Assembly: GCF_011306175.1 (NCBI RefSeq)
Contig: NZ_CP049913.1
Location: 1,054,001 to 1,118,000 of the forward strand
DNA: 64,000 nucleotides
Direction of reading: 5' to 3'
Source: Vibrio sp. HDW18
Lineage (GTDB): Bacteria; Pseudomonadota; Gammaproteobacteria; Enterobacterales; Vibrionaceae
Shown piece by piece: positions 1 through 64,000 of the stretch. Positions within the stretch are counted from its first letter, which is position 1. Every line of letters starts with the position of its first letter. The notes under the pieces are model-generated. The model searched no databases. It was not told where the DNA came from and saw nothing but the letters and a program-made list of their open reading frames with translations. The position numbers and the translations under genes are program-made.

Positions 1-1
1 G

Positions 2-1396
2 ACGATGGCCAAAATCAAACGCAAAGTACGTCTAGCCGCAGGTTTAGATGAACATAACGTCTTGAGCTTAGAAGCAATGCAAAGAGGTTGGGATTGTCTC
101 AGCCTCTTCGCTGAACGACTGCAAGATATTCCCAGCCATAATATCCGCATTGTCGGCACCGCAACACTACGCACGGCTAGCAACGCAGCGGATTTTCTCA
201 CTACCGCTAACCAAATTTTAGGTCATCCGATCGAAATCATTTCTGGTGAAACTGAAGCGGCAACCATCTACAAAGGGGTGGCGCATACCTCTGGTGGCTT
301 AGGCTGTCGCCTAGTGGTGGATATTGGTGGTGCAAGTACCGAGTTGATCATTGGTGAAGACTTTGATGCCAAGGCGCTGACCAGCTTAAAAATGGGCTGT
401 GTCACTTGGTTAGAGCGTCATTTTAAAGATCGTCAACTCACCACCAGCAACTTTGAGCACGCAATTAGTGCCGCTAAACAGATGCTGGAGCCGATCCTCG
501 CACACTATACCCAGCTCGGATGGAATGTGTGTGTGGGTGCAAGTGGCACCGTACAGGCATTGCAAGAGATCATGCTAGCGCAAGGCATGGATGAGGTGAT
601 CACGCTTGCCAAACTCAAGCGGCTACAAAAACAAGCCATGCAAGCCAATCATCTGGAAGAACTGGATATCGAAGGCTTAACCCTTGAACGTGCGCTGGTT
701 TTTCCAAGCGGTTTATCAATCCTGATCGCGATTTTTGAATCGCTCAATATTGAAGCAATGACTCTGGCTGGCGGCGCACTGCGCGAAGGCTTAGTCTATG
801 AAATGGTGCAGAGTTTACGTCAAAATGATATTCGAGCGCGTACTGTACACAGCTTGCAAACCCGCTATCAAATTGACCGCGCTTATGGGCAGCAAGTCGC
901 TACACTCGCGAGCAAACTGCTTGCCCAATGTGGCGGTGCTTGCTGGGTCAGCGAACCACAAGCTGAGATGTTACTGCGCACAGCGGCACAACTGCATGAA
1001 ATCGGTCTCAGCATCGATTTTAAAAAAGGCGGCGAACACAGCGCTTATCTACTGCAGCATCTCGATCTTCCTGGCTACACTCGCGCACAAAAGCACTATT
1101 TAGCCGAAGTAGTACGCCGCTATCGTGAGCCACTAACGCTATTGCCTGAGCAATATGCACTCTCTGCCACCAGCGCTAAGCGTGTTCTGCGTCTGCTGCG
1201 CCTTGCGGTCTTACTCAGTCATCGTCGCAATCCCTCGCTAGAGCCGGACATCAAACTCAGTGCTCAAGACGATAGCTTGATACTGAGCATTGATGGGGAT
1301 TGGCTGGCTAAAAGCCCTCTCACGCGTACCGAACTCGAGCTTGAGGCAAATCGCCAAACCGATACTGGCTGGCCACTCTCGATAGAGTGCTGGTAA
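2..1396 (+). CDS. gppA: Guanosine pentaphosphate phosphatase / exopolyphosphatase (Ppx/GppA family), 5' end outside window
   Basis: Hydrolyses pppGpp to ppGpp and also acts on polyphosphate, in the cytoplasm. The reading frame is already open at base 2, and the visible protein starts at the level of the [11 protein letters not shown] segment, which in E. coli GppA lies about 35 residues inside the protein. The true start is therefore outside the window. The ASKHA-fold phosphate-binding segment [14 protein letters not shown] is near visible residue 105, and [14 protein letters not shown] near 180. The C-terminal HD-like half contains QLHEIGLS. The stop is only 16 bases from the stop of the convergent transporter gene, with no clear terminator between. 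In enterics gppA follows rhlB, which would be just upstream. Family is firm. GppA rather than Ppx is chosen from whole-length resemblance. Confidence 0.93.
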
Positions 1397-1412
1397 TTAA
1401 TCACCAACCATT

Positions 1413-2609
1413 TTAAAGCGACGTTTCAGGTTGTGCATGCACCGTATCGCCTTCTGACGCTGCCGATGTCGGGTTATCAATCGGCAGCAATAATGCTAAA
1501 GCCCCCATTGCCGCCATCACCCAAAACACGGCAGCCCCCCAATGCTCATAACCCCAGCCACTCAACGCTGTCATCCCTGCAATCACCGCGCCAAGTGGAA
1601 TTGCGTTATACAACGCTTGCAAAGCCACCATCTTATTTTGTGCCACTTGCTGGATATATTGAATCGCCGCAATATGCGCAATCGCAAAGGTGACGCCATG
1701 CAACAGTTGAATGGCGACTAAAGCCACAATCATCGTAGTCGAAGCGGTCAGCCCCCAACGAGCCATTACCCCAAGGGCTGCCACAAAAAATAGTGAACGC
1801 AGACTCCAACCCGAGAACCAGCGCCGACTAAATGCAAATACCAGCACTTCTGAGACCACGCCCAGACTCCATAAATAACCAATAATATCTTCCGAGTGGC
1901 CAGCCTGCTTCCAATAGATCGAACCTAGGCTGTAATACGCGGCATGGCTACCTTGGAGCAGTGCAATCAACAAAAGAAACTTAACAATCGGCCACTCGGC
2001 CAGCAATTGGGTCAACTTGGGGCGCTGCATGTGATCTTGCTGCTCGGTCACCGGCATCGGCGTGGTCTTACGAAAACCAAGCAACAACGCAGCAGCCATG
2101 CCAACTAATGCCGTATATAAAATCATCGAACTTCCCCAGTGAGCGACCAAAAAGCCGACCACTGTAGATCCGGCAATAAACGCCACCGATCCCCATAGGC
2201 GAGTGCGCCCATAATCCAGCATTTTTAGCTTAGAGTAGTAGTTCGCCAAAGCATCTGAAAGCGGCAAAATCGGCCCACAGCATAAGTTAAATAACACCGT
2301 AGCCAGCGCCATTAACCAAAAACTTCCACCTGTAAAAAAATGCAAGCCAACAAATAACAAGCCAGCAAAACTCAGCCAACGTAAGGCTGGCATCAGCTGC
2401 TCAACGCGATGCAAACGTGGGGTCAACAATAAATTAGCAGCACAGCGAGTAGCAAAGCCAATCCCCACCAACATACCAATATCGGTTGCCGAAACACCTT
2501 GGTCCGCAAACCAAAGTGACCAAAATGGTAAATAAACGCCATAGGCAAAGAAAAAACCGATGAAATACTGCGAAATCCAGCCATAAGGAGAGGGGGTTAA
2601 CATGATCAT
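1413..2609 (-). CDS. MFS transporter, HcaT (3-phenylpropionate permease)-like
   Basis: A 398-residue inner-membrane transporter of the major facilitator superfamily with about twelve hydrophobic segments. The N-terminus (GWISQYFIGFFFAYGVYLPF) and the DYGRTRLWGSVAFI segment near residue 130 resemble the HcaT/nucleoside-permease branch of the superfamily. HcaT takes up 3-phenylpropionate in E. coli, but no phenylpropionate catabolic genes are nearby, so the substrate here is not established. It is convergent with gppA and divergent from aroQ. The start is the first of two close methionines (MIM). A GGAG sits about nine bases upstream of the second ATG at 2603, which may be the real start. Confidence 0.8.
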   Translation of the reverse strand: MIMLTPSPYGWISQYFIGFFFAYGVYLPFWSLWFADQGVSATDIGMLVGIGFATRCAANLLLTPRLHRVEQLMPALRWLSFAGLLFVGLHFFTGGSFWLMALATVLFNLCCGPILPLSDALANYYSKLKMLDYGRTRLWGSVAFIAGSTVVGFLVAHWGSSMILYTALVGMAAALLLGFRKTTPMPVTEQQDHMQRPKLTQLLAEWPIVKFLLLIALLQGSHAAYYSLGSIYWKQAGHSEDIIGYLWSLGVVSEVLVFAFSRRWFSGWSLRSLFFVAALGVMARWGLTASTTMIVALVAIQLLHGVTFAIAHIAAIQYIQQVAQNKMVALQALYNAIPLGAVIAGMTALSGWGYEHWGAAVFWVMAAMGALALLLPIDNPTSAASEGDTVHAQPETSL

Positions 2610-2916
2610 GCCTAATCAAAAGGGAGAGAAAAACACGCACATTATGCATGTCGATGGAGCGTTCAAAAAGGGAAGATTCACCGGTTGCGTATTTCCCAGT
2701 TATCAACAACGGCAGCTGATTTTGTTGACTGCACTGCACAATTAAATGGTAAAACTAGGTGATTAGACCAGTAAATTGCTGCCATTTGTTATGAATTAGC
2801 TATAATCGTGGGCAATTTACTAAAATCCGCGAACTTTTGATAAAAACTTTATGTCGAATAAGTCCATTTATGGGAAACTGCTTATTCACCACACAATAAA
2901 GGAAGATGGCTACACA

Positions 2917-3366
2917 ATGACTGCAAACTCTCGCATTCTTGTTCTAAATGGACCAAACCTCAATTTATTAGGTTTGCGTGAGCCTGCCCATTACGGCTCG
3001 CAAAGCTTAGAGCAGATCGTCGCCCAATTGCGCGATCTGGCGCAAAATGCTGGCATTGAGTTACAACATCTACAATCGAACCGCGAATATGAACTGATTG
3101 AAGCAATTCACCAAGCCTACGGCAAAGTGGATTTCATCATCATCAATCCCGCGGCTTTCACTCATACCAGTGTTGCGCTACGCGATGCACTGCTTGGGGT
3201 GGCCATTCCTTTTATTGAAGTGCATTTATCGAATGTTCATGCTCGCGAACCCTTCCGCCATCACTCCTACTTGTCAGATAAAGCACAAGGGGTGATTTGC
3301 GGTTTAGGTGCGCAAGGTTACCAATTTGCTCTGTCTGCCGCGATCCGCGCATTGCAGACTCAGTAA
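2917..3366 (+). CDS. aroQ: Type II 3-dehydroquinate dehydratase
   Basis: Converts 3-dehydroquinate to 3-dehydroshikimate in the shikimate pathway; type II enzymes are cytoplasmic dodecamers. The protein is 149 residues, the usual size. It shows the active-site loop [20 protein letters not shown] at the N-terminus, the [17 protein letters not shown] block near residue 75 and the EVHLSN histidine segment near 100. An in-frame ATG at 2851 would add 22 residues unlike the family, so the ATG at 2917 was chosen. The GGAAG at 2901-2905 is about eleven bases upstream of it. The order aroQ-accB-accC is the common gammaproteobacterial arrangement. Confidence 0.95.
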
Positions 3367-3378
3367 GCAAGAAACTCT

Positions 3379-3396
3379 ACAGCCCTGCGGGGCTGT
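3379..3396 (+). other. Hairpin between aroQ and accB
   Basis: ACAGCCC and GGGCTGT form a perfect 7-bp stem around a short loop, 12 bases after the aroQ stop. The bases after it (CTTACTC) are not a good U-tract, so it is more likely an attenuator, pause or RNA-stabilising hairpin than a strong terminator. It could uncouple accBC expression from aroQ. Confidence 0.5.
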
Positions 3397-3426
3397 CTTA
3401 CTCACAAGATGAAAGAGAAAGAAATA

Positions 3427-3885
3427 ATGGATATCCGCAAAATCAAAAAGCTTATCGAGTTGGTTGAAGAGTCTGGCATCGCAGAACTGGAAATTTCTGA
3501 AGGTGAAGAGTCCGTACGCATCAGTCGTTATGGCGTGCCAGCTCCAACCGCTCAAGTGCACTATGCCGCAGCACCTGCACCCGTTGCCGCACCAGCGCCT
3601 GTAGATCAAGCAGCGGCGGTAACCGAAGCACCTGCAGCCAAAGTGCCAGCAGGTCACCAAGTACTTTCACCTATGGTCGGTACTTTCTACCGCTCACCAA
3701 GTCCTGAAGCGAAATCCTTCATCGAAGTAGGTCAAAGCGTTTCAGTCGGTGACCCATTGTGCATCGTTGAAGCGATGAAAATGATGAACCAGATCGAAGC
3801 GGACAAATCCGGCGTCGTGACCGCGATCCTAGTCGAAGATGGTCAACCAGTAGAATTCGATCAACCGCTTGTTGTTATCGAATAA
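3427..3885 (+). CDS. accB: Biotin carboxyl carrier protein of acetyl-CoA carboxylase
   Basis: Carries the biotin that shuttles CO2 from biotin carboxylase (AccC) to the carboxyltransferase (AccAD) in the first step of fatty-acid synthesis. The protein is 152 residues. A short N-terminal domain ([10 protein letters not shown]) is followed by an Ala/Pro-rich linker at about residues 37-75 and the biotinyl domain at about 78-152. The biotin acceptor is Lys118 in VEAMKMMNQ, and the protruding-thumb loop [15 protein letters not shown] is present. An upstream in-frame ATG at 3409 would add six lysine/glutamate-rich residues. The start at 3427 gives the standard [10 protein letters not shown]-terminus, and the purine-rich GAAAGAGAAAGAA before it serves as ribosome-binding site. 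accC starts 14 bases after the stop. Confidence 0.97.
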
Positions 3886-3899
3886 TCGAGGCCACTTCT

Positions 3900-5243
3900 A
3901 TGCTAGATAAAGTAGTCATCGCAAACCGAGGCGAAATTGCCCTACGTATTCTGCGCGCATGTAAAGAATTGGGCATCAAAACTGTTGCCGTCCACTCAAC
4001 CGCAGACCGTGACTTAAAACACGTCCTGCTGGCGGATGAGTCGATCTGTATCGGTCCGGCGAAAAGCATCGACAGTTACCTGAATATTCCACGCATCATC
4101 TCGGCGGCGGAAGTCACGGGCGCTGTCGCGATCCACCCAGGTTACGGCTTTTTGTCAGAAAATGCCGATTTTGCAGAGCAAGTCGAGCGTAGTGGTTTTA
4201 TCTTTGTCGGTCCGAAAGCGGAAACCATCCGCTTGATGGGTGACAAAGTATCGGCCATCACCGCAATGAAAAAAGCCGGTGTCCCTTGTGTACCGGGTTC
4301 AGACGGCCCACTGGATAACGACGAAGCCAAAAATAAAGCGCACGCCAAACGCATCGGCTACCCCGTGATCATCAAAGCCTCTGGTGGCGGTGGCGGTCGT
4401 GGCATGCGAGTAGTGCGTAACGAAGCTGAACTGACTAAATCGATCCAGATGACGCGCGCCGAAGCCAAAGCCGCCTTCAACAACGACATGGTGTACATGG
4501 AAAAATTCCTTGAAAACCCACGTCACGTTGAAGTGCAAGTGATCGCCGATGGTCAAGGTAACGCAATCCATCTTGGTGAGCGTGACTGCTCCATGCAGCG
4601 TCGCCACCAAAAAGTGGTCGAAGAAGCGCCAGCACCGGGTATCACCGAAGAGATGCGTAAATTCATCGGTGAACGTTGTACTCGTGCCTGTATCGAAATA
4701 GGCTATCGTGGTGCAGGTACTTTCGAGTTTCTGTACGAAAATGGTGAATTCTACTTCATTGAAATGAACACCCGTATTCAGGTTGAACATCCAGTGACGG
4801 AAATGATCACTGGCGTTGATCTGATCAAAGAGCAGCTGCGCATTGCCGCTGGCCAGCCACTGTCGTTCACCCAAGAAGACATTAAAATCCGTGGTCATGC
4901 GATTGAGTGTCGGATCAACGCAGAAGATCCTGAGCGTTTCCTGCCTTGTCCAGGTAAGATTGAGCGTTTCCACACCGCCGGTGGCATGGGTGTACGTTGG
5001 GAATCGCACATTTACTCTGGCTACACCGTACCGGCGCACTACGATTCGATGATCGGCAAACTCATCACTTACGGTGAAAACCGTGATGTGGCGATTGCGC
5101 GCATGCGTAACGCACTCAATGAGATGATTGTGGAAGGGATCAAAACCAATATCCCACTGCAACAAGTGATCATGCAAGATGAAAACTTCCAACATGGTGG
5201 TACAAATATCCACTATCTGGAGAAAAAACTCGGCATCAAGTAA
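3900..5243 (+). CDS. accC: Biotin carboxylase subunit of acetyl-CoA carboxylase
   Basis: Uses ATP and bicarbonate to carboxylate biotin on AccB. The protein is 447 residues, normal for the family. The N-terminal domain begins [20 protein letters not shown]. The ATP-grasp domain spans about 115-330 and contains the glycine loop [14 protein letters not shown] and the [20 protein letters not shown] strand. [14 protein letters not shown] near residue 288 holds the catalytic Glu and Arg, followed by the C-terminal biotin-carboxylase domain. It is co-transcribed with accB. An ERIC copy and a strong terminator hairpin (5409-5437) follow, which closes the transcription unit. Confidence 0.97.
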
Positions 5244-5285
5244 GCCGCGGTTTTTATTCTCATCGCGCATAACCCAATCAACGCT

Positions 5286-5408
5286 CCCCAAACGACTTAG
5301 CGTTGCAGGTAGGCGGTAAGTGAGTGAATCCCCATGAGCATAGGCAGACTATGTGATTGGGGTGAACGAACCTAGCCAACACCGCTGCAGCTTCAAGTTT
5401 GCAGGGAA
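5286..5408. repeat. ERIC element, copy 1 (ends diverged)
   Basis: Shares the long internal blocks GTTGCAGGTAGGCGG, CCCCATGAGCATAGGC and GTGATTGGGGTGAACGAAC with five other near full-length copies in the window (8015, 22231, 26801, 34711, and 38230 inverted). The last block matches the ERIC core used as an ERIC-PCR primer. Both outer ends are diverged here: the terminal TATACCC is missing. It lies between accC and its terminator, so it is transcribed as part of the acc 3' UTR. Confidence 0.85.
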
Positions 5409-5437
5409 CAAAGCCCACTTCGGTGGGCTTTTTGTTT
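5409..5437 (+). terminator. Rho-independent terminator after accC
   Basis: AAAGCCCAC and GTGGGCTTT form a 9-bp stem with a TTCG tetraloop, followed by TTTGTTTT. This is a canonical intrinsic terminator about 165 bases after the accC stop, beyond the ERIC copy. Confidence 0.9.
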
Positions 5438-5521
5438 TATCTCTGACCACTTTCTGGCCTGAACATCATCAGCAAATCTGCTACACTCTGCGCCAATCTA
5501 AACCCGATGAGATCTTAAGCC

Positions 5522-6409
5522 ATGCCTTGGATTCAAATTAAACTCAATGCGACCAACGACAACGCCGAAGCGATTGGCGATATGCTGATGGAACAAACTG
5601 GTGCCGTGTCAGTCACTTTCCTCGATGCCAAAGATACGCCGGTCTTTGAACCGTTACCAGGCGAAACCCGCCTATGGGGCGATACCGATGTGGTCGCGCT
5701 GTATGAAGCGGATATGGATACCTCGCTGATCCTGGAACAAATCAAAACCAGCAACATGCTCGCTGAAGGTTTTGCTCACAAAGTCGAGCAAGTAGAAGAC
5801 AAAGACTGGGAACGCGAATGGATGGACAACTTCCACCCAATGCAATTTGGCCGTCGCCTTTGGATCTGTCCAAGCTGGCGTGAAGTACCCGATCCTCAAG
5901 CGGTCAACGTGATGCTCGATCCTGGCTTAGCATTTGGTACTGGCACCCACCCTACCACCGCATTGTGCTTAGAATGGCTGGATCATCTTGATCTGAGTGG
6001 CAAAACCGTGATCGACTTTGGTTGTGGATCCGGCATCCTCGCGATTGCCGCGATCAAACTTGGCGCAGCGAAAGTGATCGGGATTGATATCGATCCACAA
6101 GCCTTACTGGCTTCGAAAGATAACGCCGCGCGTAATGGCGTCGAAGATCAAATCGAAGTTTACCTACCAAAAGACCAACCAGAAGGCTTACTGGCCGATG
6201 TGGTAGTGGCTAACATTTTGGCCGGCCCACTACGTGAGCTTTCACCAATCATCAAAGGACTACTCAAACCCGGTGGCCAACTGGCGATGTCCGGCATCTT
6301 AGATACCCAAGCCGAAAGCGTAGCAGAATTCTATCGCGCCGATGTCAAACTTGACCCGATCGCCGAGAAAAGCGAATGGTGCCGCATTTCTGGTCGTAAG
6401 CTAGGCTAG
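5522..6409 (+). CDS. prmA: Ribosomal protein L11 methyltransferase
   Basis: SAM-dependent enzyme that trimethylates several amino groups of ribosomal protein L11. The 295-residue length is typical. The N-terminal substrate-recognition domain ([20 protein letters not shown]) is followed by the linker and [19 protein letters not shown] near residue 140. The Rossmann SAM-binding site is [20 protein letters not shown] near 165, and [15 protein letters not shown] near 230 is the N-P-L type segment. It stands alone between the accBC terminator and the dusB-fis promoter. A TAAGCC precedes the ATG, with GATGAGATC upstream as weak ribosome-binding site. Confidence 0.96.
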
Positions 6410-6484
6410 ATAAGACTTTGTGGTCTAATTGACTGATAAATCGGCTATTTAGCAAAACAAATCGCCAATGCTCAAATATTAGTC

Positions 6485-6521
6485 TTTTCAGACTTCAAAA
6501 AAATGCGTAAAATGCGCGCCC
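6485..6521 (+). promoter_or_regulatory. Probable dusB-fis promoter with GC-rich discriminator
   Basis: TTTTCA (6485-6490) and TAAAAT (6508-6513) are separated by exactly 17 bases, followed by GCGCGCCC. A GC-rich discriminator after the -10 box is the hallmark of stringently controlled promoters such as E. coli fis. The predicted transcription start near 6520 lies upstream of the TTG at 6549, which supports that codon as the dusB start. Inferred from sequence pattern only. Confidence 0.6.
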
Positions 6522-6548
6522 TTGCTAGTACGAAGCTGTGAAGACGTT

Positions 6549-7517
6549 TTGAAAATCGGAAACCATCAACTTAAGAACAATCTGATCGTCGCCCCAATGG
6601 CGGGTGTCACCGACAGACCATTTCGAGAGCTGTGTTTACGTTACGGAGCAGGAATGGCGGTCAGCGAAATGATGTCCTCCAATCCGGCTCTGTGGAAAAC
6701 GGCCAAATCGCAAAACCGCATGGTACACCAAGGCGAATCGGGCATTCGCTCTGTACAAATTGCGGGCTGCGATCCACAGCTGATGGCTGACGCTGCACAG
6801 TTCAGCGTTGAAAACGGTGCGCAAATCATCGATATCAACATGGGCTGCCCAGCCAAAAAAGTAAATAAAAAACTCGCGGGATCTGCACTGCTACGCACTC
6901 CGGATGTGATTGAAAATATCCTGAAAACGGTAGTCAATGCGGTGAATGTTCCAGTAACACTCAAAACCCGCACCGGTTGGGATACAGACAACAAAAACTG
7001 TCTCTCAATCGCTCAATTAGCCGAAGACTGCGGCATCCAAGCACTGGCGCTCCATGGGCGAACTCGTGCCTGCATGTACAAAGGTGAGGCGGAATACGAC
7101 AGCATTAAAGCGGTCAAAGCGGCGGTGAGCATTCCGGTTATCGCGAACGGTGATATCGATAGCCCGGAAAAAGCTCGCTATGTACTGGAGTACACCGGCG
7201 CCGACGCTTTAATGATTGGCCGTCCAGCCCAAGGACGACCATGGATTTTTCAGGAAATCCAACACTATTTGGAACACGGCACCACAATGCCAGAGCTTCC
7301 GTTAACGGAAGTGAAAGACATCATGCTTGGTCATGTCAACGCACTCCATCAATTTTATGGAGCGTATTTAGGCCCACGGATTGCACGCAAACACGTGAGT
7401 TGGTACTTGCAACAGCATGAACAAGCGAGTGCGTTTCGCCGTACCTTCAATGCCATTGAGACTGCAGAGCAGCAACTTGATGTGCTCGAAGGGTATTTTG
7501 ATAACGTTGCATCATAA
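6549..7517 (+). CDS. dusB: tRNA-dihydrouridine synthase B (TTG start)
   Basis: FMN-dependent reduction of specific uridines in tRNA to dihydrouridine. From the TTG at 6549 the protein is 322 residues and begins [20 protein letters not shown], matching the enteric DusB N-terminus. With this start the catalytic cysteine of [11 protein letters not shown] falls at residue 100, as in E. coli DusB. An upstream in-frame TTG at 6522 would add nine residues (LVRSCEDV...) and would lie at the predicted transcription start, so it is disfavoured. Further motifs are [15 protein letters not shown] and the FMN phosphate loop [14 protein letters not shown]. fis follows 23 bases downstream, the conserved dusB-fis operon. 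Confidence 0.95.
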
Positions 7518-7540
7518 TTAAGAGAAGAGCTAGACCGAAT

Positions 7541-7837
7541 ATGTTCGAACAAAATCTGACTTCAGAAGCTTTAACCGTTACTACCGTGACTTCACAAGAC
7601 CAAATCACGCAAAAGCCACTGCGCGACTCTGTTAAAGCGTCTCTTAAAAACTACTTGGCACAACTGAATGGTCAAGAAGTGACTGAACTGTATGAATTAG
7701 TTCTAGCTGAAGTTGAGCAACCACTTCTGGACACCATCATGCAATACACGCGCGGCAACCAAACTCGCGCAGCAACCATGATGGGTATCAACCGCGGTAC
7801 TCTTCGTAAGAAACTGAAAAAATACGGCATGAACTAA
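7541..7837 (+). CDS. fis: Nucleoid-associated DNA-binding protein Fis
   Basis: Small dimeric DNA-bending protein that shapes the nucleoid, activates rRNA promoters and assists site-specific recombination. The 98-residue length is exactly that of the enteric protein. The C-terminal helix-turn-helix [20 protein letters not shown] (about residues 70-89) followed by KKLKKYGMN is essentially invariant in the family, and the N-terminal beta-hairpin region ([18 protein letters not shown]) is present. It is second gene of the dusB-fis operon and probably under growth-rate and stringent control from the promoter upstream of dusB. A terminator hairpin lies about 25 bases after the stop. Confidence 0.98.
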
Positions 7838-7863
7838 TTAACATTAGTTAACTAGCTGATTTT

Positions 7864-7899
7864 AAAGTCGCTTTTCATTAATGAAGAGCGACTTTTTTA
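7864..7899 (+). terminator. Intrinsic terminator after fis
   Basis: AAGTCGCT(TTT) pairs with (AAG)AGCGACTT around the loop CATTAATG, followed by TTTTTATTAT. This is good stem and U-tract geometry, about 25 bases after the fis stop. Confidence 0.85.
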
Positions 7900-8014
7900 T
7901 TATATGTAACCTCGCGTACACCCCGAACACGACGCTAATCACTTTCCCAAAACTCTAAATTTCCATTTATCTCTTTCAACTAATTGAAAAAATAGGTTGA
8001 GTAAAAAGAATTGC

Positions 8015-8143
8015 GATACCGAAACAACTTGGCGTTGCAGGTAGGCGGCAAGTGAGTGAGTTCTCATGAGCATAGGCAAACGATGTGATTGGGTTGAGCG
8101 AACGTAGCCAACACCGCTACAACTTCAAGTGGGAAGGGGATAA
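8015..8143. repeat. ERIC element, copy 2
   Basis: Near full-length copy running from GATACCGAAACAACTTGG to AAGTGGGAAGGGGAT. It contains the shared GTTGCAGGTAGGCGGCAAG and CATGAGCATAGGCAAACGATG blocks. It sits between the fis terminator and the fic pseudogene. Apart from the terminator and this repeat, the gap 7838-8180 holds nothing recognisable. Confidence 0.88.
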
Positions 8144-8180
8144 AAGAAATGGCCGCCAATATGGCTGGAAACCATGAACC

Positions 8181-9155
8181 TCAGACGCTCTTCTTTCTAT
8201 AACGCTGCACCTTACTGGTGGGTTTATCTGGGAGGATCATTTCGATTAAACCAGCCTCAAGCGCGGGTTTTAAATAACGCTCGCGAAAGGACTTTCTGTC
8301 TTTCAGCCCAAGTATTGCTTGAATTTCTTCTCTGAGCATTTCCCCTTCAAGCAAGTCCAGCAGCTGTTTAACTTGGGGGGTAACTTGTGGGTGGTCGCTT
8401 CGGTTTCTTGCAAAGCGTTCAAGACCATCGGCAACTTAGCGGAAATGAACGGCTCTGAATCGGCTTTCAGCGTACTGCAATTAATCGCATCATAATAGGC
8501 TTGCTGATTCTCATAGATAAAGCTTTCAACCGGTAAATGAGTAAAGAGAGGATTCCATTCAGACAAAATCAGGGTTTGCCATAGCCTACCCATTCTTCCA
8601 TTTCCATCCGAGAATGGGTGAATGAATTCAAACTCATAATGAAACACACAACTGCGAATAAGCGGGTGGCTATTATCATTGGCTAACCACTGAAATAACT
8701 CACTCATCAGTTTTGGCACGCGATCCGCAGGTGGGGCCATGTGCAATACCTGTCCGTCCTTAAAAACACCAACACCATCCATACGATAACGACCAATCAC
8801 AGACTGCAAGCTGATCATTAACACTTCGTGGGCTTGCAGCAAGTCCACTTCACGATGTGAAGACCATGAATTCAACTCTTGGTAAACATTGATCGCATTC
8901 AGCGCTTCTTGAACCTGTTTTTTGGGCGCGAGAACCTGCTTGCCATTCAGCAAGGCGGTGATCTGCTCTTGAGTGAGATAGCGCATTCCCTTCAATAGCA
9001 AGGGAGCCTTGAATCGTTCTGATTCGGTTAACCTTGCTCAGCTTCAGCTCACGAGATGAAGCTCAGTTGACAGACAGACGCCCCAAGCATTCACTGATTT
9101 GTGCCACCAGCGAAAGAATCTGATTGGTGATAGTGTAAGATGGTTGGTAGCTCAT
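8181..9155 (-). pseudogene. fic (Fido-domain AMPylator family), three disabling lesions
   Basis: Fic proteins transfer AMP or similar groups to target hydroxyls. The longest open frame (8303-9001) carries the core motif HPFSDGNGRMGRLW. By hand translation the gene extends at both ends in other frames. From the ATG at 9155 the N-terminus reads MSYQPSYTITNQILSLVAQI, then an in-frame TGA after VN, then VNRIRTIQGSLAIEGNALS, which contains the inhibitory motif SxxxEGN of self-inhibited Fic proteins. A 2-base loss near 8978 (CTCT tract) leads into LTQEQITALLNGKQVL. A 1-base loss in the G6 run at 8375-8380 breaks the C-terminus, which continues in the third frame as VKQLLDLLEGEMLREEIQ to a stop at 8181. 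Three lesions indicate true decay rather than a single sequencing error. Confidence 0.85.
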
Positions 9156-9252
9156 CAAACTCACACGGTTGTTTTGCTGGAAATAATCGACGTCACATTA
9201 TTGGTTTTGTTCGTCATTATGCCTGATTTATATGAGTTAACGCCTTATTTAT

Positions 9253-9286
9253 AAACCGCTTCAATTGATTTGAGGCGGTTTTTTTC
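9253..9286 (+). terminator. Terminator-like hairpin between fic remnant and DUF416 gene
   Basis: AACCGCTTCAA and TTTGAGGCGGTT form a long stem followed on the plus strand by seven T. On the minus strand, downstream of the DUF416 gene, the tail is TTTATAAATAA, which is weaker. It may stop transcription from either side. No plus-strand gene ending here was identified. The rest of 9156-9330 shows nothing else. Confidence 0.7.
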
Positions 9287-9330
9287 TATCCAAGCAACCC
9301 TGCTGAGCAGAGGCTGACGCGCTGAGTGAT

Positions 9331-9918
9331 TTACACTCCGACCCCAATATTGCTGACTGCTTCTTCGCGCAGCTCTTTGCGCAGATCCTTAATCAGTTCA
9401 ATATCGCGCTCAGCCGCTTCGCGCAGCGGACGGAAAATTGCCCACTGGACATCCCACTCGGCACAGACCGCTTGGTTATCTTTCTGGTTGTGGTTGGTGA
9501 CTGCTTCTCCGGTTTGCGCCTCTTCAAGCTGAGCCACGGTTTGCACCGAAATCTGGCTCACTTTAAGCATCGATTGCGCTAAATCATCACGATCAAGCAA
9601 ACCGTGCAGCAAAGTGGCTAACCCTTCACAGGCGTCAATCGCCGGATACACCGCATACAGATCAAACGCATCCGAAGTCGGGATCAACTCTTCAAGCTTC
9701 TCAAGCTGATGTTCAAAGTTAACTTTGGCATTTTTTACCGTCAGCAACTCCCATACACTGTCGAGAATGTCACGATAAATACGTGCCTCAGCAAACTGTG
9801 TGTGCTGACAGAACATCGCGAAATTAGGATACATACGTTCACACAAACAGGCCATAAAGGTAATCTGTTGCCAAGGTTCAAACTTCTCAAGACGAAGTTG
9901 TAAAGGATTTTGTAACAT
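9331..9918 (-). CDS. DUF416 family protein (YjaG-like)
   Basis: A conserved cytoplasmic protein of 195 residues with no established biochemical role. Starting at the ATG at 9918 it begins MLQNPLQLRLEKFEPWQQIT, the typical YjaG/DUF416 N-terminus. An upstream in-frame methionine at 9999 would add 27 residues unlike the family and overlap the divergent gene. The protein is acidic and mostly helical, with FMACLCERMYPNF near residue 25 and EWDVQWAIFRPLREAAERDI near 155. In E. coli yjaG lies immediately upstream of hupA; here hupA is about 27 kb away. A 73-bp divergent promoter region separates it from the dehydrogenase gene. Confidence 0.85.
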   Translation of the reverse strand: MLQNPLQLRLEKFEPWQQITFMACLCERMYPNFAMFCQHTQFAEARIYRDILDSVWELLTVKNAKVNFEHQLEKLEELIPTSDAFDLYAVYPAIDACEGLATLLHGLLDRDDLAQSMLKVSQISVQTVAQLEEAQTGEAVTNHNQKDNQAVCAEWDVQWAIFRPLREAAERDIELIKDLRKELREEAVSNIGVGV

Positions 9919-9991
9919 AGTCACTTCAAATCGTTGCGGAAAAAGACAGCGGAAGTGTACTGGATAACCATAAGGGAAAAAAGACACGCCT

Positions 9992-10915
9992 ATGAACAAT
10001 TTCCACTATCTCTACATTCTTACCGAACATGATCAACACTACCACGAGCTACTCAAGCAGCGCCAACTGCCTGAGCTAATTTTGACCGATGATCGAACTC
10101 AAGCCACGATTTTACTCGCCGCCCCACCGCTCGCAGCACGCTGCCTTGATGATTTCCCGCGCTTGCAATGGCTGCAATCGGCCTATGCCGGCGTCGATAC
10201 ATTAATCAAACCGCAGCTGCGACAAGACTATCAACTGACCAATATCAAAGGCATCTTTGGCCAGTTAATCGCAGAATATGTGATGGGTTACGCTCTGCAG
10301 CAGCAACGGGATTTTGCCATCTACCATCGCCAACAGTTACAACGATGCTGGCAGCCGCACCCTTACGCATCACTGGCCAATCAAACCATGGTGATCCTTG
10401 GTACTGGCTCAATTGGTAGCCATTTAGCCAAAGTGGCCAAACTGTTTGGGCTGCGCGTGATTGGTGTCAACCGCACTGGTGTGCCTAGCCGCGAAGGCGA
10501 TTTTGATGCCACTTACCCAATCAGCGAGCTGTCATTGGCACTCGCGCGCGCCGATTTGCTGGTCAATACCTTACCCAATACATTGGCGACGGCCGGATTG
10601 CTCAATCACGCCAACTTAAGCCACTGTCACCAAGCACTGCTGTTTAACGTAGGACGAGGAGCCACCTTAGTTGAGCAAGATCTGCCCGTTTTATTGGCGG
10701 CAGGGCACATCCGCCACGCCTTTTTGGATGTTTTTGAGCACGAGCCTCTCGCCACTGAACACCCCTTTTGGCAGCATCCCGCCATCACGGTGACACCGCA
10801 CATTGCGGCGGTCAGTTTTCCTGAGCAAGTGATCGATATCTTTGCCGATAATTATCAGCGCTGGCGAGAGCAACGCCCACTGCGCAACGCGATTGATTTT
10901 GCCAAAGGCTATTAA
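9992..10915 (+). CDS. D-isomer-specific 2-hydroxyacid dehydrogenase (GhrA-like)
   Basis: NAD(P)H-dependent oxidoreductase of the D-2-hydroxyacid family, 307 residues, most like the short glyoxylate/hydroxypyruvate reductase branch. The dinucleotide-binding motif VILGTGSIGSHLAKVAKLFG starts near residue 131. The catalytic triad is visible: Arg in LLFNVGRGATLVEQ, Glu in DVFEHEPLATEHPFW, and His in VTPHIAAVS. An N-terminal signature SAYAGVDTLI near residue 63 supports the subgroup. The substrate is not determined by sequence. It is a single-gene unit, divergent from the DUF416 gene and followed by a mechanosensitive-channel gene 83 bases downstream. Confidence 0.88.
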   Translation: MNNFHYLYILTEHDQHYHELLKQRQLPELILTDDRTQATILLAAPPLAARCLDDFPRLQWLQSAYAGVDTLIKPQLRQDYQLTNIKGIFGQLIAEYVMGYALQQQRDFAIYHRQQLQRCWQPHPYASLANQTMVILGTGSIGSHLAKVAKLFGLRVIGVNRTGVPSREGDFDATYPISELSLALARADLLVNTLPNTLATAGLLNHANLSHCHQALLFNVGRGATLVEQDLPVLLAAGHIRHAFLDVFEHEPLATEHPFWQHPAITVTPHIAAVSFPEQVIDIFADNYQRWREQRPLRNAIDFAKGY

Positions 10916-10998
10916 AACTCTCTCGCAGGCTTAGCGTGGTGAGCGATCTGCGCTTAAGATACTATGAGCGACAGATTGAATTGATTAAGGAGTAAGCC

Positions 10999-12237
10999 AT
11001 GCTTGACACATTGACCCTATGGTTACAGCAGTACGATATTGAGCTTGAACGCGTGATCCAACTGGCTGAAGCGCTAGGATTGATCGCTGCAATTTCGATT
11101 GCCATCCACTTAGTGTTACACCGAGGGGTTCTGCTGTGGCTAAAACGCTCTGCTCACCATGAACAAAGTGTTTGGCGCCATGCCTTATTCAAAGAGCACC
11201 TGTTTAGCCGTTTTGCGCTACTGATCCAAGGCATCGTCATCGCCGTCCAAACTGAGTTATGGCTGCGCCCCGATACCTTTGCTTACGATGTGCTGCACAC
11301 CGTCACCTCATTATGGATTGTCGCGTTTGGCATGCTGGCGATGTATTCCTTGCTCAATGTATTGGAGATCCTGATCAGCCGCACCCAAGTGGGGAAAAAT
11401 CTGCCCACCCGCGGTATTTTGCAAAGTATCAAACTGATCGTGTTTATTATCGCCGCACTGTTTTTTACTTCGATCTTGATTGGTAAATCTCCGGTGATCC
11501 TGCTCAGCGGCTTAGGCGCTATGACCGCGGTGGTGATGTTGGTGTTTAAAGATCCGATCTTGGGATTGGTGGCCGGCGTACAGCTTTCGGCCAATAAAAT
11601 GCTCTCGGTTGGCGATTGGTTAGAAATGCCCAAATACGGCGCTGATGGCGCAGTGATTGATATCAGCCTGACTACCGTCAAAGTACAAAACTGGGATAAA
11701 ACCATTACCACCATTCCAAGTTACGCATTGATTTCCGATTCGTTTAAAAACTGGAAAGGCATGCAAGAATCCGGTGGTCGACGCATCAAACGTAGCCTAT
11801 TGATCGATGCCACCAGCGTACATTTTTTGCAGGAAGAGGAAAAACAGGCGCTGAAAAAAGCCCAACTGCTCGAACCTTACTTGAGCGAAAAAGAGCAAGA
11901 GATCAGCCACTACAATCAGCAAAAACCGTGGGATTTAGCTTGTCGGATCAATGGCCGACGCCTGACCAATATCGGTAGTTTTCGCGCTTATCTAGAACGC
12001 TACCTGAGCAACCATCCGTACATTCATCAAGAAATGACGCTGATGGTACGTCAGTTAGCCCCCACTCACGATGGCATCTCACTGGAAGTATACTGTTTTA
12101 CCAACACCACGATTTGGGTGGAATATGAGCGTATTCAGTCCGATATTTTTGATCATATTTTTGCTGTGCTGCCTGAATTTGGCCTGTGCGTATCACAAGC
12201 ACCAACTGGCAATGATTTTCGGGCGCTAAGAAATTAG
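10999..12237 (+). CDS. MscS-family mechanosensitive channel, YbdG-like
   Basis: A 412-residue inner-membrane channel of the small-conductance mechanosensitive family, expected to open under hypo-osmotic shock. The N-terminal part (about residues 20-175) has several hydrophobic segments. The pore-lining helix is the Gly/Ala-rich stretch LLSGLGAMTAVVMLVFKDPI near residue 170, followed by the beta-domain signature VGDWLEMPKYGADGAVIDIS. The insertion-containing cytoplasmic domain with NWKGMQESGGRRIKRSL and the overall size resemble YbdG (MscM-type, about 415 residues) rather than the 286-residue MscS. An AAGGAG ribosome-binding site lies directly upstream. Confidence 0.85.
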   Translation: MLDTLTLWLQQYDIELERVIQLAEALGLIAAISIAIHLVLHRGVLLWLKRSAHHEQSVWRHALFKEHLFSRFALLIQGIVIAVQTELWLRPDTFAYDVLHTVTSLWIVAFGMLAMYSLLNVLEILISRTQVGKNLPTRGILQSIKLIVFIIAALFFTSILIGKSPVILLSGLGAMTAVVMLVFKDPILGLVAGVQLSANKMLSVGDWLEMPKYGADGAVIDISLTTVKVQNWDKTITTIPSYALISDSFKNWKGMQESGGRRIKRSLLIDATSVHFLQEEEKQALKKAQLLEPYLSEKEQEISHYNQQKPWDLACRINGRRLTNIGSFRAYLERYLSNHPYIHQEMTLMVRQLAPTHDGISLEVYCFTNTTIWVEYERIQSDIFDHIFAVLPEFGLCVSQAPTGNDFRALRN

Positions 12238-12310
12238 CACCCTGCATAAGGGGCACGAAAGCGAAGCCAACTCAACGTGGCGGTTGTGCAACTTTAGGCA
12301 CTTGGTCATA

Positions 12311-12326
12311 ATGTTACTCATAACAT
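12311..12326. promoter_or_regulatory. GntR-like operator upstream of gntR
   Basis: ATGTTACTCATAACAT is a near-perfect palindrome with the ATGTTA...TAACAT arms of the GntR operator. It is 22 bases before the gntR start. Two related sites occur in the gntK/gntP intergenic region. Its position suggests autorepression; this is inferred from sequence. Confidence 0.65.
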
Positions 12327-12348
12327 TTTATAAAATACTCAAGCACCT

Positions 12349-13347
12349 ATGACAAAAAAACAGCGGGCAACCTTGCAAGATGTGGCCGATCAAGTTGGCG
12401 TAACCAAAATGACCGTGTCGCGCTATTTGCGTAATCCAACCTCGGTTGCGGCTGCCACGCAGGAGAAAATTGCGCTGGCGGTGGAAGCCTTAGGCTATAT
12501 CGAAAATCGCGCGCCAGCGATGCTCTCGAAAGCGTCGAGCAACACGATTGGTATCTTGCTGCCTTCGCTGTCCAACCAAATTTTTGCCTCATTTGTGCAA
12601 GGGGTTGAATCGGTCACCAAAGCCCATGGCTATGAGACCCTACTCGCCCACTTTGGCTATGATGAGCAAGAAGAAGAGCGTAAAGTGGCGTTTTTGCTTG
12701 CCTATCAGGTTGATGGGCTGATCTTAACCGAAAGCCATCACACCCCACGCACGTTACAGATGATCGCCAACTCGGGCTTACCAGTGGTAGAAGCCATGGA
12801 GCTGCCAAGTCAACCGATTGATATGGCGGTCGGCATGGATCACGTGGAAGCCTCCTATCAAGCGGTGAAAAAAATCATTACCAGCGGTAAACGCTCGATT
12901 GCTTATTTTGGTGCACGGCTCGATACCCGCACCCAGCTACGTATGCAGGGCTATGATCGTGCGATGCAAGAAGCGGGCTTGAGCATTAAACACGTCCTCA
13001 CTGGCTCGCATTCCAGTTTCTCACTCGCAGCACAGTTACTTGATGAAGCTTTAGCGCGTTATCCTGATCTGGATGGGGTATTTTGCACCAACGATGACAT
13101 CGCGATTGGTACTTTGCTGGTCGCCCAGCAACGTGGGATTGGCGTCCCGCAGCAACTGGCGGTCGTGGGTTACAATGCGCTAGATATCGGCCGCGCCATC
13201 AGCCCCAAACTGATCAGTGTGGATACCCCCCGCTATGCGATTGGCGAAAAAAGTGCCGAGCTGCTAATTGCCGCGCTTAAAGGCCAGCGCCAAGCCAATA
13301 AAGTGGTGGATATGGGCTATCGTTTTACGCAGGGTGGCAGTGTGTAA
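12349..13347 (+). CDS. gntR: LacI-family gluconate repressor GntR
   Basis: Represses gluconate uptake and Entner-Doudoroff genes until gluconate binds. The protein is 332 residues. The LacI-type helix-turn-helix is at the N-terminus (ATLQDVADQVGVTKMTVSRY) with the hinge near residues 45-60, and the periplasmic-binding-protein-like effector domain runs from NTIGILLPSLSNQIFASF to the end, with GVFCTNDDIAIGTL and AVVGYNALDIGRAISP. It is convergent with edd across a bidirectional terminator. The neighbourhood (edd, gntK, gntP, eda) fixes its identity. A palindromic operator just upstream suggests autoregulation. Confidence 0.93.
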   Translation: MTKKQRATLQDVADQVGVTKMTVSRYLRNPTSVAAATQEKIALAVEALGYIENRAPAMLSKASSNTIGILLPSLSNQIFASFVQGVESVTKAHGYETLLAHFGYDEQEEERKVAFLLAYQVDGLILTESHHTPRTLQMIANSGLPVVEAMELPSQPIDMAVGMDHVEASYQAVKKIITSGKRSIAYFGARLDTRTQLRMQGYDRAMQEAGLSIKHVLTGSHSSFSLAAQLLDEALARYPDLDGVFCTNDDIAIGTLLVAQQRGIGVPQQLAVVGYNALDIGRAISPKLISVDTPRYAIGEKSAELLIAALKGQRQANKVVDMGYRFTQGGSV

Positions 13348-13403
13348 CGCCTAGCGTTCAGTGAGCCGATATTCAGTGTTCAGACGTTAAATGATGAAGA
13401 GAG

Positions 13404-13438
13404 ATCAAAAAAAGGCGGTGATACCGCCTTTTTTTGAT
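13404..13438. terminator. Bidirectional terminator between gntR and edd
   Basis: AAAAAAAGGCGGTGATACCGCCTTTTTTT is symmetrical: a 6-bp GC stem with A-run on one side and T-run on the other. It can terminate both gntR (plus) and edd (minus). Confidence 0.9.
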
Positions 13439-13471
13439 CTGTGCTATCTGACCATCTTCGACAATATAAGG

Positions 13472-15268
13472 CTAGACAATAAAGCTCGCGCCTTGCTCAG
13501 CCGAAGAGACGGCTTGGCGCATCACTTTAAACAGCTCACGTCCCCACATCTGCTGATCGCGTTCGGTATCTAAACTGAGCGGTTGGCGTTGACTCATTTC
13601 GGTTAAGTTTTCCAGCGTGCCAGTGGTGCAATCAAGCCGCAGCCGATCACCCGTGCGAACCAAACCAATCGCGCCACCACGGACCGCTTCCGGTGACACA
13701 TGGATAGCCGATGGGATCTTGCCCGAGGCGCCCGATAAGCGACCATCGGTCACGAGTGCGACTTTAAAGCCCGCTTTTTGCACATTACCCAAAATCGGCA
13801 TCAACTTGTGCAGCTCTGGCATCCCATTGGCCGCCGGACCATTATGAGTCACCACCACGATGCAATCTTGGTTCAGTTCACCACGTTGGTAAGCCGCTTC
13901 CACTTGGTGTTGACACTGGAACACCACCGCAGGCGCTTCAATCACTTGCTGATCCGCCTGTACCGCCGACACTTTGATCACCGCGCGACCTAAATTGCCA
14001 TTCAGCACTTTAGTGCCACCGGTGGCTTGGAAAGCTTGATCCGGTGCCGCAATCACTTGCGCATCGCGCGTGCCTTGGCACGCCACCCAACGCAGCTCAC
14101 CATCTATCAGCTCAGGCAAGCTCAGTTGATCGCTAAACTCACCAAACACTGGGCTTACATCGGCATGCAATAGTTTGGCCTCATGCAAACGCTGCATTAA
14201 GGCTGGCACACCACCGGCTTGTTGGAAGGCGTTCATATCCGCTGGACCATTAGGGTAGACCTTGGCCAGTAACGGAACCACATCCGACAGATCGCTAATA
14301 TCTTGCCAAGTGAGCAAAATCCCCGCTGCACGCGCGACCGCGAGCATATGGATCGAGTGATTGGTACTGCCGCCCGAAGCCAGCAGCGCAACAATCCCGT
14401 TAAGCAGACTTTTTTCGGTCACCACTTGATACAGTGGGCGATAGTTCGCCGAGCCTTGAGTCATGCTGGCAATTTTAAGCGTTGCATCATCGTTGAGTGC
14501 TTGGCGCAACTCGCTGTGTGGATGCACAAACGCCGAGCCTGGCAGCATCAGCCCCATCGCTTCAAACACCAGTTGGTTGGTGTTGGCCGTGCCATAAAAC
14601 GTGCAGGTGCCCGGTGCATGGTAAGCCTGACACTCCATCGCCAGCAGCGCCTCTTTACCGACTTGACCGGCCACATATTTCTGGCGCACCTCGACTTTCT
14701 CATCATTGCTGATCCCGGTCGCCATTAAACCTGCTGGCATAAAGGCGGTTGGCAAATGCGCGTAAGAGAGCGCGCCCATCAGTTGCCCAGGGGCAATTTT
14801 GTCACAGATCCCAAGCAGCAAAGTCGCATCAAACACATTATGGCTCAGTGATAATGCGGTCGCTTGCGCAATCAAATCACGTGAAAACAGCGACATATCC
14901 ATACCAGGCTGACCTTGGGTCACGCCATCACACATCGCGGGCACGCCACCCGCGACTTGAGCTGAGTGACCCAACTGCGCCAGCACCATTTTGATGCGAT
15001 CTGGATAAGCTTGATAAGGCTGGTGCGCACTTAACATGTCGTTGTACGCAGTAATGATCGCCACATTGCTGCGGGTAAAATCCAAAATGGTGTTCTTTTC
15101 GGTAGTGCACGATGCGGCAACCGCATGGGCAAGGTTGCCACACGACAGCGCAGCACGCCCTTTACCGGCTTGCTCTTGAGCTTGGCTGCGGGCGATAAAA
15201 GCCGCGCGCGCGGCACGGCTACGTTCAATCAAATTATCGGTAACTTTGGCTAATATCGGGTGGATCAT
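13472..15268 (-). CDS. edd: 6-Phosphogluconate dehydratase
   Basis: First step of the Entner-Doudoroff pathway: 6-phosphogluconate to 2-keto-3-deoxy-6-phosphogluconate. It is an iron-sulfur enzyme of the IlvD/Edd family, 598 residues from the ATG at 15268 (MIHPILAKVTDNLIERSRAA). An upstream in-frame start at 15328 is rejected because the added residues lie inside gntK in another frame. Visible family segments are NVAIITAYNDMLSAHQPY, GGVPAMCDGVTQGQPGM, LLLGICDKIAPG, GTCTFYGTANTNQ and VVTHNGPAANGMPEL, with cysteines in CDG, CDK and GTC positioned for cluster binding. The ATG overlaps the gntK stop as ATGA, so the two are translationally coupled. Confidence 0.96.
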   Translation of the reverse strand: MIHPILAKVTDNLIERSRAARAAFIARSQAQEQAGKGRAALSCGNLAHAVAASCTTEKNTILDFTRSNVAIITAYNDMLSAHQPYQAYPDRIKMVLAQLGHSAQVAGGVPAMCDGVTQGQPGMDMSLFSRDLIAQATALSLSHNVFDATLLLGICDKIAPGQLMGALSYAHLPTAFMPAGLMATGISNDEKVEVRQKYVAGQVGKEALLAMECQAYHAPGTCTFYGTANTNQLVFEAMGLMLPGSAFVHPHSELRQALNDDATLKIASMTQGSANYRPLYQVVTEKSLLNGIVALLASGGSTNHSIHMLAVARAAGILLTWQDISDLSDVVPLLAKVYPNGPADMNAFQQAGGVPALMQRLHEAKLLHADVSPVFGEFSDQLSLPELIDGELRWVACQGTRDAQVIAAPDQAFQATGGTKVLNGNLGRAVIKVSAVQADQQVIEAPAVVFQCQHQVEAAYQRGELNQDCIVVVTHNGPAANGMPELHKLMPILGNVQKAGFKVALVTDGRLSGASGKIPSAIHVSPEAVRGGAIGLVRTGDRLRLDCTTGTLENLTEMSQRQPLSLDTERDQQMWGRELFKVMRQAVSSAEQGASFIV

Positions 15269-15780
15269 AACCCCTCCTGCTCTTGCAGCGCTTGAATCGC
15301 ACAGCTCACCACTTGCTCCACCGAGCAATCGATCGGGATGATCAGGGTTTGCGGCTCACCATCGGGACGCTCTAACGCTTCAAACTGGCTATTGACCATA
15401 TTCTCTTTCATAAAATGGCCTTGACGAGCGCGCATGCGTTCCATGATCAAATCCTTAGAACCATCTAAAAACAGAAAGGTCACGTTTTGGTTACCTTCAC
15501 GGATCTGATCACGGTACTGCTTTTTCAGCGCCGAGCACACAATCACCCCGTGCTCATTTTTGCTCTCAAGACTATAAGCAGCATCGCGGATCCGCTCTAA
15601 CCAAGGCGTGCGATCGTGATCGTTTAACGGCTGGCCAGACGCCATTTTTTGAATATTGGCGCGAGGATGCAGATCATCCCCATCAATAAATTTGCGCCCG
15701 GTCTGTCTTGCCAATAACTCACCAATAGTGCTTTTACCGCAAGCACAAACCCCCATCACAATGATGCTACTACCAGCCAT
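15265..15780 (-). CDS. gntK: Gluconokinase
   Basis: Phosphorylates gluconate to 6-phosphogluconate with ATP in the cytoplasm. The protein is 171 residues. The Walker A P-loop is MGVCACGKSTIGELLA at about residues 9-24, followed by the gluconokinase signature DGDDLHPRANIQKMASGQPL near residue 34 and VCSALKKQYRDQIREG near 80. It is the first gene of the minus-strand gntK-edd operon, preceded by two overlapping GntR-type operators and by an AAGGAG ribosome-binding site. It is divergent from the permease gene gntP. Confidence 0.96.
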   Translation of the reverse strand: MAGSSIIVMGVCACGKSTIGELLARQTGRKFIDGDDLHPRANIQKMASGQPLNDHDRTPWLERIRDAAYSLESKNEHGVIVCSALKKQYRDQIREGNQNVTFLFLDGSKDLIMERMRARQGHFMKENMVNSQFEALERPDGEPQTLIIPIDCSVEQVVSCAIQALQEQEGL

Positions 15781-15855
15781 AACAACTCCTTAATACCAAA
15801 CTTGCGCGTGATCGCATTTTTAAAATTCACTTCAAAATATGGGTTTATCTTATTC

Positions 15856-15885
15856 ATGTTATGGGTAACATGTTACCGGTAACTT
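15856..15885. promoter_or_regulatory. Two overlapping GntR operators between gntK and gntP
   Basis: ATGTTATGGGTAACAT (15856-15871) and ATGTTACCGGTAACTT (15870-15885) share two bases, so their centres are 14 bases apart. ATGTTACCGGTAAC matches the E. coli GntR operator core. Between divergent gntK-edd and gntP-eda they can repress both units together. This assignment rests on motif match and position only. Confidence 0.75.
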
Positions 15886-15934
15886 TACTAAATGTGAGCT
15901 ATAACACAAACTATAAAATCTGGACGGTGAACTT

Positions 15935-17311
15935 ATGAACCCCCTACTACAAACCTCTGATCCGACTTACCTGCTCTCAGTAGCCGTAGTGGCAATTATT
16001 GCTCTATTACTGCTGATCATCCGTTTTAAAATTCACGCATTTGCTGCGCTGACCTTAGTCAGTTTAGGCACCGCCATCGCAACCGGCGTCGCCTCCGATC
16101 AAGTGGTTCCGACCATGATGAGCGGCTTTGGCGGCACGCTGGCCTCGGTCGCACTGCTAGTCGGCCTTGGCGCAATGATTGGCAAAGTCTTAGAAGTGAC
16201 GGGCGGCGCGAAAGTGCTGGCCGACACCTTAATTGGCCGCTTCGGTGAGCAGCGCGCACCGTTTGCACTCGGTGTCGCCTCACTGCTGTTTGGCTTTCCG
16301 ATCTTCTTTGATGCCGGCCTGATTGTGATGATGCCGATCATCTTCAGTGTCGCGAAACGCTTTGGTGGCTCACCACTCAAATACGCACTGCCTTCTGCGG
16401 GTGCCTTTGCGGTCATGCACGCGTTTGTGCCTCCTCACCCAGGCCCCGTGGCCGCGGCTGAACTGCTTGGCGCCAACATCGGTTTATTGCTGATAGTCGG
16501 CATTTTGGTTGCCATCCCAACTTGGTACTTCGGCGCTTACCTATTTGGCCTGTACGCGGGCAAAAAATTCGATATTCCGCTCTCAAAAGCCTTCTTCAAC
16601 ACCGATGCGATCATCGATGAAGCGAAACTGCCAAAATTTGCTACGGTCATGATCATTTTGGTGCTGCCCGTGCTGCTGATTTTCATGGATACCGGTTTAA
16701 ACACCTTAGCGGTAGCGGGTGTGATTGATGGTAAAACGCCACTGGTCGAATTACTGCGCATGCTGGGTAAAACGCCGGTCGCCTTGCTGATCACCCTACT
16801 GGTCTGTTTGGCCGCCTTTGCCAAAGATTACGGCATGGCACGTCTAGAAAAACTGTGTGGTGATTCATTGGCACCCATTTGTGCTGTGATCTTAGTCACC
16901 GGCGCGGGCGGTATGTTTGGTGGCGTACTGCGCGCCAGCGGCATTGGTCACGCACTTGCGGGGGTGCTGTCGGACACCGGAATGCCGATTGTGATTGCCG
17001 CGTTTGTGATTTCCACCTGTTTGCGAGTGGCGCAAGGCTCAGCCACGGTCGCCCTAACCACCACCGCAGCATTGATTGCACCGACGGTGGCTGCGACCAC
17101 CGGTTTATCAGAGTTTGACCTGTGCTTTATCGTGATTTCGATTGCCGGCGGTGCTACTGTGCTTTCCCACTTTAACGATTCTGGTTTCTGGCTGGTATCA
17201 CGTTTGATGGAGATGGATGAAAAAACCACTCTGAAAACATGGACTGTGATGGAAACCCTATTGGGCGGTATCGCCTTCCTGATTGTGGCAACACTCAGCT
17301 TTATTCTGTAG
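15935..17311 (+). CDS. gntP: Gluconate:H+ symporter (GntP family)
   Basis: Imports gluconate across the inner membrane. The 458-residue, highly hydrophobic protein has about twelve to fourteen membrane segments. Family blocks include LVGLGAMIGKVLEVTGGAKV, FGFPIFFDAGLIVMMPI, FAVMHAFVPPHPGPVAAAEL, VTGAGGMFGGVLRASGIG and GSATVALTTTAALIAP. Which GntP-family paralogue it matches best (GntP, GntT or GntU) cannot be settled by eye. It is divergent from gntK and followed after 12 bases by eda, so transport, phosphorylation, dehydration and aldol cleavage of gluconate are all encoded here. Confidence 0.92.
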   Translation: MNPLLQTSDPTYLLSVAVVAIIALLLLIIRFKIHAFAALTLVSLGTAIATGVASDQVVPTMMSGFGGTLASVALLVGLGAMIGKVLEVTGGAKVLADTLIGRFGEQRAPFALGVASLLFGFPIFFDAGLIVMMPIIFSVAKRFGGSPLKYALPSAGAFAVMHAFVPPHPGPVAAAELLGANIGLLLIVGILVAIPTWYFGAYLFGLYAGKKFDIPLSKAFFNTDAIIDEAKLPKFATVMIILVLPVLLIFMDTGLNTLAVAGVIDGKTPLVELLRMLGKTPVALLITLLVCLAAFAKDYGMARLEKLCGDSLAPICAVILVTGAGGMFGGVLRASGIGHALAGVLSDTGMPIVIAAFVISTCLRVAQGSATVALTTTAALIAPTVAATTGLSEFDLCFIVISIAGGATVLSHFNDSGFWLVSRLMEMDEKTTLKTWTVMETLLGGIAFLIVATLSFIL

Positions 17312-17323
17312 AGGTATGGACTT

Positions 17324-17929
17324 ATGACCATTGAACAACGCTTACGAGCAATCAAAATCGTCCCTGTGATTGCGATTAATGATGTCGCCCACGCACTGCC
17401 GCTGGCTAAAGTGCTGGTAGAAAATGGCTTGCCTTGCGCAGAAGTCACTTTCCGCACTCCAGCCGCCGCCGAATCGATTCGCATTATGCGTGATGCGTAT
17501 CCAGAGCTGTTGATTGGTGCCGGCACCGTGCTAACCAGCGCCCAAGTGGATCAAGCGATCGCCGCGGGTGCCGATTTCATTGTTAGCCCAGGTTTTAACC
17601 CCACCACAGTGAAATATTGTCAGCAGCGCAACATCCCGATCATCCCAGGCGTCAACAACCCAAGCCTAGTTGAACAAGCGATGGAAATGGGTCTGCGTAC
17701 CTTGAAGTTCTTCCCCGCTGAACCTTCAGGTGGCCTACCGATGCTCAAAGCGCTGTGTGCGGTTTACCCGATTAGCTTTATGCCAACCGGCGGTATCAAC
17801 CCGACCAACGCCCCAGACTATCTGGCGCTTAAATCGGTGATCGCCTGTGGTGGTACCTGGATGGTGCCGACCGATCTGATGGATCAAGGCAATTGGGATG
17901 CGATCGCGGAATTAGTCCGTAACGTATAA
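17324..17929 (+). CDS. eda: KDPG / 2-keto-4-hydroxyglutarate aldolase
   Basis: Cleaves 2-keto-3-deoxy-6-phosphogluconate into pyruvate and glyceraldehyde-3-phosphate, the last step of the Entner-Doudoroff pathway. The 201-residue class I aldolase has the expected TIM-barrel motifs: catalytic Glu in GLPCAEVTFRTPAA, substrate loop GAGTVLTSAQVDQA, and the Schiff-base Lys in RTLKFFPAEPSGGLPMLKAL. FMPTGGINPTNAPDYL follows. It is 12 bases after gntP and in the same unit. A terminator hairpin lies 17 bases after the stop. Confidence 0.97.
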   Translation: MTIEQRLRAIKIVPVIAINDVAHALPLAKVLVENGLPCAEVTFRTPAAAESIRIMRDAYPELLIGAGTVLTSAQVDQAIAAGADFIVSPGFNPTTVKYCQQRNIPIIPGVNNPSLVEQAMEMGLRTLKFFPAEPSGGLPMLKALCAVYPISFMPTGGINPTNAPDYLALKSVIACGGTWMVPTDLMDQGNWDAIAELVRNV

Positions 17930-17945
17930 GCACTTTGCATAACGA

Positions 17946-17979
17946 CAAAAGACCAAGCCGCCAAGCTTGGTCTTTTTGT
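17946..17979 (+). terminator. Intrinsic terminator after eda
   Basis: AAAAGACCAAGC and GCTTGGTCTTTTT form a strong stem around CGCCAA, followed by GTTTGGT. It closes the gntP-eda unit. Confidence 0.88.
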
Positions 17980-18036
17980 TTGGTATTTTTGCTTTGATGT
18001 ACGCCAATGCCTCGCCAAGTGATAAATCATCTTAAA

Positions 18037-18318
18037 TTATGCGTGCCGGTATCCGAAACTGAGCTCACAATTACAAGCCTTAGCGTAACTGATTAATGTT
18101 TTGAGCGTTGGATTGCCACGACCTTTCTCAAGTCTGGATATGTTCGCCTCTTTGGTTCCCATACGTTCAGCGACCTGATCTTGAGTCAGCCCCGCGGCAT
18201 TACGCATTCTTAATAGGGTGTTAATAAGCTCGAATTCTGGCTCCAGTTCGTCATACGCTTGCTTTACCTCTGGATTAGCGAATGCTTTAGCTTTAAGCAC
18301 TTGCAATTTACTTGTCAT
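18037..18318 (-). CDS. XRE-type antitoxin of a HigBA-like pair
   Basis: A 93-residue DNA-binding protein expected to neutralise the RelE/HigB-type toxin encoded just upstream and to repress the pair. The helix-turn-helix is at about residues 33-70 (NTLLRMRNAAGLTQDQVAER, then EANISRLEKGRGNPTLKTL). The pair is in toxin-first order, as in higBA. Its ATG at 18318 overlaps the ancestral toxin stop at 18308-18310, which fits translational coupling. The antitoxin frame itself appears intact. Confidence 0.85.
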   Translation of the reverse strand: MTSKLQVLKAKAFANPEVKQAYDELEPEFELINTLLRMRNAAGLTQDQVAERMGTKEANISRLEKGRGNPTLKTLISYAKACNCELSFGYRHA

Positions 18319-18633
18319 TTTTAACCTCTCTCATGCGGTCTCTGGCAAGATCCAAATCCTTTTTAGGCGTTTTTGGGCTTTTTTAACAAAGGCATGAAGC
18401 ACCTTTATATTCTTACCATCCAAATAGCAAAATAGACCACGCCCGATCCCTTCTTGTGCTTTTGCTCGAATCTCAAAAAGCCCATCACCGATTGATTTAG
18501 TGTGCGGTTCACCTAAATTCGCGCCATGTTCTTCAATCAATTCCAGCAGCCTAAACATTCGAGCTTGGATCTTAACTGGCATCTCCAAAATGGATTGTTC
18601 AACACCATCATAAAACTCTACATTCCAACTCAT
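18308..18633 (-). pseudogene. HigB/Gp49-like toxin with C-terminal frameshift
   Basis: RelE/ParE-superfamily toxin (Gp49/DUF891 type), likely a ribosome-dependent mRNase. The frame as it stands ends early at 18331 and is 100 residues: MSWNVEFYDGVEQSILEMPV at the start, IGRGLFCYLDGKNIKVLHAF near residue 65, then KKAQKRLKRIWILPETA. Adding one base in the T5 run at 18370-18374 (A5 on the coding strand) restores KKAQKTPKKDLDLARDR and MREVKNDK, the usual C-terminus. That frame stops at 18308, inside the antitoxin start. The region length of 326 bases is one short of 109 codons, in agreement. Either the toxin is inactivated or this is a homopolymer sequencing error. Confidence 0.8.
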
Positions 18634-18659
18634 CTTGATGTTCCATCGTCAATTGAACT

Positions 18660-18673
18660 TATCATATGTGATA
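18660..18673. promoter_or_regulatory. Palindromic operator upstream of the HigBA-like pair
   Basis: TATCATATGTGATA is a perfect inverted repeat (TATCA/TGATA arms) 27 bases before the toxin start. This position is typical for autoregulation by a toxin-antitoxin complex. Inferred from symmetry and location. Confidence 0.5.
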
Positions 18674-18722
18674 GGTTTTGAGTTATCAAAATGCTATTGG
18701 TAATTGCTAAACACGCTATTTT

Positions 18723-19958
18723 TCACTCGCTATACGCCCTAGCCACTCGCCCAGCACATTGCACACTATAGTGCTTAGCATAAGCCGGAATAAAGAGTGA
18801 ATACCCTTTTTCGACAGTGCAGGTTTGACCATTGGCATGCTGTACCGTCAGTGGGCTATCAAGGGGAAGTAGGATTTCTGCACTATGCACATCGATCGGC
18901 TCATGATCCGTCGCCAAAATAATCGCAAATTTAAAGTCGCTCACTGGGATCGGGTATTGTAACCCTCCAGCAACTGGCTGCGCGGCAAGGCGCAATTGAT
19001 CAATCGCTTGCGATTTAAACACCGTACAAGCCACCAATTCATCAATATCCATATGTTTAGGGGTCAGCCCTGCACGCAGCACATTATCCGAATTGGCCAT
19101 GATCTCAAGCCCAGTACCGTGCAAATAAGCATGAGGGGTTTGGGCGTGCAAAAACATCGCTTCGCCCGGCTGTAACGTAATGAGGTTAAGCATCAATGGC
19201 GCAAATAAACCAATATCATCCGGATACTGCTGCTCTAGCTTCACAATCAAAGCAAACACTGGCTGCTGACTTTGCTTTGCTTGGCGAAGCAGTGCATTAA
19301 CCGCACGGGTTTTCGCCGCCCCTTGTAAAGAGAGTAAAGCGTAGAAAAAATCACCTAACCCCTGCTCCGTTGGGTTAGCGGTAAAGCTTGCCAGCAGTGG
19401 TTGTAGTTCGGCGATGGCCAGCGATGTGAATAAAGCGAGGATCTCCTCTATCGCACGAAAACCATTCATCGCTTGATAGTCGGTCAGGGCGTACACCAGC
19501 TCAGGTTTGTGATTGGGATCTTTGTAGTTGCGCTGAGCTGCCGTGAGTGCAATGCCTTGTTGCTCTTCTCTAGCAAAGCCTTGCTGCGCTTGTTGTTGAT
19601 TAGGATGCACCTGGATCGACAGCGCCTGTTCTGCCGCCAAAATCTTAAAAAGATAAGGCAGTTCACCAAATTGATTGGCCGTTTGTTGACCTAAAATCAG
19701 CGTTGGGTTTTGCGCGATAAACTCGGATAATTTAACCGATTGTCCATTAATCTTAATCAGCGAACAACCATTAGGATGCGCGCCCATCCACAGTTCCGCT
19801 TGTGGCTGCCCGGTTGGGTTTTCGAGCGCGAATAACTGGTGTAGCGCCGTTTTACTGCCCCACGCATAGTTTTGGATAGGATTGGTCATTGGGAAGAAGA
19901 CTGCCTGCGGCAGGGTCGAATGTTCAGCTTGGATTGTCGGCATTTGAGTCACCATCAA
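18723..19958 (-). CDS. manA: Mannose-6-phosphate isomerase, class I
   Basis: Zinc enzyme interconverting mannose-6-phosphate and fructose-6-phosphate. The protein is 411 residues. The zinc-site segments are visible: LSIQVHPNQQQA near residue 115, DPNHKPELVYALTDYQAMNG near 148, and FLHAQTPHAYLHGTGLEIMA near 270, followed by NSDNVLRAGLTPKHMDIDEL. About 24 N-terminal residues precede the usual PMTNPIQNYAWGS start, so a start at the internal methionine near residue 24 is possible. It lies 42 bases downstream of the PTS IIABC gene on the same strand. Mannose imported as mannose-6-phosphate could be channelled to glycolysis. A second copy for GDP-mannose synthesis may exist elsewhere. Confidence 0.93.
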   Translation of the reverse strand: MMVTQMPTIQAEHSTLPQAVFFPMTNPIQNYAWGSKTALHQLFALENPTGQPQAELWMGAHPNGCSLIKINGQSVKLSEFIAQNPTLILGQQTANQFGELPYLFKILAAEQALSIQVHPNQQQAQQGFAREEQQGIALTAAQRNYKDPNHKPELVYALTDYQAMNGFRAIEEILALFTSLAIAELQPLLASFTANPTEQGLGDFFYALLSLQGAAKTRAVNALLRQAKQSQQPVFALIVKLEQQYPDDIGLFAPLMLNLITLQPGEAMFLHAQTPHAYLHGTGLEIMANSDNVLRAGLTPKHMDIDELVACTVFKSQAIDQLRLAAQPVAGGLQYPIPVSDFKFAIILATDHEPIDVHSAEILLPLDSPLTVQHANGQTCTVEKGYSLFIPAYAKHYSVQCAGRVARAYSE

Positions 19959-20000
19959 AAAGCTGGCTTGAGCGCTAGCTCAAGCCAGAACAAGGCAGGA

Positions 20001-21902
20001 TTAAGCGGTTACTACCGCGCGCTTTTGAGAACGGATTTTTTTGAGCGTCAGGCAGGTCATTGCCGTCACCACCGCACCGGTCGCCATACAAATCAGCGCT
20101 AACAGTGGTAAGTTCATTGCCCCTAGCAGAGCAACCACGGGGCCGCCATGCGCCACGCTGTTGGTGATCCCGAAAGCAAACGCCATCACCGCGGCGACCA
20201 TGGATCCCAATACGTTGGCAGGGATCACCGACATCGGATCTTGCGCAGCAAACGGAATCGCACCTTCCGAGATCCCGACTAATCCCATCGCGCCCGCCGC
20301 TTTGCCGGCTTCGATTTCCGAGGTTTCAAACAGGTTGAGCTTGCGCCCCATCACCGTCGCTAGCCCCATACCCAATGGCGCGACTGGGATAGCACATGCC
20401 ATCGCGCCCATAAATTGGGTTTGACCACTGGCAATCATGCCGACAGAGAACAGGAAGGCGACTTTGTTAAACGGCCCGCCCATGTCAAAACCGGCCATAC
20501 CGCCAAGCACAATCCCCAATAAGATGACGTTGCCCGAACTCATACTGGTAAGTAGCGCAGTGAGGCTATCCATTAAGCTGGCGATCGGAGCACCGATCAC
20601 AAAAATGAACAAACCGGCGATAAACAGTGAAGCCGTGATTGGTGCAATCATGATCGGCACCAATGGCTGAATAAATTTGTGATAGTGAATCGAGGTGAGC
20701 CACTTCACGAAGTAACCCACCAATAGACCAGCAATGATGGCACCAATAAAACCAGTACCCGCCTCCGCGCCGTAAAATGAGCCATTGTTGGCAATCCAGC
20801 CACCAATTAAACCAGGGGCCAGTGCAGCACGATCGCCAATCGCATAAGCGATATAACCGGCCAAAATCGGGATCATCAAGGTGAAGGCCACCACACCCAC
20901 TTCAAGAATTTGGTTCCACATGCTTCCCACCGGAATGGCCATTCCCGCTTCGGTCGGCTCACCACCCACCGCTAGCGCTAGCGCAATCAACAGCCCACCA
21001 GTCACCACAAACGGGATCATGTGCGATACACCATTCATCAAGAAGCGGTACAGATCGGAGCGCGCTTGTGAGGCTTTATTGGTGACCGATGGAGAAGCGG
21101 TGTTTTCCGCTTGGTAATGGGGCGCGCTTAACGCTTGGTTGATTAATTGCTGAGCATTACGGATCGGCGCTTTGACATTGGTTCTAATCAGACGTTTACC
21201 AGCAAAGCGTGCCATATCCACTTGCTTGTCACAGGCAACCACAATCGCCTCTGCGCGTTCGATCTCTTCGGCGCTTGGGCTATTTTTCACCCCAATCGAA
21301 CCGTTTGTTTCCACTTTGATCTGATAACCAAGAGCCGCGGCACCTTTTTCTAGCGCTTCAGCGGCTAAATAAGTGTGAGCGATACCAGCCGGGCAACCCG
21401 TGACACCAATAATCAATCCCTTGCTTTCGTCACTCATGCTGGTCGATACAGATGCGGGTTTCTTCAATAGCATTGCCAGCGCTTGCTCTGGACTTTGGGC
21501 ATTGAGGAAGGCGTCAATAAAACCTTCTTCAATCAATTTAGCAGAGAGCTCTGCCAAGACTTCAATATGGTGATCATCACTTGCCTCTGGTGAAGCGATC
21601 ATGAAAAACAGCTTGGACGGTAAACCATCTTCCGCGCCATAGTCGATACCATGGCGGCTGACTCCAATCGCCACCGCAGGTTGAATCACCGCAGCGCTTT
21701 TGGCGTGCGGGATCGCAACGCCATCTTCAAATCCGGTATTGCCTAACGCTTCACGCGCTTGAATATCTTTAATAAACAGAGCCTTATCTGAGATACGCCC
21801 TTGTGCATGCAAGATATTAGTCAGCTCTTCGAAGACTGCAGGTTTCGAATTGGCTTGCAGATCAAGCAGAATTAGATCGGCATTAATCAATTGGTTGATC
21901 AT
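20001..21902 (-). CDS. PTS EIIA-EIIB-EIIC permease, fructose family (probable mannose/fructose)
   Basis: A 633-residue three-domain sugar phosphotransferase permease. Order: EIIA about 1-145 with phospho-His66 in GVAIPHAKS; EIIB about 163-260 with phospho-Cys170 in IGVTGCPAGIAHTYLAAEAL; EIIC about 285-625, with GVSHMIPFVVTGGLLIALAL, GGPFNKVAFL and ISEGAIPFAAQDP. Domain order and motifs place it in the fructose family. The adjacent manA and the AraC gene upstream suggest mannose. In V. cholerae a homologous permease next to manA is, as far as I recall, a mannose importer. A 484-bp regulatory region separates it from the divergent araC-type gene. Confidence 0.9.
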   Translation of the reverse strand: MINQLINADLILLDLQANSKPAVFEELTNILHAQGRISDKALFIKDIQAREALGNTGFEDGVAIPHAKSAAVIQPAVAIGVSRHGIDYGAEDGLPSKLFFMIASPEASDDHHIEVLAELSAKLIEEGFIDAFLNAQSPEQALAMLLKKPASVSTSMSDESKGLIIGVTGCPAGIAHTYLAAEALEKGAAALGYQIKVETNGSIGVKNSPSAEEIERAEAIVVACDKQVDMARFAGKRLIRTNVKAPIRNAQQLINQALSAPHYQAENTASPSVTNKASQARSDLYRFLMNGVSHMIPFVVTGGLLIALALAVGGEPTEAGMAIPVGSMWNQILEVGVVAFTLMIPILAGYIAYAIGDRAALAPGLIGGWIANNGSFYGAEAGTGFIGAIIAGLLVGYFVKWLTSIHYHKFIQPLVPIMIAPITASLFIAGLFIFVIGAPIASLMDSLTALLTSMSSGNVILLGIVLGGMAGFDMGGPFNKVAFLFSVGMIASGQTQFMGAMACAIPVAPLGMGLATVMGRKLNLFETSEIEAGKAAGAMGLVGISEGAIPFAAQDPMSVIPANVLGSMVAAVMAFAFGITNSVAHGGPVVALLGAMNLPLLALICMATGAVVTAMTCLTLKKIRSQKRAVVTA

Positions 21903-21988
21903 AGAGACCTCTGTACATTTTATTTTTATGTCAGAGTCATTGTTGAATGTTTGCCTTGATCTGATTAGTGCATAAATAGAGCATACAC

Positions 21989-22166
21989 TGGATGATTGTA
22001 ACCATATGGATAAGGTGTGATTTAGATCGCTGAGTAGTCAATAGCATCAGCCATCAATAAACAATGCATAAAAATTAGTTTTTTCATTGAATTAGCATAC
22101 GAATGGTTTATTTGAGCGAAACTTTCGTTCTAGATAATTAAGGCCATAGCTGGATTATTGTACCAA
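21989..22166. promoter_or_regulatory. Direct repeat pair in the PTS / AraC divergent region
   Basis: TGGATGATTGTAACCA (21989-22004) and TGGATTATTGTACCAA (22151-22166) agree at 13 of 16 positions in the same orientation, 162 bases apart. They lie between the IIABC-manA operon (minus) and the AraC-type gene (plus), so they are candidate binding sites for that regulator. The remainder of 21903-22230 is AT-rich, with no other clear element. An ERIC copy fills 22231-22357. Confidence 0.35.
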
Positions 22167-22230
22167 TGAACTGAGATTGTGATTGGCTTCAAGGAGACGC
22201 GCCGCCATTCCATGTATACCTTGCGCCGTC

Positions 22231-22357
22231 TATACCCAAACCACTTGGAGTTGCAGGTAGGCGGCAAGTGAGTGAGTCACCATGAGCATAGGCAAACGAT
22301 GTGATTGGGGTGAACGAACCTAGCCAACACCACTGCAGCTTCAAGTAGGAAGGGATA
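22231..22357. repeat. ERIC element, copy 3
   Basis: A 127-bp copy from TATACCCAAACCACTTGGAG to TTCAAGTAGGAAGGGATA, colinear with copies at 26801 and 34711. It ends 30 bases before the AraC-type gene start, so it separates that gene from any promoter further upstream or contributes to its leader. Confidence 0.92.
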
Positions 22358-22386
22358 TCGTTGAGTCACGACACTGGAGTTTAAGC

Positions 22387-23226
22387 ATGATTTTTGATGA
22401 TTTACTGTCATCGGTACTCAATGAACGTGAGCCTTTTCATCATATTTGGTTTGCTGGCGACTTTCATACCCCACCGGAATGCAGCTATCAGGTCAACTTT
22501 CCACGCTTGGAATTGGTGCTCAGCGGTGAATACATCAATGAGATGGAAAGCCACGATCGCAAAGTGACCCACATCGTTGCCAAAGCGGGGGATGCGATTT
22601 TTATTCCAGCTAACTGCTGGAATAAACCCAATTGGGATACCGATTGCTCGGTACTGAGTATGTTGTTTGGCCGGCGTCAGCTCGGGCTGAGCTTAGTCAG
22701 TAAACGCAAAGGGGAAGCTCACTTTTTCGATATTCAAAAGCACAGTATTCAAACTCGTTCTGGGTTTGCGATTGATAACATTTTACAAGCGCTCAGCTCA
22801 TTGGCGCGTGAGAATCATAAACAACCGATCGATGAATTGCTGCTGCAAGCGTTACTCTCCTACACCCAAATCATGCTAAATAGCCCGACCGAAAAAAGTC
22901 ATAATCGGGTACAAGATCTCTATCAAGGGATCTGCATTTATATCCAAGAAAATTTTCATCGCCCGATCACACGGGAAAGCATCGCAGTACGTTTTAGTAT
23001 TTCAGCCAATCATTTATCACGCCTATTTCGCCAACAAGGGCATATGACGCTGGCCGATTACATTACTTGGGTGCGGATAGATCGCGCCAAATTTATGCTC
23101 AAAAAATACCATTTTAAGCTCAATGAAGTCGCGCTGCGCTGCGGATTTAAGGATGTGAACTATTTTTGCCGCGTGTTTAAACAGCGCACTGGTCGTACTC
23201 CAAGCGACTATCGCGCCTCAATATAA
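22387..23226 (+). CDS. AraC-family transcriptional regulator
   Basis: A 279-residue regulator with an N-terminal cupin-like effector domain (about 1-160; note AGDAIFIPANCWNKPNWD near residue 67) and a C-terminal AraC DNA-binding domain with two helix-turn-helix units (about 180-279). The latter include ITRESIAVRFSISANHLSRL and LNEVALRCGFKDVNYFCRVF, ending in the signature FKQRTGRTPSDYR. Flanked on both sides by sugar PTS genes, it very probably senses a hexose or hexose phosphate and controls these operons. Its 3' end overlaps the convergent EIIA gene by 9 bases, which is unusually tight and could allow antisense interference. Confidence 0.9.
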   Translation: MIFDDLLSSVLNEREPFHHIWFAGDFHTPPECSYQVNFPRLELVLSGEYINEMESHDRKVTHIVAKAGDAIFIPANCWNKPNWDTDCSVLSMLFGRRQLGLSLVSKRKGEAHFFDIQKHSIQTRSGFAIDNILQALSSLARENHKQPIDELLLQALLSYTQIMLNSPTEKSHNRVQDLYQGICIYIQENFHRPITRESIAVRFSISANHLSRLFRQQGHMTLADYITWVRIDRAKFMLKKYHFKLNEVALRCGFKDVNYFCRVFKQRTGRTPSDYRASI

Positions 23227-24009
23227 CAAACGCGACATGGCGTACATCAACAGTGCTTGCAAATCGACACCGCTGCGCGTCAACAGTAAACGCTCAACCA
23301 TTTGCTCACACAACAAATTGCGGGTGAGATTCGTCGCGGTAATGATTTGCTCTCGATTCGGCTTGCCCGGCATTACCAAAGCAATCGCTAAATGCACCTC
23401 GCCGATCGGAGAGGCCCAATCCATTGGCTGATCATTTTTGATCACCGCCACCGCGATCTGCTCAACACCATCAAACATCACATGTGGGATCGCAATGCCG
23501 GGAGCAACACAGGTGGAAGAGCGCTCTTCACGTTTGATAAACGCTAAAATCAGCTCATCGGGCACGGCGGGGTAGATCAGTTGTGCCAGCCCTTTCAAAC
23601 ATTGAAACTTAGTGAGAGTGGTGTGCGCTTTGGCATAGTGCCATTTCACTGCACTCGACGGGCAAATTTGTGGAAAACGCTCAGCCAAATGGCTAGAAAA
23701 CTCATCATTAATCTTGGCACCCACCACCACATAGTGAGCCGAGAGCATATCTTTAATCACAAAGCAGGCCAATTCCGCATCAATACCGATGGCGGTGATT
23801 TGGCATAAATCCCCTTGCTGAAGAGCCACTTGCAGCATCGCGAGCGACTTGCCTAACTCGGCACAACGATTGGCGGTGATGTTGATTATGTGTAAGGTAC
23901 TTTTGAATTTGCGCGCTACGCGAGCCAGCGGCTGAGCGATATAAGCACTCGCATTGACATCATTGACCAAGAACGTCACTTGGTACTCATGCATCATGGG
24001 CAAGATCAA
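23218..24009 (-). CDS. HPr-like (His-less) domain fused to PTS EIIA
   Basis: A 263-residue protein. The C-terminal part (about 130-263) is a fructose-type EIIA with phospho-His176 in APGIAIPHVMFD. The N-terminal 90 residues resemble HPr in pattern: QVTFLVNDVNASAYIAQPLA aligns with the HPr NGLHTRPAA segment, followed by KSLAMLQVALQQGDLCQITA. The position of the phosphorylatable His15 of HPr is occupied by non-His residues (VNASAY), so this domain should not accept phosphate from EI. It may be regulatory or structural, as in FruB-type fusions. It forms an ATGA overlap with the IIB gene upstream and overlaps the AraC gene 3' end on the other strand. Confidence 0.75.
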   Translation of the reverse strand: MILPMMHEYQVTFLVNDVNASAYIAQPLARVARKFKSTLHIINITANRCAELGKSLAMLQVALQQGDLCQITAIGIDAELACFVIKDMLSAHYVVVGAKINDEFSSHLAERFPQICPSSAVKWHYAKAHTTLTKFQCLKGLAQLIYPAVPDELILAFIKREERSSTCVAPGIAIPHVMFDGVEQIAVAVIKNDQPMDWASPIGEVHLAIALVMPGKPNREQIITATNLTRNLLCEQMVERLLLTRSGVDLQALLMYAMSRLLY

Positions 24010-24305
24010 CGACAGTGCACGAGAAAGACTTTATCGACATTGAGTAGTACTTCTTCAATAGACAGTGTGACGACCTTTGCCCCTTCAAAACGGCTCGCTT
24101 GTTCAATATCGATATCCGAGACAATCAGCACCTTATCGGCATGAGCAATATCATAAGAAGTGAGTGGATTTTCAATCCCCATCGCACCTTGGGTTTCGAC
24201 TTTGATCTGTACATGATTTTTTGCCGCTGCTTTGGTTAAGGCATCTGCCGCCATATAAGTATGTGCAATGCCTGTTGGACAAGCGGTAACTGCCACAATT
24301 TTCAT
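24006..24305 (-). CDS. PTS EIIB, fructose family, stand-alone
   Basis: A 99-residue cytoplasmic EIIB with the fructose-type active site at the very N-terminus: MKIVAVTACPTGIAHTYMAA, phospho-Cys9. KVETQGAMGIENPLT follows near residue 36. It lacks any EIIC of its own and is followed, with a 4-base ATGA overlap, by the HPr-like/EIIA protein. The two together could serve as phosphodonors to one of the neighbouring EIIC domains. It is divergent from the large IIA-IIC-IIB permease across a region with nested inverted repeats. Confidence 0.9.
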   Translation of the reverse strand: MKIVAVTACPTGIAHTYMAADALTKAAAKNHVQIKVETQGAMGIENPLTSYDIAHADKVLIVSDIDIEQASRFEGAKVVTLSIEEVLLNVDKVFLVHCR

Positions 24306-24359
24306 TCGACTCTCTTATCATGCTGTTTGCCACGATCTTAGCACAAGGCTGCGCCAATG

Positions 24360-24524
24360 TTGTGCCACGTCAGAAAACCCAGCTCACAGATCCCTGCGCA
24401 TGTTATATTAATCCAGCAATTGCCTGTTTCGTCCTATATTGAACCGCCACATGACTGGTTACTCTAGCCTACGCTCACCAACGGCAAGTCGTTTATTCTA
24501 CGGTGTGGCACAACGGTAACCAGT
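24360..24524. promoter_or_regulatory. Nested inverted repeats between divergent PTS operons
   Basis: TTGTGCCAC (24360-24368) is inverted as GTGGCACAA (24505-24513). Inside and overlapping this frame, ACTGGTTACT (24454-24463) is inverted as GGTAACCAGT (24515-24524; 9 of 10 pairs). All lie between the IIB gene (minus) and the IIA-IIC-IIB gene (plus). Such paired half-sites are typical of looping or AraC-type regulation, but binding is inferred only. Nothing else was seen in 24306-24549. Confidence 0.45.
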
Positions 24525-24549
24525 TAACACAATACAAGGTAATCTTATC

Positions 24550-26451
24550 GTGGATATGATGTCTCTGATCACCCCGGAGCTGATCTGTCTAGATCTGCAA
24601 GCGACCAATAAAACTCAGGTACTGATGGAATTGGTAGATTTACTGGATAAAGCAGGAAAACTGACCAATAAACAGCAGTTTTTAGACGATATCTGGCGTA
24701 GAGAAGAGATTGGCAATACTGGCTTTGAGCAAGGGATCGCCATTCCACACGCCAAAAGCCACGCCGCAGCACAACCAGCAGTCGTGGTAGGAATTAGCCG
24801 CCATGGTATTGATTACGGTGCCGAAGATGGCCAACTTTCTGAGGTGTTTTTTATGCTCGCCTCACCGGAGGGCAAAGACCATCAACATATTGAAGTGCTG
24901 ACACAAATCTCCAGTAAACTGATTGAAGATGACTTTATCCAGCAACTTAAAGCGGCGACCAGCCTTGAACAAGCACGAGCCCTGTTTGTCGAGCCTTTAC
25001 CCACCCCTTTCTCCACCATGCCCGATCAGCCAAACTTTAACGAGCAACCCCTCAGTCAGTTCACCCAGCGCTTAGCGCAGATCAAGTTGCATCTGCTGTT
25101 TGGCACCTCGCATATGATCCCATTTATCGTCGCCGGTGGGGTACTTCTGTCACTGGCGGTGATGAGTTCAGGTCATGGTACCATCCCCGAACAAGGGTGG
25201 CTGGCCGATATCGCGCAAATGGGCCTAGCGGGTTTAACCCTCTTTACGGTGGTACTCGGTGGCTATATCGCTTATTCGATGGCCGACAAACCCGGCTTAG
25301 CTCCGGGTATGATTGGCACTTGGATTGCGGTCAATCAATACGATACCGGTTTTATTGGCGCAATGGTGGTCGGTTTTTTTGCCGGTTTTGTGGTGTGTCA
25401 GCTCAAGAAAATCCCCCTGCCAGAGAGCATGATTTCACTCGGCTCTATCTTTATCTATCCACTGTTTGGCACCTTTATTACCTGCGGTACCATCATGTGG
25501 CTGATCGGCTCTCCGATCGCGAGCAGTATGCTGTGGCTTAATCAGTTTTTGGCTTCCATGGCCGATTCAGGCAAGGTGGCGCTAGGCGTGGTACTCGGCG
25601 CCATGACCACCTTTGATATGGGAGGCCCGATCAATAAAGTGGCCACGTTGTTTGCACAAACCCAAGTCAATACTCAACCTTGGTTGATGGGCGGGGTGGG
25701 GATCGCGATCTGTACTCCACCATTGGGGATGGCTCTTGCCACCTTACTTGCACCAGGTAAATTCAAACGGGAGGAACGGGAAGCCGGTAAAGCGGCAGGT
25801 ATTATGGGCATGATTGGCATCAGCGAAGGAGCGATCCCATTTGCCGTCGCCGACCCGGCTCGGGTATTACCGGCAATTATTGCGGGTGGCATCGTCGGCA
25901 ATGTGATCGGTTTTTGGTTCCAAGTACTTAACCACGCCCCTTGGGGCGGCTGGATTATTTTGCCAGTAGTGGATGGCAAACTAGGCTACATCCTAGGTAC
26001 CTTAGCCGGCGCAGGTACCACCGCGCTGATCGCTATCGCGCTTAAAAAAACCATCGCCAACGAGCTGCAATATCACCCAGAGGATCATCCCGTGTATTCA
26101 TCGGTGAGCGAAGAAGGTCAAGCCGAGATCCTTGCCGTCACCGCTTGCCCATCAGGGGTGGCACATACTTTCTTAGCCGCCAAAGCGCTGGAAAAAGCCG
26201 CTTGCCGGATGGGGGTCAAAATCAAAGTCGAAACCCAAGGAGCCAACGGCATTCTCAATCGGATCACCGCCAAAGATGTTGAACAGGCCAAGTGGGTGAT
26301 CTTAGCCCACGATGTCGCGATTAAACATCCGCAGCGTTTTGAGCACATCAAGGTTATCGACATCACCACCAAAGAGGCGATTTTAAATGCCGCCGCCTTG
26401 GTGCAAATGAACCGTCAATATCAGCATTTGCCTTCAATACACCGAGGTTAA
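24550..26451 (+). CDS. PTS permease EIIA-EIIC-EIIB, fructose family (GTG start)
   Basis: A 633-residue permease with a domain order different from the copy at 20001. EIIA is about 1-150 with phospho-His67 in GIAIPHAKS; EIIC about 185-510 with FGTSHMIPFIVAGGVLL, GGPINKVATLFAQTQVNTQP and GISEGAIPFAVADPARVLP. C-terminal EIIB has phospho-Cys533 in LAVTACPSGVAHTFLAAKAL. Its EIIC and EIIB are closely similar to those encoded at 27156-28559. The GTG at 24550 has AAGGT ten bases upstream; ATGs at 24556 and 24559 are alternatives. It likely takes up a hexose, but sequence alone does not tell which one. Confidence 0.88.
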   Translation: MDMMSLITPELICLDLQATNKTQVLMELVDLLDKAGKLTNKQQFLDDIWRREEIGNTGFEQGIAIPHAKSHAAAQPAVVVGISRHGIDYGAEDGQLSEVFFMLASPEGKDHQHIEVLTQISSKLIEDDFIQQLKAATSLEQARALFVEPLPTPFSTMPDQPNFNEQPLSQFTQRLAQIKLHLLFGTSHMIPFIVAGGVLLSLAVMSSGHGTIPEQGWLADIAQMGLAGLTLFTVVLGGYIAYSMADKPGLAPGMIGTWIAVNQYDTGFIGAMVVGFFAGFVVCQLKKIPLPESMISLGSIFIYPLFGTFITCGTIMWLIGSPIASSMLWLNQFLASMADSGKVALGVVLGAMTTFDMGGPINKVATLFAQTQVNTQPWLMGGVGIAICTPPLGMALATLLAPGKFKREEREAGKAAGIMGMIGISEGAIPFAVADPARVLPAIIAGGIVGNVIGFWFQVLNHAPWGGWIILPVVDGKLGYILGTLAGAGTTALIAIALKKTIANELQYHPEDHPVYSSVSEEGQAEILAVTACPSGVAHTFLAAKALEKAACRMGVKIKVETQGANGILNRITAKDVEQAKWVILAHDVAIKHPQRFEHIKVIDITTKEAILNAAALVQMNRQYQHLPSIHRG

Positions 26452-26505
26452 GAGCCGCCGTTACCACTTTGCACGTAAAGCCTCGCCCGTACGGGCGGGG
26501 AGAAG

Positions 26506-26998
26506 TCAGTTTTCCAAGAGATAATCACGAAAATCAGGGTTCTCAATTTCCAACTTACCTCGCTCCGGAGTGTAGATCAGATCAAGCCTCTTTAATCGGA
26601 TCACCGCGTTTTTTACCGACCATTTGGTGATGTTCACGTCATGGTAACCAGTGAAAGCTTTCACTTTGTCTAACCCAATACTGGTATAAAGACCTTTTGA
26701 TTCGTTAACGGCAACAAGCTTTAGGATCGCCAATTCAATAGGTTTAAGCTGCTGACATATGATTGAAAAATGGCTTTCAGACTCAATTCGATCGGCATCA
26801 TATACCCAAACAACTTGGAGTTGCAGGTAGGCGGCAAGTGAGTGAATCCCCATGAGCATAGGCAAACTATGTGATTGGGGTGAACCAACGTAGCCAACAC
26901 CGCTGCAGCTTCAAGTAGGAAGGGTATAGCAGACCTTTGTCCATCCCATCAAGAATGAAGGTTGCCAGAGATGTTCGTGGGTAGTGCCAAATGTCCAT
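26506..26998 (-). pseudogene. ATPase (RRMGKTEFL-type AAA family) gene with its core replaced by an ERIC copy
   Basis: From the ATG at 26998 the minus strand reads MDIWHYPRTSLATFILDGMD then KGLLY, the N-terminus of a family of P-loop ATPases, and runs straight into an ERIC copy (26801-26927). On the far side coding resumes as DADRIESESHFSIICQQLKP and continues through a winged-helix C-terminus (SVKNAVIRLKRLDLIYTPER) to the stop at 26506. The P-loop and all of the middle, probably well over 200 codons, are absent. The frame entering the ERIC meets a stop inside it, so no fusion is made. The family assignment of the two ends is from memory of similar proteins and is less certain than the break itself. 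Confidence 0.65.
26801..26927. repeat. ERIC element, copy 4, inside the ATPase remnant
   Basis: A complete 127-bp copy with terminal TATACCC and GGGTATA. It is flanked on both sides by coding remnants of one gene, so its borders are exact. Flanking bases are ATCA before and GCAG after; no long target duplication is visible. Confidence 0.95.
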
Positions 26999-27104
26999 AA
27001 TTCAATCTGTTTTGGTAGGTTATGTTAATAATAAAACCACAAATAGACTTTGTGGTATTTTTTTTACCACAATCTACCACAACGTAATCCAACACGATCG
27101 ACCG

Positions 27105-27136
27105 ATAAAACAAGAGCCCTTCGGGGAAGGGCTCTA
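27105..27136 (-). terminator. Terminator of the IIA / IIC-IIB PTS operon
   Basis: AGAGCCCTT and AAGGGCTCT form a 9-bp stem around a short G/C loop, and on the minus strand the tail reads TGTTTTATC. It lies about 20 bases after the stop of the IIC-IIB gene. Confidence 0.85.
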
Positions 27137-27155
27137 GAGGCAGGAGCTTAGGGAG

Positions 27156-28559
27156 TTAAGCTTGGATAAGTTCGGCGGCTTTTTTCATCGCCTCCTTGGT
27201 CGAACAATGAATCACTTTGGCATTGGTAAAACGCTGTGCATCTTTGACCTGAATATCATGTGCGAGGATCACCAACTTAGCGTTGGCCACATCAAGCTCG
27301 GTGATGCGATTTTGGATCCCGTTTTGGCCTTGGGTTTCCACTTTAATTTTGAGACCAGCCGCGGCTCCGGCTTTTTCCAGCGCTTTGGCCGCCATAAAGG
27401 TATGGGCAACACCTGATGGACAGCAAGTCACCGCAACGATGTCATACTCACCTTCACCGGCGATAGGAGCGGCGGATACTTGCTGAGCGACTGCTTTGGC
27501 CGAGGTTTCTTCCGCTTCTTGCTCTGCAACTGGCTTCCACACCCCAACAATCAACGCAGTAGTCAGTGAGCCAAGGGCGATACCCACAACGTACATCGGA
27601 ATATTGCTTGAAACCGGAGCCGTGATAAGGCCACCCCAGGGGGCGTGCAGTAGCACATCGGTTAAAAAACCAAACACACAACCAACAATACCCCCAGCGA
27701 CAATCGAAGGCAGTACGCGCATTGGGTCATTAGCTGCAAACGGGATCGCCCCTTCTGAAATCCCAATCGAGCCCATAATTGCCGCGGCTTTACCCGCTTC
27801 TTGCTCTTGCTTACTAAATTTGTTTTTAAACAGGAAAGTCGCGAGCGCCATACCCAGCGGTGGAGTACAGATCGCGATCCCCACCCCGCCCATCAACCAA
27901 GGTTGAGTGTCCACTTGAGTTTGTGCAAACAGCGTGGCCACTTTATTGATCGGCCCACCCATATCAAATGCAGTCATACCACCAAGAATCGTTCCGAGCA
28001 CCACTTTTGAAGCACCAGCCATGGACGCGAGAAACTCATTCATCGAGGCCATAAAGATCTTAATTGGCTCACCAATCCCCCACAGCACAATGCCGGCAGA
28101 AATTAAAGTGCCGATCAAAGGGTAGATAAAATAAGCCCCCAATGCGGTCATATTGGCGGACAGCGGGATTTTCTTCAGTTGCAGCACCACACCACCGGCG
28201 ATAAAACCCGCCACGATACAGCCTAAGAAACCGCCACCCATATCGGCCATGATCCCCGATGAAATCATCGCAGGAGCCAGTGCAGGTTTATCGGCAATCG
28301 AATAGCCGATGAAACCACCAAGAATGATCGGGAATAACACTAGGCCTTTAATACCGATATTGGAAATATCCGCCAACAAGCCATCAGCCGGTACTGCGCC
28401 TTTACCAGAAGCCATTACCGCCAATGCCAGTAATACACCACCGGCTACGATAAATGGCAGCATATGCGAGGTACCAAATAAAAGATGCCCTTTCATGGTA
28501 CTGAGCCGTTGTTTAAAATCGCTACTATTATTAGTAGCTTGATTGGTTAGGGTACTCAT
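27156..28559 (-). CDS. PTS EIIC-EIIB permease, fructose family
   Basis: A 467-residue membrane permease. EIIC (about 20-345) has FGTSHMLPFIVAGGVLLALA, GGPINKVATLFAQTQVDTQP and GISEGAIPFAANDPMRVLPS. An Ala/Glu-rich linker near 350-368 is followed by EIIB with phospho-Cys380 in TCCPSGVAHTFMAAKALEKA. It lacks its own EIIA, which is supplied by the gene at 28571, 11 bases upstream on the same strand. High similarity to the EIIC-EIIB part of the permease at 24550 points to duplication within this cluster. Confidence 0.92.
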   Translation of the reverse strand: MSTLTNQATNNSSDFKQRLSTMKGHLLFGTSHMLPFIVAGGVLLALAVMASGKGAVPADGLLADISNIGIKGLVLFPIILGGFIGYSIADKPALAPAMISSGIMADMGGGFLGCIVAGFIAGGVVLQLKKIPLSANMTALGAYFIYPLIGTLISAGIVLWGIGEPIKIFMASMNEFLASMAGASKVVLGTILGGMTAFDMGGPINKVATLFAQTQVDTQPWLMGGVGIAICTPPLGMALATFLFKNKFSKQEQEAGKAAAIMGSIGISEGAIPFAANDPMRVLPSIVAGGIVGCVFGFLTDVLLHAPWGGLITAPVSSNIPMYVVGIALGSLTTALIVGVWKPVAEQEAEETSAKAVAQQVSAAPIAGEGEYDIVAVTCCPSGVAHTFMAAKALEKAGAAAGLKIKVETQGQNGIQNRITELDVANAKLVILAHDIQVKDAQRFTNAKVIHCSTKEAMKKAAELIQA

Positions 28560-28570
28560 AATTTCACGCC

Positions 28571-29023
28571 TTATGAATTAATCAAAATATTAAGTATTTG
28601 CTGTGCGTCTGTTGCGTTATGAATATCATCAATAAATTCATCACTGAATTTACCGAATAATTCTTGTAGAACATAAATATGATGGTCTGCTCCATTATCT
28701 GGTGAGGCAATCATAAAAAATACGCTAGGTTTAATCCCATCTTCATCGCCATAATCAATCCCTTCACGCTTTACCCCTACGGCAATCGCAGGCTGGATCA
28801 CCGCTTTACTTTTCGCGTGCGGGTAAGCAATGCCATCCATTGAAGTGACGCTGAGCGCTTCACGCGCGGCAATATCGTTTAAAAAATCTTGCTGATTGCT
28901 AATTCGATTATTTTGCAATAGCATTGCCGCCAATTCATTAAACAGTTCTTGTTTATTATTGGCTTTCAAGTTGGCGTTAATTAAACTGAGATTAGTAAGT
29001 TCGGTGATCATAAATTTACTCAT
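28571..29023 (-). CDS. PTS EIIA, fructose family, stand-alone
   Basis: A 150-residue cytoplasmic EIIA with phospho-His69 in GIAYPHAKSKAV. The domain matches the EIIA parts of the two three-domain permeases nearby, including GIDYGDEDGIKPSVFFMIAS and DHHIYVLQELFGKF. It is first gene of a two-gene minus-strand operon with the IIC-IIB permease. In the other EIIAs the active-site loop begins NTGFEDG or NTGFEQG; here it is SVTSMDG, a small departure near the phosphorylated His. The promoter should lie in 29024-29168, where no distinct element was identified. Confidence 0.92.
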   Translation of the reverse strand: MSKFMITELTNLSLINANLKANNKQELFNELAAMLLQNNRISNQQDFLNDIAAREALSVTSMDGIAYPHAKSKAVIQPAIAVGVKREGIDYGDEDGIKPSVFFMIASPDNGADHHIYVLQELFGKFSDEFIDDIHNATDAQQILNILINS

Positions 29024-29168
29024 AAGATTTTAATCTGATGAGCATAAAATTAATCCATACCAATAATTATCGAAATAGCAAAAATAATGCCGTCACTATA
29101 CTTTTGTAGCACACCTAATTAAGTGTGACGGCGCGCATTATATGCCGAACGATCGCAGTCTAAACCAG

Positions 29169-29567
29169 TTATTCCAACGCGGCTAAAATGGAGCAGTGAC
29201 TGGCGTTGTCTTCAAGATGTCCGCAGCAAGCATCATTGATGCGCTTGAGTGCGCTGCGAATGCGGGTTAACTCGGCAATTTTATGATCAATGAGTGCAAG
29301 CTTAGCGCTGGTGATCGCTTTGACTTCAGCGCAGCTATGTGCGGTGGCTTCCAGACGAATGTCCAGCAGCTCTTTGATCTCTTCCAAGCTTAAGCCTAAT
29401 TGTTTGGCCTTTAAGATAAAGTTCACCTGAACCAAGCTCGACTGATCATACATTCGGTAGCCCGCGTCACTGCGCGCGACAGGCACCAGTAGTGCATTTT
29501 TCTCATAGAAACGCAGCGTATCGCTGGAAACCCCACTGCGTTTGGCTAACTCTCCAATCTGAAACAT
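29169..29567 (-). CDS. zntR: MerR-family Zn(II)-responsive regulator
   Basis: Activates export-ATPase genes such as zntA when zinc rises. The protein is 132 residues with an N-terminal winged helix-turn-helix (MFQIGELAKRSGVSSDTLRF, then YEKNALLVP), a dimerisation helix near 80-110, and a C-terminal metal-binding loop NDACCGHLEDNASHCS. The cysteine pair, His and last Cys, together with the Cys in TAHSCAEVK near residue 79, match the ZntR zinc ligands. No zntA is adjacent, so it acts in trans. It is divergent from purH. Confidence 0.88.
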   Translation of the reverse strand: MFQIGELAKRSGVSSDTLRFYEKNALLVPVARSDAGYRMYDQSSLVQVNFILKAKQLGLSLEEIKELLDIRLEATAHSCAEVKAITSAKLALIDHKIAELTRIRSALKRINDACCGHLEDNASHCSILAALE

Positions 29568-29636
29568 AACTGCTCCTATTTACCGTTTCGTTAAAATTTA
29601 TGCTTGAAAAAGCGTTTTTTAGCGATTATTTTTCCC

Positions 29637-29654
29637 ATGCCAAACGATTGCGCG
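29637..29654. promoter_or_regulatory. Putative PurR operator upstream of purHD
   Basis: ATGCCAAACGATTGCGCG resembles the PurR box (ACGCAAACGNTTNCGT) at most central positions. It lies about 175 bases before the purH start. Purine repression of purHD is standard in gammaproteobacteria; occupancy here is inferred. Confidence 0.55.
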
Positions 29655-29826
29655 AGATCTTTTGTAATAGATTGGTTAGAATACGCGCCATCCAAATCGC
29701 TGCGGCTAAGGTATTTTCCCAAACGGCTCTGTTGATTGTGCTGAGCACAGTGTTGAAGTGCACTTCACTCCCCTCACCACGCGACAGATCACTTTCGGCA
29801 AATATCTTTTAAAGGAAAATGGAAGC

Positions 29827-31419
29827 ATGAACAACGCTCGTCCTATTCATCGTGCGCTTCTCAGCGTATCAGATAAAACCGGCATTGTTGAGTTCGCAAC
29901 CGCGCTTGCAGAGCGTGGTGTGGAACTTCTCTCCACCGGCGGTACTGCTCGCCTACTGGCCGAACAAGGCCTAGCTGTCACCGAAGTTTCCGATTACACC
30001 GGTTTCCCAGAAATGATGGATGGACGGGTAAAAACGCTGCATCCTAAAGTACATGGTGGCATTCTAGGCCGCCGTGGCCAAGATGACGCTGTGATGAACA
30101 GCCACGGCATCCAACCGATCGATATGGTGGTGGTTAACCTGTATCCTTTCGCACAAACCGTGGCTAACCCAAATTGCACGCTCGAAGATGCGGTGGAAAA
30201 CATCGATATCGGTGGACCAACTATGGTGCGTTCTGCGGCGAAAAACCATAAAGATGTAACGATTGTGGTTAATGCTAAAGACTATCAGCGCGTCATTGGT
30301 GAAATGGATGCCAACCAAAACTCACTCACCCACGCTACCCGTTTTGATCTGGCAATTGCTGCGTTTGAACACACCGCCGCCTACGATGGCATGATCGCCA
30401 ACTACTTTGGTACCTTAGTGCCATCGTATGGTGACAACCAAGATGGTGATGCTGAATCTCACTTTCCACGCACGTTCAACGCACAGTTCATCAAAAAGCA
30501 AGATATGCGTTATGGCGAAAACGGTCATCAAGCGGCCGCATTTTATGTGGAAGCAGAGCCACAGCAAGCCTCGGTTGCAACCGCGCGTCAAATCCAAGGC
30601 AAGGCTCTGTCTTACAACAACATTGCCGATACTGACGCGGCACTTGAGTGCGTTAAAGAGTTCAGCGAGCCAGCGTGTGTCATCGTTAAACACGCTAACC
30701 CATGTGGGGTGGCTCTGGGCGACAATCTACTGCAAGCTTACAACCGCGCCTACCAAACCGACCCAACGTCAGCCTTTGGCGGTATTATCGCGTTTAACTA
30801 CGAATTAGATGGTGCAACGGCGCAAGCGATCATCGAGCGCCAATTTGTCGAAGTGATCATCGCGCCGAAAGTTTCTCAAGCGGCGATCGAAGCGGTGGCG
30901 GCGAAACAAAACGTGCGCTTGCTCGAATGTGGTGAATGGCAAGGCCAAACCACGGGTTTTGATTTGAAACGCGTCAACGGTGGTTTGCTGGTGCAAGAGC
31001 GTGACCAAGGCATGGTGATCCAAGCGGATCTGCAAGTGGTGTCCACTCGTCAACCTAGCGAAGCGGAGCTGCGCGATGCACTGTTCTGCTGGAAAGTGGC
31101 CAAATACGTTAAATCCAACGCGATTGTGTACGCTAAAGGCGATATGACGATTGGCATCGGCGCAGGTCAAATGAGCCGCGTCTACTCGGCGAAAATTGCG
31201 GGGATCAAAGCCGCCGATGAAGGGTTACAAGTGGCCGGCAGTGTTATGGCTTCCGATGCCTTCTTCCCATTCCGTGATGGGATTGATGCCGCGGCCGAGG
31301 CAGGTATTACCTGCGTGATCCAACCGGGGGGCTCAATGCGCGATCAAGAAGTGATCGATGCTGCCAACCAACACGGCATGGCGATGATTTTCACCGGTAT
31401 GCGTCATTTCCGTCATTAA
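29827..31419 (+). CDS. purH: Bifunctional AICAR formyltransferase / IMP cyclohydrolase
   Basis: Catalyses the last two steps of IMP synthesis. From the ATG at 29827 the protein is 530 residues and begins [20 protein letters not shown]. An in-frame ATG at 29758 would add 23 unrelated residues. The N-terminal IMP cyclohydrolase domain (about 1-195) has [35 protein letters not shown] and [20 protein letters not shown]. The formyltransferase domain (about 200-530) has [26 protein letters not shown] and [10 protein letters not shown], with C-terminal [14 protein letters not shown] and [19 protein letters not shown]. An AAAGGAAAATGG stretch gives the ribosome-binding site. purD follows 53 bases on. 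Confidence 0.97.
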
Positions 31420-31472
31420 TTATAGGTTCTAGGACCTAGGATCTCACAAATTCATTTAGTAAGGATGTTAAC

Positions 31473-32762
31473 ATGCAAGTTCTCATCATCGGCTCTGGCG
31501 GTCGTGAACACGCCCTCGCGTGGAAAGTGGCACAAAACCCACAAGTGACCAACATTTATGTCGCGCCCGGCAATGCAGGGACCGCCCTTGAGCACAAAGT
31601 GCACAACGTCAATATTGAAGTGACCGATATCCCAGCGCTGGTTACCTTTGCCCAAGATAAAGCGATTGAACTCACTATCGTCGGTCCAGAGGCGCCGCTG
31701 GTAATTGGGGTGGTCGATGCATTTCGTGCCGCAGGCCTGGCTATTTTTGGCCCAACTCAGGGCGCCGCGCAGCTTGAAGGCTCAAAAGCCTTTACCAAAG
31801 ATTTCTTAGCTCGCCACCAGATCCCAACTGCCGCTTACGCTAACTTCACTGAAATTGAACCCGCATTGGCTTATGTGCGTGCACAAGGCGCACCGATTGT
31901 GGTCAAAGCTGACGGCTTAGCCGCCGGCAAAGGCGTGATCGTGGCGATGACTTTGCAAGAAGCCGAAGACGCCATTCACGATATGCTGGCGGGTAATGCG
32001 TTTGGCGCCGCCGGCAGCCGAGTGGTGATTGAAGAGTTTCTCGAGGGTGAAGAAGCCAGCTTTATCGTGATGGTGGATGGCGAAAACGTGCTCCCTATGG
32101 CCACCAGTCAAGATCATAAACGTGTAGGTGATGGCGATAGCGGCCCGAACACGGGCGGGATGGGCGCTTACTCACCGGCTCCAGTCGTAACACAAGCGAT
32201 CCACGATCGAGTGATGCAAGAAGTGATCTACCCAACCGTGCGCGGCATGGCTGCGGAAGGCAACACTTATACTGGCTTCCTCTACGCAGGATTGATGATC
32301 GATCACACTGGCGCGCCAAAAGTGATTGAGTACAACTGCCGCTTTGGCGATCCCGAAACTCAGCCCATCATGATGCGTCTACAATCGGATCTGGTCGAAC
32401 TGTGCCAGGCCGCGATTGCAGGTCAACTTGATCAAATGGAATCAAAGTGGGATCCACGCGCCGCAATTGGGGTAGTTCTCGCCGCGGGAGGTTACCCAGG
32501 GGATTACGCAAAAGGTGACGTAATTTCTGGTCTGCCGACAACCGAGAGCGAGGGGCAAAAAGTGTTCCACGCTGGTACTGAAATGCAAGGCGACCACGTG
32601 GTGACTAATGGGGGTCGTGTACTGTGTGCTACCGCACTTGGTCACACAGTGCTAGAGGCGCAGCAACGCGCTTATCAACTGGCTGATCAAATTCGCTGCA
32701 CCGGCATGTTCTGCCGCCGCGATATCGGCTATCGCGCAATTGCACGCGAGCAGGCCAAATAA
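31473..32762 (+). CDS. purD: Phosphoribosylamine-glycine ligase (GAR synthetase)
   Basis: ATP-dependent joining of glycine to 5-phosphoribosylamine, the second step of purine synthesis. It is 429 residues. N-terminal MQVLIIGSGGREHALAWKVA; ATP-grasp domain about 105-300 with KAFTKDFLARHQIPTAAYAN, PIVVKADGLAAGKGVIVAMT and EEFLEGEEASFIVMVDGENV; then SGPNTGGMGAYSPAP and VIEYNCRFGDPETQP with metal ligands. It is the second gene of the purHD operon. The conserved neighbourhood breaks immediately after it: mobile-element debris occupies 32.8-36.2 kb before yjaH-hupA. Confidence 0.97.
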   Translation: MQVLIIGSGGREHALAWKVAQNPQVTNIYVAPGNAGTALEHKVHNVNIEVTDIPALVTFAQDKAIELTIVGPEAPLVIGVVDAFRAAGLAIFGPTQGAAQLEGSKAFTKDFLARHQIPTAAYANFTEIEPALAYVRAQGAPIVVKADGLAAGKGVIVAMTLQEAEDAIHDMLAGNAFGAAGSRVVIEEFLEGEEASFIVMVDGENVLPMATSQDHKRVGDGDSGPNTGGMGAYSPAPVVTQAIHDRVMQEVIYPTVRGMAAEGNTYTGFLYAGLMIDHTGAPKVIEYNCRFGDPETQPIMMRLQSDLVELCQAAIAGQLDQMESKWDPRAAIGVVLAAGGYPGDYAKGDVISGLPTTESEGQKVFHAGTEMQGDHVVTNGGRVLCATALGHTVLEAQQRAYQLADQIRCTGMFCRRDIGYRAIAREQAK

Positions 32763-32764
32763 GT

Positions 32765-32896
32765 TCACCAAGTGATTGAACCACCGCTCTCCCTCAGAAG
32801 GTAGGGCGGTAATTCAACGGTGATCATCGCGTATACCTTGTTGATATATGACAAATACCACCCGTTTTGCTTGCTAACCAACTTAGGATACATTTC
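32765..32896 (-). other. Short zinc-ribbon-like coding remnant (uncertain)
   Basis: The minus-strand frame is open from 32941 to the stop at 32765. It reads IPDWTPPLCPKCGADEMYPK and continues LVSKQNGWYLSYINKVYAM, with the first ATG at 32896. The CPKCG motif looks like half a zinc ribbon, but no second CxxC follows and there is no start before the motif. It is probably the decayed end of a gene lost when the mazEF/IS region arrived. It could also be chance. Confidence 0.22.
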
Positions 32897-33226
32897 GTCC
32901 GCTCCGCACTTCGGGCATAGTGGCGGTGTCCAATCAGGTATTTACACTCAAATTCCCTCGCTTATTCTTCAAATAGAGACTCAGCCCCAATCAACGGGAT
33001 AAGTCTCAGCAAAACATCTTCCATCACACCGTTTTCAGCGGTGGTTATCTTCTTCGCGTTACAGTCTTTCCAAGATAGTGTTTGAATCAAACTTGATGCC
33101 ACGGCACTAGGCTTATCCAGATTCTTTACTGGAACCTCTGTAGCTTGACCTCGAATACTGGTACTGATCGGGCAGCAGATAAGTAGCCCCGTTTGCTGAT
33201 TGTATTCTTTATACCAATCTGGAAAA

Positions 33227-33802
33227 TTAACTGGTCAGCTCTGTCCACCTTCTCGAACACATCTGTCTGACTCTGGCCGAGCATTCCAAAAAACTATTCC
33301 AAGCCCGACATACTTTGGAGACAATGTCTTCGTAATCCGTAAAAGACTGGTTGGCTAGATAGTGTTGTCTTAACCAACTCCATACTTGTTCTATTGGATT
33401 CAACTCAGGGGAATAGGGCGGGAGTTTGATGACACTGAGGTTCTGAAATTCATTGGCAATATCTTCTGTGTGCCAGCTTGCACCATCCATAATGACCACT
33501 GCGTGACGACCTTTTTCGGTCACCGCGGAGATCTGCCTAAGATGCTCAACCATAAGGTCCTTGTTAACCCAAGGAACGACCATCGCCTCGCCAATGCCTC
33601 TAGCGGGACAGACAGAACCAAACAGATACGCATATTCAAATTGTTGTTGCTTCACGGCTCTGGGACGTGTTCCTTTTTCTGCCCATAACCGTGTGGTGGT
33701 GTTTTGTTGCCCAAATCTGGCTTCATCCTGAAACCAGACATCAACCCGTTCTAAAGCGATATGTCCTGGGATCTTCAGGATCGTTTCAATTTTAAATTTT
33801 TT
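33227..33802 (-). CDS. IS630-type transposase, catalytic part (second frame)
   Basis: DDE transposase catalytic domain. Motifs are DVWFQDEARFG (first Asp), HAVVIMDGASWHT (second Asp) and LPPYSPELNPIEQVWSWLRQ (Glu). The first ATG in this frame is at 33655, but the homologous frame is open back to the T7 run at 33797-33803, where it joins the upstream helix-turn-helix frame by a +1 (or -2) shift. It may be made only by frameshifting or transcript slippage on the A7 tract, or the tract may carry an inactivating indel. Confidence 0.85.
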   Translation of the reverse strand, partial: KKFKIETILKIPGHIALERVDVWFQDEARFGQQNTTTRLWAEKGTRPRAVKQQQFEYAYLFGSVCPARGIGEAMVVPWVNKDLMVEHLRQISAVTEKGRHAVVIMDGASWHTEDIANEFQNLSVIKLPPYSPELNPIEQVWSWLRQHYLANQSFTDYEDIVSKVCRAWNSFLECSARVRQMCSRRWTELTS

Positions 33803-34262
33803 TAAAATCGTCTTGGATTTGCTGGGATTGACGAGGATGTTTGGAGCGAGAAGTTACCCAAGAGAACCCCATGTGCTCGAGCAGGTAATAGATAGAATCA
33901 GGGTGGTAGTGCTGGCCAAATTCTTTCACGATATAAGCGTGGATGTCGGCCCCAGTGAGTCGTCCGCCTAGTGTATCATTGGCTTTATCTTTGATGTATT
34001 GGCTCAATTGCTCTCTTTGCTTGGATGTTAAGAATGGTGGTCGTCCCGTTCTTGGTTTTTCCTTGAGGCCTTCTAATCCTTCCTCAAGAAAAGTGTGAAC
34101 CCACCGATTAACACTGGTTCGGCTGACCTTAAGAAACTTGGCGATTTGGGTGCGAGAGTGCCCATCTTTGAAATGGTCGAGGGCCAGCAGTCTCATTTTC
34201 ATCTGAATAGATTTCTGCTGGCTTGCGAGCTTTTTAAAGTCGATATTATCGAGGCTGTCCAT
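33792..34262 (-). CDS. IS630-type transposase, DNA-binding part (first frame)
   Basis: A 156-residue N-terminal portion with a helix-turn-helix that recognises the IS ends (SRTQIAKFLKVSRTSVNRWV about residues 35-54). It is followed by the LKEKPRTGRPPFLTSKQREQ linker and a second winged-helix-like region (GFSWVTSRSKHPRQ). It ends at DDFKKI* directly after the A7 tract that separates it from the catalytic frame. Confidence 0.85.
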   Translation of the reverse strand: MDSLDNIDFKKLASQQKSIQMKMRLLALDHFKDGHSRTQIAKFLKVSRTSVNRWVHTFLEEGLEGLKEKPRTGRPPFLTSKQREQLSQYIKDKANDTLGGRLTGADIHAYIVKEFGQHYHPDSIYYLLEHMGFSWVTSRSKHPRQSQQIQDDFKKI

Positions 34263-34428
34263 AGTGAATAAGTTCTATCGTTGAATGCCCTCAATTAGAT
34301 CATATTTTTTCTTTGATTGGTATTACTTGAAAGGACAAGAGCTGGACGGTACTTACCGATCTCTTTGCCTTTCACGGGTTCAAAATCTAACCAGATAATG
34401 TCATTACGTTTAGGGATGTACTGAGCCA

Positions 34429-34683
34429 CTACTCGCCTAGCTCCTTACCAAAGACAACCGCTAGTTCATCAGCATGTGCAGTATGAGCATCTAAGCCGTT
34501 CAGAAGTTCTTTTTCGCTGAACGGAAAGCGTTTCTTTGGGCGTTTAATTGGCTCGATTGTGATCTTTTTACCGTCGGCCTTAACTTCGATATCAGCACCT
34601 TCAACAAGCCCTAATTGCTTAATGAATGCAGCAGGAATTATATTGCCAAGACTATTACCAATTTTTCGTACTTGAGTGCGCAT
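34429..34683 (-). CDS. MazE/ChpS-type antitoxin (AbrB fold)
   Basis: An 84-residue antitoxin. The SpoVT/AbrB swapped-hairpin DNA-binding domain is MRTQVRKIGNSLGNIIPAAF through about residue 45. The acidic C-terminus (SEKELLNGLDAHTAHADELA) would bind the toxin. Its stop overlaps the toxin GTG start. The partner toxin is broken by an IS, leaving an orphan antitoxin. An ERIC copy begins 27 bases upstream of the ATG, so the native promoter is probably displaced or modified. Confidence 0.88.
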   Translation of the reverse strand: MRTQVRKIGNSLGNIIPAAFIKQLGLVEGADIEVKADGKKITIEPIKRPKKRFPFSEKELLNGLDAHTAHADELAVVFGKELGE

Positions 34684-34710
34684 AACTTAACCTCTCAGTG
34701 TGTACATTGT

Positions 34711-34837
34711 TATACCCAAACAACTTGGAGTTGCAGGTAGGCGGCAAGTGAGTGAGTCCCCATGAGCATAGGCAAACTATGTGATTGGGGTGAACGAACG
34801 TCGCCAACACCGCTGCAGCTTCAAGTAGGAAGGGTAT
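34711..34837. repeat. ERIC element, copy 5
   Basis: Complete 127-bp copy with TATACCCAAACAACTTGGAG at one end and CAAGTAGGAAGGGTATA at the other. It lies between mazE and the truncated integrase gene. The last codons of the integrase frame run into the repeat, so it marks the break. Confidence 0.95.
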
Positions 34838-35190
34838 ATAACCATAATGCTAATTCAGCCGCTTGGGATAATTGGTTCTCTGAAATGTCGATATACTCCA
34901 AAGTCATTGACGGTTCTGAATGACCTAGAGCGCATTGTATAGCTGACAATTCGATACCCAAGGTATTCATATTAGTGCCGTAGCTCCGTCTACCTGAATG
35001 CGAAGAAGCCCCTTTCAAGCCGCATCTAGCAAACGTGTTGCGAATCAACAATTCCAAAGAGTCACAGGCGATATACGTAACCATTACGCCCTCTTGATTG
35101 ACTCTGTTTTTTTGCTTCATCAGAGTACGAACGACCAGACTGATTTAACAACACTTTAGTCCCGCCTATTTTTATCCCGAGTTCAGGTTT
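34838..35190 (-). pseudogene. Tyrosine recombinase (phage-type integrase), C-terminal fragment
   Basis: The end of a site-specific recombinase. SSHSGRRSYGTNMNTLGIEL contains the His-x-x-Arg pair, and LGHSEPSMTLEYIDISENQL contains the second His and the nucleophilic Tyr. The frame from 35120 carries these motifs. A T7 tract (A7 on the coding strand) near 35107-35113 separates it from a second frame that reads LGIKIGGTKVLLNQSGRSYS upstream, so a frameshift is likely. The first catalytic Arg and the N-terminal domain are missing. It is probably a relic of the element that delivered the toxin-antitoxin genes here. Confidence 0.75.
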
Positions 35191-35243
35191 TTTTTACACT
35201 CTCAGTTATCAAAAGCAGCAGAAATTGCGCCGTAAAAACTTGT

Positions 35244-35298
35244 CATATGCTTGACATATGTACCTCATGTTTTATGCTGTTCATATGTTAAACATATG
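35244..35298. promoter_or_regulatory. Four CATATG boxes upstream of vapBC (probable operator)
   Basis: CATATG occurs at 35244, 35255, 35282 and 35293, that is, two pairs. Each pair has an 11-base repeat period, and the pairs are 38 bases apart. They lie directly upstream of vapB (ATG 35316). Paired palindromes of this kind are the usual binding site of VapB/VapBC complexes; binding itself is inferred. Confidence 0.6.
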
Positions 35299-35315
35299 CC
35301 TAACGAGAGGGTGTT

Positions 35316-35549
35316 ATGAGAACTGTATCTATTTTTAAAAATGGCAAGAATCAAGCGGTACGCTTGCCAAAGGATTTTGAGTTTGACGGAGTGAATGAGC
35401 TTGAAATTCACAAAGAGGGAGACGTGATCACATTGCGTCCTGCACGTCCAGATTGGTTATCATATGGACAGTTTGAAAAGGCTGATTCAGATTTTATGGT
35501 TGAGCGTCAAACTGTTGTACCAGATGAAGGACGTTTCAATTTTGAGTAA
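35316..35549 (+). CDS. vapB: VapB-type antitoxin (AbrB fold)
   Basis: A 77-residue antitoxin with N-terminal swapped-hairpin domain MRTVSIFKNGKNQAVRLPKD followed by ELEIHKEGDVITLRPARPDW and an acidic tail (DSDFMVERQTVVPDEGRFNF) that should wrap around the toxin. It is 17 bases after the last CATATG box with a good GAGAGGG ribosome-binding site. It overlaps the vapC TTG start by 8 bases. The gene appears intact. Confidence 0.92.
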   Translation: MRTVSIFKNGKNQAVRLPKDFEFDGVNELEIHKEGDVITLRPARPDWLSYGQFEKADSDFMVERQTVVPDEGRFNFE

Positions 35550-35964
35550 GAAAATTAACTATATGCTCGATACCTGTATCTGTTCTTTTATCATGCGAGA
35601 GAATCCCATTACGGTATTGGAAAAACTGCAAGCTGTTGTTAGTAAACAGCATCGTATTGTTATTTCTGCAATCACGTATCAAGAAATGCAATACGGTTTA
35701 CTTGGCAAGAAAGCATCCCAAAAACACGCAGTTTTAGTTGCTGAATTTCTTAAACGGATAGATGAAATTATGCCTTGGGATAAGTTGGCCGTTGACGCTA
35801 CAACCAAGGTAAAGCGTGATTTGATGGCAAAAGGAACCCCTATTGGTGATAACGACACTGCAATTGCAGGTCACGCCATTGCAGCGGGTTGTGTGCTTGT
35901 CACTAACAATACGAGAGAGTTTCAGCGCGTAGAAGGGCTAAAACTCGAAGATTGGGTTCACTAG
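35542..35964 (+). CDS. vapC: VapC-type toxin, PIN-domain ribonuclease
   Basis: A 140-residue endoribonuclease that usually cuts initiator tRNA. The start chosen is the TTG at 35542 (LSKKINYMLDTCICSFIMRE), overlapping vapB, because the first conserved Asp is in YMLDTCICSF. An internal ATG at 35563 is the alternative. The other PIN acidic residues are Glu in ITYQEMQYGLLGKK, Asp in PIGDNDTAIAGHAIA and VTNNTREFQRVEGL. All are present, so the toxin is likely active and kept in check by VapB. Confidence 0.9.
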   Translation: MSKKINYMLDTCICSFIMRENPITVLEKLQAVVSKQHRIVISAITYQEMQYGLLGKKASQKHAVLVAEFLKRIDEIMPWDKLAVDATTKVKRDLMAKGTPIGDNDTAIAGHAIAAGCVLVTNNTREFQRVEGLKLEDWVH

Positions 35965-35983
35965 TAAAGGGGGAAATGAAACC

Positions 35984-36127
35984 ATGACAGTGAGAGCAAA
36001 GGTCGGATTGACGTTACAAGCGTTGGGTTTAGCAATTGAAGCAGGAGAGCGAAGTGGTCAATGCTCATTATCACTTCATGACATCGCGGCCAAAGTAAAG
36101 CAGAAACTTGAACTACCACACCCCTAA
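35984..36127 (+). CDS. Short ORF downstream of vapC, possible antitoxin remnant
   Basis: A 47-residue frame beginning MTVRAKVGLTLQALGLAIEA and ending KQKLELPHP. It follows vapC by 19 bases with AAGGGGGAAATG as possible ribosome-binding site. The middle (LAIEAGERSGQCSLSLHDI) is reminiscent of the C-terminal part of ParD-like antitoxins, but it is too short to assign. It may be a co-transcribed fragment. No function is proposed. Confidence 0.4.
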   Translation: MTVRAKVGLTLQALGLAIEAGERSGQCSLSLHDIAAKVKQKLELPHP

Positions 36128-36242
36128 AGGAGTGTCGATTCCTGTCATCGGCGACATTTGCGCTCCGTTACTAAAACCGAGTCAGCTTACATTGTCTCTT
36201 ACAGGCGTTTAACGTGTTACTGCACATTTATCCAGAAGTGTA

Positions 36243-36935
36243 CTAGTCGAGCAGCACTGGACGTTTCACACAGTCGTAGCTTGCTGCCTCAAGCAGCAGC
36301 AACTCATCAATATGCACAGTGCCGTTACGAATTTTACCGAGGAACGCCACGTAACTCTCAATCGAAGCAAGACGATTGAGCATAAAACTAGGCAAAGTCT
36401 GGTTAAACTCCACCCGCTGGTATTCAACACCACTACAGGTTTCAAACACTTTGCCATTCCAGTAGCCTTGCAGCAGCTCTAAGCCTTGCTTATCTTGCTG
36501 TTTAGACACCTCAGCCACCGCTTTGGCTTGCAGCACATAGTCCGTCAGTTGCTCATCACTCATCGGCAGCACCTTACCCGCAAGCCGATATTGTTGATAC
36601 ACCGCTTCACCTTGGTTGCTAAAGCGAATATGTACTCGAAATGGCTGTAATTTTTTGCCTTCAAGGTATTCACCTTCACGGCGAATTTCACGCACTCGCC
36701 CCTCTTCCCAGCGATAGCTGGACTGATAACGGCCATGATTGCCAGAAGTCACATAATCAGCCGCCGAACTCGGTTTTTGAAAACGCTCGGTATACCAGTA
36801 AAAACTGGTCGCTTCACTCATCGCTTTACCACCGGTAAATTGATTGATCTGCTCAAGGTTAGGATTGGGGGTCGAGGAACATCCGGCCAACAAGCCAGAA
36901 ATAAGAACAATAAGGAAAGATAACCGCTGCTGCAT
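36243..36935 (-). CDS. DUF1481 lipoprotein (YjaH-like)
   Basis: A conserved envelope lipoprotein of unknown role. From the ATG at 36935 it is 230 residues with signal peptide MQQRLSFLIVLISGLLAGC and lipobox LAGC, lipidated Cys at residue 19. An upstream in-frame start at 36983 lies within the hupA terminator and is rejected. In E. coli yjaH also follows hupA. Here the hupA terminator lies between the two genes, so expression depends on read-through or its own promoter. Residues 75-230 are mixed with many aromatic residues (YQSSYRWEEGRVREIRREGE). No enzymatic motif is visible. Confidence 0.82.
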   Translation of the reverse strand: MQQRLSFLIVLISGLLAGCSSTPNPNLEQINQFTGGKAMSEATSFYWYTERFQKPSSAADYVTSGNHGRYQSSYRWEEGRVREIRREGEYLEGKKLQPFRVHIRFSNQGEAVYQQYRLAGKVLPMSDEQLTDYVLQAKAVAEVSKQQDKQGLELLQGYWNGKVFETCSGVEYQRVEFNQTLPSFMLNRLASIESYVAFLGKIRNGTVHIDELLLLEAASYDCVKRPVLLD

Positions 36936-36937
36936 AA

Positions 36938-36971
36938 ATAAAAAAAACGCCGAGAGTGTGAATCTCGGCGT
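36938..36971 (-). terminator. Intrinsic terminator after hupA
   Basis: On the minus strand CGCCGAGA pairs with TCTCGGCG around a 7-base loop, followed by eight T. This is an excellent terminator 13 bases after the hupA stop and just before yjaH. Confidence 0.92.
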
Positions 36972-36983
36972 AGTATAAAGCAA

Positions 36984-37256
36984 TTACTTGATCGCGTCTT
37001 TCAACGCTTTACCTGCCACAAATGCAGGGACATTAGCTGCCGCAATATTGATCTCTTCACCAGTTTTTGGGTTACGGCCAGTACGCGCAGCACGATGATT
37101 AACTTTGAATGTACCAAAACCAATCAGTTGTACTTGGTCGCCGTCTTTCAGAGCACCCTCAACCGCACCCAGAGTCGCTTCGAGAGCTGATTTGGCTTGT
37201 GCTTTGGTCAGGTCCGCTTTCTCTGCAATAAAGTCGATCAATTGGGTCTTGTTCAT
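36984..37256 (-). CDS. hupA: DNA-binding protein HU-alpha
   Basis: Histone-like nucleoid protein, 90 residues. [20 protein letters not shown] at the N-terminus, the beta-arm region [18 protein letters not shown] (about 46-63) with the intercalating proline, and the C-terminal [14 protein letters not shown] are diagnostic of HU-alpha. It is well expressed in most enterobacteria and vibrios; a GAAGGGAAACC stretch provides the ribosome-binding site. The neighbourhood purHD / yjaH-hupA is ancestral, with the mobile scar at 32.8-36.2 kb lying within it. Confidence 0.98.
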
Positions 37257-37557
37257 TTAGGTTTCCCTTCTCAATAGGTTATCGAATCGAGCTCACTCTA
37301 AAACATAACTACCTGCTCTGGCAAAGGTTTGTCGCGCAACTTTCGCTTTTATGACGGACTTTTAACCGCAATATGAGTAATAACTCACAATTTGTTACTT
37401 CTCCAGCTCAACGTAGTTTCATCACTGCGGGCAAACACCTTGCTGAATCAGGGGTGATCCGCGTGTTGAACTCCCCTTACCAGCCATTAGGCAAAGGCGA
37501 TCAGCACACTATTTCGCCCCAATACCCTCACTCAATTAGGTCGTGTGATAGATTAAA
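37257..37557. other. Gap between hupA and the tad-associated OmpA gene
   Basis: Holds the hupA promoter region near 37257-37350. A plus-strand frame from the ATG at 37373 (MSNNSQFVTSPAQRSFITAG, then KHLAESGVIRVLNSPYQPLG) stays open into the opposite-strand OmpA gene, to 37636. The first 45 or so residues look protein-like, so it may be the front end of a gene truncated when the tad locus was inserted. I do not recognise the family. Confidence 0.3.
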
Positions 37558-38199
37558 TTATTTAATTTCTACGCGGCGGTTTTGTGCTCGGTCAGTCTCA
37601 CTCGCATTGCTCGCAATAGGGCGAGCTTCGCCGTAAGACACGCTTTGCAACGATAATGGTGTTGGCGAAGATTGCTGCAAATAAGCTTCCACGCTGGCTG
37701 CACGGCGCAAACCTAGCGCAAAGTTATACGCATCACTTCCTGTATTATCAGTATGCCCTTCGACAATCAGGGTCGGATTGTTTTTTAAGCTTACCAAGAG
37801 TTGATCGAGCAGATAACGCGAAGCCGAAGTGAGCTCAGCGCTATCAAACGAGAAATAGACTCGCGCCAGTACCTCTTGCGATCCCGCTTGCCAAGATTTG
37901 GCATGACTTAACAAGTACTCGGCACAATTGGCTTGCACTCCGGCCGTCAGCATTTGCTGCTCAATAAAGGCGGCACTGGCTTGGAATGGCCCCACTTGCT
38001 CAATGTAGGGAAATGCGGCGTGATTGACCAATACGCGACGACCAGAGGCGACTTGAACTTGCTGTTCAAACTCCAGCTCAGGGCTATTACAGTAGTGATG
38101 AAACGCGCTTTGAGTCGCGTTAGAAGCCGCCAACGCATTAGTCATGCTAAAGCCAACAAGCAGTACAGCAATAGAGAGTTGGCGGAGAAATGTTTTCAT
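37558..38199 (-). CDS. OmpA-family peptidoglycan-binding protein at the end of the tad locus
   Basis: An exported protein of 213 residues from the ATG at 38199 with signal peptide MKTFLRQLSIAVLLVGFSMT and cleavage likely after NALA. The C-terminal OmpA domain (about 110-213) has ARVYFSFDSAELTSASRYLL, IVEGHTDNTGSDAYNFALGL and SYGEARPIASNASETDRAQN, ending RRVEIK, the residues that bind diaminopimelate. The N-terminal half has no recognised fold. It lies about 200 bases beyond tadG, separated by an ERIC copy. OmpA-like proteins often close Vibrio tad operons and may anchor the pilus machine in the wall. Confidence 0.82.
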   Translation of the reverse strand: MKTFLRQLSIAVLLVGFSMTNALAASNATQSAFHHYCNSPELEFEQQVQVASGRRVLVNHAAFPYIEQVGPFQASAAFIEQQMLTAGVQANCAEYLLSHAKSWQAGSQEVLARVYFSFDSAELTSASRYLLDQLLVSLKNNPTLIVEGHTDNTGSDAYNFALGLRRAASVEAYLQQSSPTPLSLQSVSYGEARPIASNASETDRAQNRRVEIK

Positions 38200-38229
38200 T
38201 ATTAGTATTCCTTTGCACAGGGGAAAATG

Positions 38230-38357
38230 TATACCCTTCATACTTGAAGCTGCAGCGGTGTTAGCTACGTTCGTTCACCCCAATCACATAGTTTGTCTAT
38301 GCTCATGGGGACTCACTCACTTGCCGCCTACCTGCAACTCCAAGTTGTTTGGGTATA
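38230..38357. repeat. ERIC element, copy 6 (inverted relative to copies 1-5)
   Basis: Full-length copy beginning TATACCCTTCATACTTGAAG and ending CCAAGTTGTTTGGGTATA. It reads in the opposite orientation to the five others. It sits between tadG and the OmpA gene, inside what is otherwise one minus-strand gene row. Confidence 0.95.
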
Positions 38358-38397
38358 GCGTATTAATAAAATGGTTAATAACCATAAGCGTAAATTC

Positions 38398-39684
38398 TTA
38401 TTGGGCTAGATGGCCAATTTCTTCCGTGATCAACTCAAGGATTTTGTTTTTAATATCATCTCGATTCTGGGCTTGAAAAACATTCTCCGCGCCAACGCAA
38501 TCAGCCAGTTGCGGATTATTATTAACGTTATAATCAAAACCTACAGCAAATATTCTTGCCTTTACATTATCACCATTTGATTGCTGTTGACTGTTGAGTT
38601 TATCAAAAATGGTTTTACACAACCCAGCTTGAATCAGTTTCTGTGTGGTATTTTTATTTGACTCCTCACCATCAGACAAAACAATAATTAGCTGCCTTGG
38701 ATTTTCGCCTTGCTGATAAATCATTTGAGCTCCTCGAATCAACCCAGCATAAAATGCCGTACCACTGCCAGAACCACTGGTTATATTAAACGAGTTTGAG
38801 TTTATTTTTGTTTTCAAAGAGGCCATATCATCGGTCAAGAGAACATCCTCAAATGATGAAATATTGGTCACCTCTCTTTTTTGCCAAGGCGTATGTGCTA
38901 TAGAATTTAGATTGAATATATCTCTAACCGTAGCAGAATAATTTACAGAATTAGTGCTTCCACCAGGATTAGTTTTTGTACATTCTTTTTCATTACTTCC
39001 ACAAATCAGATGTGAATAAAAATAACGAGTATTATTATTGTATCTACTGGTATAATAATCAAATCCGACAATGCCAAGCTTGTTTTTTAAGCTTTTATCC
39101 GCCATATAACCATTGAAGCTATCTAATTCATCGGCAATAACAACAATAATATCTTTAAGATCGAGAAACTTCCTTTTCGAACCACCATTCCACCTGTTGT
39201 ACATTGAGGCAGAAAAATCCGCCACCAAAATGACATCCACCGTTTCAGAGTGATATTTTCTCGTCACTGAACGACTAGCAACATCATAGGCATCACCAAA
39301 ACCGATAATGGCTTCATTACCCGGAAACCAGGTTGGTTGACTGATTTTGGCGGTCACTTGATATTCAAAAAATCGGCTCTCATTGTCTTGACAACGATCA
39401 TTATCTTCACAGTTGATTTTTTTAATTTGAATATCAGAATCTTGAATCGTCGCCGCAGGAAAATAGTACTCAAGATATTGCTTGGCAAGATCCACGTTAT
39501 CCGAACCTTGGCCTGCCACCGCAAGGCTGGCAACCTCAACCGCCTCCAATAAACGCGCTTTATCTTGAATCGCCCGCGCGCCATCGGTACCTAGGGTAAA
39601 AATACCAAATAATACCGGAATAAAGAGCGAAAATAGAATCGCTGCATGACCGGATTGATGGTGTAACCGAGAATAACTGTGCAT
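38398..39684 (-). CDS. tadG: TadG-like pilus assembly protein with von Willebrand factor A domain
   Basis: A 428-residue protein with an N-terminal hydrophobic helix after a short basic stretch (HHQSGHAAILFSLFIPVLFG), the usual TadE/G pseudopilin-like start. The VWA domain spans about residues 145-400. Its MIDAS motif DxSxS appears in VDVILVADFSASMYNRW, with later FYAGLIRGAQMIYQQGE and QLIIVLSDGEESNKNTTQ. It is last of the tad genes proper, 2 bases after tadF. TadG proteins are minor components of Flp pilus assembly, associated with the envelope. Confidence 0.88.
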   Translation of the reverse strand: MHSYSRLHHQSGHAAILFSLFIPVLFGIFTLGTDGARAIQDKARLLEAVEVASLAVAGQGSDNVDLAKQYLEYYFPAATIQDSDIQIKKINCEDNDRCQDNESRFFEYQVTAKISQPTWFPGNEAIIGFGDAYDVASRSVTRKYHSETVDVILVADFSASMYNRWNGGSKRKFLDLKDIIVVIADELDSFNGYMADKSLKNKLGIVGFDYYTSRYNNNTRYFYSHLICGSNEKECTKTNPGGSTNSVNYSATVRDIFNLNSIAHTPWQKREVTNISSFEDVLLTDDMASLKTKINSNSFNITSGSGSGTAFYAGLIRGAQMIYQQGENPRQLIIVLSDGEESNKNTTQKLIQAGLCKTIFDKLNSQQQSNGDNVKARIFAVGFDYNVNNNPQLADCVGAENVFQAQNRDDIKNKILELITEEIGHLAQ

Positions 39685-39686
39685 AT

Positions 39687-40226
39687 TTATCTCCCCATAC
39701 TGACAGAGCGACTACTAACGCGCGAAAATTGTTGGCCAATTAAATGGCCATACCAGCTTGGCGTGTCATAACAGAGCGTCACTTCATACAGTGTCGCATG
39801 GCGACCAAAGGTGGTAATAAAATCGAGATCCTGCAATGATTGAGTATTATTGCAATCGATACCTTGCTTAAAAGGCGCTCGGACATTTTTATTGTCACGT
39901 ACCATGCGGATCTGAAAACCAAACTTTTCCGAATTAAAATTACTGGTGGTGCGCTTTAATGATGACAAGGTAATCTCATATAACTGCGTGGCTTCTGAAC
40001 CAATTTGTTGATTGGGGTCAAAGTCAAAATGATCTGTTCCATAAACTTCGGTACGTTCTTTGATAATGGTCACCGCAGAATACGAAAGCCGCTCTAGTTT
40101 ACCTTTATAAGCCAGTTTCACCACGATATCGGCGCTAAACACCAACAGCATCGCAAAGAATACGCCAACGATAGCAAACTCGACGGTAAAATTACCTTGT
40201 TGTAATTTAACGGGTAAATTTTTCAC
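39687..40226 (-). CDS. tadF: TadF-like pseudopilin (GTG start)
   Basis: A 179-residue minor pseudopilin with the prepilin-like N-terminus KLQQGNFTVEFAIVGVFFAM: a Gly before a hydrophobic helix and Glu at +5 from the Gly. The start chosen is the GTG at 40226, which has CAGGAG eight bases upstream. An ATG at 40262 would lie further inside tadE. The gene overlaps the tadE 3' end by 20 bases. The C-terminal part is extracytoplasmic with two cysteines. TadE and TadF are usually processed by the TadV peptidase. Confidence 0.85.
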   Translation of the reverse strand: MKNLPVKLQQGNFTVEFAIVGVFFAMLLVFSADIVVKLAYKGKLERLSYSAVTIIKERTEVYGTDHFDFDPNQQIGSEATQLYEITLSSLKRTTSNFNSEKFGFQIRMVRDNKNVRAPFKQGIDCNNTQSLQDLDFITTFGRHATLYEVTLCYDTPSWYGHLIGQQFSRVSSRSVSMGR

Positions 40227-40704
40227 GCTGATACTCCTGAATAACAATCGCTTCCCGTGCAAATACCGTTTTATCGTTTAGGAAAAAATTAAAAATCGGC
40301 TGATAATCATAAGTAATGCTATATACCGCAATCGCCATATCTTTAGGATCATTACAATTCAGTTGATCACCATCTTCGCCAAGGCACTTTTGGTCATAAT
40401 TGTGTAAATCATCTAATTTTTTTACATACTGGATGCTGTATTGAAATTTATCTGCACTGACAATATAAGACCATAAACTGTCTTGCTGCTCTAAAATGGT
40501 TTTAAACTGGGCTTGATAATAAGTACCATCGACTTTTTTGGTTTCTCTGGCAGCGCTCGCAATCGCTAAGTCCCCCAAACTGGAGACATAAGAGAGAAAG
40601 CTCATTTCCACCCAAGCCATACACATCAACCAAAAGGCAAAAAAACCACCCACAAACTCAATGGTTGCCACTCCGGATTGCTTTTTAGAACACCAAAGAC
40701 GCAT
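40207..40704 (-). CDS. tadE: TadE-like pseudopilin
   Basis: A 165-residue minor pseudopilin with the TadE-type start KKQSGVATIEFVGGFFAFWL: processing Gly followed by a hydrophobic helix with Glu at +5. The start at 40704 is preferred; an in-frame ATG at 40755 would lie deep inside tadD. It overlaps the tadD 3' end by 20 bases and is itself overlapped 20 bases by tadF, a chain of coupled genes. Two cysteines around DQKCLGEDGDQLNCND could form a disulfide. Confidence 0.85.
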   Translation of the reverse strand: MRLWCSKKQSGVATIEFVGGFFAFWLMCMAWVEMSFLSYVSSLGDLAIASAARETKKVDGTYYQAQFKTILEQQDSLWSYIVSADKFQYSIQYVKKLDDLHNYDQKCLGEDGDQLNCNDPKDMAIAVYSITYDYQPIFNFFLNDKTVFAREAIVIQEYQREKFTR

Positions 40705-41596
40705 CGACTGGCTCCTCTGTTTGCAAGTTGGCCGAAGAATGGCTTGACGAGTCATCGCGACTCAGCGGCTCGCTTATTGCCGCCTCCGTGATGGGATTGA
40801 TCAACTGCACTTGACGCAAATTAAGGTACAGCTGATACAGCTCTTGATCGCCATATTGCTGGCCATAAAAAGAGCGCAAATGCTCATAGCTGCCAATTTG
40901 GGCCATGGCTAAGGCCAGATTGGCGGTGACGGTTTGATCCGCTTGACCATTAAGATAAATAGGCAGTAAACGTGCCGCTGCGCTTTGGTAATCCTGTTCA
41001 AAAATATCCAGCAGCGCTAAGTTATTTTTGATCGTGACATCATCAAACATCAGTTCACGCGCACGGTTAAAGCTAGCGCGCGCTTTGGCTCGCTCTCCCT
41101 GCTGGGCATACAAGATCCCAATCAAATTGAGTGCTTTGCCACTATCGGGATTCGCTTGTAACGCAGCCAGCAACGAATCGTGCGCTGGCTCGATTAAATT
41201 GAGTTGATATTGTGCGCGTCCTTGTAAAAAAAACAGTTCGTCACGCGGCAAAGCGTTGCTGCTACTGGTCAGTGGAGCGAGCGTAAACAAAGTGGATTCC
41301 GGATCGCCACTATCAAAATAGGCTTGCGCCAATTTAAAGCGGATCGAGGGATTAGGTTGCTGCTGCAATTGACGTTTATACCACTCAATCAAACCGGTTT
41401 GATTATTGGTTTTGATCAGTAATTGCTCTTCATCAAACTCCAGAGGCTGGCCGTAATTTTGCGTCGCCGGTTTGCTCGCGCTATCGAGAGGCAACAAGCT
41501 ACTACACCCAGTCAGCAACAGAACGCCGAGTAGCAATATTCCGTTAGCTGTTATTTCTTTACGTACCATTCCTTTACATATCATTGCATTACGCAT
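40685..41596 (-). CDS. tadD: TadD-like TPR lipoprotein
   Basis: A 303-residue lipoprotein. Signal peptide with lipobox LLLTGCSS, lipidated Cys at about residue 31. Tetratricopeptide repeats run from about residue 75 to 230, including SIRFKLAQAYFDSGDPESTL, AHDSLLAALQANPDSGKALN and LIGILYAQQGERAKARASFN. TadD acts as an outer-membrane pilotin-like or scaffold factor for Flp pilus secretion. The start at 41596 overlaps the tadC stop and has GAGG about ten bases upstream. The C-terminal 40 residues are low in complexity and rich in Ser, Glu and Asp. Confidence 0.87.
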   Translation of the reverse strand: MRNAMICKGMVRKEITANGILLLGVLLLTGCSSLLPLDSASKPATQNYGQPLEFDEEQLLIKTNNQTGLIEWYKRQLQQQPNPSIRFKLAQAYFDSGDPESTLFTLAPLTSSSNALPRDELFFLQGRAQYQLNLIEPAHDSLLAALQANPDSGKALNLIGILYAQQGERAKARASFNRARELMFDDVTIKNNLALLDIFEQDYQSAAARLLPIYLNGQADQTVTANLALAMAQIGSYEHLRSFYGQQYGDQELYQLYLNLRQVQLINPITEAAISEPLSRDDSSSHSSANLQTEEPVDASLVF

Positions 41597-42500
41597 TGAT
41601 CATCATCCTCATCACACCCGGGGCGGCAATTAAAATCACAATCGGCACCATGATAAACACAATCAATGGGATAGACATTTTCGCCGCCAACTTGCCAATT
41701 TTCTCTTCGATGTGCAGCATCTGCACTTCACGAATATCCGCCGATAAGGTGGTCAGCACACTGTAGATCGAACTGCCATACTGCAAACTTTGTTTTAAGG
41801 TCATCACAAAGCTGCGCATCTCATTCGATGGCACCCGAGCGTATAGCTCATCGAGCGCCAACTCTAAACCGACTAGCCGGGATCGATCATCCGTTCTCAC
41901 TAACAAGTAGCTGATGTCTTTATCAAAACCTTTCATCTCTTTAGCGAGATAGCTGATCGCCGCTTCAATCGTCATACCGGTTTGCACGCACACCGCCATC
42001 AAATCGAGTAGATAGGGCAGCTTATTGGAAATTTTATAACTGAGACTTTTGGCGCGCATTGCTAGATAAGCATCCGGAAAAATCAAACTCACCACTAACC
42101 ATAACGCCATCACCAGCCATAATTGATTGGCTAACCAACTCACCTGTAGCGAAAGCAGATAAATGCCAATCGCCCCAACCACCAGCAGGGTATATTTAAG
42201 TGGCATAAAATAGGTTGCCAATTGCGGATGGTAAAAACCCGCGGCTAACATTTTTTGCTGTTGCAGGGATTTATCGGAAGAAAACAGTCGATTCAATGTG
42301 GTCGATAAACGCTCCAGCAGGGTGATTTTTGTGACGCTACTATGCTGACTGGCTTGATGCAGATAGAAATCTTTCCAAAATTGGCTTTTCTTCTCTTGGC
42401 GCATCGACATCAGCAGCAGCAACACCCCAAACGCGAGTATCGCGATAAAATACAGTGGCCCAGCCTTGGCCATCGCGGCCCATGATAAATTAGCGAACAC
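41589..42500 (-). CDS. tadC: TadC inner-membrane pilus assembly protein
   Basis: A 303-residue integral membrane protein of the GspF/TadB-TadC superfamily. It contains the type II secretion F domain at about 155-290 with NKLPYLLDLMAVCVQTGMTI, EMRSFVMTLKQSLQYGSSIY and HIEEKIGKLAAKMSIPLIVF, and hydrophobic segments at both ends. With TadB it forms the inner-membrane platform used by the ATPase TadA. It overlaps tadB by 11 bases and tadD by 8. Confidence 0.92.
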   Translation of the reverse strand: MFANLSWAAMAKAGPLYFIAILAFGVLLLLMSMRQEKKSQFWKDFYLHQASQHSSVTKITLLERLSTTLNRLFSSDKSLQQQKMLAAGFYHPQLATYFMPLKYTLLVVGAIGIYLLSLQVSWLANQLWLVMALWLVVSLIFPDAYLAMRAKSLSYKISNKLPYLLDLMAVCVQTGMTIEAAISYLAKEMKGFDKDISYLLVRTDDRSRLVGLELALDELYARVPSNEMRSFVMTLKQSLQYGSSIYSVLTTLSADIREVQMLHIEEKIGKLAAKMSIPLIVFIMVPIVILIAAPGVMRMMINA

Positions 42501-43410
42501 TCTTCATTAACCCCCACACAATCGAAATGCCGATCGCCTCGCTGATCAGGACATAATAAAGGATCGGCCGCCCGGCCGGATCAAACATCACAAACTCATA
42601 GTTTTCAGGGCTAAGGTATTGCAGCATAAATAAAAAGAAAAAGGGGATCGCCGCAACAATCTTGGCTGAGGTTCGCGCTTCTGAGGTTAACGCGAATTTC
42701 TTTTTCTCAATTGAACGGGCGTTAAACAACAAGCGATTGAGGCGCAAAATAACTTCTTTCAATTGTCCACCACGCTGCATATTGGCGCGTAAGGTGATCA
42801 CAAAAAAATGAAAAGAAGGGTATGGAAAGCGCAGACAGGCTTTGCGAAAGACATCATCGGGCGATTCGCCAAGCTGCAAGCGCTTGCCCATAATTTTAAA
42901 TTCTTTACCCACTTCACTGTTGAGCGAATTGCCGACGTACATGATGGCATGAGTAATACTTTCACCCGAAGAAACCGCGCTGCTCAGCATACTCAAAGCA
43001 TCGGGAAAGCTCTCTTCAAACTCGTTCTGCTGACGTTTTTGCAGCCAGAAATAGGCAAACGTCACCCCAGCCAGCACCCAGAATGCCACCACTAACAACA
43101 CGGAGCCACGCACAAAACGTTGGTTAAACTCAATACCAAATAAAATCAGCCCAACAATAAAACCCACCACTTTCAGCAGTGCCAATTTACCCAATTGTTT
43201 ACTCAAATTTTTCCAGAACTGCTCAATCCGATCCTGTAAAGTACGGTAAGAGAGCGATTTAATATCAATCGCTTGATGTTCGGCGATCATCGAATCAACG
43301 TGTACCGTTTTGGCCATTTCGGCCAAATAATCATAACGGTCATATTTGCGCTGGCGGATCCCAACCAGCAGTAAAACCATCCCCAGCCCAAGCAACAGTA
43401 ACCAAATCAT
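42490..43410 (-). CDS. tadB: TadB inner-membrane pilus assembly protein
   Basis: A 306-residue membrane protein paralogous to TadC, with N-terminal helix MIWLLLLGLGMVLLLVGIRQ, two central helices near 80-125, and the GspF domain with SFPDALSMLSSAVSSGESIT and FVITLRANMQRGGQLKEVIL, then C-terminal helices. It is the platform subunit for Flp pilus assembly. It overlaps tadA by 4 bases (ATGA) and tadC by 11. Confidence 0.92.
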   Translation of the reverse strand: MIWLLLLGLGMVLLLVGIRQRKYDRYDYLAEMAKTVHVDSMIAEHQAIDIKSLSYRTLQDRIEQFWKNLSKQLGKLALLKVVGFIVGLILFGIEFNQRFVRGSVLLVVAFWVLAGVTFAYFWLQKRQQNEFEESFPDALSMLSSAVSSGESITHAIMYVGNSLNSEVGKEFKIMGKRLQLGESPDDVFRKACLRFPYPSFHFFVITLRANMQRGGQLKEVILRLNRLLFNARSIEKKKFALTSEARTSAKIVAAIPFFFLFMLQYLSPENYEFVMFDPAGRPILYYVLISEAIGISIVWGLMKSVR

Positions 43411-44708
43411 GCGGATTTCTCCTCTAGGGTACGAAATGCGTTGGTCAAATGATCTTCTAAGCCAAAGAAACGCGCTTTTTCATACAGCACCGAACGCTGC
43501 ATTAAGCCTGAGGTAATAAAATGGCCATTCACTTTGCCCTCTTCACTTTGACGGGCGTTAGGTTGGAAACGGAAAATCTCTTCCAGCACGACACTCGAAC
43601 CTTCTAGCCCAACCACTTCGGTAATGCTCATCACTTTACGGCTACCATCATGCAAGCGGCTGATCTGAATGATCAAATCGACCGCGCTGACAATCGTACG
43701 GCGGATCGCTTCCAGCGGCAGACTACTGGTTGCCATCATCACCATCGACTCAACCCTCGCGAGAGCATCCCTTGGCGTATTGGCGTGCAAGGTGGACATT
43801 GAACCATCGTGGCCGGTATTCATCGCTTGCAACATTTCAAACGCTTCGCCACCACGACACTCACCGACGATAATTCGATCTGGGCGCATCCGCAGTGAGT
43901 TAATCACCAGATCACGCTGGTTAATCATGCCGGTATTTTCAATCCCTGCGGTGCGGGTTTCCAACCGCACCACGTGTGGCTGCTGTAAGCGCAACTCCGC
44001 CGCATCTTCAATGGTGATAATCCGTTCATTTTCAGCAATAAATTGCGATAACGCATTCAGCATGGTGGTTTTACCTGAGCCAGTACCACCGGAAATCAAA
44101 ATATTGAGCCGGCATCTTGCCGCCACCATCAGCACTTGCGCCATTTCAGGGCTCATCGCGCCAAATTCACATAACTTGGTAAAATCAATACTCTGTTTTT
44201 TGAATTTACGGATCGAGATCGCCGTGCCATCAATCGCAATCGGCGGAATAACAATGTTCACCCGGCTACCATCTTGCAAACGTGCATCACAGGTCGGGGA
44301 GGATTCATCAACCCGTCGCCCAACCCGAGAGGCGATGCGTTTAGCAATATCCAGCAGTTGACGCTCATCAATAAAATCAATTTGCGCCTTTTCAACCAAG
44401 CCACCGCGTTCAATAAACACACTTTGATGACCATTAATCATAATGTCGCTGATCGAGTCATCGTCCATTAAGGTTTGCAATGGCCCAAGGCCGACCAGTT
44501 CATCGACCAAGTTTTTAACAAACTCAGCGCGGATCACTTTCGGCACAGTTAAGCGCTCGCGGTCGATCAACAGACCCACCGCACCATCAAGTTGCTTGGC
44601 GAGCTGCTCTTTGCTCATTTGAGCAATCGCTTCGGGCTCTAGCGCATCAAAAATTTGCTTGCGCAGGCCAACATAGATGGCTTTGGCGCCGATCATGATC
44701 GCGCCCAC
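43407..44708 (-). CDS. tadA: TadA (CpaF) pilus assembly ATPase
   Basis: The hexameric secretion ATPase that powers Flp pilus assembly in the cytoplasm. It is 433 residues. Walker A is LNILISGGTGSGKTTMLNAL (about 205-224), followed by the Asp box IITIEDAAELRLQQPHVVRL, Walker B region DRIIVGECRGGEAFEMLQAM and the His box STLHANTPRDALARVESM. The N-terminal domain about 1-150 includes ISDIMINGHQSVFIERGGLV. The ATG at 44708 overlaps the tadZ end. A second ATG at 44696 forms an ATGA with the tadZ stop and is an equally good start. Confidence 0.96.
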   Translation of the reverse strand: MGAIMIGAKAIYVGLRKQIFDALEPEAIAQMSKEQLAKQLDGAVGLLIDRERLTVPKVIRAEFVKNLVDELVGLGPLQTLMDDDSISDIMINGHQSVFIERGGLVEKAQIDFIDERQLLDIAKRIASRVGRRVDESSPTCDARLQDGSRVNIVIPPIAIDGTAISIRKFKKQSIDFTKLCEFGAMSPEMAQVLMVAARCRLNILISGGTGSGKTTMLNALSQFIAENERIITIEDAAELRLQQPHVVRLETRTAGIENTGMINQRDLVINSLRMRPDRIIVGECRGGEAFEMLQAMNTGHDGSMSTLHANTPRDALARVESMVMMATSSLPLEAIRRTIVSAVDLIIQISRLHDGSRKVMSITEVVGLEGSSVVLEEIFRFQPNARQSEEGKVNGHFITSGLMQRSVLYEKARFFGLEDHLTNAFRTLEEKSA

Positions 44709-45943
44709 TTCTGTTTCAGTGCATCCAACATCCCAACCTTGCTGCTGACCGTTTCACCTAAGATCAACGCAGTGAGATTTTGTAGCGGCTCAGCGGCTTT
44801 TAACTTAGACGTCACCAAGCGTTGATTTTCCAACACCGTCTGATTGATGGTGTCACAAAATGGAATATCGATATCGATGGGCTGCTTTAAAATGCTTTCC
44901 GCATCTTGCTTGGTCGCGGAGTGCAATTTCGCGGGTAAGGATTGGTTAAACACCGTCAACAGGCGCAGTGACGGATTCTTATTGGCTTTGCTGATGCGCT
45001 CTTTTAATCTTGCCGCTTCACGCACCGAGGAGACCGTCGGTTCAATCACCAGCACCACCACATCCGCTTGAGATAAAAATTTATCGGCTTCGATAGCAAA
45101 ACCGACCGAAGCGGATAAATCTTCGAGGATAAAGTTGACCTCTTCCGACAGTTGATCAACCACCGCGTTGCTATAATCCAGCAACGAGAGAGTATCAAGG
45201 TGCTCTGACGTCAGCGCCAACATCGACAACATCGGAGTGTGCTTATACAACAAGCTTTGGGCTGAAGCGCTGTCGAGCGAAGAAGAAAACGCCCCTTTTT
45301 GGATGCGGCGCTTTTCCATTTTGCGAATGCCGAGCAAAATATCTAAGTTGCCACCTTGAAAATGCTGCTCGACCACTAAACAAGAGGTGTTGCGCACACT
45401 CGAAAGCTGATAAGCGATTTCAGCGCTGATCAAACTCGTGCCGACCCCACCTTTACTGCCCAAAAGACTCACGTATTTGGCACGGCGTTTTTGACCCGGC
45501 CCCCGATGGCTACTGCGCTGACGGTTATCGTAAACACTCTTGACAAAATCAATCAGCTCTTGCTTGGTTACCGGCCAAAACACATAGTAAAAGCCCATGC
45601 TTTTTAAATTACGGATGGTCGAAATCGCATCTTCACTGCCGATAATGATCACCGAAGCGTGGTTAGGCAGTAGGTGGCTAATGCGCTCGGCATCTTGGCT
45701 GATATTGTGACTGTGATTGAGTTCAATGATCACAATTTCAATATCCGATTGACGCACATGAGCCGCGATCGCTTCATCGCTATTTTTTACTGCAACCGGT
45801 GGCACTATCCCTTCAAAGCGATACGCCTCCATCACTAACTCTTGGCACTGTTCGGTCTGATAAAACACCACGGTGGTGATTTTTTGCTGCTCAATCACCT
45901 CGGTCGCTTGTTTTTTACTTAATAGATCAACTAAATCAAACAT
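44693..45943 (-). CDS. tadZ: TadZ (CpaE) pilus localisation ATPase
   Basis: A ParA/MinD-superfamily protein that places the Tad machinery at the pole. It is 416 residues. An atypical receiver-like N-terminal domain (about 20-140) is followed by a deviant Walker A motif in YVSLLGSKGGVGTSLISAEI near residue 160, with the Lys-Gly-Gly-Val-Gly-Thr signature. Downstream is FILEDLSASVGFAIEADKFL and VVLVIEPTVSSVREAARLKE. It sits in the usual position between rcpB/cpaD and tadA. Confidence 0.9.
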   Translation of the reverse strand: MFDLVDLLSKKQATEVIEQQKITTVVFYQTEQCQELVMEAYRFEGIVPPVAVKNSDEAIAAHVRQSDIEIVIIELNHSHNISQDAERISHLLPNHASVIIIGSEDAISTIRNLKSMGFYYVFWPVTKQELIDFVKSVYDNRQRSSHRGPGQKRRAKYVSLLGSKGGVGTSLISAEIAYQLSSVRNTSCLVVEQHFQGGNLDILLGIRKMEKRRIQKGAFSSSLDSASAQSLLYKHTPMLSMLALTSEHLDTLSLLDYSNAVVDQLSEEVNFILEDLSASVGFAIEADKFLSQADVVVLVIEPTVSSVREAARLKERISKANKNPSLRLLTVFNQSLPAKLHSATKQDAESILKQPIDIDIPFCDTINQTVLENQRLVTSKLKAAEPLQNLTALILGETVSSKVGMLDALKQKWARS

Positions 45944-45951
45944 AATGGCCG

Positions 45952-46482
45952 TTATTCCCCTACTGCGCTATTGGCTGAGCCAATAGGATGGTTGCTTAAC
46001 ATTTTTTGCGGGCTGACCATCGACTGCCAGCGTAGCGACTCGCTCACACAGCCATTTCCCTCTTGCCCAAACTGGCTAATTTGTGCCGCCGCGCACATCG
46101 GCACCACGACTCGGTGAGTGATGATCTCGATTTTGAAATCAAACCGATCGCCCAATTGGGCTGGCATTTTTTCTAGCCGCACACTTTCCGCGGCCACGCC
46201 CAATTTGCGCAGCTGTTTTTGCGCGTTGAGCGCAAATTTTTCGCCCGATTTAGTGCGCCAATACAGCACGCTATTTTGGGTGAGTAATGAATGACGCTGC
46301 TCGGCTAAAAATTGCTCAAACGCAGCTTGTGCTTGGGTATGATTTTTGCCATCGGCACGCAAGGCTAAGCTGCTGTGCACGGGGTAAATATCAATCGCTG
46401 GACCGGCGTTATCTGGCCTGCCGGAGCTGCAACCGAGCAGGCTGAAACTCAAGCACAGAATGATCAAAATCGGATGTTTCAT
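45952..46482 (-). CDS. CpaD/RcpB-like pilus lipoprotein
   Basis: A 176-residue outer-membrane lipoprotein with signal MKHPILIILCLSFSLLGCSS and lipidated Cys18. The C-terminal part QISQFGQEGNGCVSESLRWQ, then SMVSPQKMLSNHP, matches the CpaD pattern of a Cys-containing segment followed by a short Met-Val-x-Pro stretch. Position between the secretin gene and tadZ supports this. CpaD/RcpB is thought to help the secretin assemble. It overlaps the secretin stop by 4 bases. Confidence 0.8.
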   Translation of the reverse strand: MKHPILIILCLSFSLLGCSSGRPDNAGPAIDIYPVHSSLALRADGKNHTQAQAAFEQFLAEQRHSLLTQNSVLYWRTKSGEKFALNAQKQLRKLGVAAESVRLEKMPAQLGDRFDFKIEIITHRVVVPMCAAAQISQFGQEGNGCVSESLRWQSMVSPQKMLSNHPIGSANSAVGE

Positions 46483-47807
46483 TGCTTAAATCCTCCTGTT
46501 GCTAGGATCTGCTGGCTGAGCTGCTGGTCGACTTTTGCGTTGGTCGGCGGTAGGGCAAAAAAGCGCGCTAGGGTTGATGTGCGCTGCATACTCGGTAATT
46601 GCACGCTGCTAGGTTCAATCGGCTGCACCAAATTGACCGTCGCCACAATCACCAATTCGGTTTTATTGCGCGAGGTTTCTGTGTGGCGAAATAGCGCACC
46701 AAGTACCGGAATATCGCCAATGAAAGGAATTTTACGCAGCGATTCGGTTTCTTCTTTATTGAGCAGACCACCTAACACAAAACTCTGCCCATCACCCAGT
46801 TCAACCGTGGTACGGGCGCGGCGAGTTTTTAACGCCGGCAAATTATAGGTTGCGTTGGCGTATTGGCTATCTAACGAGCTGACTTCGGGCATTAATGCCA
46901 AGCGTATTTTGTCATCCCGCTGCACTTTGGCCATGATTTCTAAGCGTACCCCGAACTCTTTGTACAACACGTTGGTGCCGCCATCGATAATCGTCACCAC
47001 CGGTAATTCCCCCCCGACTAAAAAACTCGCGGTTTCACCGGAGATCACCGACAAATTAGGCTCGGCAAGAATTTGTCCCACGCCATCATCACCAATCGCG
47101 GTAATTAAGGTCACGATATCGCTGCTGCTAAAGTGTCTAAGTGGATTGACGAAGATCCCGCTACTTTGCCCACTGCTGTTCATTTGAATCCCGAAGTTTT
47201 CCATAAACGATTGGGAAACTTCAGCAATCGACAATTTGACATTGATCTGCTTGGTGGTCGCCACTTCAATGTGATTGACCACGCCTTCAAAACGGCGTCG
47301 TTGCATAAACTCCAACTGATACTCGTCATCGCCGATATCCCACTCCACATCGGTATCTTTCGAGCTTTTCGCCAATAATTCGCCGACCAAAATATTAATT
47401 TCGTCACGCTCTTTTTCGGTCGCGACCGTACCACTGAGCACCACTTGTTGACCCAAATTGGCAATCGAGACTTCCGCATAAGGGTATTTAATGGCAATTT
47501 GCTGTTGGATATGCACCATGCTAGTGTTGACCACCAAACGCCGACTGGCCAAGGTTTGGCTGTTGTCACCAAAGATCAATAAACTGGCGTTGCCCACTTG
47601 TTTGCCGAAAATGACCACCGTTTGCCGATCAATCACTTGATAATCAGCAATTTTAGGGTCAGAGATAAACACGGATTGGATCTCTTGCTCGGTGCGCAAG
47701 GTGTGTGCATCGCCTTCGGCTAAATTGAGGATCCTTTGCGCCGCCACCGGCAGCGCGATTGCGCTGACCAGCACCGCCAATACACCATAAATATAACGCT
47801 GTATCAT
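46479..47807 (-). CDS. rcpA: RcpA (CpaC) outer-membrane secretin of the Tad system
   Basis: The outer-membrane pore for Flp pili. From the ATG at 47807 it is 442 residues with signal peptide MIQRYIYGVLAVLVSAIALP. An N-terminal BON/pilotin-like N0 region (about 30-175) has VFISDPKIADYQVIDRQTVV. The secretin domain (about 235-420) has ILAEPNLSVISGETASFLVG, GVRLEIMAKVQRDDKIRLAL and GQSFVLGGLLNKEETESLRK, then IPFIGDIPVLGALFRHTET. These are the standard secretin signatures. rcpC ends 10 bases upstream. An upstream in-frame start at 47843 would overlap rcpC. Confidence 0.93.
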   Translation of the reverse strand: MIQRYIYGVLAVLVSAIALPVAAQRILNLAEGDAHTLRTEQEIQSVFISDPKIADYQVIDRQTVVIFGKQVGNASLLIFGDNSQTLASRRLVVNTSMVHIQQQIAIKYPYAEVSIANLGQQVVLSGTVATEKERDEINILVGELLAKSSKDTDVEWDIGDDEYQLEFMQRRRFEGVVNHIEVATTKQINVKLSIAEVSQSFMENFGIQMNSSGQSSGIFVNPLRHFSSSDIVTLITAIGDDGVGQILAEPNLSVISGETASFLVGGELPVVTIIDGGTNVLYKEFGVRLEIMAKVQRDDKIRLALMPEVSSLDSQYANATYNLPALKTRRARTTVELGDGQSFVLGGLLNKEETESLRKIPFIGDIPVLGALFRHTETSRNKTELVIVATVNLVQPIEPSSVQLPSMQRTSTLARFFALPPTNAKVDQQLSQQILATGGFKQ

Positions 47808-47817
47808 TTTTCTATCC

Positions 47818-48588
47818 TTAACGGGTTGTCGTGTTGCCGGCACGAAACTCCTGAATCGCTTTATAATCGGTTAATACATCGCCGGCGTTGGCGGAAAGAT
47901 CGCTTGCCACACTATCGCCCGTCGAAAGATGAATTTCTAACTGGGCAATGTGCCGCGCAATGGTTAAGGTTGCGACTTGCTTACGCGTCAATTCGACAAT
48001 CACGCTGGTTGGCTGATCCGGTTGATTGACTTGCAATACCTTGACCCCCATCAACACAGGCGTGAGCGAGACGGTTTCAAAGCTGCGTACCGTTTCATCG
48101 GTGGCGAGATTTTGTTTTAACGAAGAGAGCGCCAAAATATCCACTAAGGTGCCGGGATGGATCACCCCGCCGACCACCGATTCAGGATTAACTTGGATCG
48201 CGAAGGGCACCCGTTGTGGGCTTAAAATTAGATCGACATAGGCCGCTTGATCCGATTTAACCAACAGCTCTGGCCACAGCACTTGCCCCGCAGCGAGATC
48301 GTGCTTGATGCGCTGCTCGGCCGCAAAATCCAATTCTATATCCTCGCTGACACCAAGGCTCAGCGCTTGCTGTTCATCAATCCGCTGCAATTCAAGCTCG
48401 GCGCGTGTGATGAGCTGGCCTTTGTGCAGTGACTGTTTGGCAAGCCAAACTTGATACTGTTTAACGGGTGGACTCACCTCCAGCGTCGCTGGAGCGGCAG
48501 GAGTAACCGGCGCGGGCGGCGTGAGCAGTCCATACCCACCAATGCCAATCACGATCACCGCCAGTGCAATTAAAAGCTTGGAATTCAT
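47818..48588 (-). CDS. rcpC: RcpC (CpaB) SAF-domain pilus protein
   Basis: A 256-residue periplasmic protein with one N-terminal membrane anchor (MNSKLLIALAVIVIGIGGYG), a Pro/Ala-rich linker, and a SAF domain beginning about residue 54 (LHKGQLITRAELELQRIDEQ) with DLAAGQVLWPELLVKSD. GVIHPGTLVDILALSSLKQN and VIVELTRKQVATLTIARHIA follow. RcpC/CpaB is required for pilus assembly and its modification. Start at 48588 by family length; it overlaps the stop of a hydrophobic frame upstream as ATGA. Confidence 0.9.
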   Translation of the reverse strand: MNSKLLIALAVIVIGIGGYGLLTPPAPVTPAAPATLEVSPPVKQYQVWLAKQSLHKGQLITRAELELQRIDEQQALSLGVSEDIELDFAAEQRIKHDLAAGQVLWPELLVKSDQAAYVDLILSPQRVPFAIQVNPESVVGGVIHPGTLVDILALSSLKQNLATDETVRSFETVSLTPVLMGVKVLQVNQPDQPTSVIVELTRKQVATLTIARHIAQLEIHLSTGDSVASDLSANAGDVLTDYKAIQEFRAGNTTTR

Positions 48589-48812
48589 TTCACCGTCCCA
48601 AGTGAGAAAAAGTAACCCCATCTTGCTAAAGTGCAAAACCTCGCCAGACAGATCATGAGCTGAAATGCCGCCGCGTTTACCCCAATCAAAGATAGGCCAA
48701 TGAGTGACGATTGATAACCAGCACTCAAAAATGGTTCAATTAACAGTGTTAAACAACCGATCCACTGAATGGGCTGTTTAATCGGATTATTTAATTGATA
48801 ATTTGTGGTTGA
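48585..48812 (-). other. Hidden hydrophobic frame upstream of rcpC, possible small or broken tad gene
   Basis: Between tadV and rcpC the minus strand has a 75-codon open stretch ending in a TGA that overlaps the rcpC ATG (ATGA). It reads NNPIKQPIQWIGCLTLLIEP then FLSAGYQSSLIGLSLIGVNA, AAFQLMICLARF, which is a plausible two-helix membrane protein. It lacks an ATG in frame before residue 30 (first TTG at 48728). An ATG at about 48808 is in another frame (MINHKLSIK then stop), suggesting a frameshift. The stop/start overlap is what makes it suspicious. Confidence 0.35.
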
Positions 48813-48849
48813 TCATTTGATCAATTAGACCAAATTAACTTTGCGCAGC

Positions 48850-49272
48850 TTAGAGCGCCGATACGTAGAGAGCCAAACCACCGACCAAGCAAATCGGTAC
48901 CCCGTAGGGAATACCGCGCTGACGCACTGGCTGCAAATCGGTAAGCAAGCCATACAGTAAATAACCGATGGCGAGCAGGCCGCCGAGCATGGCAATCCCG
49001 ACTAAGGTTAACGCTATATAGTCAGGTTTAATCCCCAAACTGAGCACTGCTAACAATTTAGTATCACCGGCGGCTAATATGCCGAATTTAAATAAGCCTA
49101 AGCCAACCAGTAATATGGCCAGCGTATAAGGTAATACCGACCAGTTAGGCTGGGATAACCAGCCTAACAGCAGTAACAACGCCAAGATCAGCAAAGCGGT
49201 GTTACTGATTTTTCTAGTGCGAAGATCACTAACAGTAATCAGTAACAATACTAATATCGTTAAGCTATTCAA
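48850..49272 (-). CDS. tadV: TadV (CpaA) prepilin peptidase
   Basis: A 140-residue membrane aspartyl peptidase (A24 family) that cleaves the Flp prepilin and TadE/TadF. The two catalytic aspartates are Asp16 in LITVSDLRTRKISN and Asp70 in GILAAGDTKLLAVLSLG. The second motif is normally GxGD; here it is AAGD, so its first Gly is replaced by Ala. Four to six hydrophobic segments are present. It begins 7 bases after the flp stop. Confidence 0.92.
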   Translation of the reverse strand: MNSLTILVLLLITVSDLRTRKISNTALLILALLLLLGWLSQPNWSVLPYTLAILLVGLGLFKFGILAAGDTKLLAVLSLGIKPDYIALTLVGIAMLGGLLAIGYLLYGLLTDLQPVRQRGIPYGVPICLVGGLALYVSAL

Positions 49273-49279
49273 TGTCTAG

Positions 49280-49495
49280 TTATTTAATATTGCTTGCATC
49301 GGTAATTTTAGATGCAATAGTTGTCATCGCAGTAGTTAGGGCTGTTTTTAATCCACCGTCACCACTAAACACTGCTAACACGATGGCAGAGATCGCTACA
49401 CCGATAATCGCGTATTCAATCGCGGTCACACCACGTTGGTCTTGCGCAAAAGATTCCACCAGCAAGCGCGCTTTTACATAAGCTTTAGTCAACAT
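49280..49495 (-). CDS. flp: Flp-type major pilin
   Basis: The structural subunit of the Tad pilus. The 71-residue prepilin has a 22-residue leader ending in Gly (FAQDQRG), then VTAIEYAIIGVAISAIVLAV with the Glu at +5 and Tyr at +6 of the mature protein, the flp signature. The leader should be cut by TadV after Gly22. It is the first gene of the operon with AAAAGGAAAA as ribosome-binding site. The operon promoter should lie in 49500-49700, where a degenerate ERIC and a tandem AT-rich repeat are found. Confidence 0.95.
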   Translation of the reverse strand: MLTKAYVKARLLVESFAQDQRGVTAIEYAIIGVAISAIVLAVFSGDGGLKTALTTAMTTIASKITDASNIK

Positions 49496-49578
49496 AAGAT
49501 TTTCCTTTTCAATTTATATTCCCTAGCTATTTGTTGCATGGTTGTAGTGTTGCGCTTGGTTGCTTTGGTTGCCCACCA

Positions 49579-49680
49579 AGCACAGAGTTTGCCTATCACT
49601 TACCTGTGCTGATGGAAGTCACTGACTGCCACCTCGCTACCCTGCAACTCAAATACTGCAAATCAAATAGTTTGGGATAA
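49579..49680. repeat. Degraded ERIC remnant (inverted orientation)
   Basis: GAGTTTGCCTAT, CACTGACTGCCACCTCGCTA, CCCTGCAACTC and TAGTTTGGGATA line up in order with the inverted copy at 38230 (AGTTTGTCTATG, CACTCACTTGCCGCCTA, CCTGCAACTCC, TTGTTTGGGTATA). Many substitutions suggest an older copy. Confidence 0.6.
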
Positions 49681-49684
49681 TGAT

Positions 49685-49720
49685 TAACTTTTGAATTAAT
49701 TTTTGAATTAATTTTTGAAT
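49685..49720. repeat. Tandem 12-bp repeat, three units
   Basis: AACTTTTGAATT followed by two units of AATTTTTGAATT. The unit is itself nearly palindromic (AATT at both ends). It lies about 190 bp upstream of the flp start, so it could be a regulator-binding array or simply AT-rich slippage. Confidence 0.6.
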
Positions 49721-50397
49721 TAGCAATTTTTGGAGTGACATCACAAAAATAGCACTTCCTAATTAATGCTAGCAATCAATCGCAAGATGTCCATCGAAAA
49801 ATTCTACATTCGTTATGATATGCATGGATTTCATTACGCCATCTCACTTGTGAGACAAAAATACCCATGCTCATTAGTTATATTGTGCTACTCATCATTA
49901 CACTGGCTAAGTCAAGATTGACAAAACAACCTAACAGATTGATTTAATTCGCGAAGAAAATTTTTATTAAAAATTAAGATCGCAGCGGAAAATATTCCGC
50001 AAGTGCTGCTGAAGGATATTTTGTTTTTACTCGAACGAACGTTTAGTGAATATCTCTCACCTGTGGTGCGATATATTGGCCCTCAGCCAATAAAGATTAA
50101 ATCCGGCATTTTGAGCGCGTAACGCTCTCTGCCCGTCCAAGCTCCACGCCCAAATATTTGATGATGTTGAAGCCATGCTGACTATGAATCCAAATTTGAG
50201 CCTTGCGGAACTTAACGCCGCCATACAGCACAAAATGCAGGATCGTAATAACCAACCTCATCCCGATGTTTGTGGTGTGACGCATTCAGATCCATCTGAT
50301 CTAATCCCACTTTGACTTTTTACTAATCTGAGTCATCATCGTCCAAATAAAACCCATCTAGCGCTTTCAACGATCGCGCACTGATTAAGGATAATCC

Positions 50398-50808
50398 ATG
50401 ACTGCCAATCCTGAACGTTGGAAACAACGGCTGCAAAATTTGTCCAAAGCGCAACATCGTCTACAAAAAGCTTGTGAGCAAAAGAGTTACAACGATCTTG
50501 AGTTGGCAGGCCTTGTGCAAACCTTTGAATTTTCTTTTGAACTCATGTGGAAAACCCTAAAAGATTTACTCGAGTTTGAAGGGTTTGATGCGGCTTCACC
50601 GCGCAGCGTACTGCGCACCGCTTTAGAGGCACAGCATCTCTCATCACAACAATGTGAGGTGTTACTCGATGCCTTGATGAAACGTAATTTATTGGCTCAT
50701 ACCTATGATGAAAATAATGTTCAACAAGCACAACAACTGATTGTTGAACAGTTTGCCCCCGTCATTACACAACTCACTCAATATCTTGAGGAAAAAAGTG
50801 CTCAGTAA
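50398..50808 (+). CDS. hepT: HepT-type HEPN toxin (HI0074 family)
   Basis: A 136-residue all-helical HEPN protein, formerly annotated as nucleotidyltransferase substrate-binding. The Rx4-6H motif of HEPN RNases is present as KRNLLAHTYDE near residue 100, with the downstream Tyr (HxY) that antitoxin AMPylation or adenylylation typically targets. FEFSFELMWKTLKDLLEFEG (about 43-62) is the core helix. It overlaps the MntA-type antitoxin gene by 11 bases. Toxin first, antitoxin second is the usual order in this system. Confidence 0.88.
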   Translation: MTANPERWKQRLQNLSKAQHRLQKACEQKSYNDLELAGLVQTFEFSFELMWKTLKDLLEFEGFDAASPRSVLRTALEAQHLSSQQCEVLLDALMKRNLLAHTYDENNVQQAQQLIVEQFAPVITQLTQYLEEKSAQ

Positions 50809-51118
50809 GCCTATTTCAGTCGCACAGATCGGTTTGAAATCACACCAATATGCGTTGATTTGTGACGCCATTTTACAACAGCCACAAGTGAAGCATGCAT
50901 GGATTTTTGGTTCACGGGCACTGGGAACGTTTAAAGATAGCTCCGATATTGATCTGGCTTTAGAGGGGGAAGGATTAACTCTGCACGATCTCGCTCAAAT
51001 GCTGGAGCGGCTTGAGTATTCAAGCCTGCCTTTTAAGGTGGATTTGTTGATTAAACACAAAATCAAATCCCCAGAGCTGCTGGCGCATATTGACCAACAT
51101 GGACTGCAAATTAAGTAA
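50798..51118 (+). CDS. mntA: MntA-type minimal nucleotidyltransferase antitoxin (GTG start)
   Basis: A 106-residue nucleotidyltransferase that inactivates HepT by adding nucleotides to it. The active-site motif GSRALGTFKDSSDIDLAL (Gly-Ser, then Asp-x-Asp) is near residue 38, preceded by KHAWIF. The GTG at 50798 starts the protein at LSKPISVAQIGLKSHQYALI, inside the hepT 3' end. Longer upstream frames have no ribosome-binding site. Catalytic residues are intact, so the pair looks functional. Confidence 0.87.
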   Translation: MLSKPISVAQIGLKSHQYALICDAILQQPQVKHAWIFGSRALGTFKDSSDIDLALEGEGLTLHDLAQMLERLEYSSLPFKVDLLIKHKIKSPELLAHIDQHGLQIK

Positions 51119-51159
51119 GCCATTTTAACCGCACAAAGCTCTCGCCTGCTTGAGCGGTT

Positions 51160-51240
51160 ATGTGATTGAGGTGAACAAGATGTGATTGAGGTAAACGAGC
51201 GTAGCCAACACCGCTGCAGCTTCAAGTAGGAAGGGGATAT
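51160..51240. repeat. Partial ERIC element with internal duplication
   Basis: Only the right half of the repeat is present: GTGATTGAGGTAAACGAGCG, GTAGCCAACACCGCTGCAGC, TTCAAGTAGGAAGGGGATA. The start is duplicated: ATGTGATTGAGGTGAACAAG directly precedes ATGTGATTGAGGTAAACGAG. The left half with GTTGCAGGTAGGCGG is missing. Confidence 0.8.
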
Positions 51241-51325
51241 TTTATGCCAAAGCCAAACTATCGCTTGGTCGCCACCGGCTTTATTGAGACAATCATTGCG
51301 ATTATCCCTACTTCAACGGACCACT

Positions 51326-51562
51326 ATGAAACTCTTAGTTCGCAACCTTGCTCGCAGCACAACAGAGCACGAAATTCGTAAACTGTTCTCAGAACATGGC
51401 TCAGTCGCAGAATGCACGCTGGTGTTAGATCAAGAAACCGGTTTATCAAAAGGCTTTGCTTTCGTGGAAATGCCGGAAGCTGCCGAAGCCAAAGCGGCGA
51501 TTGCGGCGCTGAACCAAACCAACGTGGCAAAAAGTAAGATCCGCGTCAAAGCCGCGCAATAA
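51326..51562 (+). CDS. RRM-type RNA-binding protein
   Basis: A 78-residue single RNA-recognition-motif protein of the bacterial Rbp type. RNP2 is MKLLVRNLAR at the N-terminus and RNP1 is SKGFAFVEMP near residue 47. Start ATG at 51326 gives the standard KLLVRNL beginning; a frame open from 51284 would add 14 residues. Such proteins are often cold-induced and of unknown target. An intrinsic terminator follows. It sits between hepT-mntA and a DUF1456 gene and is not part of a toxin-antitoxin pair. Confidence 0.9.
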   Translation: MKLLVRNLARSTTEHEIRKLFSEHGSVAECTLVLDQETGLSKGFAFVEMPEAAEAKAAIAALNQTNVAKSKIRVKAAQ

Positions 51563-51570
51563 GATGAATG

Positions 51571-51600
51571 CAAAAACCAGCTGAAAAAGCTGGTTTTTTA
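51571..51600 (+). terminator. Intrinsic terminator after the RRM gene
   Basis: AAAAACCAGCT and AGCTGGTTTTTT form a strong stem around GAAAA, followed by TTATTG. Confidence 0.9.
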
Positions 51601-51692
51601 TTGCCGAAAAACCACATCACACCCAGTGAAAAGCCATGGGAAGGTAGGATGCCAATAGCGCCAAACATTCATTTTGACGCCATTGTCTCTGG

Positions 51693-52202
51693 TTATAGCG
51701 CGGACTCGTCACTCGTTGGACGAAACTGATGCTGTAGACCAAGCAAGAAGTTGCGCAAGATTTGGTCTTTGCACTCTCGATAATGCTTATTGTCCGGCTT
51801 ACGGAAAAATGCACTCAGCTCATGCTTGCTTAAACGAAAATCGACCCGTTGCAGAATTTCAATAATCTCTTCCGCTTTCAAGTTCAAGGCAATGCGCAAC
51901 TTTTGAAACACCATATTATGGGTAAGTGGCTGCTCTGGCTTAGACTCTTCTAACTTAGACTCTTCTAACTTAGGCTGTTCACCCTCGCGCTTACCACGTT
52001 TAAAAGTGATAAAACCATTGAGAAAGGCGGCAAGCTCGACATCGCTCATTTTCACAAACGATTGATCCTCTTCTTTTGTCAGCCAGCTCGTGATTTGTTG
52101 ATTGGTCACAGCAAAATCGGCTAAAGAGAAAATCTCAGCCATTAGCTCATCTTTCAAATCAAAGGTGTAACGTACACGGCGCAAAATATCATTATTGGTC
52201 AA
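51693..52202 (-). CDS. DUF1456 protein (YehS-like)
   Basis: A 169-residue cytoplasmic protein with two copies of the DUF1456 unit: MTNNDILRRVRYTFDLKDEL (about 1-70) and THNMVFQKLRIALNLKAEEI (about 94-160). The units are joined by a linker that contains a short tandem repeat, KLEESKLEESKPEQ. The function is unknown. Each unit ends in a conserved pattern (DVELAAFLNGFITFKRGKRE and DQILRNFLLGLQHQFR). The linker repeat is also a 15-bp DNA repeat (about 51940-51975), so its length may vary between strains. Confidence 0.87.
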   Translation of the reverse strand: MTNNDILRRVRYTFDLKDELMAEIFSLADFAVTNQQITSWLTKEEDQSFVKMSDVELAAFLNGFITFKRGKREGEQPKLEESKLEESKPEQPLTHNMVFQKLRIALNLKAEEIIEILQRVDFRLSKHELSAFFRKPDNKHYRECKDQILRNFLLGLQHQFRPTSDESAL

Positions 52203-52476
52203 AATAGTTCCTAGTGTTAGGTAAACCCAGCTCTATCAACTTGATTACTGGAAGGCACGGATTTTATCAGATTTGCGCTCTATTCCCTACCGATAGTGCC
52301 GGCAATGTCAGCGCGTCATAAACCCTTTTTTCATCAAGATATTAAGTCACTCATTCAAAATGGGAACAAATGACATCCATTACATATCAGCCAATTGACT
52401 AAAATTTTTTAAAGTTGACCAAAAAGACCAATTGAGCCATCATCAACAGACCATATGAACCGAAAGGATCACTGTT

Positions 52477-52929
52477 ATGGCTAATTCTACACTCAAAAGC
52501 TTTAAACCGAAGCCATCTTACCAACCTAACTTTTGGTATACACTTGGTATTGAGGATAAAGACACATCGAAGAATACCGCGATACACCAAGGCTTTAAAC
52601 CGATTGTCTATCGCAATATTGTTGAGAAAGCCAAATTATCTCAGCATGAGTTTCATAACGTCACTCTTATTCCAATTAGTACCATAAAGCGCAGACTTAA
52701 AAATGAAGAGCGATTCAGCACTCAAGAAAGTGATGTCATGTATCGCCTTGCCATGCTGATCAAACTTGCCACTGATCTTTTTGGTAATGAACAGCGCGCA
52801 TTAGAATGGATGCGTGAGAATGTCTATGGTCTTAACGGAAAGCGTCCACTAGATATGATTGCAACAACTGTCGACTTCGAAACCGTGAAAGATCTCATCG
52901 GTCGTATTGAGCATGGAGTCTTCTCTTAA
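52477..52929 (+). CDS. MbcA/ParS/Xre-type antitoxin
   Basis: A 150-residue antitoxin that pairs with RES-domain toxins. The N-terminal HTH-like part is around IVYRNIVEKAKLSQHEFHNV, and the C-terminal DUF2384/MbcA domain contains ESDVMYRLAMLIKLATDLFG then ERALEWMRENVYGLNGKRP and ends VKDLIGRIEHGVFS. It overlaps the RES gene by 1 base (TAATG). The region from here to about 55.9 kb is visibly more AT-rich than the pilus and glycan loci. No VCR was found on its 5' side (52203-52476). Confidence 0.88.
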   Translation: MANSTLKSFKPKPSYQPNFWYTLGIEDKDTSKNTAIHQGFKPIVYRNIVEKAKLSQHEFHNVTLIPISTIKRRLKNEERFSTQESDVMYRLAMLIKLATDLFGNEQRALEWMRENVYGLNGKRPLDMIATTVDFETVKDLIGRIEHGVFS

Positions 52930-53399
52930 TGAAGATGTACAGGCTCACTCAGAAGAAATTTGCAGACACTCCTTTTAATCCCATGGGAGCAAAGCTATTC
53001 GGTGGACGCTGGAATTCAAAAGGAACTGAAGCGCTTTATTTTGCCGAATCAGAATCGTTGTGTGTTCTTGAAGTATTTGTTCACATAAGCAACGACCCGG
53101 AACTCATTCATAAATATGACCTATATCGAATTGATATGCCTGATGAGCTTATTGTGCAACTAGAAAATGAGGATCTACCAAACAACTGGAGGTCAATACC
53201 CGCTAGTGAACAAACCCAAGAGATTGGAGATCAGTTTTTAAAAGTAGAGGATCCTGAATTTGCAGCACTTCAAGTCCCATCAACGATCTCCCCAAGAGAC
53301 CGAAACTATGTCGTAAATCCCAATCATCCACTCATACCAGAGATATTTCACAAAGCCGAGAAACTGGATTTCAGCTTTGATCAACGGATCTTCAAGTAG
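52929..53399 (+). CDS. RES-domain toxin (NAD+ phosphorylase family)
   Basis: A 156-residue RES toxin; members deplete NAD+ by phosphorolysis or ADP-ribosylate targets. The family name motif is here in variant form: conserved Arg in MKMYRLTQKKF, GGRWNSKGTEALYFAESESL with the conserved Arg and Tyr, and the Glu in VLEVFVHI. A later Ser/Asn region is VPSTISPRDRNYVVNPNHP. All are intact. Immediately after its stop begins a VCR attC site, so this pair lies at the cassette boundary. Confidence 0.88.
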   Translation: MKMYRLTQKKFADTPFNPMGAKLFGGRWNSKGTEALYFAESESLCVLEVFVHISNDPELIHKYDLYRIDMPDELIVQLENEDLPNNWRSIPASEQTQEIGDQFLKVEDPEFAALQVPSTISPRDRNYVVNPNHPLIPEIFHKAEKLDFSFDQRIFK

Positions 53400-53408
53400 A
53401 AGATTTGA

Positions 53409-53533
53409 GCTCTAACGCCCGCCTAAGGTCTGGCAACGCTACCACAGCTCTCAATGACTACACCGTACACACTGAAGCCAATTCAAACCAAACCGCCGAG
53501 CGTTGCGAATCCGTCTTGAAGCGTTTGTTATAC
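53409..53533. repeat. VCR-type attC recombination site
   Basis: TCTAACGCCCGCCTAAGGTC is the V. cholerae repeat left end. About 100 bases later the right end AGCGTTGCGAATCCGTCTTG then AAGCGTTTGTTATACG follows. The two ends are mostly complementary (GGCAACGCT / AGCGTTGC; TAAC / GTTA), giving the folded attC structure bound by integron integrase. It lies between the RES stop and the ccdA start, well away from any intI. Confidence 0.85.
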
Positions 53534-53587
53534 GCCACCTTTACCACTATAATCAATGCGCATTTAAAATACGCACAGAATGACCTC

Positions 53588-53833
53588 ATGAGAAATACGT
53601 TTAGTACACAAGCACCAAAAAAGGCTACAAATCTTAGCTTAAACAGTGAGTTACTTGCCGAAGCTAAACGCCTTAATATCAATCTATCCGCTACGATGGA
53701 AAAAGCCTTAGAAAAAGAAGTTTCCTCTAGATTGAAAGCTGAATGGCTAGAAAAAAATGCTGAAGCCATTGAAGCCTATAATGAACTTACTGAGAAACAT
53801 GGCCTTTTCTCTGATTCATACCGAGTATTCTGA
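53588..53833 (+). CDS. ccdA: CcdA-type antitoxin
   Basis: An 81-residue antitoxin with an N-terminal ribbon-helix-helix (KATNLSLNSELLAEAKRLNI then NLSATMEKALEK) and a C-terminal tail that binds CcdB (EKNAEAIEAYNELTEKHGLF then SDSYRVF). The ATG at 53588 follows the VCR by 55 bases. The frame open further upstream, from about 53405, would run through the attC site and is rejected. Its TGA shares the A with the ccdB ATG. Confidence 0.93.
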   Translation: MRNTFSTQAPKKATNLSLNSELLAEAKRLNINLSATMEKALEKEVSSRLKAEWLEKNAEAIEAYNELTEKHGLFSDSYRVF

Positions 53834-54150
53834 TGTCTCAATTTACCCTTTACGAAAATCTCGACAAAAGTACGTCTACCGCTTATCCCTATTTTGTTGA
53901 CGTACAAAGTGAGCTGCTCCGTTCGCTAAATACTCGATTGGTGATCCCACTTACACCACTTGATTTACTAGAAAAGAAAGCACCAAGCCATTTGTGTCCA
54001 ACGATCCATATTGAACAAGGCGACTTTGTCATTCTTACTCAACAGATGGCAAGTGTACCAACTAAAATCTTAGTTGAGCCCGTCGCAGACTTAAGTACTT
54101 TCAGAGATGAGATTATCGCTGCTATCGACTTTTTGATCACTGGCATATAA
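53833..54150 (+). CDS. ccdB: CcdB-type gyrase-poisoning toxin
   Basis: A 105-residue toxin that traps DNA gyrase on DNA. The protein starts MSQFTLYENLDKSTSTAYPY and has VDVQSELLRSLNTRLVIPLT and TPTIHIEQ-like text (SHLCPTIHIEQGDFVILTQQ); the C-terminus EIIAAIDFLITGI matches the CcdB end, where the gyrase-poisoning residues lie (usually Trp-Gly-Ile; here ITGI). The Trp is missing, which is seen in several Vibrio CcdB proteins. Its stop overlaps the start of a second VCR-like half site. The pair looks intact. Confidence 0.92.
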   Translation: MSQFTLYENLDKSTSTAYPYFVDVQSELLRSLNTRLVIPLTPLDLLEKKAPSHLCPTIHIEQGDFVILTQQMASVPTKILVEPVADLSTFRDEIIAAIDFLITGI

Positions 54151-54230
54151 CACCCACCTAAGGTCTGGCGTAACTATTCACCCGCGAGCTATTGACGTCG
54201 GATTATGCGTAAGCGGTAAGTAAACCAGTG
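54146..54230. repeat. Second VCR-like half site after ccdB
   Basis: ATAACACCCACCTAAGGTCT then GGCGTAAC matches the VCR left end at 12 or more central positions (TAACnCCCnCCTAAGGTCTGG), starting at the ccdB stop codon as in integron cassettes. No convincing right end follows (GCGTAAGCGGTAAG is a poor match), so the site appears truncated or degenerate. With the upstream VCR it brackets ccdAB as one cassette. Confidence 0.65.
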
Positions 54231-54418
54231 ACGCTTTATTCGTAATCGTTCACCAGTAGGTTATTGATTTTTCTACAGGCCAAGAACATAGTTTATCTAC
54301 AATTGTGCATCAAAATATTTTTTGATATGTAAAAACAAATCAAATTTGAGTTTGTGATATTGAGATGATGTGCTTTAGTATATAATCAGCATTAAGCGAT
54401 ACATTAAGGCGCATCGAA

Positions 54419-54730
54419 ATGAGCTATGTAACAGAGCAGATACTAAAAAGTCTTCGAGAAGCTAGGGTACGTAAAGGTTTTAGTCAAAGAGAGCTGAGCG
54501 CGCGTTCGGGTGTGCCGCAAAGCCATATTTCGAAAATCGAGTCTGGCGGCGTTGATTTAAGAATCTCCAGTTTGATTGCACTTACCCGTGTACTCGAACT
54601 AGAGTTATTTGTCGTACCAAAAAAATCTGTACCTGCCATTAAGTCGATCATTAGAAGCAGTCAAGGGAACATCGACGAAGGTGAGACAATGTCGCCTGCA
54701 TATCAGTTAGAGGAAGACGACGATGACTAA
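54419..54730 (+). CDS. HipB-like XRE antitoxin
   Basis: A 103-residue DNA-binding protein. Helix-turn-helix at about residues 12-65: LREARVRKGFSQRELSARSG then VPQSHISKIESGGVDLRISS. The C-terminal tail is acidic (GETMSPAYQLEEDDDD). It overlaps the HipA-like gene by 8 bases, and would bind it and repress the pair. AT-rich flanks (54231-54418) contain the promoter but no clear palindrome was identified. Confidence 0.88.
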   Translation: MSYVTEQILKSLREARVRKGFSQRELSARSGVPQSHISKIESGGVDLRISSLIALTRVLELELFVVPKKSVPAIKSIIRSSQGNIDEGETMSPAYQLEEDDDD

Positions 54731-55937
54731 TCATGTTTCTACGCTCAACGTGTTGCTCTACGGTGAGCCCATCGCAACGATTACCAACGTGGGCAGTGAC
54801 AGAACGCTTTTTGCTTTTATGGATTCGTACATTTATGACCAATCACGGCCTGTGTTAGGGCTTGGTTTTAAAGATTCGCTAGGTGGTTTGCTAACGAACT
54901 TCAAACCGACCCAAACCCAGTTAACGCCGTTTTTCTCTAACCTTTTGCCAGAAGACACCATGCGAAATTACCTGGCAGAGCGTGCCGGTGTTAATCCAGC
55001 GCGGGAGTTTTTTCTATTGTGGGTATTAGGACAGGATTTAGCAGGCGCGATCACCGTTGAGCCAGCGGAGGGTGAAGCCTTACCACCTAATGTGTATCAA
55101 GAAATAGAAGATGAAACGAAAACTGATGGGCCAATGCGTTTTTCATTGGCAGGAGTGCAGCTGAAGTTTTCTGCCGTACAACAGGCAAACGGCGGTTTGA
55201 CGGTCCCAGCAACAGGTAAAGGTGGCTCCTGGATTGTGAAATTGCCATCGTCTCGATTTGAAGCTGTGCCAGAAAATGAATATTCGATGATGGAACTGGC
55301 TCGAATGTTGGGAATGGATGTGCCAGAAACGCAGTTACTCCCTATTAGTCAGATTGCTAATATCCCAGATGGCATTGGCAAATATGGTGACAGTGCGTTT
55401 GTGATCCAGCGCTTTGATCGTATTGATGGCCAAGCGATACATATTGAGGACTTTGCACAAGTGTTTGGCGTCTATCCTCAAGATAAATACAAAAAAGCCA
55501 GTATGCGCAATATTGCTCAGGTTATCGGCATCGAAGGTCAAGACGAAGACATTGCAGAATTTACGCGCAGATTGGTGTTCAATACCCTCATTGGCAATGC
55601 CGATATGCATTTGAAAAATTGGTCTGTAATTTACAAAGACAAGCGCACCGCATCGATTGCGCCGGCTTATGACTTTGTCTCAACCATTCCTTATATCCCC
55701 GATGATAGTGCGTCTCTGAAGGTGAGTCGCAGCAAGAAATTCAGTGATTTCACTCTGGATGAGCTGTCACACTTGGCGGCTAAAGCCATGTTGCCAGAAA
55801 AATTGGTGTTAGATACCGCCAAGCAAACCGTTGCAGGCTTCTACGAAATTTGGGCGAAAGAAAAAGCGCATTTACCGCTTACCAAGTCGATGATTGAAGC
55901 AATTGAAACACACTTACGAAGTATACCGCTACGTTAA
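54723..55937 (+). CDS. HipA-like Ser/Thr kinase toxin
   Basis: A 404-residue kinase toxin; HipA phosphorylates Glu-tRNA synthetase and causes persistence. The N-terminal subdomain (about 1-110) has FFSNLLPEDTMRNYLAERAG, followed by MRFSLAGVQLKFSAVQ with the nucleotide-binding loop and KGGSWIVKLPS with the ATP Lys. The catalytic loop is NTLIGNADMHLKNWSVIY (Asp and Asn), and the metal-binding Asp is in APAYDFVSTIPY. All are present, so the kinase is probably active. A terminator lies about 70 bases after the stop, shared with the glycan locus. Confidence 0.9.
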   Translation: MTNHVSTLNVLLYGEPIATITNVGSDRTLFAFMDSYIYDQSRPVLGLGFKDSLGGLLTNFKPTQTQLTPFFSNLLPEDTMRNYLAERAGVNPAREFFLLWVLGQDLAGAITVEPAEGEALPPNVYQEIEDETKTDGPMRFSLAGVQLKFSAVQQANGGLTVPATGKGGSWIVKLPSSRFEAVPENEYSMMELARMLGMDVPETQLLPISQIANIPDGIGKYGDSAFVIQRFDRIDGQAIHIEDFAQVFGVYPQDKYKKASMRNIAQVIGIEGQDEDIAEFTRRLVFNTLIGNADMHLKNWSVIYKDKRTASIAPAYDFVSTIPYIPDDSASLKVSRSKKFSDFTLDELSHLAAKAMLPEKLVLDTAKQTVAGFYEIWAKEKAHLPLTKSMIEAIETHLRSIPLR

Positions 55938-56008
55938 AATGAGAACCGAGGCGTACAAAAATGCAGAGGCGTCGTCAGTCATATTGGTTTGAAAGTAGAA
56001 TTTTTTCA

Positions 56009-56037
56009 AAAAAAACCGCGGTCAGCCGCGGTTTTTC
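56009..56037. terminator. Bidirectional terminator between hipA and the glycan locus
   Basis: AAAAAAACCGCGGTCAGCCGCGGTTTTT has a 7-bp GC stem with A-run before and T-run after. It can stop the hipBA transcript and the minus-strand glycan operon. Confidence 0.9.
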
Positions 56038-56062
56038 GGTTCACTCATCATGATCGGCAAGC

Positions 56063-58021
56063 CTAATGCACCTGCGCCTTGGCGCATAAAGGCGGGTTGG
56101 CCTTGGCTAACGGCGCGCTTTGGCAGCGCTGCCACACCAGATCGCCAATCCCATCGGTTGGGTTAAAATCGGTCGGCGCTTCAAGCAATAGCTCACGGAT
56201 ACGCTCATGGTTAAATGCATGACACGCTTTGTCTAGCTCGTTGAGATGCTGTTCAAATTCCGCTAAAGGTAAATAACGTTCATTGGCTGTCATGATTCGC
56301 TCATGAGCCGTTTTTTGAACATTATCGCCAATCAGCAGTTCTTCATAGAGCTTCTCACCTGGCCTTAACCCTGTGAACTCAATAGCAATATCCCCATAAG
56401 GATGCTGCTCATCTTTCACTTCTAGCCCAGAAAGCTGAATAAGGTTAACCGCGAGGTCAGTGATGAGTACCGGCTCACCCATATCCAGCACAAACACATC
56501 CCCACCTTTACCCATAGCTCCGGCTTGAATCACCAGTTGCGCCGCTTCAGGGATGGTCATGAAATAACGAATAATGTCTGGGTGCGTCACCGTAATTGGG
56601 CCGCCTGCCTCAATTTGACGTTTAAACAGCGGAACCACAGAACCCGATGAGCCCAAAACATTACCAAAACGCACCATACAAAAGCGGGTCCCTTTGGCTT
56701 TACGGTTTTCTTGTTCCGCAAGCGCTTGCAAACCCAGTTCGGCCATACGCTTGGTGGTTCCCATGACATTGGTCGGGCGCACCGCTTTATCAGTGGAGAT
56801 CAGAACAAACGATTCAACACCTGCTTCAATGGCCGCCTGCGCAGCGTAGTAAGTGCCAAAAACGTTATTGCGTACCCCTTCAACGACATTGTACTCAACA
56901 AGAGGTACATGTTTATAAGCCGCAGCATGATACACAGTTTGCACCTTGAAGCTTTTCATCGTTACCACAAGGCGATTGATTCTCTGTACTGACCCCAGTA
57001 GCGGGATAATTTCAACGTGCAGACCCTCGGCTTCCATCAGTTGTTTGAGCTCTCTATCGATTTGGTATAGCCCAAACTCAGAAAGCTCAAACAGCACCAG
57101 TGCTTTAGGTTTTTGCCGCACAATCTGACGACAGAGCTCGGAGCCGATAGAACCGCCTGCCCCTGTCACCATGACGACCTTACCTAAGATATTCGATTCC
57201 ATTAAACATTGCTGAGGAGTCACCGAATCGCGCCCCAGTAAGTCTTCAATCGCTACATCTTTCAGTTGATCGATGGAGGCTTTGCCTTCAACGATATCCT
57301 TCATATCAGGAACAGTTAGCACCTCAGCTGACAGATTGATTAATGATTCGAGAATTTTCTTTCTACGGGCTCGTGAAGCACTCGGTACTGCAAGTAGCAC
57401 TTGGGTAACATCGTATTTATCAACCAAGTACGCAGCACGACTAACATCATGTACCTGCATACCCATAATCACTGTGTTCTCAAGGGTTTTATCATTATCA
57501 ATAAACCCAGCCACCTTGTAGCTTTCTGAGTTACGCAAAGCTATCGCTAGTTGACGACCAGCAGAGCCCGCACCATAAATCAGCACCACTTTACGACCTT
57601 TGCCATTGAGCCCAGAAACCAATACACGCACAATCAAACGCGATCCACCACATAACAGGCACAAAAAAGTACCGTAGATGATAGGTAAAGATCGCGGCAC
57701 TGGCGCATCAAAGTAGAAAGCGGCAATAGCGACAGATGCTGTAGAGATTAGGGTGCCAACACTCACCACAGCAAGAGCATGGAAAGTGAGGTAGCGTAGG
57801 ATAGCTCGGTACAACCCAAGTCGAGTAAAACTTAGAATTGTAACAACGATAACCGTTGCAAGAAGATAAGGTATCGAGTCTGAGTGAATAATCTCAACAT
57901 TCCCAACTCGGACCCAGTAAGCACTGTAAAATGAAAAAATGATAAAAAACGCATCCACCAAAACGCTGATGATGCGCTTATTTACACGCGAAAGATTCCA
58001 GATGAAGTTTAGCCTAGCCAT
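56063..58021 (-). CDS. PglF-like UDP-GlcNAc 4,6-dehydratase (membrane-bound, WbpM/FlaA1-type)
   Basis: A 652-residue nucleotide-sugar dehydratase with four N-terminal membrane helices (about 15-130) and a CoA-binding-like domain (about 140-260). The SDR domain (about 275-570) has the Rossmann GAGGSIGSELCRQIV and the catalytic region LISTDKAVRPTNVMGTTKRM. In this family the usual Tyr is replaced by Met and the TDK is retained; that holds here. It begins bacillosamine-type UDP-sugar synthesis from UDP-GlcNAc. Family-specific motif FLMVRFGNVLGS (as RFCMVRFGNVLGSSGSVVPL) is present. The matched aminotransferase, acetyltransferase and glycosyl-1-phosphate transferase genes follow upstream on the same strand. 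Confidence 0.88.
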   Translation of the reverse strand: MARLNFIWNLSRVNKRIISVLVDAFFIIFSFYSAYWVRVGNVEIIHSDSIPYLLATVIVVTILSFTRLGLYRAILRYLTFHALAVVSVGTLISTASVAIAAFYFDAPVPRSLPIIYGTFLCLLCGGSRLIVRVLVSGLNGKGRKVVLIYGAGSAGRQLAIALRNSESYKVAGFIDNDKTLENTVIMGMQVHDVSRAAYLVDKYDVTQVLLAVPSASRARRKKILESLINLSAEVLTVPDMKDIVEGKASIDQLKDVAIEDLLGRDSVTPQQCLMESNILGKVVMVTGAGGSIGSELCRQIVRQKPKALVLFELSEFGLYQIDRELKQLMEAEGLHVEIIPLLGSVQRINRLVVTMKSFKVQTVYHAAAYKHVPLVEYNVVEGVRNNVFGTYYAAQAAIEAGVESFVLISTDKAVRPTNVMGTTKRMAELGLQALAEQENRKAKGTRFCMVRFGNVLGSSGSVVPLFKRQIEAGGPITVTHPDIIRYFMTIPEAAQLVIQAGAMGKGGDVFVLDMGEPVLITDLAVNLIQLSGLEVKDEQHPYGDIAIEFTGLRPGEKLYEELLIGDNVQKTAHERIMTANERYLPLAEFEQHLNELDKACHAFNHERIRELLLEAPTDFNPTDGIGDLVWQRCQSAPLAKANPPLCAKAQVH

Positions 58022-58051
58022 GTATTAGCCTTTGAATATTTCATTATTATT

Positions 58052-59227
58052 TTATCTCATTGCTTCGGTTAAAACGCTCCTAATAACATCACAACTTTTC
58101 TCTATTTCTTGGGTAGTCAAAGTAGGATGGACTAAAAACATAAGGCTAGTTTCCCCCAAAATAACCGCATTATTAAGTCGTTGAGCTGGACGCCAAGATG
58201 TATTGTCAAACGCCTTCTCTAAATAAATCTCAGAGCAACTACCTTGATAAGCAGGAACACCTAACATATTAATTTTTTCGATAATACGGTCACGGCTCCA
58301 GTCTGCTTTCAGATGCTCAGGATTAATGAACATGTAATGTTTGTATTCAGCATGCTCAATGTAGTCTGGTACTTGAACACACCGTACGACAGCTAAATAA
58401 GATACAGCTTGGTCAAGCTTCTTACCATTACATTGACGCTTTGCTGTCCACTCAGCCATACGCCGGAGCTGAATTCTGCCCAATACTCCTTGGATCTCAG
58501 TCATACGCCAGTTAGTACCAAAGCTTTCATGTAACCAGCGAAAGCCCGGCGGGTGCTGACGGTTGTATACAGCATCATAGCTTTTACCATGATCTTTGTA
58601 GGACCACATCAGCGACCAAAGCGCATGGTCATTTGTCGTCACCATGCCGCCTTCACCACCAGTAGTCATAATTTTATCTTGGCAGAAGGACCAAGCACCA
58701 ATATGCCCAATGGTGCCGACACTGCGGCCTTTGTATCTCGCACCATGTGCTTGGGCGCAATCTTCAATCACATAAAAACCGCGCTCAGCGGCGAGCGCCA
58801 TAATCGCATCCATTTCCGCAGGCATACCAGCTAAATGAACCACAATTACTGCTTTGGTTTTTTCAGTGACTACGGCCGCAATGGTTTCAGCAGTGATATT
58901 TTGGCTGTTGAGATCAACATCAGCAAACACAGGATTGGCACCAGCAGTGACAATCGCAGAAGCAGAGGCCAAAAAAGTGCGCGAGGTGGTGATCACTTCA
59001 TCGCCCACACCAACACCCAACGCTTTTAAGGCTACATCAAGCGCTAAGGTGCCGTTACCCAAAGCAATAGCGTATTCACAACCTGCCCATGTCGCGAATT
59101 CATTTTCAAACTCACGGCACTCGTTACCCGTCCAATAATTGACTTTGTTAGAAAGCAGCACGTTACTTACTGCATCAGCCTCTTCTTGAGTGAAACTCGG
59201 CCAAGGAGAAAAAGGGGTATTTAACAC
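58052..59227 (-). CDS. DegT/DnrJ-family sugar aminotransferase (PglE-like)
   Basis: A PLP-dependent 391-residue enzyme expected to aminate the C4 of the UDP-4-keto-sugar produced by the dehydratase. The PLP Lys is in WSFCQDKIMTTGGEGGMVTT, and the phosphate-binding EFATWAGCEYAIALGNGTLA is near residue 45. VIEDCAQAHGARYKGRSVGT has the conserved Asp. It lies 3 bases from the acetyltransferase gene upstream. It could also act on other keto-sugars, but the neighbours suggest bacillosamine. Confidence 0.9.
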   Translation of the reverse strand: MLNTPFSPWPSFTQEEADAVSNVLLSNKVNYWTGNECREFENEFATWAGCEYAIALGNGTLALDVALKALGVGVGDEVITTSRTFLASASAIVTAGANPVFADVDLNSQNITAETIAAVVTEKTKAVIVVHLAGMPAEMDAIMALAAERGFYVIEDCAQAHGARYKGRSVGTIGHIGAWSFCQDKIMTTGGEGGMVTTNDHALWSLMWSYKDHGKSYDAVYNRQHPPGFRWLHESFGTNWRMTEIQGVLGRIQLRRMAEWTAKRQCNGKKLDQAVSYLAVVRCVQVPDYIEHAEYKHYMFINPEHLKADWSRDRIIEKINMLGVPAYQGSCSEIYLEKAFDNTSWRPAQRLNNAVILGETSLMFLVHPTLTTQEIEKSCDVIRSVLTEAMR

Positions 59228-59229
59228 AG

Positions 59230-59892
59230 TTATAATTCCTTAGGGCAAATAGGTTTTGCAGGGACACCTACCACCATCTGATTCGCTAATACATCGTTTA
59301 TCACTGTTGCTCCTGCTGCAACAACAGCATTTGAACCAATTTTGATTAATTGCTTAATCTGACAACCAATTCCCAGCCAACTAGCTTGTGCGACTTCTAC
59401 ACCGCCGGCAAGGTGTACACCAGGGCTCAGATGCACTCCATCCTCAATGACACAATCGTGATCTACCGTAGCGGCAGTATTAATAATGCAGGCCTGCCCG
59501 ATACGGCTAAACGGGTTAATCACCGCACCAGCCATCACTACCGTACCATTTTCCACATTGGCATATCGACTAACTATGGCTGAGGGATGAACCAAAGGCA
59601 GACAGCTAGCTCCAGACGCAACTAGTTGATTGTACTTCTCTAAGCGAGTTGCGTTATTGCCTATAGCAACAACAACATTAGCATAATTCCGCGCTTGCTT
59701 GAGTAAGGTTTCACTATTGCCTGACACCTGCCAAAGCTCTACTCGTCCTAGACTTGGCCAGCGGTCATCATAAAAATGGATATCAGAATAGCCATTGAGC
59801 TCAGCCATTTCAGCAATCACCTTGCCATGCCCGCTGGCACCGAGAATTGCACAAGAACCTAACGAGTTTTTACTCACAGGCTTAACGTTCAT
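59230..59892 (-). CDS. NeuD/PglD-like sugar O- or N-acetyltransferase
   Basis: A 220-residue enzyme with a Rossmann-like N-terminal domain (CAILGASGHGKVIAEMAELN) and a left-handed beta-helix of hexapeptide repeats (about 100-200). The catalytic His-Glu environment is visible in NTAATVDHDCVIEDGVHLSP. In the Pgl set this enzyme N-acetylates the 4-amino sugar to give UDP-N,N'-diacetylbacillosamine. It overlaps the sugar-transferase gene by 11 bases. Confidence 0.88.
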   Translation of the reverse strand: MNVKPVSKNSLGSCAILGASGHGKVIAEMAELNGYSDIHFYDDRWPSLGRVELWQVSGNSETLLKQARNYANVVVAIGNNATRLEKYNQLVASGASCLPLVHPSAIVSRYANVENGTVVMAGAVINPFSRIGQACIINTAATVDHDCVIEDGVHLSPGVHLAGGVEVAQASWLGIGCQIKQLIKIGSNAVVAAGATVINDVLANQMVVGVPAKPICPKEL

Positions 59893-60499
59893 TACCTGTT
59901 CCTTGTTGATCTTTCCCTATAAATGGGGCAATGGTGACATGACCATCCGCCGAAATACCTTCTTTAACAAACACCTTTTTTACTGTTAACAGCAGAATTC
60001 TTAAATCTAGCCAAAAAGAGCGATTATCCACATACCAAACGTCGAGTTTGAATTTTTCTTCCCAACTTATGGCGTTACGACCATTAATTTGTGCCCACCC
60101 GGTTACCCCAGGACGGACTTCATGCCGACGAGCTTGCTCTTTGCTATACAGAGGTAAATATTGCATTAGCAATGGACGAGGGCCAACCAAGCCCATCTCA
60201 CCTTTAAGCACATTCCAGAGTTCTGGCAATTCATCTAGGCTTGAATTACGCAACTTGTCTCCGAAAGGAGTCATGCGTTCAGAGTCCGGCAATGGGTTAC
60301 CTTGTTTGTCTACGGCGTCTTTCATAGTACGAAATTTGACCATTTCAAACGGCTTGCCGTTTAAGCCAGGGCGAGTTTGACGAAACAATACTGGCGAGCC
60401 AAGATTTTTGCGGATTTTCCACGCCACTAGCGCAATGATCGGTGTGAGTAGGATAAGCGCTGTAAGCGAAACCAGAAAATCAAATAGCCTTTTCATCAT
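59882..60499 (-). CDS. PglC-like initiating phosphoglycosyl transferase
   Basis: A 205-residue monotopic membrane enzyme that moves phospho-sugar from UDP to undecaprenyl phosphate. N-terminal reentrant helix KRLFDFLVSLTALILLTPII, then VKFRTMKDAVD, and the catalytic Asp-Glu dyad in SSLDELPELWNVLKGEMGLV followed by GPRPLL. VRPGVTGWAQINGRNAISWE is the usual C-terminal block. It follows the GT4 gene and shares a 20-base overlap with it. It starts the glycan with the diNAcBac-type residue if the neighbours make that sugar. Confidence 0.92.
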   Translation of the reverse strand: MMKRLFDFLVSLTALILLTPIIALVAWKIRKNLGSPVLFRQTRPGLNGKPFEMVKFRTMKDAVDKQGNPLPDSERMTPFGDKLRNSSLDELPELWNVLKGEMGLVGPRPLLMQYLPLYSKEQARRHEVRPGVTGWAQINGRNAISWEEKFKLDVWYVDNRSFWLDLRILLLTVKKVFVKEGISADGHVTIAPFIGKDQQGTGNER

Positions 60500-61739
60500 T
60501 TACCTCTGAAGATTTCACTTCTGACTGAGCCGTCGCTACTACCCACTCAACCCATTTATCGGCTAACATCTGACGATCAAACTGACTTTCAGCAAGTTGT
60601 CGAGCTGCTTCTCCCATAGCAGCAAGAGCTTCTCGGTCGTCTGCAGCCTTCTCTAGCGCGTTCGCAAAGGCTTTAGGGTTTTCTGGAGCAACAGCAAAGC
60701 CACACTGCAACTCTTCAATCATGCCTGCAAGCCAACCTGGGTAGTTATTTATAACGGGCAGTCCCGCAGATATGTAATCAAAGAACTTATTTGGCGATGT
60801 TCCGTAATAAAAAGCTGGAATATTGGCCAATACCTGCATACCTACATCGGCACTTGCCATTAAACCCGATAACTTTTGTTTATTCACCGGGGAATGAAAG
60901 ATGACATTTTTTAGTTGTAACTCTTGCGCTTTTGCTTCCAGTTGCGGTTTTAACTTACCTTGTCCTACCAAAACGAGCTTAATATCGTTACGACCACGGT
61001 TTTGTAACTCTGCCGCTGCGCTCAGGACAGCATCCAGGCCATTAGCCATACCATGCGTACCAGTAAAAATAACCATCAGGTCTTCTTCAGCCACTCCGTC
61101 TGGTCTCCATGGTTCGCTTGGCTGGGTAAATATAGACAGATCACAACCATTGGGTACCATGGTAATCTTGCTGTCCGGTACACCTAGTTTCTTAATTCCA
61201 TCCACAATGCCAGGAGAAAGACCAATACAGCGATGTGCACTCCGATAAGAAGCCCATTCTAATAAAGACATCAAACCCAAAATGACAGGGTTTTTGATTA
61301 CCCCCATTTCTTTTGGTAATTCAGGCCATAAGTCTCTTACTTCAAATACAAACGGTTTCCCACGTAGCCAACGTGCAAAAATGCCCGGAATACCCGCTGT
61401 TAAAGGCGTTGTTGTTGCAAACAATACATCGTATTTTTCCGTAAAAGCTAAGCCGATACTTTTGAGTGCAAACTTAACAAACGTCATGCTTCTTTTAACA
61501 AAGCCATCTGAGTTGGAGTAAGCCAAATCAAACTCGATAATGCGAATGCCATCGACGATACCTTCGCGCTTACCAGCCACAAAAGCCGAATCTAACCCCG
61601 TTTCCCCACCACCATAGGTACCACAGACCATAGTGACATTATGCCCATGATGTATAAGGCGCTTTGCCATCTCGTATGAACGTATTCCAGTAGAACCTTT
61701 CGGTGTTGAAAAGTGCTGGTGAAAATAAAGAATATTCAT
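60480..61739 (-). CDS. Family 4 glycosyltransferase (WbuB-like)
   Basis: A 419-residue GT-B fold transferase. N-terminal acceptor domain MNILYFHQHFSTPKGSTGIR with FEVRDLWPELPKEMGVIKNP. C-terminal donor-binding domain from MVIFTGTHGMANGLDAVLSA to SPNKFFDYISAGLPVINNYP with the ExxxxxxxE-like pattern partly replaced. It probably adds the second sugar to the undecaprenyl-linked residue. Sugar donor and linkage cannot be told from sequence. It shares one base with the heparinase-like gene (61739). Confidence 0.87.
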   Translation of the reverse strand: MNILYFHQHFSTPKGSTGIRSYEMAKRLIHHGHNVTMVCGTYGGGETGLDSAFVAGKREGIVDGIRIIEFDLAYSNSDGFVKRSMTFVKFALKSIGLAFTEKYDVLFATTTPLTAGIPGIFARWLRGKPFVFEVRDLWPELPKEMGVIKNPVILGLMSLLEWASYRSAHRCIGLSPGIVDGIKKLGVPDSKITMVPNGCDLSIFTQPSEPWRPDGVAEEDLMVIFTGTHGMANGLDAVLSAAAELQNRGRNDIKLVLVGQGKLKPQLEAKAQELQLKNVIFHSPVNKQKLSGLMASADVGMQVLANIPAFYYGTSPNKFFDYISAGLPVINNYPGWLAGMIEELQCGFAVAPENPKAFANALEKAADDREALAAMGEAARQLAESQFDRQMLADKWVEWVVATAQSEVKSSEVNDEKAI

Positions 61740-63550
61740 TAGCTGTAATTATACTCTGTCGTTATTTTGCCATCTGAAGTGACTTCGATTTCCAGAATGG
61801 GAATGGAAGTTTCTTGGTAGTAATAGCGCGACTCTTTTCCTTCGACTAACTCCAGCCGTTTGATGTCGGTATTGCTATTTATCGTTATAGAATGATAATG
61901 GTTAGTGATTCGATTACCTTCAATAATCCATTTCCTTGGGCTTAAACGCCAACGTAGTATCGCTTTTTTCTGCACACCCTGGATATCATCTACAACTCTC
62001 AGCGTACTGTTTGAAAGAGAGACCTCTCTTTTATGACTGCACCCCAAATAGTCACGGTAACTAGCGCTACAATATTGTCGAGCTTCATCCCAATGGACAT
62101 TTTCAGCCTTAAGCCAAGCACCTAAGAGAAACCTACTCAAGCGCGGCATTTGATCATGCTCATCAAACTGAACGGTGTTATGACTTTGCGTACCACCATA
62201 GTAATCGATATATGCTTGACCAGCATTGTAACTAAAGGTGCCACCATCTCTTAACAAGTTTACGCCATCAAGCCAAAAGTCCACATGCAGAGCATCGTTT
62301 TGAGCAGGTCGAAAACGGAAGATAGGGTAATTGAATAGTACAAACGCTCCCGTTTGGCTTCTTAACCCAACATACCCTCCTTGTGCAAAATGGAATGAAC
62401 TTGGTTTGTTAAGTGCTTGCTTTGGCTTATTTAACCCCAAAAGTTTAAGTGGTTCATCATAGCTACCTGCTTTCTCCCAAGCAGATGACTTCAAGAACAG
62501 GACCGACGCCAACTGAACCGCTGGTCGAAAATCTCGATAGTCCGAGTCACTTAAAGGTAACAACCTTGCTCCATCGTTATGTCCTAAATTAGGAACATCT
62601 CCATTAATCTCTTGAGTTAATTGATATAACCAATGAGTCGCCAAACCAATTTTGGTATATAGCGACTGGCTAAAAGGCTTGAGATTGAGTTCCCGCCTCC
62701 ATAGCTCCGCCATTGAGTATGTATCTAGCATAACTCGGTGGTAGTTGACGGAGTACTGGCTGAAAGTTCCATCGTCATCGATTAAATGCTTTGCTCTATT
62801 CTCTAACCACTTGCACCCCATTTTTTGCCAGCGAACAGCTCTTTTATCACCATTAGACACAAGCCAACTTCCACCTATAAATAGAGCGGCCGCTTCCGAA
62901 GTTCCATGGTTGTTATCTTGAGCAACGGCATAGGAGATTGTCGGAGCAATGCGTTTTAAGTGAGCTTTAACAAATGCCAACAGTGCGGGTTCTGCTCTTT
63001 CAACTTGATTCAGCAATTTAGCCGTCATAGCCAAGTGCATGACTCTTATTGAAGCTTCTTGGCCACACTTCCAGTTCGGCCCTAAATAAGGCGGATTGTG
63101 CTCTAGCCAATCTTTCGTTGTTACATTCAGTTCATCAAGTGCTTGCTCTCTTCCAGAAAGGTAATCCTTGGCTAAGCCTAATACCCAATCGAACCTAGAG
63201 GCTTCCCAAATCCCTTTAATATCACCAACGTTGGAATCAAAGTCAGACAAACTGAACCAAGGCTTTTCCATGTTGGAGTAGATTTGTCCAGTTAATGCGC
63301 TCTCCGCCCATCTCAATTCACTGACTAATTGTTTCGGCTTCCAACCAAAAGGGGAGAATTGGTATCGCTGACTAGATTTACATTGAACTAAAGCGGACAG
63401 AGGACGAAACAAAAGCCCCGATATCGAAGTTTGGTTGAGTCGCTTAACTGGGTTTAATCCACTTCGAACACCGAGTTGATAGCCAGCGACTCGAACTAGG
63501 TTTAAAAGTCCTAAGTCGATTGCAGTTTGCGCTTTTAATTTGAGACTCAT
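61739..63550 (-). CDS. Heparinase II/III-family protein
   Basis: A 603-residue alginate-lyase/heparinase-type protein with an N-terminal alpha-toroid (about 120-340), including AQDNNHGTSEAAALFIGGSW and FSQYSVNYHRVMLDTYSMAE, and a C-terminal beta-sandwich with FDEHDQMPRLSRFLLG. The Asn-Asn-His-Gly and Tyr-x-x-Tyr-His patterns match residues used for uronate elimination. No signal peptide is obvious, and it sits in a glycan biosynthesis operon, where such proteins are common and thought to trim or process the polymer. Activity is not established. Confidence 0.85.
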   Translation of the reverse strand: MSLKLKAQTAIDLGLLNLVRVAGYQLGVRSGLNPVKRLNQTSISGLLFRPLSALVQCKSSQRYQFSPFGWKPKQLVSELRWAESALTGQIYSNMEKPWFSLSDFDSNVGDIKGIWEASRFDWVLGLAKDYLSGREQALDELNVTTKDWLEHNPPYLGPNWKCGQEASIRVMHLAMTAKLLNQVERAEPALLAFVKAHLKRIAPTISYAVAQDNNHGTSEAAALFIGGSWLVSNGDKRAVRWQKMGCKWLENRAKHLIDDDGTFSQYSVNYHRVMLDTYSMAELWRRELNLKPFSQSLYTKIGLATHWLYQLTQEINGDVPNLGHNDGARLLPLSDSDYRDFRPAVQLASVLFLKSSAWEKAGSYDEPLKLLGLNKPKQALNKPSSFHFAQGGYVGLRSQTGAFVLFNYPIFRFRPAQNDALHVDFWLDGVNLLRDGGTFSYNAGQAYIDYYGGTQSHNTVQFDEHDQMPRLSRFLLGAWLKAENVHWDEARQYCSASYRDYLGCSHKREVSLSNSTLRVVDDIQGVQKKAILRWRLSPRKWIIEGNRITNHYHSITINSNTDIKRLELVEGKESRYYYQETSIPILEIEVTSDGKITTEYNYS

Positions 63551-64000
63551 TGTTGTTTACGCAATTGCTCTGCTATTTCAATGGTAACTCTTGCTACCTC
63601 AAACAACTCTCGCGCTGGAATTGGCGACTCTTTACCTGATTCAATAGCGCTAAGGAAAGCAGCTGCACAATCGGTTTGGCCTTTATCTTGTTTCCATAAA
63701 TTCATTTTGCTAAAGCCTGGCCAACCGAAACCTTTTAGTTTACGGAAGTTGTCTAATTGAAGCACTCTCCCTGCTGCGAAAACTTCCACGCGTTCTTTTG
63801 GGAAGTTAGCCGCACCATTGGCTAGGTAATGAATTGTACCGAAAGAGCCATCTGCAAAGCCTAAAATAATAGCTGCTTTGTCCTCGGTAATATCAACACC
63901 AGAAACATCTCCCATACGACGACATTGTACAGAAACGATCTCTGAATCAGCTAGGTATCTCATTAGATCAATGAAATGGCACGCCTCTCCAATGATTCGA
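63547..64000 (-). CDS. Gfo/Idh/MocA-family sugar oxidoreductase, 5' end outside window
   Basis: C-terminal part of an NAD-dependent sugar dehydrogenase. The frame is open to the window end and reads RIIGEACHFIDLMRYLADSE, the typical Gfo/Idh/MocA GExxHxxD segment, with catalytic His. Later SFGTIHYLANGAANFPKERV and FAAGRVLQLDNFRKLKGFG follow. The N-terminal Rossmann domain lies beyond 64000. It overlaps the heparinase-like gene by 4 bases. The product is probably a nucleotide-sugar acid or keto-sugar used in the same glycan. Confidence 0.88.
   Translation of the reverse strand, partial: RIIGEACHFIDLMRYLADSEIVSVQCRRMGDVSGVDITEDKAAIILGFADGSFGTIHYLANGAANFPKERVEVFAAGRVLQLDNFRKLKGFGWPGFSKMNLWKQDKGQTDCAAAFLSAIESGKESPIPARELFEVARVTIEIAEQLRKQQ

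Follow-up and report, generated by a model that had tools for sequence, protein, structure and literature searches.

A single ERIC in place of the core of an ATPase-like gene in Vibrio sp. HDW18, and the orientation of ERICs with replication in its genome

The stretch of DNA analysed here (the window) covers 64,000 nucleotides of Vibrio sp. HDW18, positions 1,054,001 to 1,118,000 of contig NZ_CP049913.1, and contains a minus-strand gene that is split by an ERIC. Read along the minus strand, 70 nt of the gene (26929-26998) are followed by a complete ERIC, after which the gene resumes for 297 nt (26506-26802). The features of the locus, in window coordinates, are as follows.

24550-26451, plus strand: flanking PTS transporter gene, with matches in 144 of the 146 Vibrio genomes searched (E<=0.001, paralogues included)
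26506-26802, minus strand: C-terminal piece of the gene, 98 codons and a stop, 76-77% identical to four intact homologues; its first codon, TAT, lies at the C-side border and corresponds to codon 267 of the intact homologue L032
26506-26865, minus strand: open frame of 119 codons from the list of open reading frames, with a TTG start within the ERIC, running through the C-terminal piece
26803-26926, minus strand: complete ERIC core of 124 bp, TACCC...GGGTA, flanked by TA at 26801-26802 and at 26927-26928
26929-26998, minus strand: N-terminal piece of the gene, 70 nt with the ATG at 26996-26998 (MDIWHYPRTSLATFILDGMDKGL), 88% identical to the intact homologue over residues 1-25, with 54 of its opening 72 nt as in L032
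27036-27072, no strand assigned: inverted repeats ACCACAA / TTGTGGT upstream of the gene, a possible operator or terminator; similar words lie upstream of the intact gene in L032
27156-28559, minus strand: flanking PTS transporter gene from the list of open reading frames, convergent to the gene at 24550-26451

Both flanking genes are presumably PTS transporters. With one TA per side included, the ERIC measures 128 bp. It had been described beforehand as a perfect 127-bp copy; complete it is, while “perfect” was a loose word, the closest other copy in the genome (among 40 others listed, the best 40 of 123 candidates) being 99% identical. The reading frame of the N-terminal piece meets a stop codon within the ERIC. 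The frame at 26506-26865, which combines a start from the ERIC with an intact C-terminus, could yield a stand-alone C-terminal protein, and its start resembles the ERIC-encoded start of the V. cholerae VC2263 frame described in a passage of PMC2759123.

The original prediction held that the flanks of the ERIC are the two ends of one ATPase gene, and a derivation from two different genes was checked and did not occur. Intact homologues of 364 amino acids were found in other vibrios, and both pieces match one such protein, in order and in register, at residues 1-25 (88% identity) and 264-363 (76%), although the N-terminal piece, with 23 codons and one base, falls slightly under the 25 codons that had been given. 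The middle of the gene is indeed gone. A search of the window's genome with the 364-residue protein (E<=0.001) returned no match beyond the two pieces, i.e., neither a paralogue nor a relocated core, and a recombination between two paralogous genes is thereby unsupported at that threshold. The missing part includes the sequence APRKRGKT (residues 31-38 of the intact homologue), which we take to be P-loop-like. The assignment as an ATPase is less secure: the intact homologue does match Pfam ATPase_2 (PF01637), but with 25.7 bits against a curated cut-off of 33.2, and all four Pfam matches to the protein stayed under the cut-off. NCBIfam assigned it to no family, PADLOC gave one weak match (E 0.005), and a search of solved structures gave nothing meaningful, i.e., two matches at E 0.18 and 0.91. 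The C-terminal piece alone matched nothing in Pfam or NCBIfam, and the winged helix ascribed to it beforehand is putative.

When 148 Vibrio genomes, including the window's own, were searched with the C-terminal piece, matches were obtained in seven, namely the window's own genome, four at 76-77% identity whose open frames measure 384-385 codons, and two more distant at 33%. The 364-residue protein found matches in 20 of 227 Vibrio genomes, five of which (the window's own not among them) carry a copy 97-100% identical to the query. Among plasmid records, 136 matched the full protein (28 with an identity of >=99%) and 41 matched the C-terminal piece, 27 of these being typed as conjugative; plasmid examples of the intact gene are pAQU1 (L058) and an Aliivibrio fischeri plasmid. 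Four loci lie in genomes of Vibrio mytili, V. sinensis, V. albus and a Shewanella. The intact gene is thus widespread on Vibrio plasmids, whereas the window's gene is a lone chromosomal one flanked by PTS genes. A phage origin of the gene was rejected, with 0 matches among 50,697 phage records. In two other genomes (G061 and G088) the equivalent flanking genes are separated by only about 60 bp, without a gene in that interval, so that the ATPase-like gene would have been either gained at the window site or lost in those two genomes; in a third (G038) an unrelated gene follows the first flanking gene.

The borders were aligned with six intact homologues (L032-L035, L057 and L058; L059 was dropped, having no 364-residue frame). 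What is missing corresponds to nt 71-798 of the 1,095-nt homologue, i.e., 728 bp or the middle two-thirds of the gene, and both limits of the gap coincide with the borders of the ERIC. The two borders were then compared for the TA that an insertion would have duplicated. At the C-side border a TA is present in all six homologues, and at the N-side border in none, five having TT and one TG where the window has TA. This N-side TA could be the window's own ancestral CTA codon or a part of the ERIC. Because a TA dinucleotide starts at only 51-65 of the 1,095 positions in the six homologues, the C-side agreement would arise by chance about once in 20 times, and the six, being closely related, are no independent witnesses. 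Both remaining pieces are without stops and frameshifts. The C-terminal piece differs from L032 by a dS of 1.29 and a dN of 0.14, and the ratio is about equal to that between the intact copies L032 and L057 over the same part (dS 0.285, dN 0.034), for which reason, in this one genome, the loss looks recent or the C-terminal frame looks to be still in use.

The other ERICs of the genome are bounded by TA in 61 of 70 cases at the 5′ side and in 66 of 70 at the 3′ side (seven of the 77 sites, with an unrecognised 5′ end, were dropped). Three pairs of ERICs lie 212, 244 and 259 bp apart, all in direct orientation and with unrelated DNA between them, which is what a two-copy intermediate of the deletion would look like; a fourth direct pair is 1,064 bp apart, and of the 15 neighbouring pairs closer than 8 kb, 13 have both copies on the same strand. 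A pair in another genome (G010), about 0.8 kb apart and in the same direction among the matches listed there, with a partial second copy, has a spacing near that needed for the event in the window. The window's gene may not be the sole ERIC-cut gene of its genome, as five other sites among the 70 ERICs with recognisable 5′ ends pass a loose test, in which the ERIC is flanked on either side by open frames of one strand; the shorter flank has <=63 codons in each.

On contig 2 of the genome, near 453.8 kb, lies a transposase remnant (L184) that belongs to the IS630 family (NCBIfam NF033545, with a score of 156.6 bits where the cut-off is 100) and ends in an ERIC-like right end. Its relatives in other vibrios (L192-L195 among the loci), with open frames of about 350 codons, begin with TATACCCG and end, for example, with ACCTGTATCTTCAAGTTGAACGGGTATA. 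Their right ends agree with the ERIC at 22-24 of 28 nt in six copies, one of which is the remnant of the window's genome, and their left ends at 17-18 of 27 nt in four copies. With the terminal seven letters held fixed, none of 100,000 shuffles of the inner letters matched as well as the right end of L201, and 282 of 100,000 matched as well as the left end of L192. Left and right pair less cleanly than the ends match as such, in that the right end of the insertion sequence fits the left end of the ERIC (22/27) better than its own left end does. Alike in their ends, the two differ in that the insertion sequence is about 1.1 kb long with a transposase and the ERIC 124 bp long without one. The end match names a candidate: a Vibrio element of the IS630 family is a likely transposase source for the ERIC. 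This is an extension and no discovery, because a link between the ERIC-like MITEPlu5 and IS630 elements in Photorhabdus has been noted in a passage of PMC6267812. No intact copy of an ERIC-ended IS630 was seen in the window's genome, where the best match was the remnant, of 200 codons (among the best 14 of 30 candidates). A different, multi-copy IS630 of the genome, one copy of which lies in the window, was rejected as the parent of the ERIC, as its ends (TACCAATC) differ from those of the ERIC; elsewhere it forms runs at a spacing of about 1,114 bp, e.g., four transposase matches at 1858170-1861932 of contig 1.

33210-34325, strand not given: one copy of the multi-copy IS630, with ends TACCAATC...GATTGGTA

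ERICs serve mostly as typing primers, and their movement and their effects on genomes are poorly known. Simple insertion removes no DNA, and the original prediction had left two options for the lost core, i.e., recombination between two ERICs or a deletion coupled to ERIC movement. We favour the first, with a probability of about 0.7 that two ERICs of the same direction within the gene recombined or slipped, leaving one copy. Starting from an intact gene, one ERIC would have entered close to codon 24, and another at a TA further on, in the TAT that corresponds to codon 267. If both took the majority direction of this replichore (see below) they would have formed direct repeats, between which recombination or replication slippage would remove one copy together with 728 bp; the product would be TA-ERIC-TA with codons from the two gene ends on either side. 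The N-side TA, the two-copy intermediate and the collapse itself are steps that we infer. The reading is favoured because all six homologues have a TA at the C-side border, because close direct ERIC pairs are present in this genome, and because passages of PMC2759123 and PMC6267812 describe ERIC as duplicating TA upon insertion. Against it stands the N-side border, with its TT or TG in the homologues, which would require a CTA to have stood there in this lineage. Nor, in collections with one genome per species, was a strain seen that has two copies in the gene or the intact gene at this site. The spacing of the copies also counts against the collapse. If 77 copies are placed at random over an assumed non-coding fraction of 12-15%, 3.6-4.5 pairs are expected closer than 300 bp and 8.5-10.5 closer than 723 bp, where three and three are seen, and under this assumption there is no excess of close pairs; if the copies are spread over the whole genome, 0.6 and 1.3 are expected. 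Collapse would, however, also remove pairs, and the shortage under the assumed non-coding placement would fit such a loss.

That the gap coincides to the base with the ERIC on both sides, as from a single event, and that the N-side border has its TA in none of the six homologues, would also suit a deletion coupled to transposition, in which one aberrant insertion (e.g., by way of ends from two sister copies) added the ERIC and removed the 728 bp at once. We consider this unlikely, in view of the C-side border, which has its own TA in every homologue, of the published passages in which ERIC inserts with TA duplication, and of the ERIC ends, which match an element of the IS630 family, a cut-and-paste type that is not known for adjacent deletions. 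The junction could instead have been made by an ordinary deletion of the core, with one ERIC inserted later; a gene on its way to loss can, by inference, gather several changes, yet the ERIC would have had to strike the junction to the base, and the pieces, free of stops and frameshifts and with a C-terminal dN of 0.14 against a dS of 1.29, leave little time for two events of decay, which makes this sequence of events quite improbable. Short repeats are a classical source of assembly collapse, the ERIC has at least 77 copies here, and two of them in an intact gene might have been merged by the assembler, but the genome stands in three contigs with 99.99% completeness, three closer direct pairs were assembled apart, and the core has no match elsewhere in the assembly, so that an artefact is very improbable.

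The preferred reading, collapse between two ERICs, is a repeat-mediated deletion, a kind of event already known, and the window provides a fresh example of it. In its length, its TATACCC...GGGTATA ends, its TA borders and its dispersed copies the window's element is like the ERIC (also IRU or RU-1, 127 bp, with the related MITEPlu5 of Photorhabdus) of published passages; unlike the usual ERIC, it stands in place of a gene core. Intragenic ERICs are in print (a passage of PMC2759123), and the passages of ERIC literature considered hold no gene with its middle exchanged for one ERIC. At Photorhabdus locus D, as described in part of PMC3091717, ERICs likewise lie at a rearranged and partly deleted locus, but that case also involves transposase genes and further sequences and is no clean two-border one in a single gene. 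A clean deletion of a gene core bounded by one ERIC is a route to gene loss.

The direction of the ERICs with respect to replication is, in this genome, a stronger result than the gutted gene and the more interesting part. The copies were counted as 75 by a pattern for the 3′ core and as 77 on scanning the loci, copies with worn 3′ ends being missed. Those of the window besides the one in the gene, by the 3′ core pattern, are:

8017, 22233 and 34713, minus strand: further ERICs
38318, plus strand: further ERIC, opposed to the direction rule

Of the 77 copies, 70 point with the replication fork (p=3.5e-14), i.e., 58 of 64 on contig 1, whose origin was placed by dnaA at 1.262 Mb, dif at 42 kb and sampled GC skew, and 12 of 13 on contig 2, where GC skew only was used to place the origin at about 210 kb and the terminus at about 540 kb. 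On contig 1, with 63 of its 64 copies, the merging of same-strand neighbours closer than 10 kb left 44 of 50 with the fork (p=3.2e-8); the origin position of best agreement (57/63) includes the dnaA site, and several others from 1.09 Mb on are equal. It follows from the 70 of 77 that neighbouring ERICs are mostly direct repeats, and such a rule would account for a deletion, and no inversion, where a gene has received two ERICs, direct-repeat deletion being then the expected fate of double insertions.

Transcription as the cause of the bias finds no support in gene context. At 76 of the 77 sites with a gene on both sides (genes being long open frames, crudely called), the flanking genes are without bias, 78 with and 75 against the fork, and the ERICs point with the fork in 21 of 21 cases where both neighbours run against it, 20 of 22 where both run with it, 18 of 21 between divergent and 10 of 12 between convergent neighbours. 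In Yersinia, ERIC direction is said in part of PMC2229807 to affect transcript stability. Slow selection was rejected, since there is no trend with age: at 0, 1, 2 and 3 mismatches in the 38-nt core, 21/23, 21/24, 12/13 and 14/15 copies follow the fork (n=75).

The core pattern was found in 13 of 297 genomes of the order, and as a further test of the bias these enterobacterial genomes were set aside, most of them having few copies in many contigs and no origin placed. Two other genomes agree with the direction rule, more weakly than the window's genome. In G157, 13, 14 or 15 of the 18 copies among the matches listed point with the fork when the terminus is placed between 1.37 and 1.70 Mb (p from 0.096 to 0.0075), and on contig 2 of G010 it is 10 of 12 (p=0.039, among the matches listed; seven copies on contig 1, with no origin, were left out). 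Pooled, these matches give 23 to 25 of 30 (p from 0.005 to 0.0003). Against generality count G331 (nine plus, three minus) and G294 (two and two), in which no halves were seen by eye, and the IS630-type transposases of the window's genome, with only 4 of 13 clusters along the fork (p=0.27; 21 of 30 matches used, merged to 13).

A tentative reading, which we hold to be possible though rather less than an even bet, is that ERIC transposition is coupled to the fork, that the copies of a replichore are accordingly placed as direct repeats, and that the family would act as a standing generator of deletions in dispensable genes, with the gutted gene as a finished product and the three close pairs in waiting. 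The direction rule in any case gives a prediction for any ERIC-rich genome. The titles and abstracts of the open-access literature searched hold no report of ERIC orientation relative to replication, and the rule may already have been published. For other transposable elements a dependence of direction on replication is established, as set out in part of PMC5371812: the orientation of Tn7 with TnsE and of IS200/IS605 follows it, as does that of the ERICs here, and the ERIC differs from both in being bounded by TA and in its IS630-like ends. Among the matches listed, two ERICs of G157, which belongs to another family of the order, share 98% (L039) and 96% (L051) identity with the copy in the window, a closeness that suggests recent exchange.
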